From: a virus
Reading direction: 5' to 3' (one strand)
Virus record (IMG/VR): IMGVR_UViG_3300044611_000537
Location: 1 to 28,686 of that record
Length of the DNA stretch: 28,686 bases
Part shown: in pieces, positions 1-28,686 of the stretch
Numbering within the stretch: the first letter of the stretch is position 1
Layout of the letters: each line of letters starts with the position of its first letter
Notes under the pieces: generated by a model
Seen by the model: only the letters and a program-made list of their open reading frames with translations
The model's database searches: none
Told to the model about the DNA's origin: nothing
Made by a program: the position numbers and the translations under genes

Positions 1-292
1 TGGCGCGAGCGATGGATGGGTCCACCCCTGTGCGCTTCGGAGCCAACTTCTCCGTGACGGTTTCAATCACCTCGACATCCTCTTCGGTCAGCGGTTGCGC
101 CGACTTCAAGGACTCGATGGCTGAGATGAGCCGATCGCCGTCCACGCCCATTCGGGACGCAACTTTGCGAACGGAGGTCAAGCCCAGCGTCGCTGGGTAG
201 GCGGGAGTCTGTCCTGCGGAGAGGACGCTCACCTCGAATAGATTCACTTCGCGCAGCGTGCGCTCGTCCTCGTTCCATTCATCGCCGTTCTT
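1..292. repeat. Left copy of the near-identical terminal overlap
   Basis: This stretch matches 28395-28686 at 286 of 292 bases with no gaps. Differences are at 128, 143, 158, 161, 236 and 239. All lie at third codon positions of the protease gene and all are silent. It marks the closing overlap of a circular map assembled from slightly different relatives. Confidence 0.93.
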
Positions 293-1459
293 TGGGATGG
301 TGAAGCCGAAGGACATTCCCATTGCCAACGCCTCGTGCGTCAACTTGCTAATGACGCCAGCGGCGTCTGGATCGGCTGGGTCAAGGCGAGCCTCAACCTT
401 CAAGCCGCGCTCGTCTTCGGTCAGCGTGAGTCGGCCGCTCGCGGTCGTGGCAAGTGCGCGTGTCTCGTCGTGTCCAAAGAGGAAGGAGACAATCTTCTTG
501 CCGTCAGCAACGCGCGAGAGCGTGCGACGGAAGGCGCCTGGAGCGATGACCTCGGTGAACGGAAGTCCAGCAGACGGTGCGCCAAAGAGCGCGGCGTAGC
601 CAGTGAAGGTCTTCTGACCATCTTCATCTTCTCGAACGGTGAACTCGCCCATCGGAAGAGCGCGCGTCTCAAGTTCTTTCACGTCAAACCTCTCTTCTTC
701 GGTCAGCGGCGCGAGGACGCCATCTGCCCATTCTAGGACGCGATCTGCGCCGTTCTCTGCTGTGGGATCAACGCCCCACAGGTACGCGGCCACCGCGCCT
801 GGTCCTGGGAAGTCGGCATCGTCTGAGTTGCTGTTGCGTGGTACGCCTTCCCAGTCGCCACGGTGTCGCAGAATCCACGCGCGCATCCGCGTCACCTTGT
901 CATCCTCGACTTGTCCAGCGCGCAGTTGTCGCGCCTCTTCAACGGTCTGGTCGGTCAATCCGTCGCCAGCGAAGCCGTTCCGCTCGTAGGTCAGACCCTT
1001 CTCGGCTGCCTCTTGGATGTATTGCGGCACGTCAATCAGGACGCGCATCTCATTGTTGTCGTCTTCGTCCACGGTCAATCCCATCGCCTCGTCTGCTGTG
1101 TAGGCGTCAATGCCCATCCCCTCAGCCGCGTCGCGTGCCTCGGCATCGTTGTCCACGAGGAAGGCGATCTCGTCGCCGTACTCTTCTTGCAACTTGGAAT
1201 ACTTGTATGCCTTGAACGCTTCGTTCACGGCTGGGTTGGACTCGCCAAAGTCCTGAAGATAGATTTGGTCATACGGCACGAGGTTGTCCTCAAGCCATCG
1301 CTCTGTCTCTGCAAGTCGGTCAATGTTGCGAGCCGATACCACAATCACCTCGGCGCCAAAGTCGTTGGCTTGGCTCTTCAGCCAGTCAATGAACGGCTGG
1401 TTCGGCGTGTCGCCTGTCGTAGTAAGCGTGCCGTCAATGTCGGTGATGATGTACGACAT
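1..1459 (-). CDS. HAD phosphatase / linker / HK97-type prohead protease fusion (C-terminus cut by window edge)
   Basis: This capsid maturation protease carries an extra N-terminal enzyme domain. My translation from the ATG at 1459 (ATGA overlap with the portal stop) is open to base 1. Residues 1-120 look like a HAD phosphatase: DIDGTL at 7-12 (D7, D9), VVSARN with S42, lysines at 83-89 and LVDND with D103/D105. Residues about 135-245 form a linker domain (RMRAWILRH, AVAAYLWG) of a kind placed before actinophage head proteases. From about 257 it is a U35-like prohead protease, with the likely catalytic His at FLFGH (H330) and Ser at MSFGF (S383). The last 12 codons and stop lie at 28394-28357, giving 498 aa. 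The protease call is firm; the HAD role is inferred from motifs. Confidence 0.9.
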   Translation of the reverse strand, partial: MSYIITDIDGTLTTTGDTPNQPFIDWLKSQANDFGAEVIVVSARNIDRLAETERWLEDNLVPYDQIYLQDFGESNPAVNEAFKAYKYSKLQEEYGDEIAFLVDNDAEARDAAEGMGIDAYTADEAMGLTVDEDDNNEMRVLIDVPQYIQEAAEKGLTYERNGFAGDGLTDQTVEEARQLRAGQVEDDKVTRMRAWILRHRGDWEGVPRNSNSDDADFPGPGAVAAYLWGVDPTAENGADRVLEWADGVLAPLTEEERFDVKELETRALPMGEFTVREDEDGQKTFTGYAALFGAPSAGLPFTEVIAPGAFRRTLSRVADGKKIVSFLFGHDETRALATTASGRLTLTEDERGLKVEARLDPADPDAAGVISKLTHEALAMGMSFGFTIPKNGDEWNEDERTLREVNLFEVSVLSAGQTPAYPATLGLTSVRKVASRMGVDGDRLISAIESLKSAQPLTEEDVEVIETVTEKLAPKRTGVDPSIARA

Positions 1460-2652
1460 CAGACCTGCTCGTCTTGTCCGAGTGTGCCGATGTTGAGCGG
1501 CTTCCAGTATTCGTTGCCACCGTCAACTGGCGAGCGATCTTCCAATGCGCGAACTTCATTCACCGACAGGAAGCCGTTGTTCAATGCGGTCGAGTAGGCG
1601 TTGTAGCGTTCCTGCGTGGTCGCGCGCAGCAAGCCGTCCAGCGTGAACTTCAAGAAGGTCTGCTCGGCTCCTGGCACGATGCGCTGGAACGATGCCTCAA
1701 GGCGCGCGATCATTGGTCCGAGTCCGAGGCGCAACCATTCAATGCCGATCAACTCGACCGACGCGTAGGAGGTGTTGCCGCCTGGGTACTGAAGCAGATG
1801 GAGCGGCACGCCGTAGATTCGCGCGATGGCTTCCACGCCGTAGTGCATCGTCTCCACGAGTTGCAGGTCGCTGATCTTTGCGCCGAGTTGCAGATAGTCA
1901 GCGCCGCCAGTAAGCACGGCCACTCGCCACGCCTTGTCCACACCACCGTGTCGGCGACCGAAGCCAGTGCGGAGTGCCTCTGCCTGATCCTGCGTCAGTT
2001 CGCCTGGAACCTTGATCAGACCGCCGACGCTTGCGTTGTTCTCGTAAAACTTTGCGCTGAAGATTTGCGTCGCGCTTGCAAGTCCCAGCGTCACCTTGTG
2101 ATGCTCGATCGGTGACAGCCCGCGATGATGCTCGCCAGTGGCGAACAGCGGGATGTGAATGATCTCTGCGGTTGTCAGCGTGATCGCGCCTTCGGTTGTC
2201 TCAATGTGATACATCGGCTCGCCGAACTCGCCGCTCCTGATCTCCACCTTCTGCGGATCAAGGACGCGGGTCTCAATCACATTGTCGGATGAGTCGCGCA
2301 GGCAAAGGATGAAGGCGTTGCCGTCTAGCAGCAGAGAAGTGACGACGCGATGCTTGAACTCAAAGGATGTGAAGTTCGGGTTGTTCGGGATCGGTGTGTC
2401 CATCCATCGCGGACGCGGACGGTAAGGTCGGCGCGTTCCGTCAATGCGGATGTAGGTGTCCCACGGAAGTCCAGCGATAGTGTCGGCGTAGAGTTTGACC
2501 GCGGCGTAGACCGCGCCAATGCTCGTGGCGTTCTCTTGGTTCACTAGCACGCCCGCTGCGCCGCTCTGTGCCTCCTGCGTGACCCACTGGCCGCCGATGA
2601 ATCGTTCCTCTTGTGGCTGTTGGCGTCCGAGGACGCGATCAAGGATTCCCAT
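1459..2652 (-). CDS. HK97-type portal protein
   Basis: The 397-aa product matches the HK97-family portal in length and character. The portal is the dodecameric ring at the unique capsid vertex through which DNA is packaged and to which the tail docks. Family-like stretches include the N-terminus MGILDRVLGR, the AVYAAVKLYADTIAGLPW helix region, GLSPIEH around residue 180, and a C-terminal half ending in a FLSVNEVRALEDRSPVDGG-like segment typical of this family. It starts 8 bases after the large-terminase stop, and its own stop overlaps the next start (ATGA), giving the conserved order TerL-portal-protease-capsid. Confidence 0.93.
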   Translation of the reverse strand: MGILDRVLGRQQPQEERFIGGQWVTQEAQSGAAGVLVNQENATSIGAVYAAVKLYADTIAGLPWDTYIRIDGTRRPYRPRPRWMDTPIPNNPNFTSFEFKHRVVTSLLLDGNAFILCLRDSSDNVIETRVLDPQKVEIRSGEFGEPMYHIETTEGAITLTTAEIIHIPLFATGEHHRGLSPIEHHKVTLGLASATQIFSAKFYENNASVGGLIKVPGELTQDQAEALRTGFGRRHGGVDKAWRVAVLTGGADYLQLGAKISDLQLVETMHYGVEAIARIYGVPLHLLQYPGGNTSYASVELIGIEWLRLGLGPMIARLEASFQRIVPGAEQTFLKFTLDGLLRATTQERYNAYSTALNNGFLSVNEVRALEDRSPVDGGNEYWKPLNIGTLGQDEQV

Positions 2653-2660
2653 TCGTCTCC

Positions 2661-4283
2661 CTACAACTCAATCCACTTGACCTCAGCCTTCGGCTTCGGC
2701 GCTGGTGCGTTGCCTAGTGTACCCGCTCGGCTGTGTGCCATCAACGCAGCGACAAGAAGGTCGATACGCTTCAGGCTGGTCTTGGATTCTTTCTTGACCA
2801 TCAAGCCGTTGCGTGAATAGTACGGCGTGGCATTGCCTGCGTGTCGTGCCAGACTCGGATCGCCGTCGTGCTTCACTCTGCCGTTGACCACGGCATCGTA
2901 GAACGCAGCCGTGGCTGGCACCATCCGCGAAGGCGTCTGAGGGAACTCAACCACTGGCAGCCCCATCTGCTGCCACGCCTCCATCGAGCGCTGCCACCTG
3001 AATGGATCGCAGACGATCTCTCGGACGTTGTGCATCTTGCAGATGTCGAGCATCTTGGCTTCCACCTCCTCTACTGGCACTCGCCACGCGAGTTCTGCGT
3101 CTAGCGGACGCTCCCAGTGTCCGAGGACGAAGAACGCCTTGTCCGCCACGCGGCACGCGACGATGGCAGTGGAGTCGTTGCTGAACGAGCCGTCAAAGCC
3201 GAGGACAATCTCGTCCTCCTTGTTCAGCGCGATCTGGTCATCCTTGCAGGCGTCCCACGTCCCAGTCGGCAAGAATGCGGTCGCACTGCTGACCCATTGG
3301 TTGAGGCGCTTCGTCCTGAACTCTGCCTCTGGTGTGCGCTTCTTGGCTGAGAGCAGGTCGTCAAGCGACAGGATCGCAGGCTCGCTGAGCAGCCCAGGGT
3401 TGGCTTCGCTCCACTTCGTCTCGTCAAGGTAGGCGTCGTCAGCGGCTTCCCACCACGCCATCCCCAGCGTCGGATCGTCGTTCTCTCCAGCGATGCGCCG
3501 CCGCGCCAACTGGTAGAGCGTGTAGGCGATGGAGTCCGAGCCAGTGGAGTCAGTGCGCGGTCCTGCTGTCGTGATGGCCACGAAGAGCGGCGAACGGCGT
3601 GCGCCCATAGACAACGAGAGGACGTCAAAGAGTTCACGAGACGGCCACGCTGCTAACTCGTCGGCAATGACCAACGAGGCGCTCAAGCCCTCCTTCGTGA
3701 ATGCCTCCGAAGACAACGCCTTGTAGATCGTTCCAGTTCCCTTGAACTCCATCGCATCGCGGTAGACCTTGATCTGGGCGCCCAGTTCTGGACTCATCTC
3801 AACGGCTCGGCGTGCGTGGCTCATCACCAACTTCGCCTGATCGCGGTCGGCTGCGGCTGAGTAGATTTCGCCGCCTCGGTCGCCATAGAGTCCGAAGAAG
3901 AGCGGGAGGGTAGAGGCGAGCGCGGTCTTGCCGTTCTTGCGCGCGATGCCAGTCAGGAAGAACCGATGCGTGAAGGTCTCGTCTTCCTTGCGTGCCAGCA
4001 TCCTCCGAAGGAGGCGACGCTGCCAGATTCGGAACTGGAGCGGCTCACCAGAGGCGCCAGCGATTGAGTCTTTGGCAATGGGTACAAGGTCCTCGGCGAA
4101 GTCGGCAACGATGTCGCCCAGGCTGCGGCTGAGGTCAGCCGAAGCGACAGGGGTCAGCCAGCGCGGTGGCCACCCTTCTGTTGCATCCGATCTCGGTACT
4201 TGTCGATCTTGGACTGGCTCTCCACCATTGCGATGCCCAACTTGGCTCGGTCGGCTGGAGTCAGTCCGAGGTGATTCATCCAC
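2661..4283 (-). CDS. terL: Terminase large subunit
   Basis: This is the packaging motor: ATPase plus genome-cutting nuclease. Counting from the ATG at 4283, the Walker A-like motif GIARKNGKT is at about 112-120 and the Walker B SLVIADE at about 203-209. A nuclease-type acidic motif (GFDGS) begins the C-terminal half. The family-typical segment WPPRWLTPV is at 38-46. Length (540 aa) is normal. The start is uncertain: the ATG at 4283 makes a 130-base overlap with the small terminase and has no well-spaced ribosome site, but no ATG, GTG or TTG occurs in frame between it and WPPRWLTPV. The only near-stop alternative is a CTG overlapping the TerS stop (TGGCTGACC). Confidence 0.93.
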   Translation of the reverse strand: MDESPRTDSSRPSQVGHRNGGEPVQDRQVPRSDATEGWPPRWLTPVASADLSRSLGDIVADFAEDLVPIAKDSIAGASGEPLQFRIWQRRLLRRMLARKEDETFTHRFFLTGIARKNGKTALASTLPLFFGLYGDRGGEIYSAAADRDQAKLVMSHARRAVEMSPELGAQIKVYRDAMEFKGTGTIYKALSSEAFTKEGLSASLVIADELAAWPSRELFDVLSLSMGARRSPLFVAITTAGPRTDSTGSDSIAYTLYQLARRRIAGENDDPTLGMAWWEAADDAYLDETKWSEANPGLLSEPAILSLDDLLSAKKRTPEAEFRTKRLNQWVSSATAFLPTGTWDACKDDQIALNKEDEIVLGFDGSFSNDSTAIVACRVADKAFFVLGHWERPLDAELAWRVPVEEVEAKMLDICKMHNVREIVCDPFRWQRSMEAWQQMGLPVVEFPQTPSRMVPATAAFYDAVVNGRVKHDGDPSLARHAGNATPYYSRNGLMVKKESKTSLKRIDLLVAALMAHSRAGTLGNAPAPKPKAEVKWIEL

Positions 4284-4642
4284 TTGCGAATACTCTCCTC
4301 TGCGCTTGTCCTCATCCCCGCCGCTGGGTGAGCGTAAGCATAGCCCTTGTCCGTGTAGAGGACTGGACCATCGGTTGAGAGCCGAGCCTCCAGACCTGCG
4401 AGGAACTCAATGTCCTTGACCAGCATCGTCAGCGCGTCTCGGTCAGAGACGGCGATCCAGGAGCCTGCGTATTCCACGATGCGGTGCCAAGCCTCGGTTG
4501 CGATCGGTCCCAAACCGTCTGGCACGCCCAGTTCGGACGCACGCGGCAGACTATTTTCAAGCCGAACGACAACAGCACGAGACGGCTTCAGCGTCCCGCG
4601 CTTTGCTTTTATTTCGTTCGGAGTCTTGGCTGGTCCTGGCAT
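4154..4642 (-). CDS. terS: Terminase small subunit, P27-like
   Basis: This is the DNA-recognition subunit of the packaging complex. The 162-aa product begins MPGPAKTPNEIKAKRGTLKPSR, a basic Pro/Lys-rich start characteristic of P27-family small terminases, followed by a helical region (LGPIATEAWHRIV, DRDALTMLVKDIEFL) and a C-terminal segment (LGLTPADRAKLGIA). It lies directly before TerL, and an AGGGGG ribosome site sits just before the ATG. A 109-base gene-free gap with palindromes precedes it, a plausible place for the packaging site. Confidence 0.86.
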   Translation of the reverse strand: MPGPAKTPNEIKAKRGTLKPSRAVVVRLENSLPRASELGVPDGLGPIATEAWHRIVEYAGSWIAVSDRDALTMLVKDIEFLAGLEARLSTDGPVLYTDKGYAYAHPAAGMRTSAEESIRKWMNHLGLTPADRAKLGIAMVESQSKIDKYRDRMQQKGGHRAG

Positions 4643-4751
4643 AACGTCCCCCTACCCTAACTCACACCTGCGTGCGTAGCACTCGGCGCTGGGTACCGTA
4701 CCCCCTCGTGAATCTAGATTATTGAACGCCCCCCGCATTGGGACAGGAGTT
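4643..4751 (-). other. Gene-free gap before small terminase; candidate packaging or promoter region
   Basis: These 109 bases are the longest gap in the packaging block. They hold a perfect 10-bp palindrome (AATCTAGATT, 4711-4720), a small inverted repeat (GGGTA-CCG-TACCC, 4691-4703) and C/G runs. No convincing -35/-10 pair was found. A cos or pac site is often beside terS, and an HNH endonuclease gene lies nearby upstream, so this is the best guess for the packaging site, but the sequence alone does not prove it. Confidence 0.35.
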
Positions 4752-5969
4752 CTATTTGTTGCGAGATGCGCGGCGCTGTGCGCGGTTCGGCATCGGTGTT
4801 GCGCTCGGCTTCTTGCGAGCGGTCATCAACTCGATGAGCGGCTTCCAGTCAGCGGCGTAGACCTTCACCTGGTCGTAGCGTTCCATCGCAGCGGAGACCG
4901 CCCCCCTGTCTACCCGCCCTCCCTTCGTCTCTTCGTAAACTTCCTGCAGCGCCGTGGCGATAGCAGGCACGTTCGGGATTGCGAAGAAGGAAGTCTGGAA
5001 CTCATCCCACACGCGCTGCACTGGGACTGCCTTGCAGTGCGGCCCAATCAACTCAGGCTGCGCGCTAAAGTCAGAGACGATCACTGGCGTGCCGCAGGCT
5101 TGGCTCTCCACCGCAGGGATGCCGAAGCCTTCGCCCATCGAGGTGAGCAGTTGCACGTCAGCCGCTGAATACATTTGCGCGATGGCGTCCTGCGGGATGC
5201 CGTTGCGGAAGTGGACTGGATGTGGATAGCGAACGCGCTGTTGGTCAATGCCAAGCGTGCTTACCAAGCGCGGGATGTTCACGCCTTCGCTGTGTCCGTT
5301 CGGCTCCGTGTGGATCATCCAGTAGACGTCAAGTCGGTCGCGCATAAAGGTTGCCATTGAGTCAGCCATCTCACCGAACGCCTTGCGGACTGGGATGCGT
5401 CCACGGTTGGCTGCGTTCGTCACGACGAGGAAGGCGTCCTCTGGAATGCCCATTGCGGTGCGCGCGCCCTTCCCTCGGTCGTAGAAGACAGCGCGGTCAA
5501 TGGCGTGCGGGATGTAGGTCAGTTCCTCTCTTGGGATGCCAGCCTTCAGGAGTCTGTCCTCACCGAAGCGGCTCATTGCGATGACGTGGTGCTTGCCTTC
5601 TAGTGCAAACTTGGTGACGCCAGGTGGCACTGGATCGTGGTCAATCGGTGTCCAGCAGGCGAGGTTCAGTTCCTTGAATGCCTCAACGCCGTTCAGCGGC
5701 CAGAGGTCAAAGAGGATCACGCCGAAGCCTGGCTGATCGCCAACCCACGCTTTGATGTTCTCAGGCGCTGCGTCAAGCGAATAGCGGATCAGTCCCTCTG
5801 GGAAGATCGGATGACCGTGCGCGCAGTTCATCATCACAGCGGCGCCGTGGTTGGCGCTGATTGCAACCTCGTGTCCGTCCTGAACCATCTGGTGAACGAC
5901 CTGCGCGGTCTGCATCCCATAGCCCGAAGGGATGTGACAGGCGTTGGAATACCAAGCGATGCGGCTCAT
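4752..5969 (-). CDS. GT4-like glycosyltransferase
   Basis: This is a 405-aa GT-B-fold glycosyltransferase that would move a sugar from an activated donor to an unknown acceptor. Visible are the N-terminal Rossmann-like start MSRIAWYSNACHIPSGYGMQ, a central HVIAMSRFGEDRLLKAGI segment and the EX7E donor-site motif EGFGIPAVE (E280, E288) followed by ACGTPVIVSD. I chose the ATG at 5969, with AGGAGAGG in front, over an upstream in-frame start at 6026 that would run into the HNH gene. The C-terminus is basic. It could modify phage DNA, the capsid or tail, or the host surface; the acceptor cannot be read from sequence. Confidence 0.87.
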   Translation of the reverse strand: MSRIAWYSNACHIPSGYGMQTAQVVHQMVQDGHEVAISANHGAAVMMNCAHGHPIFPEGLIRYSLDAAPENIKAWVGDQPGFGVILFDLWPLNGVEAFKELNLACWTPIDHDPVPPGVTKFALEGKHHVIAMSRFGEDRLLKAGIPREELTYIPHAIDRAVFYDRGKGARTAMGIPEDAFLVVTNAANRGRIPVRKAFGEMADSMATFMRDRLDVYWMIHTEPNGHSEGVNIPRLVSTLGIDQQRVRYPHPVHFRNGIPQDAIAQMYSAADVQLLTSMGEGFGIPAVESQACGTPVIVSDFSAQPELIGPHCKAVPVQRVWDEFQTSFFAIPNVPAIATALQEVYEETKGGRVDRGAVSAAMERYDQVKVYAADWKPLIELMTARKKPSATPMPNRAQRRASRNK

Positions 5970-5986
5970 TGTCCTCTCCTCTGCTC

Positions 5987-6298
5987 CTACTTGTGCTTGG
6001 TCGCACGACCGTGGCACGTTCTGCATAGTACCCGAAGCCGATGCTCTGGCGCTAGTAGCGGACCGCCCTTGCTGATTGGGTCAAGGTGGTCCACGGTCAG
6101 GTCGCTGGTCTTGCCGCAGACTTCACACCACGGACGCTTGCTCCTGATCTGGCTGCTCAGTTTCTTCCAGGCTGGGTCAAGGTATGGGTTAGGTCTGCCT
6201 TCCTTCCATCGGCTTTGAGCGGCCGCTTGATGCGTCTGGCATCGGTTGCCCACCATCGTGAGCACGCCGCAGTCAAGGCAGGGTCGCTGGAAGGTCAC
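5987..6298 (-). CDS. HNH endonuclease
   Basis: This is a 103-aa HNH-family nuclease. An N-terminal Cys pair (CLDCG, with NRCQTH) precedes the core: WCEVCGK, then TVDHLDPISKGG supplying the catalytic DH, and LCRTCHGR as the final zinc-binding helix. Free-standing HNH proteins encoded near terminase genes commonly support genome cutting during packaging; a homing role is the alternative. Its ATG overlaps the stop of the preceding metalloprotein gene (ATGA), and the glycosyltransferase follows 17 bases later. Confidence 0.88.
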   Translation of the reverse strand: MTFQRPCLDCGVLTMVGNRCQTHQAAAQSRWKEGRPNPYLDPAWKKLSSQIRSKRPWCEVCGKTSDLTVDHLDPISKGGPLLAPEHRLRVLCRTCHGRATKHK

Positions 6299-6708
6299 GC
6301 CTTCGGGAACTCTGGGAGTGGCAGCCCAGGCGCGATGACCTTCGCCAAGTGATCCACCACGCGCTCAGTCGCATCTTCGTAGAGCGGGTCGTATACGGCC
6401 CACGCAATCTTGCCGAACGCTTCCTCCATTGCCTCAACGGTCTGATCGAGTCTGGCTGTCACGATGTGAAGCATCTCGTGGATCAGCACCTCGCGTTGAA
6501 GTTCTGGTGTTTGCTTCCAGAAGTCGTGGCTCACGCGCAGGTCGGCTGTCTCAGCCTGTGCGTGCGGGTTGATGTCAGCCCACGCCTCAAGGTCAGCGGC
6601 GTCACGAGCGACGGTGATCTTCCAGTATGTGACGTTCAGTGCAACCTGCAACTCGGCGACATAGCCTTCCAGCGCGTCGTATTTGTCGGGCTGGTGCTTG
6701 GCTGCCAT
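6295..6708 (-). CDS. HExxH-type metalloprotein
   Basis: This 137-aa protein carries HEMLH at 77-81, the HExxH zinc-metallopeptidase signature, preceded by a helix (LQREVLIHEML) and followed by a helical C-terminus with acidic residues (EEAF, YEDATERVVDHL) that could give a third zinc ligand. The start ATG at 6708 has a close GGAGG; the longer in-frame version to 6777 would run through a hairpin-rich leader. Small phage proteins with this motif are common, and their targets are mostly unknown. It is coupled to the HNH gene by overlap. Confidence 0.7.
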   Translation of the reverse strand: MAAKHQPDKYDALEGYVAELQVALNVTYWKITVARDAADLEAWADINPHAQAETADLRVSHDFWKQTPELQREVLIHEMLHIVTARLDQTVEAMEEAFGKIAWAVYDPLYEDATERVVDHLAKVIAPGLPLPEFPKA

Positions 6709-6721
6709 CCGTCCTCCAGTC

Positions 6722-6784
6722 CTCAAGTTGGTCGCCTGGCGATGGGAGGACTCCACCGCCAGGCTTGAGCCGCGCAAGCGCGGC
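6722..6784 (-). promoter_or_regulatory. Structured intergenic region: nested inverted repeats plus GC hairpin
   Basis: Two structures lie between the methyltransferase stop and the metalloprotein ribosome site. One is a short GC hairpin (GCCGCG, 4-base loop, CGCGGC; 6769-6784). The other is a larger inverted repeat with inner arms GCCTGGCG/CGCCAGGC (6734-6741, 6757-6764) and outer arms CTCAAG/CTTGAG (6722-6727, 6764-6769). There is no U-tract. It could end or attenuate transcription, stabilise the mRNA end, or act as a leader for the downstream gene. Confidence 0.5.
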
Positions 6785-6795
6785 GTCCGCCTATC

Positions 6796-7362
6796 TTACG
6801 GCTTGCGCCACACGGTGACGTAGGACTGCAACACTGGTAGCACGCCGAGGCTGCCCAGCCACGCCAGTACGAAGCGATGCTTCCCCTTCTGGTCGCCCAT
6901 ACAGTCATCCACAGCAATGATGCAGCCTGAACGGAGCCGAGGGTAGACCGACGCCAGTTCAGCGAGGTGGTGGGTCGGCGACTCGATACCGTCGGTGAGG
7001 TCGTATGAATCCAGGTAGAGGAAGTCCAACTGCTCAGGGTTCTGCAGTTGTCGCAGCCCTTGTACCGAGTCAATGCACCGAACGTCTGCCAGCGGCGCAA
7101 CGCTCTTGGCATAGGCGACGGCATTGGAGTCGATGTCAAAGGAGGTGATGCTCCCGCCAGTACGCTCAACGATCCAGTTCCAGACCTGCGTGCTCTGGCC
7201 GTCACCGCACCAGTTGTCCACCTGACGAGCGCAGCCAGTCTCAACGATGTGGACTGGTTCCTGCTTGGCGAGCAAGTAGTAGGCGATCAACTTGAAGCCA
7301 GCCCAGCGGCGATCCTCGCCCACCTTGCTCTTGAACGCGCGGTCAAACTCGGCAAGGCTCAT
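6796..7362 (-). CDS. SAM-dependent methyltransferase-like protein, class I
   Basis: This 188-aa protein has a Rossmann methyltransferase layout. A first strand and glycine turn at VHIVETGCAR is followed by the acidic second strand SFDIDSNAVAYAK, then LDFLYLDSYDL and a late IIAVDDCMGD. This resembles the Methyltransf_24-like group, which often acts on sugars or small molecules rather than DNA; no DNA-methylase DPPY or NPPF motif is seen. The ATG at 7362 overlaps the upstream stop (ATGA); a GTG at 7392 lacks a ribosome site. With the glycosyltransferase nearby, a glycan-tailoring role is possible but unproven. Confidence 0.72.
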   Translation of the reverse strand: MSLAEFDRAFKSKVGEDRRWAGFKLIAYYLLAKQEPVHIVETGCARQVDNWCGDGQSTQVWNWIVERTGGSITSFDIDSNAVAYAKSVAPLADVRCIDSVQGLRQLQNPEQLDFLYLDSYDLTDGIESPTHHLAELASVYPRLRSGCIIAVDDCMGDQKGKHRFVLAWLGSLGVLPVLQSYVTVWRKP

Positions 7363-7979
7363 TCGCTGATCTTGTAGGAGTTGGTGCGGCACGTGACGCG
7401 GAAGACCATTCCGTTCACCTCTTTGATCTGCGCGTCAATGGCGCCGATCAGACCACACGCCTTGCAGACTGCCACGACGTCATCTGCCATCGCCTTCACG
7501 TCAAAGTTGTTCGGGTGCTTGGCGCGCGCCTCCTGCTCGTCCAGTCCGTCCTCCACCATTGCGATCTGTCCGTAGGTGATGTTGTTGCGCTCCCAGCCGA
7601 GGACGTGTCCGAGTAGGTCTTGGCTCAGGATGCTGCTGCTCCGCATCGCTTGGTCAATCCACGTCAGCCTTCCCTCGACCGTCTTCTCGCGGCTGATCGC
7701 TGGTCGCGGCGCCTTCTTGGTTTCTTGCACGGTGCGGATGCGGTACAGGTCCACGGTGCGCCAGCCATCCTCTGCGACCTCACCGAAGAGGTTGATGAAT
7801 CGCTGCTCAACGTCCTCTGGCACGCGGCGCTCTTCTGCGACGTAGGCGTAGGCGCTGCGGCGGCTGATCTTCAGTGCCTCGGCAAGTGCCTCGATGCGGC
7901 CGCGTGTGGACTTATGCGGGAAGGCGTGCTTGGCGACGATCCTCATCCAGTCACCACGAATGCTGCGAACAGTGAACAC
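7359..7979 (-). CDS. Putative DNA-binding protein with N-terminal HTH-like segment
   Basis: I do not recognise a family. The 206-aa protein is basic at its N-terminus, where IEALAEALKISRRSAYAYVAEE (about residues 29-50) looks like a helix-turn-helix with a recognition helix rich in Ser/Arg/Tyr. The rest is mixed alpha/beta, with two Cys in CKACG (about 175) and one in RVTCRT. The GTG start at 7979 is supported by a strong GGGAGGG just upstream; an internal ATG at 7946 lacks one. At the end of the replication block, a regulatory role is plausible. Confidence 0.6.
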   Translation of the reverse strand: MFTVRSIRGDWMRIVAKHAFPHKSTRGRIEALAEALKISRRSAYAYVAEERRVPEDVEQRFINLFGEVAEDGWRTVDLYRIRTVQETKKAPRPAISREKTVEGRLTWIDQAMRSSSILSQDLLGHVLGWERNNITYGQIAMVEDGLDEQEARAKHPNNFDVKAMADDVVAVCKACGLIGAIDAQIKEVNGMVFRVTCRTNSYKISE

Positions 7980-7996
7980 TTGCCCTCCCTCTCCTG

Positions 7997-8470
7997 CTAC
8001 GGCAGGACTGTGACTCTAACCCTTTGCACTCCACTATTCAAGTCCACGCCGAGCGCGGTGAACGCGGCCATACTTAGGTCCACCAGTTTCTCGTTGTTCT
8101 TCTGTCCTCGGCATTGGCACCAGTCCACCACCCACGCCACGATTGCCTTGCCGTTCTTCAGATTCTCCACGATGATCCGATACGGCTTCTTGCCCCAACG
8201 GAAGTCCTTGATCTTGCGAAGGGCTGGACCAGCCGCCGCGTAGAAGAGCGTCGGCTTGTCGCCTCGCGTGTACCACGCATTGTTCTTCGTGGCGTCAAAC
8301 CAAGTTGCCTTGCCCTTGACGGACAGGACGAGCGACTCAGCGACAGGCGCTGGCTCTGGCTTGAACGAATCCCGCAGCGGTGCGTCAGGCGCGCTTGGGA
8401 AGGCAAAGATGATCGCAGCGGTGATGAGCAGTGTCAGCGCCGAGAGCCAGACCCTCCGACTCCTGATCAC
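7997..8470 (-). CDS. Secreted RlpA-like double-psi beta-barrel protein
   Basis: This 157-aa protein has an N-terminal signal or anchor (MIRSRR, then a hydrophobic stretch about 9-24). The C-terminal part reads like the double-psi beta-barrel of RlpA and expansin-type proteins: GKATWFD, AAAGPALR, YRIIVENLKNGK, then VVDWCQC in place of the usual Asp-Arg-Gly turn, and VDLSMAAFTALG before the last strand. The family binds or cleaves cell-wall glycan strands. The Asp in VDWCQC may be the catalytic acid, but the surroundings differ from active RlpA, so activity is uncertain. Export suggests a role in wall remodelling during lysis. Confidence 0.72.
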   Translation of the reverse strand: MIRSRRVWLSALTLLITAAIIFAFPSAPDAPLRDSFKPEPAPVAESLVLSVKGKATWFDATKNNAWYTRGDKPTLFYAAAGPALRKIKDFRWGKKPYRIIVENLKNGKAIVAWVVDWCQCRGQKNNEKLVDLSMAAFTALGVDLNSGVQRVRVTVLP

Positions 8471-8841
8471 TCAGGCGGCTCCGCTGCTACGAACCAATCG
8501 CAGAAGTCATCAAGGTCAAGGATGATCACGGCGCGGCGACGGCCGCCGCCAACGCCTGGGCTGTCACCGATCACCAAGCCACGCAACTGATCGCTTTTGA
8601 CAGGCACAGTCTGCAACCAATCCCACTGGCGCTCGCTGAAACTGCCGCCCACCTTGCACTGCACGGCGAGCCAATCGTTCGCAACGTCTTGCTTGCCGCC
8701 GAACTGCCCGACGCGCTGACCGAGCAGGCGCTTGGCAACCTCTCGCTCGAATGCGTTGCCACGCTGTCGGCTGTTCTTCCCCTTGCGGCTCTTGGCTGGG
8801 TCAATCATCTTCTTGGTGGCTTCGTCCTTGAAGTAGCCCAT
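8467..8841 (-). CDS. Putative PD-(D/E)XK nuclease (resolvase-like)
   Basis: This 124-aa protein has a small nuclease pattern: RQRGNAFEREVAKRLLG (E32/E34 on the first helix), QDV with D52, and AVQCK with K63, then an aromatic-rich SERQWDWLQ helix and a C-terminal strand ending IILDLDDFCDWF. This matches the E-D-(E/Q)xK layout of Holliday-junction-resolvase-like and related phage nucleases. The ATG at 8841 overlaps the upstream stop (TAATG); the longer open frame to 9057 is non-coding extension. It may resolve branched recombination or replication intermediates. Confidence 0.68.
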   Translation of the reverse strand: MGYFKDEATKKMIDPAKSRKGKNSRQRGNAFEREVAKRLLGQRVGQFGGKQDVANDWLAVQCKVGGSFSERQWDWLQTVPVKSDQLRGLVIGDSPGVGGGRRRAVIILDLDDFCDWFVAAEPPE

Positions 8842-9128
8842 TAGACGAGCCTTGCCAAGATTGCAGAGCCACCGTCGCTCAGCGTAAAGCGTGCAACTTG
8901 AATCTCCATCACGCCGTGCTTGATCAAGTCGGCGTTCGTCTTGCGGTTGCCGATTCCTTCGTACAGAAAGAACCAGCCGTCTGGCGCGATGGCGTCGGCG
9001 TATCGCATTGAGAGGTTGCACCAAACGCGGCCAGAGAAGCCAGGCTCCTCGCACCACGCATCGGCGCCCTCTTGAACCGCGATCACCTTGTCGTCAAGGA
9101 ATGGCGCGGCTCGCTCGATGCGGGTCAT
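8841..9128 (-). CDS. Hypothetical protein, 95 aa
   Basis: No family is recognised. From the ATG at 9128 (ATGA overlap with the upstream stop) the protein is compact and probably alpha/beta: an aromatic patch (GWFFLYEGIG), a KTNADLIKHG turn, and a strand-like end (EIQVARFTL...SAILARLV). It has two Cys in WCEEPGFSGRVWCN but no clear metal-binding set. It sits between a zinc-motif protein and a nuclease in a tightly coupled run. Confidence 0.65.
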   Translation of the reverse strand: MTRIERAAPFLDDKVIAVQEGADAWCEEPGFSGRVWCNLSMRYADAIAPDGWFFLYEGIGNRKTNADLIKHGVMEIQVARFTLSDGGSAILARLV

Positions 9129-9310
9129 TTCACGCAGGCTCGGTGATACCAGGCGAAGCGGGTGTTGCGCTTGTTGGCGACGAAGGTGATCACCTTGACG
9201 CGCCACGACTCCTTCAGCGTGTTCAGGTCGCCGCTGCACGCGCCGCAACTCGTTGCTGCGAAGACAGGCTCCTTGCGAGGTCCACCTCGCTGCGCCTTCA
9301 CTGCTGCCAT
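9125..9310 (-). CDS. Small zinc-finger-like protein, 61 aa
   Basis: This basic 61-aa protein has a CGACSG knuckle near residue 22 and a terminal YHRACVK. The C-x2-C ... H-x2-C spacing could bind one zinc ion as a treble-clef or finger. Aromatic residues (FAWYH) precede the last ligands. AGGAG lies just before the ATG at 9310. Such proteins often bind nucleic acid or a protein partner; no specific function can be assigned. Confidence 0.68.
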   Translation of the reverse strand: MAAVKAQRGGPRKEPVFAATSCGACSGDLNTLKESWRVKVITFVANKRNTRFAWYHRACVK

Positions 9311-9486
9311 AGCACGCTCCTTGTGATCCAGATGATCGTGGCGAACGCCAAGATCAGGAAGATGGTACCCGCTGCCGCACCGCCACGTCTAGCCGCCACT
9401 GGGAGCGACAGCCCGACGATCAGCGCAAAGAAGAGTTGCAGCCCTGCGATCACGAGACCAACGCTATCCCACACGTCAGTGACCAA
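9298..9486 (-). CDS. Two-helix membrane protein, 62 aa
   Basis: Two hydrophobic segments (GLVIAGLQLFFALIVGLSL and TIFLILAFATIIWI) are separated by a basic RRGG turn, giving a small integral membrane protein. Its second half resembles that of the membrane protein at 16653-16856. The start is either TTG at 9486 or GTG at 9474; neither has a clear ribosome site, so translational coupling to the upstream gene is likely. The role is unknown; a holin/antiholin or membrane-modulating function is a guess. Confidence 0.6.
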   Translation of the reverse strand: MVTDVWDSVGLVIAGLQLFFALIVGLSLPVAARRGGAAAGTIFLILAFATIIWITRSVLWQQ

Positions 9487-9670
9487 TGTTGCTCAGGCTG
9501 CGAACGAGTTGCTCCGTCGCCCGCTCGACCGCCTCCTGGACGGTTGCGCCTGTGAATGTGATTTCGCCGTCCTCATCGTCAAGGATGACGTGCCATTGGT
9601 CGCCGTCCTTGACGGCCTCAGCGAATCGGTAGCCAGCCTGTGCTGCAAGAATCTCCAACTCCTTGAACAT
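9476..9670 (-). CDS. Hypothetical acidic protein, 64 aa
   Basis: No family is recognised. The small acidic protein looks alpha-beta-beta-alpha: an N-terminal helix (FKELEILAAQAGYRFA), two strands around WHVILDDEDGEITF, and a helix (VQEAVERATEQLVRSL). The fold pattern resembles small dsRBD-like or HicB-like mini-domains, but there is no diagnostic motif. Its ATG overlaps the dNMP kinase stop (TAATG). Confidence 0.65.
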   Translation of the reverse strand: MFKELEILAAQAGYRFAEAVKDGDQWHVILDDEDGEITFTGATVQEAVERATEQLVRSLSNIGH

Positions 9671-10230
9671 TAGATCTCCTCCATCTTGTCGGTGATGACG
9701 CGGTAGGCGTCCTCAGGCGACAGGTTGCTGGTGTCCACCGTAATGTCTGCGGTGCTGTCTGTCCATCCCCTCTCGGTGATGTCGGCACCTCCCAGGAGGA
9801 TGCCTCCCATCCGCGCTGCACGAACGTCCTCGGCAGCCGAGAGCCGAACGATGAAGATTGACGGATCAACGATTCGCAGATAACGCACCTCGGCGTCAAG
9901 CCGCACGTCGTCCACGACCACCCCATACCCGTTGCGAACGATCTCGAAGTAGTCCTGACGCCAGATGCGAAGCCAGAACTGCGTGTCCACGCCTCTGACC
10001 GCAGAGCCGAGGTCCTGCAACAGTTCCCTACCAGTGAGCGTGGTGTCACCGAAGTTCCTGCTCACCTTGATCGTCTCGGTCTTGGTGAGTCCTGGATACG
10101 CCATCTCAGCAATGTGCTTGATTGCGTCAGCAATGCCGTGGCGCTGATAGCCACGATGCTCTACGAAGAGCGAGGCGATGCTGCTCTTACCACTCCCTTG
10201 TGGTCCAAGAAGAGCAATGCTCCTACTCAC
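9670..10230 (-). CDS. Deoxynucleoside monophosphate kinase-like P-loop protein
   Basis: This 186-aa P-loop protein has Walker A GPQGSGKSS at residues 9-17 and a FGDTTLTGRELLQDLG region like the nucleotide-binding lid of phage dNMP kinases. It also has VVVDDVRLDAEVRYL, and a IFIVRLSAAEDVRAARMGG segment followed by a C-terminal helix. dNMP kinases raise dNDP supply for phage DNA synthesis. It sits between replication genes in a coupled run. Another small P-loop kinase is the main alternative. Confidence 0.8.
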   Translation of the reverse strand: MSRSIALLGPQGSGKSSIASLFVEHRGYQRHGIADAIKHIAEMAYPGLTKTETIKVSRNFGDTTLTGRELLQDLGSAVRGVDTQFWLRIWRQDYFEIVRNGYGVVVDDVRLDAEVRYLRIVDPSIFIVRLSAAEDVRAARMGGILLGGADITERGWTDSTADITVDTSNLSPEDAYRVITDKMEEI

Positions 10231-10667
10231 TTGACTCCTCCTCTCGCAATAATCTCGCCAACAGTCATCACGCGATTAGTAAGAGTCTTCTCTTCTCTGG
10301 TTCTGTTCTGGTTCTTCTCTAGTTCTATAGCGTGACTAAACCGTGACTCAAGCCCTTTTCCCGCACGAGCGCGCTGTTGCCGAATGGTCGAGGTGGCGTC
10401 CACTTGCCATCGAGACCAGTTCGAGACCTTGACCAGACCATCTCCAGACTGCTCCAGCAGACCCTCGGCGATGAGTCGAGGCACGCACCTTGAGAGGCGC
10501 GGCCCGACCACCGTTGCAAGGTGGCGACGATCTCGGAACTCGCCTCCCTTCCGCATCTCCTTCGCCACCTCGAGGATCGTGACGAACGCACGAAACTCAA
10601 TGTCGCTGAGGCTGGAGATGATCGCGTCCTTGTGTGCCTGCGCTGACCACTTGATCCATAGAGCCAT
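10227..10667 (-). CDS. Replication-organiser-like winged-helix protein
   Basis: This 146-aa protein begins MALWIKW and continues with SLSDIEFRAFVTILEVA and LIAEGLLEQSGDGLVKVSNW, the helix-wing-strand layout of phage replication initiators and helicase loaders with an N-terminal winged helix. The basic C-terminal tail (QQRARAGKG...EEKTLTNR) is likely unstructured. The ATG at 10667 has AGGAGG at ideal distance; upstream in-frame codons to 10781 overlap another gene. With no polymerase or primase in the window, it may recruit host replication proteins to the origin. Confidence 0.62.
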   Translation of the reverse strand: MALWIKWSAQAHKDAIISSLSDIEFRAFVTILEVAKEMRKGGEFRDRRHLATVVGPRLSRCVPRLIAEGLLEQSGDGLVKVSNWSRWQVDATSTIRQQRARAGKGLESRFSHAIELEKNQNRTREEKTLTNRVMTVGEIIARGGVK

Positions 10668-10668
10668 T

Positions 10669-10923
10669 TCAGTCCTCCTCCGCAAATGCGAACTCACTTC
10701 GCAACTTTTTCTCAACGATCTTTGCGACTCGCTCAGCCTCGTGTTCAGCCCTGACGCCATACCAGCGCTCTGCGGCGGCAATCAAAAAAAACTCACTCCC
10801 CTGATCGTGTGGCTGATACGCAGCGAGCGCCGACGCGAGTTCTTCCTGAACCTTGACCAAGAGTTTCTTGCGTTCAGTGGCATTGAGAGCCTCAGTCCAA
10901 AGATCGCCTCTCTTCACATACAT
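10669..10923 (-). CDS. Hypothetical helical protein, 84 aa
   Basis: No family is recognised. The protein is highly charged and probably all-helical (ERKKLLVKVQEELASALAAY; AEHEAERVAKIVEKKLRS). Its start context (GGAGGACTGAAATG) is identical to that of the following gene, so the two are probably made in similar amounts. It lies between the annealing protein and the replication-organiser-like protein, suggesting a replication accessory. Confidence 0.68.
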   Translation of the reverse strand: MYVKRGDLWTEALNATERKKLLVKVQEELASALAAYQPHDQGSEFFLIAAAERWYGVRAEHEAERVAKIVEKKLRSEFAFAEED

Positions 10924-10950
10924 TTCAGTCCTCCTCCTACTCTCTCTTGA

Positions 10951-11685
10951 TTAGAACGGAAGTTCTTCCAGGTTCTGGGTGTCCTCTGGGACCAGTCTCG
11001 GCTTCGGCGCTTCGCCACTCTGGGCAGCGACGAACTCGCGGCTCGGCTTGTCCTTGCACCAACCGCCATCTGGCGTCTTATGAGACGCAGCCCAGAAGGG
11101 GTTGTACGGCTTGTTCGTTGCCTTGCTCACGCCACCTGGCTTCAGGGTCCAGAGTTCACCGTGACTGCAGGTCTCCCCACCAACGTTCTCGGCAAAGAGC
11201 ATTGCAGCCTTTGCAGCGAGGATGGCGTCATCCGTCGCTGGGTCAGACCCCCTCGTAGAATCAACGGACAGGGGTGTAGGAGCCACGGAGAGGCGCGGAA
11301 CCCTCGCAAGTGGCACTGGGACACCTTTCTCAGGTGAATAGAGGCTCCTGCCCACTCCCAACTGCGCGGCGCACCTGCGGAGCGCATCACTGGCCGCTGA
11401 CTTCAGCGGCTCGTCATCCTGTGCAGAGTTCGGGTAGCCGAAGTCCTGTCGGATCGTGGTCTTCCCACCGATCACGACGGCGAGCGATCCGTGGACGACA
11501 TTGCGTGCGCCGTCTGCGACCTTCACCTCGAACTGCCAGCCCTCAATGCCGAGGACGTCATCAAGCCGCTGCGCGACTGCTCGCGCGTCTGCGTAGGTAA
11601 ACGTCATCCCTGCTCGCCCTGGGCGATGTTTCAGGTCCTTCTCCTCGAATGGTGCCAAGAGTGCTGCTGCGATCTCCTTGCTCAC
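10951..11685 (-). CDS. Rad52-like single-strand annealing protein
   Basis: This 244-aa recombinase-type annealing protein has a Rad52/22-like core at about residues 1-125: MTFTYADARAVAQRLDDVLG, GWQFEVKV, then EPLKSAASDALRRCAAQLGVG, the most diagnostic stretch. After a linker, a Cys/His-bearing module (CSHGELW ... PFWAASHK ... GWCKDK, about 178-213) may bind zinc. The last residues NLEELPF resemble the acidic C-terminal tip of SSB. With the YqaJ-like exonuclease downstream in coordinates it forms an exonuclease/annealase pair for recombination-dependent replication. Confidence 0.85.
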   Translation of the reverse strand: MSKEIAAALLAPFEEKDLKHRPGRAGMTFTYADARAVAQRLDDVLGIEGWQFEVKVADGARNVVHGSLAVVIGGKTTIRQDFGYPNSAQDDEPLKSAASDALRRCAAQLGVGRSLYSPEKGVPVPLARVPRLSVAPTPLSVDSTRGSDPATDDAILAAKAAMLFAENVGGETCSHGELWTLKPGGVSKATNKPYNPFWAASHKTPDGGWCKDKPSREFVAAQSGEAPKPRLVPEDTQNLEELPF

Positions 11686-12242
11686 TGAACCTCCTCGCCT
11701 AGCGGATTGAGTTCCGCGTAGGTCACGTTGTGGCTGACGAACTGCGCCTTCTGGCCGTTCGGGAGTGGGTCGCCAACCTCCACACGCTTCGCCTTGCGAG
11801 CCAGATCCTCGCCGCTGATGATTCCGCAGACCCAGCCCACGTCATAGCGGTGAAGTTTCGGATCGCTGTGCTTTGTATGCCCTGGAGCCAGCCGAAGGCT
11901 GATGAACGCATAATGCTGCGCGTTCTGCCTCTGACTGTTGTAGTCGTAGACGCTCGCCTCATAATCAGGACGAGGATCTACCGCTCGCTCTTTCGTCTTG
12001 ACCTCGACCGTGCCTCGGTCGGTGTCGTAGTCGTAAAAGATTGACGCGATAAACTCGAAGCCGACGCCGATCTTCTCAAGCGCTCGCTCAAAGACCGCCT
12101 GACCCACCGCGCCCTCCCAGACTGCGGTGCGACCCTTCTGCGAGAGGCTCTTGTCCACCTTGCCAGGCGGCAGAATGTCCTCACGCTTGGCGATCTCGAT
12201 CGCGCGCTGGATGACCCGCTCGTCAATCTCGACTCGCGTCAC
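11682..12242 (-). CDS. PD-(D/E)XK-like nuclease
   Basis: This 186-aa protein has a restriction-endonuclease-like core: GAVGQAVFERALEKIG (E52), acidic residues in DYDTDRG (73-75) and GTVEVKTK (E80, K82), the pattern of a metal-dependent PD-(D/E)XK site. The rest (FISLRLAPG, YDVGWVCGIISGEDL) fits the fold. It lies between the exonuclease and the annealing protein with 4-base overlaps on both sides, so a part in recombination or DNA processing is likely. It is not recognisable as RusA or a typical resolvase. Confidence 0.7.
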   Translation of the reverse strand: MTRVEIDERVIQRAIEIAKREDILPPGKVDKSLSQKGRTAVWEGAVGQAVFERALEKIGVGFEFIASIFYDYDTDRGTVEVKTKERAVDPRPDYEASVYDYNSQRQNAQHYAFISLRLAPGHTKHSDPKLHRYDVGWVCGIISGEDLARKAKRVEVGDPLPNGQKAQFVSHNVTYAELNPLGEEVQ

Positions 12243-13174
12243 GCCATCTCCTCGTTCTTAAATCGGAAGACTCGCGCGCCTGGAACTTCCCGCGTCGCGG
12301 CTTCAATGATCTTCGGGTCCACTTTCGTTGCGACCTCCTTCCAGTCGGTCTTGACCGACGCCTTGTTCGCCTTCCAGGTTGCCGACCATCCGTTGCCGAC
12401 GATGCCAGCCTTCTCGCCGATCGCTTCCTTCAGCGAGATGGCGAGGTTCTGAAGTTCCTCATCCAGCAACTTGGACTCGTATTGCTTCTCGGCATAGAGC
12501 GCGGCCACGCGGTCAATGCCTGTCGTTGCGTTCTCGTACTCTTCGCTCGCCTGCGGCACAACCTGAGCCAGCGCGTCAGAGTCCTGACCCTGCAAGGCTG
12601 GAGGTGTCTGCGTTGCCAGAGAGTTCCTGAACTCAACTGCCTTGCGGTACAACTCCGTCTGGTAGTCCAGGCTCGCAGTCACCCGCTCGATGCGGAAGAC
12701 CAGACCACCGAGCAGGACCGCCACGTCGCACCACGGTGCCGCCGTCACGAACATCTGCCACTGCACTTGCGCTACCACCTCTGGCGGCACTGGGTGCAGG
12801 CTCCAGCGCGGTGAGGTGCTGGTCTTGATTTCCACCAAGCCCTCCTCGCCGACGATGGTGCGGTCGAGTGACGCCATCACCCAGGGAAGTTCCTTGAGTC
12901 GGACAATGCCGTTGCTGCGGCGCAACTCGCGGCCAGTCTCCATCTCGTAGAACTCTGCCACCGTGTTCTCCAGCAGGATGCCGCGCACTGCTGCTGGTCC
13001 AACTGGGTCAGGCGTGAACTTGCCCAACTTCTCAGCCCACAGTTGGTAGGGCGTCTTGTATGGGTTCAGCCCCGCGATGACCGAGACGTCGGTCGCCGTG
13101 ATGCCGTCAGCCCGAAGTGCGAACCACTCAGGACTGCGCTGCTCTGCCTTGACGAACTCGTATTGCTTGCTCAC
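12239..13174 (-). CDS. YqaJ-like viral recombinase exonuclease (lambda-exo type)
   Basis: This is a 311-aa 5'-3' exonuclease family member that resects dsDNA to give strands for the annealing protein. Motifs from the GTG start are: RSPEWFALR (13-21), GITATDVSVIAG (24-35), RGILLEN with E69, ASLDRT with D104, VEIKTS with E115/K117, and QVQWQM (137-141). The C-terminal half is helical. The GTG at 13174 has GGAGGG in front and overlaps the FmdB-like stop (GTGA); the open frame back to 13417 is not coding. Confidence 0.9.
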   Translation of the reverse strand: MSKQYEFVKAEQRSPEWFALRADGITATDVSVIAGLNPYKTPYQLWAEKLGKFTPDPVGPAAVRGILLENTVAEFYEMETGRELRRSNGIVRLKELPWVMASLDRTIVGEEGLVEIKTSTSPRWSLHPVPPEVVAQVQWQMFVTAAPWCDVAVLLGGLVFRIERVTASLDYQTELYRKAVEFRNSLATQTPPALQGQDSDALAQVVPQASEEYENATTGIDRVAALYAEKQYESKLLDEELQNLAISLKEAIGEKAGIVGNGWSATWKANKASVKTDWKEVATKVDPKIIEAATREVPGARVFRFKNEEMA

Positions 13175-13359
13175 TTGCCCTCCTTCTTTCTGTCCTTCTT
13201 GGCGAACCCTTCGCCCTTGTAAACCACCGCCGCTGGCGAATAGACCATCCGCATCCAGCGGCCGCACTTCTCGCAGCGCGGGTTGTAGACGTTCGTGATT
13301 GAGTGCGTGTGTTCCTCTCGGTGTCCGCAGTCGCCGCAGCGGTACTCGTAGACTGGCAT
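13171..13359 (-). CDS. FmdB-like zinc-ribbon protein
   Basis: The 62-aa product begins MPVYEYRCGDCGHREEHTHSI and continues with CEKCGRWMRMVYSPAAVVYKGEGF, the two C-x2-C knuckles and the Y-K-G-GF motif of the FmdB family. It ends in a basic tail. Its function in phages is not established; regulation or nucleic-acid binding is assumed for the family. The ATG at 13359 overlaps the upstream stop (TAATG) and its own stop overlaps the exonuclease GTG. Confidence 0.85.
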   Translation of the reverse strand: MPVYEYRCGDCGHREEHTHSITNVYNPRCEKCGRWMRMVYSPAAVVYKGEGFAKKDRKKEGK

Positions 13360-13520
13360 TAGCCAAGCCACGCAAACAGGAACACGATGAACGCGAAGCC
13401 GTAGATGCCGATGGCAATGTCCATCAGCGCCTGCGATCTGCGCTTCTGCTCATCGAGCAGGGTCGTGCGGATTGCCACTCGCTTGTAGACCAGTGGCTGC
13501 GTCTTTCGGTTCAGCCTCAT
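13359..13520 (-). CDS. Small membrane protein, 53 aa
   Basis: The basic N-terminal half (MRLNRKTQPLVYKR, DEQKRRSQ) is followed by one hydrophobic C-terminal helix (LMDIAIGIYGFAFIVFLFAW). It looks like a single-pass membrane protein with its basic part in the cytoplasm. The ATG at 13520 overlaps the stop of the 28-aa gene. No function can be assigned. Confidence 0.6.
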   Translation of the reverse strand: MRLNRKTQPLVYKRVAIRTTLLDEQKRRSQALMDIAIGIYGFAFIVFLFAWLG

Positions 13521-13603
13521 CGCATTGACCCCAGCGCCAAGAGCAGCACCATTGCTGCGATGAATGTGATGACCGTTGCGATCTCCTGCAGTGTCCGAAT
13601 CAT
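13517..13603 (-). CDS. 28-aa membrane mini-protein
   Basis: This frame fits exactly between two genes: its ATG overlaps the upstream stop (TGATG) and its TGA overlaps the next ATG (ATGA). It encodes 28 residues, MIRTLQEIATVITFIAAM then a VLLLALG stretch ending SMR, a single hydrophobic helix. CAGGAG lies inside the gene, not before it, so translation would rely on coupling. The close fit into the operon argues for a real gene; its size argues for caution. Confidence 0.5.
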   Translation of the reverse strand: MIRTLQEIATVITFIAAMVLLLALGSMR

Positions 13604-13845
13604 CAGCGCACCGCCTTCGCGCCGCAGTTGAAGCAGTCTGCGTACTGCACGCAGTTGCCTCGGCAGCAGGAGCAGAACTCATCGGTCGCAAACTTTGAGA
13701 CTCGGCTGCGATTTGTATCTCCGACCAATGTGCCGTGCGTATCGCACACCGCGTACCAGCGAAGGTTCTCATCCATTCCGAAGTCATCGGCAGAGATGAT
13801 CGTTGCGCCGTTCTTGTTCTTGTAAGGTCCTACGTACTTGCTCAT
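13603..13845 (-). CDS. Zinc-motif protein, 80 aa, first gene of the early operon
   Basis: No family is recognised. The protein has several metal-ligand candidates: CDTHG about residue 34, then FCSCCRGNCVQYADCFNCG, two C-x2-C pairs near the C-terminus, suggesting a zinc ribbon. The N-terminus (MSKYVGPYKNKNGATIISADDFG) is strand-like. GAGGAG is at good distance from the ATG. It is the first gene after the promoter and operator at about 13891-13929, so it is probably expressed early. Confidence 0.72.
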   Translation of the reverse strand: MSKYVGPYKNKNGATIISADDFGMDENLRWYAVCDTHGTLVGDTNRSRVSKFATDEFCSCCRGNCVQYADCFNCGAKAVR

Positions 13846-13890
13846 CGTTTTCTCCTCTTATCGGCCCTGCCGTCTGGCTGGGTTCCTCCC

Positions 13891-13920
13891 GATGTCACGA
13901 TGGTAGAACGTGATGTCACG
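13891..13920 (-). promoter_or_regulatory. Operator-like repeats over the early promoter
   Basis: The 9-mer CGTGACATC occurs twice on the minus strand, 21 bases apart (13920-13912 and 13899-13891). The upstream copy extends to CGTGA-CA-TCACG (13920-13909), a near-perfect palindrome lying between the -35 and -10 boxes; the second copy lies at or just past the likely start of transcription. Two sites two helical turns apart are a typical layout for a dimeric regulator. Confidence 0.55.
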
Positions 13921-13929
13921 GCTTGTCAA
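13900..13929 (-). promoter_or_regulatory. Promoter: TTGACA, 18-bp spacer, TACCAT
   Basis: On the minus strand, a perfect -35 box TTGACA (13929-13924) is separated by 18 bases from a TACCAT -10 box (13905-13900). It lies 55 bases upstream of the ATG at 13845 in the only sizeable gap in this part of the map and just after a hairpin, so it probably drives the replication/recombination operon. The -10 box matches TAnnnT only. Confidence 0.65.
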
Positions 13930-13963
13930 TCCCCTATTTTGAGCACGATTTTGGGAGGGGTAG

Positions 13964-13993
13964 CCCCCAGGCTGGAGGAGGTCAGCCTGGGGG
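13964..13993 (-). terminator. 11-bp perfect hairpin containing a stop codon
   Basis: The arms CCCCCAGGCTG (13964-13974) and CAGCCTGGGGG (13983-13993) pair perfectly around an 8-base loop. The TGA stop of the 77-aa gene is part of the stem. The downstream minus-strand sequence lacks a U-tract, so this is a U-less terminator or mRNA end-protecting hairpin separating the upstream operon from the early promoter. Confidence 0.65.
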
Positions 13994-14215
13994 TTCGCTG
14001 GCTGGGCCAGCGTAGTCATCGTCCTCGTCTTCGAGCAGGTCCAAGATCACTTCCAGGCACGCTCGGCAGATGCCGTAGGACAGGACTGCAGAATAGCCGA
14101 CCGTGAGGCTCACCTCCTGTTCGGCAAACTTCCACACCCTGGCTTTCTCCCCACACGGCGTGCAGGTGCCGATCAGGTCTGGGAGTGGCGCTGGTGGGCC
14201 ACTCAGGAACGGCAC
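13982..14215 (-). CDS. Zinc-motif protein, 77 aa
   Basis: No family is recognised. Two C-x2-C knuckles (CTPCGEK near residue 18 and CRACLE near 50) probably bind one zinc ion. A hydrophobic strand-helix region lies between them and a strongly acidic stretch (EDEDDD) at the end. The GTG start overlaps the metallophosphoesterase stop (TAGTG). An acidic tail on a zinc protein hints at a protein partner or DNA mimicry, but nothing decisive is visible. Confidence 0.65.
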   Translation of the reverse strand: MPFLSGPPAPLPDLIGTCTPCGEKARVWKFAEQEVSLTVGYSAVLSYGICRACLEVILDLLEDEDDDYAGPASEPPG

Positions 14216-15243
14216 TAGCGCAGGCGAATCAGGTACTCTGCTGAGACCTCTCCATCGCCGTCAAAGAACATTAGCCACTGCCCTGGCTCGCCAGACGCGC
14301 CGACGACCTCCTGAGCGAAGCGGTTGCTGCTCTCCAGTGACGGACTGCACCACGTCGTGATCTTGCCGTCGGCAAGGACGAGTCGTGCAGGCTGATGCCA
14401 GTGTCCGAACCAGAGATAGTCAAACGGCGCAACGCTCAAGCGCCAGCCGCTTGCCTTCTTTGCGACGCCGTACCACGGCATCCCAAGCCCACCTCTGAAC
14501 TGATCGCCGTGGACGATCATCCCGATCTTGCCGCCTGGCAAGTCGAGCGTGTCGTACCAGTGGCGTCCGCCAACGGTGAGGCTCTCCTTCCAACTCACAC
14601 GCTTCTCGCTCAGCACGAGTGAGCGCGCAATGTTGTAGAGAATCGCATCGCTGTTGCTTTCTGGCGAGTGATCCGAGTAGCGTCCCAAGCGTCCGTGGTT
14701 GCCGATTGCGCCGTAGACCTCCACTTGTGGGAAGAGTGCGGCCATCGCCCTGACGAACTGCGCCAGCATCTCCGCGCCTCGGAAGATTTGGACGTACAGA
14801 CCGCCAGCCTCAACTTCGTAGGCTTGTCCTGGAAAGATGTTGCCGTCTGACTCCACGAGGTCGCCAGTGAGCAGAATCTTCACCGTGTCCACAGGGTGAT
14901 CCTTGCGCTGAATCTCTACCACCCGCTGCACCTTCTCGGCGAGCAGGTTCAGCCGCTTGGCTGCGGTGTCAATGTCGTAGTCCACGCTTTTCTTGCCAAG
15001 TTGCCAGTCGCTCAGTTGCACGACGGCAACCTCGCGCTTGCCCTTGCGCTTGTCTGGCTTTGGTGCAGGCACGGCTGGAATCTTCATCCCGACGGCCGCA
15101 TCCTTCGCGGCGCGGTAGACCGCCTCCACGAGTTCTTCGGTCTGCTGCTCCTTCTTGGCGAGTGCGCGCAAAGCACGCCTGTGCGCCGACTTTAGTTCGT
15201 TGAGTTCGTCCTCACGCTGAAACTCGATCAGGTCTTCTGGCAT
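14215..15243 (-). CDS. Metallophosphoesterase (calcineurin-like) with coiled-coil N-terminus
   Basis: This 342-aa protein has a full two-metal phosphoesterase motif set: SDWQLG (D79), GDLVES (D128), GNHGR (N182, H183), HGDQF (H245) and GHWH (H281, H283). Residues 1-70 are charged and helical (EFQREDELNELKSAHRRALRALAKKEQQTEEL), probably a coiled coil. The ATG at 15243 has AGGAG in front and lies inside the end of the upstream gene. DxQxG in place of DxHxG is common in phage members. The substrate (nuclease or phosphatase) cannot be told; this may be a DNA-repair-type phosphodiesterase. Confidence 0.85.
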   Translation of the reverse strand: MPEDLIEFQREDELNELKSAHRRALRALAKKEQQTEELVEAVYRAAKDAAVGMKIPAVPAPKPDKRKGKREVAVVQLSDWQLGKKSVDYDIDTAAKRLNLLAEKVQRVVEIQRKDHPVDTVKILLTGDLVESDGNIFPGQAYEVEAGGLYVQIFRGAEMLAQFVRAMAALFPQVEVYGAIGNHGRLGRYSDHSPESNSDAILYNIARSLVLSEKRVSWKESLTVGGRHWYDTLDLPGGKIGMIVHGDQFRGGLGMPWYGVAKKASGWRLSVAPFDYLWFGHWHQPARLVLADGKITTWCSPSLESSNRFAQEVVGASGEPGQWLMFFDGDGEVSAEYLIRLR

Positions 15244-15461
15244 TTGCAGTCTCCTCTCCTGTGTCGCTGGATGTTCTGCTGCGCCCAGTGCTGGTTGCGA
15301 ATCTCGCACCACTTCTGGATTGCCTTCGCCGTGATCTTCGCGGCTGCGAGTGCCTTATCGAGCGATTGCCGATCAGCCTCGCTTATGTCAAGCAACTGAT
15401 AGCCGCAGAGTGGCCCTTTGTAGCCACCCTGCAGCGTCAGAAACTCGTCTAGGTCCTCCAT
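15228..15461 (-). CDS. Hypothetical basic protein, 77 aa
   Basis: No family is named. The C-terminal half is helical and basic (ALAAAKITAKAIQKWCEIRNQ), ending HRRGDCKCQ; this could be a helix-turn-helix followed by a Cys-containing tail. AGGAGG lies at ideal distance from the ATG at 15461. It follows the gap at 15462-15536 and overlaps the metallophosphoesterase start by 16 bases. Confidence 0.7.
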   Translation of the reverse strand: MEDLDEFLTLQGGYKGPLCGYQLLDISEADRQSLDKALAAAKITAKAIQKWCEIRNQHWAQQNIQRHRRGDCKCQKT

Positions 15462-15509
15462 TGCAACCTCCTACTTGCGGCGCGACTACACGCCGCTTTG
15501 CCGAGAGTG

Positions 15510-15532
15510 AAGCCTCCTCAGGCTTGTGTCAA
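15510..15532 (-). promoter_or_regulatory. TTGACA box with adjoining hairpin in gap after holin gene
   Basis: On the minus strand TTGACA (15532-15527) is followed by a perfect 6-bp hairpin AAGCCT-GAGG-AGGCTT (15525-15510). At 17 bases from the -35 box only a poor -10 (CACTCT) is seen. The hairpin may end the lysis transcript, or it may be an operator for a weak promoter feeding the 77-aa gene and the metallophosphoesterase. The rest of the 75-base gap shows nothing clear. Confidence 0.4.
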
Positions 15533-15536
15533 GACC

Positions 15537-15776
15537 TTACTTCTTGCCGCCGATGCCGTAGTCGCTCTGGCTTGGGTCGAGTGCCTTGACCAGTACGGCC
15601 AAGCCTGACGCCAGACCAGCCGACAGGACGGTTCGGAAGTCGCCGCCAGTGATGTCGAGCAGCGGGATGCCGAGTCCGAGTGCGACTGAGATTGAGACCG
15701 TCAGGAAGGTGCGAACTGCGTCAAGCACCATCTCGTCAAGTTTGCTCGCGTCAAGAATCTTCTGAACCTTGTTCAT
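15537..15776 (-). CDS. Holin-like membrane protein
   Basis: This 79-aa protein has an amphipathic N-terminal helix (KVQKILDASKLDEMVLDAV), a hydrophobic segment (FLTVSISVALGLGIPLLD) and a second one (TVLSAGLASGLAVLVKAL), then a charged, glycine-containing tail. Size, two helices and position right after the endolysin fit a class II-type holin that opens the membrane for wall hydrolysis. The ATG at 15776 has AAAGGA in front; a GTG at 15791 would overlap the endolysin stop. Function is inferred from topology and neighbours. Confidence 0.7.
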   Translation of the reverse strand: MNKVQKILDASKLDEMVLDAVRTFLTVSISVALGLGIPLLDITGGDFRTVLSAGLASGLAVLVKALDPSQSDYGIGGKK

Positions 15777-15787
15777 TGTCTTTCCTT

Positions 15788-16405
15788 TCACTTCTTCGTC
15801 ACGATGACGATGTGGCTTGCAGGCGAGCCTGGCTTGCCTGAAGCGATTGCCTTGAGTTCAGCCTCCGTGACTGGCACGGCATACTGTTCCTTCGGTACAC
15901 GCTCATCAAACGTAGGGTCGGCGAAGACCAGCGTCTGCGCCTCTGAATCATAGCCCGCGCTGGTGAGGTGTCCGTACCCTGCGGCGATCACCTTTGGGTC
16001 CTTCTTCTGCCAGTAGGACGCCCAGTTGCGATGCCACTTTGACAGCGCCTGCTTTGGGTAGCCGATTGGTGCCTGCACCCAGACGATGAGTGCGGCGCCA
16101 TCCTTTGCAGCGGCAACCGCCTCGGCGAAGGTATCGGCAGGCTTTGCCTTGCAGCCAAGTTCGCGGACGGTCTTCATCATCTCGCTGAGGCTTGAGCCGT
16201 TGTCGCTGACACCTTGCTTCTCCTTGAAGCCAGTGGCGCGCTCCTTTGCCGCTACGCCGTCGGCTGCGCTGAAGTCAGGGGCGTAGCCGTGAACGAAGGC
16301 CGCAGCCGCAGCCGCGCTGGACGGTCCGCAGTCATCAAGCACAGCCCCGACCTTCTTCTGCGCCTCGGCGTCAGAATAGAGTTGCGACTTGATGCGGTAC
16401 TTCAT
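15788..16405 (-). CDS. Endolysin: C39-like cysteine peptidase
   Basis: This 205-aa papain-fold peptidase is probably the lysis enzyme that cuts peptidoglycan cross-bridges. The catalytic Cys is at DDCGPSS (C26), His at GYGHLT (H146) and Asp at FADPTF (D163), the C39-like order. There is no signal peptide and no recognisable wall-binding repeat, so holin-dependent release is expected. The ATG at 16405 overlaps the upstream stop (ATGA); the longer open frame is not coding. Adjacent membrane proteins support a lysis cassette. Confidence 0.82.
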   Translation of the reverse strand: MKYRIKSQLYSDAEAQKKVGAVLDDCGPSSAAAAAAFVHGYAPDFSAADGVAAKERATGFKEKQGVSDNGSSLSEMMKTVRELGCKAKPADTFAEAVAAAKDGAALIVWVQAPIGYPKQALSKWHRNWASYWQKKDPKVIAAGYGHLTSAGYDSEAQTLVFADPTFDERVPKEQYAVPVTEAELKAIASGKPGSPASHIVIVTKK

Positions 16406-16656
16406 TCGCCGATCTCTTCCTTGATGTGAGCGGCAAGTGCGAGACCAGCCGTCTGAAAGTCGAGTGCAGCACTGATCGGATGACCACAGGTGCAGCCCTC
16501 GCTGTAGTCGTTGCCGTTGTCGCCACGCTTCCAGAGCGTGCCGCCGAAGGCGCTCGCATCTTCGCTTGGCACGAGTGCAACCCACTCGCCTGGCGCGGTG
16601 TCAATCCGCGTCCAGCCCTGCTCCTTGAGTTCCTTGATGTGATCTTCGGTTGTCAT
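16402..16656 (-). CDS. Hypothetical protein, 84 aa, lysis region
   Basis: No family is recognised. The N-terminal [19 protein letters not shown] resembles the start of small phage proteins of unknown role. A GTLWKRG stretch and GCTCGHPISAALDFQTAG (three possible metal ligands) follow, with a C-terminal helix. AGGTGG lies before the ATG at 16656. Both ends overlap neighbours by 4 bases, placing it inside the lysis cassette between a membrane protein and the endolysin. Confidence 0.65.
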   Translation of the reverse strand: MTTEDHIKELKEQGWTRIDTAPGEWVALVPSEDASAFGGTLWKRGDNGNDYSEGCTCGHPISAALDFQTAGLALAAHIKEEIGE

Positions 16657-16856
16657 TCTTTCCACCTCAAGTATCCTGTTGCGATCCAGATGATTGTCAT
16701 CAGGATGAACAGCGTTGCCATTGTGCTTTGCGTCTGACCCTCTGGCAGTACGACCACTGCGAAGAGCAGACCGAGGATCGTCCACGAGCCTCCGACGAGA
16801 TCGTTGATGATGTTCCTAAGCACGGCGACCACCCTTTCGGCTTGGCGTATTTCCAT
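16653..16856 (-). CDS. Two-helix membrane protein, second holin candidate
   Basis: This 67-aa protein has an amphipathic N-terminus ([19 protein letters not shown]), helix 1 ([14 protein letters not shown]), a short polar loop (EGQTQST) and helix 2 ([17 protein letters not shown]), ending in RWKE. GGAGG lies 4 bases before the ATG at 16856. The start lies 41 bases inside the end of the preceding secreted-protein gene. It could be the holin or an antiholin partner of the protein at 15537-15776; its second helix resembles the protein at 9298-9486. Confidence 0.68.
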
Positions 16857-17892
16857 TGCCTCCTGCTGGTCCGCCGCCGCCAATGTTAGCAGCCGCTCGT
16901 GCGGCATTTGACGCTGCGGCAGCCACACTTGCAACTTGGCTGGCAATGATTGCGACGGCAACTGGCTGCGCCTCTTCCTTCTCAATCGGGTCAAGGTCTT
17001 TGCCGATCTCCGTGATGGCCGCGATGTTGGCGAACACCTCGACAACTGCCTCGACCGCTGCGCCTACAACTGGCAGAGCGGGTTCGGGTTCAGGAGTAGG
17101 TACAGGAGTGGGATCAGGAGATACGGAAGGAGATGGCGCAACTTCCGTTGGTGCAGGCGTTGGCTCTGGGGTTGGTTCTGGCGTTGGGGCATTTGTCACC
17201 TCAGGACTTGGCTCCTCCGTTGGTGTTGGTGTTGGTTCGGGTGTGGGTTCTGGAGTTGGCTCAGGAGTCGGCTGAGGCGTTGGCTCAGGCGTTGGGGTCG
17301 GCGTAGGTTCAGGCGTAGGCGTCGGAGTCGGCTCTACAGAAGGCTCTGGCGTAGGGGTAGGAGCCACGCTAGGGCTGGGTGAAGGTGGTTGTGGTGTCTG
17401 GGTAGGTGTCGGCTCAGGAGTCGGCTCTGGAGACGGCGTAGGGCTGCCTACGGCGACTGTTAGGAAGCCGATGCCGCAGCACGAGTCGGTGGACAGCACG
17501 CGGAAGCCGAACAGATCGCGTGCGGCCAGCACGACCTCGATGTAGCCAGTGGCTGATTGCGTGCCGCCCTCTGCCAGCGTGAGCCACTCGCCGCCTACGA
17601 GGTACTGCGGCTTGTCGTAGTGCGCGCCGTCGGTCGTCAGGTACGACCAGAGGTACTGCGCCGTCTCAGCCTCTAGTGCGGTTGTGGTCAGGCTGGTCAG
17701 CGCGTTCCAGCGTGGCTGCTCAGGGAGCGGATTGTTCGCGCCGCCGAGTGTGACAGAACCGTCTTCGTTGACCACGACCGTGCCGTTGGAGTCGGTGCTG
17801 AAGTCCCACTCTTCAAGATCGTCAAGCGCGTAGACAGGCTGAACGAATGGCAAGACGATTGCCAGCGCGAGCAGGAGTGCGCGCAACCTCAC
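16816..17892 (-). CDS. Secreted protein: jelly-roll-like domain, Pro/Thr linker, Ala-rich C-terminus
   Basis: The GTG start at 17892 (GTGA overlap) gives 358 aa. Residues about 1-22 ([19 protein letters not shown]...YA) form a signal peptide. Residues about 23-150 are beta-rich with aromatic patches ([23 protein letters not shown]) and a Cys-Cys pair (TDSCCGIG), like a small carbohydrate-binding or jelly-roll domain. A Pro-Thr-Glu linker of about 115 residues follows, and then an Ala-rich C-terminal segment ([13 protein letters not shown]) with a glycine-rich basic tail. It could be anchored at or cross the membrane or wall. No known family is assigned, and expression from the lysis region is unexplained. 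Confidence 0.72.
17070..17450 (-). repeat. Imperfect minisatellite encoding Pro-Thr-Pro-Glu repeats
   Basis: A run of short repeats rich in GGAGTCGG, GGCGTTGG and TCAGG on the plus strand encodes PTPEPT-type units in the secreted protein. Repeat units differ mainly at third codon positions while the Pro/Thr/Glu pattern is kept, which suggests that the protein linker, rather than the DNA, is under selection. Length polymorphism by slippage is likely here. Confidence 0.75.
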
Positions 17893-18077
17893 TTGCCTGA
17901 TTGAGATTGCAACCACGCCAGAAGCGTGCCGATTCCTCCTACGCCGAGTAGGGCGCCAAGCCCCTTGAGAACGGCAAGGCCGCCCTTCATCTGGTCAATC
18001 TCTGCCTTGAGCGAGTCAATCTTCGCGGACTGCGCGTCCAGTCGGTCAATGATCGCGTCAACCTGGGATCGAGTCAT
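17889..18077 (-). CDS. XhlA-like coiled-coil membrane protein, 62 aa
   Basis: A heptad-patterned N-terminal coiled coil ([21 protein letters not shown]) leads to a C-terminal glycine-rich hydrophobic helix ([18 protein letters not shown]). This matches the architecture of XhlA-type phage proteins near lysis genes, which sit on or in the membrane. The ATG overlaps the upstream stop (TGATG). It may assist the holin; no sequence motif proves it. Confidence 0.68.
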
Positions 18078-18352
18078 CAGGCAGGCTCCGTGGCTTCAGG
18101 CTCAGGCAGAACCTCGGACTCGCCTTCTACGATTTCAGGCAGAGGCTCTGGCTGTGGCGGTGGTGCGAATGCGCCGTCAGTATACGAGCCGCCAATCCAC
18201 ACACTTGTGTCTGGCTCCACTTCAATGATTTGCTGTGCGCCGTACATCGCGTTGTGGTCGCGCAAGAACATTTGCTGCTCATCTGGCGTGAGGTTGCCCA
18301 CGATGAGATTCAGCACTGTGCCGTTGGCATCAAGGAAGGCGTACCGCTTCAT
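18077..18352 (-). CDS. Fibre-associated small protein, 91 aa
   Basis: This protein begins KRYAFLDANGTVLNLIVGNLT and contains EVEPDTSVWIGGSYTDGAFAPPP followed by a Pro/Glu-rich tail. The VxxGxxYxxGxFxPPP segment is seen in many phage tail-fibre-region proteins with fibre assembly or attachment roles. It lies directly after the glycine-rich fibre, supporting that reading. The exact role is not known. Confidence 0.68.
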   Translation of the reverse strand: MKRYAFLDANGTVLNLIVGNLTPDEQQMFLRDHNAMYGAQQIIEVEPDTSVWIGGSYTDGAFAPPPQPEPLPEIVEGESEVLPEPEATEPA

Positions 18353-18355
18353 TGG

Positions 18356-20032
18356 CTATGCAACATAGAAGATAACGACAAGGCCATTGGAACCTGCTCC
18401 ACCTGCACCTGCAGCGCCATTTCCCGAAGTGATGGCGACCCCCCCTCCTCCGCCGCCACCACCACCAGAGTTTTCAGCAGCAGACCCGCCAGCACCAGCA
18501 GTGCCTACGTTACCGTATGTTGCAAATCCGCCGCCCCCTCCGCCACCTCCGTGTCTACCAGAACCAGCAGCACTTACTGCCGCTTGTCCGATGTCAAGGT
18601 TGCCATTGTATTGAGCAGAACCACCACCGCCGCCTCCACCGCCGCCTACGAAGTGTGCAGCGCCACCAACTCCGCCAGTTCCAATCGCTGAAAACGCGGT
18701 TCCGTTTCTTGTAGCCGTTGCCCCAGGAGCACCAGTGCCTGGCAAAGACAAGAATGGAACACCAGAGAAGCCAGCGATGCCGCTTGTGCCACCGCTAGTT
18801 GCTGCGCCGAACAGTGCAGTCCCAGCCGAAGCACCGTTCCCACCTTGTGCGCCAGCCTGAGTTAGTGAACCCCAGATAGTGTTTGAGGGAGAACCGCCGC
18901 TGCCGCCAAATGGTGTTCCTGCAACTTGTGTGGTTCTTGACCTATACGCAGTTCCGCCCTTTCCTTCACTGCCGCCGTTGGCAATAGCAATAGTTCCAAT
19001 ACTAGAGTTTCCTCCAGCGCCACCAGCGATTCCAGATGTAAAGGTTCCAGTTCCAGCCGCAACTGTTCCGCCCACGCCTGCCGCCCCGACGCTGATTGTC
19101 AAAGCGGTTCCTGAGATTGGCGTATTGAATGCAATGTAGAGCGCCCCTGCTCCTCCGCCTGCGCCGCCGCTTGCTCCAGCCGTTCCGACCAGAGCGCTGC
19201 TTACGACATACGCGCCAGACCCACCACCGCCGCCTGCCCCAAGCACGGCCGCGCCGACAAGTTGCGTAACACCAGTAGGAACCGTCCAAGTCTGGCTGCT
19301 TGTGAATGTTTCACTCACCAAAAACGATTGACTTGCTGCAGCGCCTGTTGAGGTTTGAATCAGCGTGGACTTGATAGTTACGCTCGTGGCGCTAGTGACA
19401 GCCGCAGTTGCCGTGAGCGTATAGGTCAAGTCCACATAGTGCGCCGCCGCGCTGATAGCCGTGCCGCCTGTGGTCGTGGTGCCGCTCATCGAGGTCCAAG
19501 TGGCATTGTCAAGAATCGTTGCCACGGTGCCTGAGTGCAGAAGTGTGTCCGTTGAATCGTAGTACGACGCCGTGAGTTTCAGGTTCCACTGCGTGGTGCC
19601 TGCGTAGGTGCCGTTCTTGCTGACCACGGCCAGCGCCTTCTGGCGCAGCGAGAGGTTGTCATCGTTCACCAAGTATGAGCGCGTGGTCATCGTGAGGTAG
19701 TCATCGGCGGCTGCCGTGCCTGGGTCAAGTTTGATGCCCCAGTTGTTCGTCGTGGCGTCGTAGACGCAGGTTGCCGTCATCACGCCATCGCTGTATTCCT
19801 GCACGTCCCAGTACGGCAACTGGTTCCCCTCGTTGATGCTGAGTGTCGTGTCTGGCGGCGTCAGTTCAAAGGTGGCGTTCGGCAAGCCGAAGAGCGCCTG
19901 CACGCGAGCCGCGTAGCCGAGCGGGGACGCACCGAAGGTCGTGTCAGACGAGATGATCGGGTTGCCCTGATTGTCCACCGTCTGGCTGAGGTTCTGGCTG
20001 ATTAGATTGTTGCTTGATCCGAACTGCGGCAT
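18356..20032 (-). CDS. Receptor-binding tail fibre with long glycine-rich C-terminal domain
   Basis: This 558-aa protein has an N-terminal tail-attachment region (about 1-240) rich in Thr/Ser strands. From about residue 260 onward there is a glycine-rich domain with many GGGGG and GAGG tracts separated by short variable loops (YRSRTTQ, SQ, HFVGG), ending GLVVIFYVA. Such domains fold as polyglycine-II bundles whose loops contact receptors, as in S16-type adhesins. The loops would set host range. AGGAG lies before the ATG. The Gly-rich domain's poly-GC tracts produce spurious Pro-rich plus-strand frames. Confidence 0.85.
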   Translation of the reverse strand: MPQFGSSNNLISQNLSQTVDNQGNPIISSDTTFGASPLGYAARVQALFGLPNATFELTPPDTTLSINEGNQLPYWDVQEYSDGVMTATCVYDATTNNWGIKLDPGTAAADDYLTMTTRSYLVNDDNLSLRQKALAVVSKNGTYAGTTQWNLKLTASYYDSTDTLLHSGTVATILDNATWTSMSGTTTTGGTAISAAAHYVDLTYTLTATAAVTSATSVTIKSTLIQTSTGAAASQSFLVSETFTSSQTWTVPTGVTQLVGAAVLGAGGGGGSGAYVVSSALVGTAGASGGAGGGAGALYIAFNTPISGTALTISVGAAGVGGTVAAGTGTFTSGIAGGAGGNSSIGTIAIANGGSEGKGGTAYRSRTTQVAGTPFGGSGGSPSNTIWGSLTQAGAQGGNGASAGTALFGAATSGGTSGIAGFSGVPFLSLPGTGAPGATATRNGTAFSAIGTGGVGGAAHFVGGGGGGGGGSAQYNGNLDIGQAAVSAAGSGRHGGGGGGGGFATYGNVGTAGAGGSAAENSGGGGGGGGGVAITSGNGAAGAGGAGSNGLVVIFYVA

Positions 20033-20041
20033 CGTCTGCTC

Positions 20042-22153
20042 CTACTTCTTCAGGTTGGCGATGAGCGATGCAAGGTCGCTCGGATTGCGCCGATTGAACG
20101 TGATCGTGATGATCTGAGTATACGAGCCTGGCTCAAGGCTCCAGTCCACTTGCTCAACGCGATACAAGCCGCTCAAGCCAAGCCCAGCCGCAGTGATCTC
20201 AACGTATTGACCTGGCTCCCATCGGCTGACCAGCGCGAACGTAGAGACGCCTGTCTGCGCGTAGCCTGCGCTGAAGCCGTACTGGTTGTGCGCGGCCGTG
20301 CCAGCCCCACGAAGCGTGAACGAGCCAGAGAGCATCGGCTTGTGCCGCTCGATGAAGTACGCCGCCGCTGCTCGTGCGATTTGCGCGCCTTGATTATTAG
20401 ACGCGCCAGGGAAGTCCACCACCTCGTCAAAGACTGGCGCCCCTGCTCTCGTGCTGAAGGCTGCTACGCCGTCTTCGTCGTAGACATCCGTGTACGCAAG
20501 CACGGTCGTGAGTGGCACGCTCTGACCTGCGGCTGGCAAGGTGAACTGCGCGTTTTTGATCGTGCTGTGATCCACGTTCACGCTGAGGCTGTATGGAGCC
20601 ACTGTTGCCTTCCCTGTGGTCGTGTTCGGATCACCAGCGCCAGTGGTGATGATTGAAAGTGGCGCATTCGCGTAGGTCGGCTTGGAGGCTGAGTCCACCA
20701 ACTTGTAGTTCAGCGTGCCTGAGAGGTCCACATAGTATCGGCGCTCCTTGACGTCCGAGCCTGCGTAGGTCTCGATCACGGTGTCTAGCGCGGAGCGAAG
20801 CGAGCAGGATGAAAACTGGATCGCAGGGCCGTTCGCGTAGGCCGTGCCGCCAGTGATGTTCGCCGTGCTGCTCGTGGACAAGACGCGCTGCAACGGCTGA
20901 TCGTCTGACTTGTATTGGTTCGTCAGCGCGAGGAGGTTGGTGACCGCCTGCGTTTCACTCAAGCCTCCAGGGATGGTGACGGTGACTTGCCCAGGCTGCT
21001 GGGTTGCATCGCGTGCAATGCCAGAGGAGAAGATTCTGCCGCCGCTGCCGAAGGTTCCCCACGTGAAGGTGTATGGCCTTCGCAGGCGAACTTTGATTGA
21101 CGTGTCGCTGACACGCACCACATCGCTGCCGCTAAAGGTCGTATCAAGCAACAACCTCATTGTGGTTGTATCTCCAAAGCCAGAAAGACTCCCTCGCCGA
21201 ATACGAACAGTGTCACCGCTCTGAATAAACAGACGGCTAGGACTTACGGCAGTGACCACAACCCAATCGTTACTTCTGCCATCGCGTGCGAAGTTCACAG
21301 TAACCGTTCCTGCACTGCTCGCTGTTGGCCCTGTGTTGGATGCTGTAAAAGTTCTTGAGCCTGTGCTGGTGATTGTGTAGGTGCCATTGAACGTTGCGGT
21401 GCCAGCCCCAAGCACGCCGCTGATCTTCAGTGACTGACCAGTCACGAAGCCGTGGTCTACGGTGGTCGTGTAGGTTGCCGTGTTTGAGGATCGGCTCGCG
21501 CTTGCAATGGTGCGAGCAGCGCCAGTCTTGCCGAAGACGGCAACGCGATCCAGCACGACGTTGGCATCGCTGAGTTGCACGCTTGTGATCGTGCCTTGCC
21601 CTGAGCCGTTGAGTTGAGAGTTCACCGAGTCCAGCACGCCGAGGAAGCGAACGTCGGCTGCGGCTGGCGTTGAGCCTGTGTCCTTCTGGCAGAGCCTGAT
21701 GCGCGTGTTGTCTGGCACGAGATTGAACCACGGACCGACGGCTGGCGTCGTCTCTTGCAGGATGTCAAAGGACATCGTGGAGCCAGAGCCGTCGCCGTTA
21801 CTGCTCAGGTTCAGCGTGTTGATGTCGGCGATCATTGCGTTCTCACGCGCGCTCCCAGAGGCGTAGTTGATCGGTGGGTTCAGAAGGTCGTAGGCGATGA
21901 ACGCGCTCCCGATTGTCGCCGTTCCTGCCGAGCCTGCGGCCGTGTAGGTGAAGGTGGTTCCTGAAGTCACGGTCACGTCGTAGACGCCCACCATTGACGT
22001 CCCTGCGGCTCCTGCCGTGTTGCCGACCTCAATCTCAGCGCCAGTGGTTAGACCGTGCGAGGTAGTCGTGGTCACCGTGACCGTGCTGGAGACGCGAATC
22101 GCCGACGCGATTGGCGCGAGGTCCATCCAGAGTTGATAAGGCGCGGTCGCCAT
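20042..22153 (-). CDS. Tail-tip / baseplate protein, 703 aa, with repeated beta modules
   Basis: A large tail protein placed right after the tape measure is expected to be a distal-tail or tip/hub component. Two Thr/Ser-rich modules resemble each other: SHGLTTGAEIEVGN (about 33) and DHGFVTGQSLKISG (about 235), both followed by a Y-T-strand pattern. The C-terminal part has a SARENAMIADINTL stretch and a late YVEITAAGLGLSGLYRVEQ motif like tip proteins. The ATG touches the TMP stop (TAAATG). The exact tip component is uncertain. Confidence 0.78.
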   Translation of the reverse strand: MATAPYQLWMDLAPIASAIRVSSTVTVTTTTSHGLTTGAEIEVGNTAGAAGTSMVGVYDVTVTSGTTFTYTAAGSAGTATIGSAFIAYDLLNPPINYASGSARENAMIADINTLNLSSNGDGSGSTMSFDILQETTPAVGPWFNLVPDNTRIRLCQKDTGSTPAAADVRFLGVLDSVNSQLNGSGQGTITSVQLSDANVVLDRVAVFGKTGAARTIASASRSSNTATYTTTVDHGFVTGQSLKISGVLGAGTATFNGTYTITSTGSRTFTASNTGPTASSAGTVTVNFARDGRSNDWVVVTAVSPSRLFIQSGDTVRIRRGSLSGFGDTTTMRLLLDTTFSGSDVVRVSDTSIKVRLRRPYTFTWGTFGSGGRIFSSGIARDATQQPGQVTVTIPGGLSETQAVTNLLALTNQYKSDDQPLQRVLSTSSTANITGGTAYANGPAIQFSSCSLRSALDTVIETYAGSDVKERRYYVDLSGTLNYKLVDSASKPTYANAPLSIITTGAGDPNTTTGKATVAPYSLSVNVDHSTIKNAQFTLPAAGQSVPLTTVLAYTDVYDEDGVAAFSTRAGAPVFDEVVDFPGASNNQGAQIARAAAAYFIERHKPMLSGSFTLRGAGTAAHNQYGFSAGYAQTGVSTFALVSRWEPGQYVEITAAGLGLSGLYRVEQVDWSLEPGSYTQIITITFNRRNPSDLASLIANLKK

Positions 22154-23311
22154 TTATGGGTTCCTGGGGAACGACCGCTGCGGGCTGTTGGCTCTGGTTT
22201 GGTTGCCGATGCTCGTGCTGACGTGTGAGACTGCATCGTTCCCGAAGGTGATTCGGTTGTTCACGATTACGCCTTCGCTTGAGCCTGAGCGCGTCCCTGC
22301 GGACGACATTGAATCACGCTCGCCAGCGCGGAATGCGTTAGTCGCAGCCTGACCAGCAGCGACGTCCACGTCGCTCACGAATCCAAGCAACTTCAAGCCG
22401 AAGATGATTGCGTCAATCACGGTCTTGATGGCGGTCAGCGCAATCTTTAGTGGAAGAAGCGCGAGTTCAAAGATAGAGATAGAACCTTCACTGCCCTCGA
22501 ACATGGAGAACAGTTCAGCGATTGAGTCAATAAGTGGGCCAACGTACTTCGTGACAAGATCACTAAGGATTGGTCCAACGGTGTCAAGCAACCCAGAGAA
22601 GGCTGGCAGCGCCTCTTCTACCAAGAACGTGAGCGCCTCTGTGACCATCGGCAAGAACTGCGCCCCGAACTTGTCCATCTCTTCCCCGAAGGCAATCTGT
22701 GCAGTGAGCATCTTTCCGCTAGTGCTATCAGCGAGAGCGTTGGCCACTTCTAGATACTTCTCGTTGGACTGGGTGAGGATGTCGGTGACGCTTGCGCCCT
22801 TCTCGATTGGACCAATGAGCGCAGCGAGTCCTCGCGTGCTTCCATTGGCAGCCTTGCCGATGAGCGCCATGACTTCTGCCATGTCTCTTCCAGTGACGGA
22901 GGAGATAGCGGCCGCAGCCTCGTTTGCCTGAAGAAGTTTCGTCTGATTCTTGAAGAATCGTGAGCCGACTTCTAGCCCAGCGCGAACGTCATCGTCCGTC
23001 TTGCCGAACCGAGCCATCGCCTTGATTTGCTCGTCAATCTTTGGTCCGAGTTTGTCCAACTCAAAGCCACGCGCCTTGAGTGCGGCGTTGGTGAGAATCG
23101 TTGATCGCTCGTCCTGAATCGCGCCCTTGACGGCATCAGCGACGAAGGCGGTGATCGCGGCGGCTGCAACGAGTGCAGCGGCGCCAATCGCCTTGAACGC
23201 GGCGACCGATGCGCCCTTGAGTTTGCCCATTGCGCCGCCCACCTTGCCAAGAGGCCCAGTGGCGGCGTCCTTAGCCTTGATGACGAAGTTGGCAGAACGG
23301 TCAGCAGCCAT
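22154..23311 (-). CDS. Tape measure protein (short)
   Basis: This 385-aa protein has a typical N-terminus (MAADRSANFVIKAKDAATGPLGKVGGAMGKLKGA), then a hydrophobic Ala-rich helix (about 40-58) and long helical stretches, with a further hydrophobic region (about 265-300). Tape-measure length sets tail length at roughly 1.5 angstrom per residue, so a tail near 58 nm is expected if the whole protein is used. It is short for the family. It starts by 1-base overlap (TGATG) with the upstream gene. Confidence 0.82.
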   Translation of the reverse strand: MAADRSANFVIKAKDAATGPLGKVGGAMGKLKGASVAAFKAIGAAALVAAAAITAFVADAVKGAIQDERSTILTNAALKARGFELDKLGPKIDEQIKAMARFGKTDDDVRAGLEVGSRFFKNQTKLLQANEAAAAISSVTGRDMAEVMALIGKAANGSTRGLAALIGPIEKGASVTDILTQSNEKYLEVANALADSTSGKMLTAQIAFGEEMDKFGAQFLPMVTEALTFLVEEALPAFSGLLDTVGPILSDLVTKYVGPLIDSIAELFSMFEGSEGSISIFELALLPLKIALTAIKTVIDAIIFGLKLLGFVSDVDVAAGQAATNAFRAGERDSMSSAGTRSGSSEGVIVNNRITFGNDAVSHVSTSIGNQTRANSPQRSFPRNP

Positions 23312-23823
23312 CAGCGTTGGTTCCCTCTCCTGAACTTCAGGATGGTGGCGCGGAAGGCGCCGTCATTGAGGAACTTCTCCGTGGTCGCAGAGAAGGCTTC
23401 CATTGCTCGCTCGATTGTACCTGGGCGCTTGACCGTATCCGAGACGAACGGCCGCGCAGCCACTGGAGTGACGCCCACTGCTCCGTTCTTCGTTCGGCGC
23501 ACTGGTCCACGCCCTTCCACGACAAACCAGCCATAGAAGACACCAGAGCGTCCGCCCTTGATTCCGACCACGGCGCCAGGCTTACTGAAGCGCACGCCGC
23601 GTGCCTTGATGTTCTTCTGCAACTTGCCTGGATTCTCGGTCGTGCGTCCACGCGGAGCGGCTTGCTTCATCGGCTTGAGCATGGTGCGCGCTGCGTTGAG
23701 TGCAGCGAAGGATTGCATGCGCTTGAAGCCGCTTGGGTTGCTGGCCTGGTAGAACCCGATGCGGAGATCATCAAAGTTCTTGTCGGTCTTGATTTGGAGA
23801 GTCAGCGAGTCGTTAGCGGCCAT
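23311..23823 (-). CDS. HK97-gp10-like protein
   Basis: This 170-aa protein has the basic, Gly-containing pattern of HK97 gp10-like neck/tail proteins: NAARTMLKPMKQAAPRGRT, IKARGVRFSKPGAVVGIKGG, FYGWFVVEGRGPV, and VAARPFVSDTVKR. The family usually lies before the tail terminator in the connector region; here it lies between the tail chaperones and the tape measure. AGGAG lies before the ATG at 23823, inside the frameshift-product end. Confidence 0.8.
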   Translation of the reverse strand: MAANDSLTLQIKTDKNFDDLRIGFYQASNPSGFKRMQSFAALNAARTMLKPMKQAAPRGRTTENPGKLQKNIKARGVRFSKPGAVVGIKGGRSGVFYGWFVVEGRGPVRRTKNGAVGVTPVAARPFVSDTVKRPGTIERAMEAFSATTEKFLNDGAFRATILKFRRGNQR

Positions 23824-24288
23824 GCTTCTCCTTAGGCTGAAGGTCGGACATCAGCGCAAGTGTACGAGCAAAGTGTTCTGCCTCCCACTCCAGAACCTCA
23901 TGCGGTGGAACGTGGAACTCCTTGCCGATGAGGTGCGCCGCGATAAGTGGATGCGGCGCCAGAGTCCGACCCGCCGCCAGCCGCTGGGCGTCGAGCCTTA
24001 TCGAGGGGGGAGTGCTGCTACTGCGTCGCTCCACTTCGTGATGGCGTCGGTGATGGCGTCCATCGGTGCATCAAGAACATCTTCGGCTGGTGCGCCATCT
24101 TCGTTCAGGAAGTTGTGGCTCACCACGAGACGCTTGAGTGCGTTCATTGCGCGCTCTACGTTGCCGCTCTGCAACTCAATGAACACGCGAGCAGGAACGC
24201 CCTCTGCCTTCATCGTCGCCGTCCAGCCCTCGAAGGGCGCGGCGAGTTTCACTTCAACGGTGCGGAACTGTGGCTTGCTCTGGCTCAT
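23813..24288 (-). CDS. Tail assembly chaperone, -1 frameshift product (158 aa)
   Basis: Ribosomes reading the upstream chaperone frame meet C CCC CCT at 24010-24004. A -1 shift there bypasses the TAA at 24000-23998 and reads on as PPSIRLDAQRLAAGRT to the stop at 23813, giving 95 plus 63 residues. This matches the G/GT tail chaperone pair of long-tailed phages, encoded between the major tail protein and the tape measure. The only start for the second frame alone is a GTG at 24034 without a good ribosome site, which also supports frameshifting. Confidence 0.75.
23998..24288 (-). CDS. Tail assembly chaperone, zero-frame product (96 aa)
   Basis: This protein starts MSQSKPQFRTVEVKLAAPFEG and continues with a beta-rich N-terminal half and a helical C-terminus (EDVLDAPMDAITDAITKW). 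Size, position right after the major tail protein, and the slippery stop region fit the shorter tail chaperone (G-like). It would bind the tape measure and recruit tail-tube subunits together with the frameshifted longer form. Confidence 0.78.
   Translation of the reverse strand: MSQSKPQFRTVEVKLAAPFEGWTATMKAEGVPARVFIELQSGNVERAMNALKRLVVSHNFLNEDGAPAEDVLDAPMDAITDAITKWSDAVAALPPR
24004..24010 (-). promoter_or_regulatory. Programmed -1 frameshift slippery site C CCC CCT
   Basis: On the minus strand the heptamer fits X XXY YYZ in the zero frame (CTC CCC CCT CGA TAA). Both Pro tRNAs can re-pair one base back, and the stop follows after one sense codon. This is the expected position for the tail-chaperone shift in phages of this type. 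Confidence 0.75.
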
Positions 24289-24318
24289 CTAGCCTCCTCC
24301 TCTGCTACTAGGTTGAAC

Positions 24319-25326
24319 TTACGGCAACGCCGCCAAGTCGCTATTCACGACGATGCGAAGGCTCTTCGCGCTCACCGTGTCGTAGACCAGCGTTCCAGTC
24401 ACGGCCATCGTGGTCAGACCATCTTCGGCGCCAGCCATCTGCTGAACTTCCGTTGGGACGATCATCGCAAGGATGTGTGCCGAGTAGGTGCCGTTGCTCC
24501 ACGTCAGTCGCACGCCCTTCGGGGTCGCTGCCTTGTATGCGTCGTACCACGTCGAGACTGCGCTCGCCGTGCTGCTCACCGTCATCGTCAGCGTGCCGCT
24601 GAATGGGTTGCTCTCACTGTGCGTGCTGAAGACCGTCGTGCCTGCGAGGTACGACTGGCGCGTGATCCCTGCGTTGAACTCCAGTGAGAAGTCGAGCAGG
24701 TACTCGTAAGCCGTTCCGTCAGCCGTGCCTGGGAAGGTTGAGCCGTGCTGGAAGGCATTCCAGAGGCGTCCCGCCATAAAGGGCGAAGTCGGTGTGCCTT
24801 CGGCAAGCGTCGCGCTGTTCTTGGCGATCTGCTGCGCGAAGAGGTTCGCGCTCAAGTTCGTCAGTCCGCTGCGGTCAGCAGCGATCGTGATTGACTCAGC
24901 CAAGCAGTAGTTCGCGGCGTATGCCTGCGTGCCATCCGTTGCGATCAACGTGTAGGACGTAGGCGAGTTCGCCGCTGTCATCGAGTAGTCGTAGTCCCAC
25001 TCGTATGGCGCAGCCGTGCCTGAAGGCGTATCGGTGCGCGTCATTGAGAGCCAGAGTGGAAGTTCGCCGACGCTCACGGCAGGGACGGTCGCGCTGAGTG
25101 TTGGCTCAACGGAGACGATCGTGCCAGTGGAGCCGATGAGCGGGTTGCGAAGTGCAACGGATCGCTCGGTGCCAAGTTCAATCGTTGTGCCTTCGGAGAT
25201 CACGCCAGTTGGCGTCACGAGCAACTTGCGGCCGCCGCTGGTCAGCGTCGGGATGGTTCCAGGCGTCGCCTCCTTGAAGGCGACCAACTTGCTGAACAGT
25301 ACGTTCCCTGCGGATGCGGCTGGCAT
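24319..25326 (-). CDS. Major tail protein
   Basis: This 335-aa protein is rich in Thr/Ser/Ala with many beta strands and few charges, typical of a tail-tube subunit with extra domains. The start PAASAGNVLFSKLVAF and stretches such as GTTIELGTERSVALRNP and TLTMTVSSTASAVS fit. It precedes the chaperone frameshift pair and tape measure in the canonical order. The ATG at 25326 overlaps the upstream stop (TAATG). A 30-base gap follows with no notable features. Confidence 0.82.
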   Translation of the reverse strand: MPAASAGNVLFSKLVAFKEATPGTIPTLTSGGRKLLVTPTGVISEGTTIELGTERSVALRNPLIGSTGTIVSVEPTLSATVPAVSVGELPLWLSMTRTDTPSGTAAPYEWDYDYSMTAANSPTSYTLIATDGTQAYAANYCLAESITIAADRSGLTNLSANLFAQQIAKNSATLAEGTPTSPFMAGRLWNAFQHGSTFPGTADGTAYEYLLDFSLEFNAGITRQSYLAGTTVFSTHSESNPFSGTLTMTVSSTASAVSTWYDAYKAATPKGVRLTWSNGTYSAHILAMIVPTEVQQMAGAEDGLTTMAVTGTLVYDTVSAKSLRIVVNSDLAALP

Positions 25327-25538
25327 TAGTCGTTCTCCTTGTCTTCAGCCGCAGTCGCGGCACGCTTGGCGATTCCTGCTGCGATCCAAGCCTCTGCCTG
25401 AACCACAGGTGCGCTGATGATACTACCGTCTGCAGGCAGACCAGCCACGAACTCTCCCTGTGGGATTGAGCCTGGCACGAACTGCACGTCAATGTGGCTG
25501 ATTACTGGGTAACTCAGAGGCTTCTTTAGGTCAGGCAC
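25326..25538 (-). CDS. Hypothetical protein, 70 aa
   Basis: No family is recognised. From the GTG at 25538, which overlaps the previous stop by 8 bases, the product is VPDLKKPLSYPVISHIDVQ then FVPGSIPQGEF and a helical Ala-rich C-terminus ending EDKEND. There is no clear ribosome site, and a TTG at 25571 is no better supported. It lies between the probable tail terminator and the major tail protein, where small joining proteins occur. Confidence 0.6.
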   Translation of the reverse strand: MPDLKKPLSYPVISHIDVQFVPGSIPQGEFVAGLPADGSIISAPVVQAEAWIAAGIAKRAATAAEDKEND

Positions 25539-25974
25539 TGGTTGCGATTGCCTCCACGCTTGAGACTTCAACGGTTGCGGTGATCGTGAGGAAGTCCGCG
25601 TCGCCCCACGTGTCGGTGCCGATGCTTGTGGAGGTCACGCTTGCCTGCGCCACGGCGTCTGTGCCGTTCAGCGTCACGCCGTCAATCAGGCTGTCGCGCA
25701 GCCAGGTGCGCCACGTCATCAGGTCCGCATACTTGCGGCCGAGGTCAGCCTGCGGCTGGATGTAGATGATGACGTTCAGCGTCAGCGTCACTTGGCGATT
25801 GCTCGCGCCATAGCCGATGGAGTCATCGCCTGGGATGATGACTGCCGCTGGGACCACTGCAAGATTGTCAGGTGGGAAGGCGTGAACGGTGCGGAGGACG
25901 TAGCCAGTTGGTGGCGTCTTCGCCGTCAGGTGCGCGGCGAGTCCACCGATAATCGTTCGGTCATCAAAACTCAT
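25531..25974 (-). CDS. Probable tail terminator / tail completion protein
   Basis: This 147-aa protein has the layout of a tail terminator: N-terminal helix (TIIGGLAAHLTA), strands (AVIIPGDDSIGYG, QVTLTLNVIIYIQPQA) and a helix (KYADLMTWRTWLRDSL), then a final sheet ending VEVSSVEAIATSA. It lies just before the major tail protein genes. The ATG overlaps the connector stop (ATGA). Assignment is by position and pattern, not by a strict motif. Confidence 0.7.
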   Translation of the reverse strand: MSFDDRTIIGGLAAHLTAKTPPTGYVLRTVHAFPPDNLAVVPAAVIIPGDDSIGYGASNRQVTLTLNVIIYIQPQADLGRKYADLMTWRTWLRDSLIDGVTLNGTDAVAQASVTSTSIGTDTWGDADFLTITATVEVSSVEAIATSA

Positions 25975-26576
25975 CGAGCCAGACCTTCGCGCCTTCGGTA
26001 TGCCTCAAGCAACACCTGAGCCTCAGGGTGAAGCGCGCGTGTCTGGCGCAAGATGCCGCCGAGGTCTTGACTGCCGATCACGCCGAATGGCGAGGTCCGC
26101 GATGACCAGACTGCGCCCGCTTGAATGATTGCGGCTTGCTTCACTGCGCTTGGCACGGACGGCCATCCGAAGACGCCGACCACCTTGACGCCGCGATAGA
26201 CGTCGCGCGGGAAGTTGCGCGGCCACGTCACCGAGACGTCAATCTCGTTGTACGGCCAGCCGTCCAGTGCTGCGTTGCCTGGCGCCAGGTTGTAGTCCGT
26301 GCCTGCGGTCCACGTTGTCTCGTAGGTGCCGTTGGCATCGTCGTCTGTCGTCAGCGTCGTGACGCTCACAAGGTCGTCCACGAGGACGTACTGGTAGTCG
26401 GTCGCCGTGTAGTAGCGAGTCTCGGTCGCGGTGCCAAAGCCGTTCTTGCGATCCGTGTATAGGTCAATCAGCGCGTCGGTTGCATCGAGTACGGACTGCA
26501 GCGCGCCGTCATCCGTGGTATCGGCAGTGCCGATTCCGATTGCGCTCTTGAACTCTGCGAGTGTTGCGTATGACAT
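25971..26576 (-). CDS. Head-tail connector protein
   Basis: This 201-aa protein starts MSYATLAEFKSAIGI and continues ALQSVLDATDALIDLYTDRKNG, the helical start of gp6-like head-tail adaptors, followed by a beta region (VSVTTLTTDDD, YNLAPGNAALDGWPYNEIDV) and a C-terminal helix (HPEAQVLLEAYRRREGL). These proteins form a ring beneath the portal. Its ATG directly follows the upstream stop (TAAATG). Confidence 0.78.
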   Translation of the reverse strand: MSYATLAEFKSAIGIGTADTTDDGALQSVLDATDALIDLYTDRKNGFGTATETRYYTATDYQYVLVDDLVSVTTLTTDDDANGTYETTWTAGTDYNLAPGNAALDGWPYNEIDVSVTWPRNFPRDVYRGVKVVGVFGWPSVPSAVKQAAIIQAGAVWSSRTSPFGVIGSQDLGGILRQTRALHPEAQVLLEAYRRREGLAR

Positions 26577-26852
26577 TTAGATGCCTCCGACTGACAGGAC
26601 GGTCAGGACTTGACCATCGTTCTCGGCGATAGCATAGAGCGTCTGTCGCTCCATTAGCCGAACGGTGACGTGTTCGCCCTTACGCAGCACGAAGCCGTTG
26701 GCAAGCGTCAGGTCCGCAGCGCCGATCAACACGTCCTTCGAGTTGTTGGCGAGCGCGTGCAAGTGAATCTCTGTGCCAGCAACGCGACCCTCAACGATGC
26801 TCGCCGCTGCGGTCCCCACGCTCATCTGCCTAGACGCCAGATACTGAGTCAC
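26577..26852 (-). CDS. Hypothetical capsid-region protein, 91 aa
   Basis: The GTG at 26852 overlaps the stop of the 55-aa gene (GTGA) and has GGAG upstream; an ATG at 26876 would overlap far more. The 91-aa product is beta-rich: VGTAAASIVEGRVAGTEIHLHAL, DVLIGAADLTLANGFVLRKGEHVTV and TLYAIAENDGQVLTVLSVGG. The pattern suggests a small beta-barrel head-completion or decoration protein, not a known family. Confidence 0.65.
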   Translation of the reverse strand: MTQYLASRQMSVGTAAASIVEGRVAGTEIHLHALANNSKDVLIGAADLTLANGFVLRKGEHVTVRLMERQTLYAIAENDGQVLTVLSVGGI

Positions 26853-27016
26853 TCGTCTTCTCCCTTTTCCCGCCATTTGACAGGCGTTCGCTTGGTGGTG
26901 GCTGTATTGCCCCACCTGACCACAATGGCGCGCTCTACGTGGCTCGTAGGTGCCTCTGCGTTGATTCTAGGCGCACCCTTCGCAGTCAGTTTCTTGATCT
27001 TGTGCCAGATGTTCAT
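26849..27016 (-). CDS. Small basic protein, 55 aa
   Basis: From the ATG at 27016 the frame gives MNIWHKIKKLTAKGAP, then RINAEAPTSHVERAIVVRW, and a basic end TTKRTPVKWREKGEDE. AGGAGGG lies 4 bases before the ATG, the best ribosome site in this stretch, and the TGA overlaps the next GTG. It has no recognised family; the position just after the major capsid gene suggests a head-completion or decoration role. Confidence 0.68.
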   Translation of the reverse strand: MNIWHKIKKLTAKGAPRINAEAPTSHVERAIVVRWGNTATTKRTPVKWREKGEDE

Positions 27017-27037
27017 TCTGCCCTCCTGCTAATGCAA

Positions 27038-27067
27038 CAGGGAGCCGAGCCGAAGCCCGACTCCCTG
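27038..27067 (-). terminator. Strong hairpin with UUCG tetraloop after major capsid gene
   Basis: On the minus strand a 13-bp stem (two G-U pairs) closes a C(UUCG)G tetraloop, one of the most stable RNA loops: arms CAGGGAGTCGGGC and GCTCGGCTCCCTG. It starts 25 bases after the major capsid stop. There is no U-tract, and the next gene's ribosome site follows closely, so it probably protects the capsid mRNA end or ends part of the transcripts. Confidence 0.75.
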
Positions 27068-27091
27068 CTGCTCAACCTAGTCGCCTACTGA

Positions 27092-28249
27092 TTAGGAAAC
27101 GTTGGCTGACTTGTACGACTTGACCGCTGAAGCCTGTGACAGCCCAGTGGCGCCGCGCACCTGAACCTTGTAGGAGATGAGGCCGAGGTTCCACGCGAAC
27201 TCGCGGGAGACTTCAACCTGAACGCCGCCTACGAGGACGGTGTAGATCTGTCCGAGGTCACCGAACAGGATTGCGCCTGCGGTGTCATCGGTCAGGTCAA
27301 TGAGTGCTGCACTGTAGATCGGCGCTCCGAGGAGACGATCTGGAGTGTTCGCATCGCCTGGTCGGAAGATTGGCTGTCCAGCCGTATCCACGAGACCAGT
27401 CACAACGCCGAGCGTCGTGTCGTTCATCAACCAGCCAGCCTTTGGTGCGCGTCGGTACGCCTGGTTCACAGACGCCTTCAACTTCGCAAGGTCGGTGAAG
27501 GTTGGGTTCACTGAAACGGTGCCTGAGCCAGTTGCGCCGACGTTGGCAGCAGCGGCAACAGCGGTACCAGCGAAGGCACCGTGAGCAACTGCGACTTCCG
27601 CGCCGCACTTGTCAGCGATCATCGCGGAGAGGTCAAACGCCGCATCTGTTGCGAGTTCTTCCGTCACCTGAATGATCGTTGCGTACTTGACTGGCGTGAG
27701 GGACAGGGCGCTGAGCGTTCCGTCCGACTCGCCGATCGTGCCAGCCTCAGCAACCGATCCAGCGGTTCCAAGAGCCGTGACTCGTGGGAACTGGATGTTG
27801 TTGCCTGTGCTTGCGCGGACCACAGTCACGATTGCTGGGTCAATGAATGGGTTGAACTGTGCCGCAACTACGTTCACGCGGTCAGCAATGGTGACTGGGT
27901 TGCCCAGGCCAGTTGCTCGTGAGACATCGCGGTACTCGAACATCTGCACGCCGCCATTGCGGGCGAGTGCGCGGAGTTCGTCGTTTGAGCCTTCGGTCTT
28001 CTCGACCTTAGGAGCGATTGCCGTGGCGTACTCAGCGCGAACTGCATCAGCAGCGCTGCGTGCTTCACTGGCTTCCTTCTCCGAACGGATCGCGGCCGCA
28101 ACCGTTGCAGCCTCCGAAGTAAGTTTCTCAAAGCGAGCCTGTGACTCGCCCTCAAGCGCTTCGCCCTTCTCGGCGAGGTCGGTCACGATGGACTGAGCCT
28201 CGGTCAGAAGGTTGGCACGCTTCTCGTGCAACTTTCGTGCGTCTGACAT
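27092..28249 (-). CDS. Major capsid protein, HK97 fold
   Basis: This 385-aa protein has an N-terminal helical delta-like scaffold region (about 1-95: KLHEKRANLLTEAQSIV, EKGEALEGESQARFEKL) expected to be cut off by the prohead protease, followed by the coat domain: FNPFIDPAIVTVVRASTGNN, SLTPVKYATIIQVTEEL, VSVNPTFTDLAKLKASV, and the end EFAWNLGLISYKVQVRGATG. The ATG at 28249 has AAGGAG at good spacing; a GTG at 28279 is an extension. The protease lies just upstream, as expected. Confidence 0.92.
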   Translation of the reverse strand: MSDARKLHEKRANLLTEAQSIVTDLAEKGEALEGESQARFEKLTSEAATVAAAIRSEKEASEARSAADAVRAEYATAIAPKVEKTEGSNDELRALARNGGVQMFEYRDVSRATGLGNPVTIADRVNVVAAQFNPFIDPAIVTVVRASTGNNIQFPRVTALGTAGSVAEAGTIGESDGTLSALSLTPVKYATIIQVTEELATDAAFDLSAMIADKCGAEVAVAHGAFAGTAVAAAANVGATGSGTVSVNPTFTDLAKLKASVNQAYRRAPKAGWLMNDTTLGVVTGLVDTAGQPIFRPGDANTPDRLLGAPIYSAALIDLTDDTAGAILFGDLGQIYTVLVGGVQVEVSREFAWNLGLISYKVQVRGATGLSQASAVKSYKSANVS

Positions 28250-28356
28250 TTCTGTCTCCTTTTTTTGATTGGTTTCCACAATGTTGCGGCTCGCCTAGCG
28301 GGATGACCTGATCGCGGGCTCGCGTACTAGCGCGGCGGAGCGGGGTCTCGTGGCTG
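28250..28356 (-). other. Gap between protease and capsid genes
   Basis: These 107 bases hold no credible gene. Near the capsid start an AT-rich stretch with seven A's precedes the ribosome site. The rest is GC-rich with partial inverted repeats around two CTAG words. No clear -35/-10 promoter or strong terminator is visible. A promoter giving extra capsid mRNA is possible but not shown. Confidence 0.4.
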
Positions 28357-28686
28357 TTAGAGCGATTCTGATTCCATCTCGGCGAGCAGCAACTTGGCGC
28401 GAGCGATGGATGGGTCCACCCCTGTGCGCTTCGGAGCCAACTTCTCCGTGACGGTTTCAATCACCTCGACATCCTCTTCGGTCAGCGGTTGCGCCGACTT
28501 CAAGGACTCGATGGCTGAGATAAGCCGATCGCCGTCTACGCCCATTCGGGAAGCGACTTTGCGAACGGAGGTCAAGCCCAGCGTCGCTGGGTAGGCGGGA
28601 GTCTGTCCTGCGGAGAGGACGCTCACCTCAAACAGATTCACTTCGCGCAGCGTGCGCTCGTCCTCGTTCCATTCATCGCCGTTCTT
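28357..28686 (-). CDS. C-terminal part of the prohead protease fusion (N-terminus cut by window end)
   Basis: This frame runs in from the window end and stops at 28357. It holds the last 109 residues (from 390) of the protease described at 1-1459: the strand VNLFEVSVLSAGQTPAYPAT, then a charged helical tail (LTEEDVEVIETVTEKLAPKR) ending LLLAEMESESL. Bases 28395-28686 duplicate bases 1-292 with six silent differences. It is the same gene seen twice because the map is circular, not a second gene. Confidence 0.88.
   Translation of the reverse strand, partial: KNGDEWNEDERTLREVNLFEVSVLSAGQTPAYPATLGLTSVRKVASRMGVDGDRLISAIESLKSAQPLTEEDVEVIETVTEKLAPKRTGVDPSIARAKLLLAEMESESL
28395..28686. repeat. Right copy of the near-identical terminal overlap
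   Basis: Counterpart of bases 1-292, at an offset of 28,394 bases, with the variant bases at 28522, 28537, 28552, 28555, 28630 and 28633. It ends exactly at the window end, inside a gene. Confidence 0.93.

Follow-up and report, generated by a model that had tools for sequence, protein, structure and literature searches.

The window analysed here is a whole phage contig of 28,686 bp, recorded as a virus in IMG/VR and with a GC content of 60%. Its positions 1-292 repeat positions 28395-28686 at 97.9% identity (6 mismatches in 292), and because the contig ends overlap in this way the genome is probably circular or circularly permuted; this degree of identity is what would be expected of such a phage genome when assembled from a population with variants. 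A single open frame of 486 codons occupies 2..1459 on the minus strand and runs off the contig end. Given the end overlap, the gene could be completed from the opposite side of the contig, which yields 498 codons plus a stop codon, hence a protein of 498 aa whose length matches that of its relatives and whose gene spans the contig join. The first-pass annotation had described one continuous frame joining a HAD-like domain, a middle domain and a prohead protease, and the completed gene bears this out. The parts of the fused gene and its two nearest head genes, in the direction of transcription, are as follows:

1459..2652, minus strand: portal gene (PHROG 12, E 5.6e-85), whose stop codon overlaps the start codon of the fused gene (TGATG)
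1085..1459, minus strand: HAD-like domain of PNKP type, apparently capless, residues 1-125 (D7xD9GT, S42xR44, K86/K89, D103-N-D105)
1046..1084, minus strand: acidic low-complexity joint, residues 126-138, fast-evolving and of low pLDDT; the 3' cassette breakpoint
710..1045, minus strand: helical phage domain "KGL" (named from its motif), residues 139-250, from profile matches and the AF2 model
647..709, minus strand: second low-confidence linker, residues 251-271, from the AF2 model
170..646, minus strand: Peptidase_S78 head maturation protease domain, residues 272-430 (PF04586, TIGR01543, invariant residues), with the codons of His330 at 470-472, Asp349 at 413-415 and Ser383 at 311-313
2..169, minus strand: C-terminal helical tail, residues 431-486, from the ORF and the AF2 model
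28357..28394, minus strand: last 12 residues and stop codon of the fused protease gene, beyond the end overlap on the opposite side of the contig ends
27092..28279, minus strand: HK97-type major capsid protein (PHROG 10, E 1.3e-46), downstream in the same operon

The TGATG overlap is consistent with translational coupling of the portal and protease genes. The surroundings are ordinary, with head genes in the order small and large terminase, portal, fused protease and HK97-type capsid protein. Immediately upstream of the terminase genes lies a glycosyltransferase gene (4752-6026, minus strand; PHROG 2170); in the Pontimonas phage discussed below, glycosyltransferases are located after the capsid gene. 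Elsewhere on the minus strand, a recombination and repair set at 10951-15312 comprises a Rad52-like annealing protein (10951-11685), a RecE-like exonuclease (12239-13417) and an exonuclease-type phosphoesterase (14215-15312). Two further minus-strand genes encode a protein predicted to be secreted or surface-exposed, with a long tract of Pro-Thr repeats and no Pfam match (16816-17916), and a protein of 558 aa that is very rich in glycine in its C-terminal half and probably belongs to the tail tip or a fibre (18356-20032). ARAGORN also reports a tRNA-Glu (ctc) at 22541-22630 (minus strand), which lies inside a 385-aa ORF (22154-23311) and is possibly spurious.

The assignment of the protease is straightforward. 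Residues 273-424 match Peptidase_S78 (Pfam PF04586) with an E-value of 1.6e-30 and 106.9 bits against a curated cut-off of 21, and the HK97 prohead protease model TIGR01543 is likewise exceeded (E 1.8e-25). H330, D349 and S383 are invariant in 71/71 distinct homologues, in agreement with the His330 and Ser383 named in the first-pass annotation, and the gene sits between those for portal and capsid protein. The KGL domain that precedes the protease is common to many head proteases, being found in those of PHROG 80 and in PHROG 2859.

For residues 1-125, the best phage profile is PHROG 415, "polynucleotide kinase" (E 1.6e-11), and the profile match to bacterial Pnkp1 (4xrp) has an E-value of 1.6e-4. 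The window protein scores below the curated cut-offs of Pfam HAD_PNKP and Hydrolase_3; for HAD_PNKP (PF25109) it reaches 20.6 bits and its homologue L146 21.9 bits, against a gathering score of 27.6, while L146 does pass Hydrolase_3 (25.0 versus 20.9 bits). In the AF2 model these residues adopt a HAD fold with a pLDDT of about 90, and Foldseek matches it to T4 PNKP (3.8e-4), Pnkp1, lipin and Nir2, with HAD phosphatases at a probability of 1.00. The support for a HAD domain is thus moderate in the sequence of the window protein itself, firmer in its homologues and good by predicted structure. Its nearest relatives are PNKP-type 3'-phosphatase domains, and we regard it as a predicted phosphatase; "PNKP-like" denotes resemblance, not membership, since the domain scores below the family cut-off.

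The full motif set that had been proposed for this domain is also retained. Among the 71 distinct homologues, motif I is kept at D7 (68, with Gly in the other 3), D9 (71) and T11 (70), motif II at S42 (71), and motif IV at D103 (70), followed by N, D or S at position 104 and D or S at position 105. Either K86 (70/71) or K89 (69/71) could be motif III. The SxR that follows strand 2 in PNKP-type enzymes is present as S42/R44, R44 being kept in all 71; in T4 PNKP the equivalent is S211/R213. T4 PNKP also requires an Asp-x3-Lys pair, D254/K258, and a further arginine, R176, for which the profile alignment of the HAD domain to Pnkp1 gives no one-to-one match. Profile searches with Pfam, PHROG and TIGR models found no 5'-kinase P-loop domain in the fused protein. 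No close homologue of the HAD domain was found among isolated phages, which yielded only PNK genes at 24-39% identity, and no bacterial relatives turned up when GTDB genomes were scanned with patterns from the HAD alignment, an approach able to detect close relatives only.

The domain is under purifying selection, with a median dN/dS of 0.137 against 0.116 for the protease and 0.51 for the joint (residues 123-138). An exception to the conservation of its active site is formed by L150 (3386-5461), L151 and L152, three contigs from three metagenomes, in which the nucleophile Asp7 is replaced by Gly (MIEIYGIDGTLT) and the HAD domain stands alongside DUF5824 and DUF3721 modules. It follows from this lineage that catalysis can, at least in some cases, be dispensed with. 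L091 and L092 carry DIDGAL in place of DIDGTL.

To place the fusion among its relatives, IMG/VR was searched and the loci (given here as L-numbers) were read out in frame. HAD and S78 share a single open frame in at least 93 loci, and nearly all others run off their contigs; the exceptions are L107, with a stop within the HAD domain, and L179, with a frame shift ahead of S78. Assembly error or frameshift is therefore ruled out as the source of the fusion, and of the two results that might have undone the earlier reading, a frameshift between the domains and the lack of a HAD fold, neither was obtained. Independent translation of the protease, beginning within the frame, was rejected as well, since no conserved start codon with a Shine-Dalgarno sequence was found; the codon before RVLIDVP is ATG in 42 cases, GTG in 26 and a non-start codon in the remainder. 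The HAD domain also occurs on a far more distant KGL-S78 core (the L146 type, 44% identical overall). The C-terminal end can vary too, since L021 (5001-6842) and L022 carry about 110 extra residues near the C-terminus of the HAD-protease (EQRETWTVSADRDLDIVERDWDGAAAA...).

Some 45 of the closest relatives lack a HAD domain, although from residue 133 on they are 90-98% identical to the window protein. At the DNA level, L030, L036 and L041 align with the window over two stretches: one, at 89-94% identity, runs from the terminase and stops roughly 20 nt downstream of the protease start codon, and the other, at 90-94%, extends from around codon 138 to the end of the capsid gene. Only some 390 nt between these flanks are replaced. 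The replacement codes for a "GWA" module (MPYFVTD...GWATVK...GCH) and a Cys module that is weakly HiPIP-like; the model of this alternative N-terminus is poor (mean pLDDT 41.6) except for the 45-residue GWA module. The cassette edges thus coincide with the start codon and with the fast-evolving, low-confidence joint. Further combinations include HAD+Cys, GWA+HAD, HAD+DUF5824, HAD+DUF5824+DUF3721 and GWA+Cys+DUF5824. When presence or absence of the HAD domain is placed on a tree of the remaining codons, 9 changes are counted, of which one stems from the truncation of record L143; we infer about eight exchanges, from a quick tree search that recombination inside the gene could distort. In nine cases both cassette types co-occur within one metagenome.

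Supply of the HAD domain from another locus was considered and rejected, as none was found elsewhere in 10 contigs of HAD-less relatives, which include contigs of 29.4 and 30.1 kb (records not certified complete); conversely, no GWA module was found elsewhere in near-full-length contigs that bear HAD. Hence, the head maturation protease of this freshwater phage group has an exchangeable N-terminal slot, filled here by a HAD domain. Because near-identical phages lack it, this domain cannot perform a core step in packaging or in the assembly of the head. The interchangeable front end suggests that the protease offers a slot to which accessory proteins are attached for loading into the virus head.

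At the outset head proteases were taken to be encoded alone as a rule, a view that does not hold in this group, where the N-terminus habitually bears extra modules. The only isolate with the same core is the Pontimonas phage phiPsal1 (Microbacteriaceae host), whose N-terminus is GWA+Cys. In the Roseobacter phage CRP-821 (L197:3653-6577), KGL, DUF5824, Peptidase_S78 and the HK97 capsid protein form one 974-aa chain, which is annotated merely as major capsid protein. Salinibacter phages carry DUF5824 in an 846-aa protein adjoining the head genes, with a trace S78 score only. A literature search on DUF5824 returned nothing relevant. We conclude that head proteases recurrently carry accessory modules at the N-terminus, of which the HAD domain is one kind.

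How such a module might be used is best accounted for, with a probability of about 0.4, by a model in which the HAD domain is delivered cargo. Since the protease can act only once it is inside the procapsid, any domain fused to it would be carried along. The protease would then cut the flexible joint (about residues 123-138, and perhaps 251-271 too), and the HAD enzyme thus released within the head, of about 14 kDa, would be ejected together with the DNA and would dephosphorylate a nucleic-acid end or a nucleotide in the newly infected cell, in counter-defence or repair. Because different hosts or defences would favour different cassettes, repeated swapping would follow. We infer procapsid entry from the role of S78 proteases, and with it release at the joint, delivery and the substrate. 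A single frame shared by at least 93 loci, in which no internal start with a Shine-Dalgarno sequence is conserved, argues for this model, as do cassette boundaries at the start codon and the joint, a dN/dS in the HAD domain similar to that of the protease with active-site residues kept, and the replacement of HAD and its alternative by one another at one site, a turnover typical of accessory or effector genes. By analogy, T4 internal proteins (PMC7697877) and MuF/portal effector fusions (PMC5512222) may serve as precedents. Against the model stand the three contigs that keep a HAD domain with Gly for its nucleophile, and the alternative modules are not recognisably effectors. Moreover, on the usual view HK97-type proteases are degraded and do not stay in the prohead, and the fused domain might be lost along with them.

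In our ranking delivered cargo comes first, with a structural or regulatory role close behind and a cytosolic enzyme third. The structural reading, which we entertain as a tentative but serious competitor, takes the N-terminal modules as assembly adaptors that bind the portal, the scaffold domain or the capsid protein, or that delay activation of the protease; different folds would serve one role, and HAD catalysis would be incidental. It would account for the unrelated modules (GWA, HiPIP-like, DUF5824, DUF3721 and HAD) that precede the same KGL-S78 core, for the retention of the nucleophile-dead HAD in L150-L152, and for the fact that no empty slot was seen among the complete proteins inspected, L073 holding just a short GWA module. 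However, active-site residues that are otherwise almost invariant (68-71 of 71) go beyond the need of a pure adaptor, and phages with identical neighbours use different modules, so that no specific contact is conserved. If the domain instead acted on nucleotides, RNA or DNA ends inside the infected cell, while heads are being assembled or earlier, as in tRNA repair or the clearing of 3'-phosphates, its fusion would be a matter of co-expression only. Its similarity to PNKP fits such a function, and stand-alone phage relatives of the domain do exist (A0A6J5PPF4, 149 aa, 37% identity; A0A6J5R3D5, 151 aa), but in every IMG/VR HAD locus inspected the domain is joined to the protease, which is more than co-expression requires, and the window proteins scanned contain no RNA ligase or kinase domain; we consider this unlikely. 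Least probable by far is that the N-terminal domains are tolerated hitch-hikers, freely recombining and without selected function. Frequent exchange and one inactivated lineage are what such shuffling would produce, whereas a dN/dS of 0.14 in the HAD domain next to 0.51 in the adjacent joint, and frames that stay open in nearly all copies, are not.

Returning to the delivered-cargo model, a broader and more doubtful form of it would extend the idea to small HK97-type phages of aquatic bacteria in general, with the N-terminus of their head protease as a cargo slot. Diverse enzymatic and binding modules would be loaded into every procapsid, freed as the protease cleaves itself and injected in the manner of T4 internal proteins, with the protease as targeting signal. 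If delivery is true, the maturation protease has a second function as the vehicle that loads the head, which would give small siphophages a simple way of delivering enzymes on entry and open a new place to seek counter-defence proteins. Regardless of the cargo model, this is a clear case of repeated exchange of a single domain within a gene essential for morphogenesis, while the DNA on either side has hardly changed. The exchanged forms occur in phages sharing one water sample, and they offer a ready-made set of natural variants with which the function of the N-terminal part of head proteases can be studied.

Compared with known systems, the fused protein shares with HK97-family prohead proteases (PF04586/TIGR01543) the catalytic domain, its His, Ser and Asp, and the position between the portal and HK97-fold capsid genes, but adds about 270 N-terminal residues made up of the exchangeable cassette and KGL. 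The phiPsal1 protease (AUV61415.1, MG835450) has the same KGL-S78 core and gene order, with 41% identity over residues 145-457, and differs in its GWA and HiPIP-like Cys module in place of HAD. The architecture itself is already in UniProt as a plain "Prohead protease" of an uncultured Caudovirales phage (A0A6J5R419), the same by length and alignment (81% identity over 488 columns), in whose annotation the HAD domain goes unmentioned. We found no published description of the HAD fusion, and a search of the non-subscription literature on a HAD or phosphatase domain fused to a head protease gave nothing relevant. With the phosphatase domain of T4 PNKP (2ia5) and with Pnkp1, its best sequence and fold matches, the HAD domain shares the fold, DxDGT, SxR and an acidic motif IV, but it lacks a kinase domain and remains below the HAD_PNKP cut-off. 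In T4, a targeting sequence directs internal proteins into the head and the head protease releases them by cleavage (PMC7697877), a scheme of cargo entering the prohead and being released there that the proposed model resembles; in the present case the protease itself would carry the cargo as a fusion, and release of the cargo is a proposal. The nearest published idea is the polyvalent or MuF/portal-fused enzymatic effectors that are thought to be injected (PMC5512222), a text in which "prohead protease" occurs once and "phosphatase" not at all. As in those systems, varying enzymatic domains sit on a head-associated protein encoded between the portal and capsid genes, and exchange on such a carrier was found here, with conserved flanks and some eight to nine changes on the tree; the carrier, however, is the maturation protease and not MuF or the portal.
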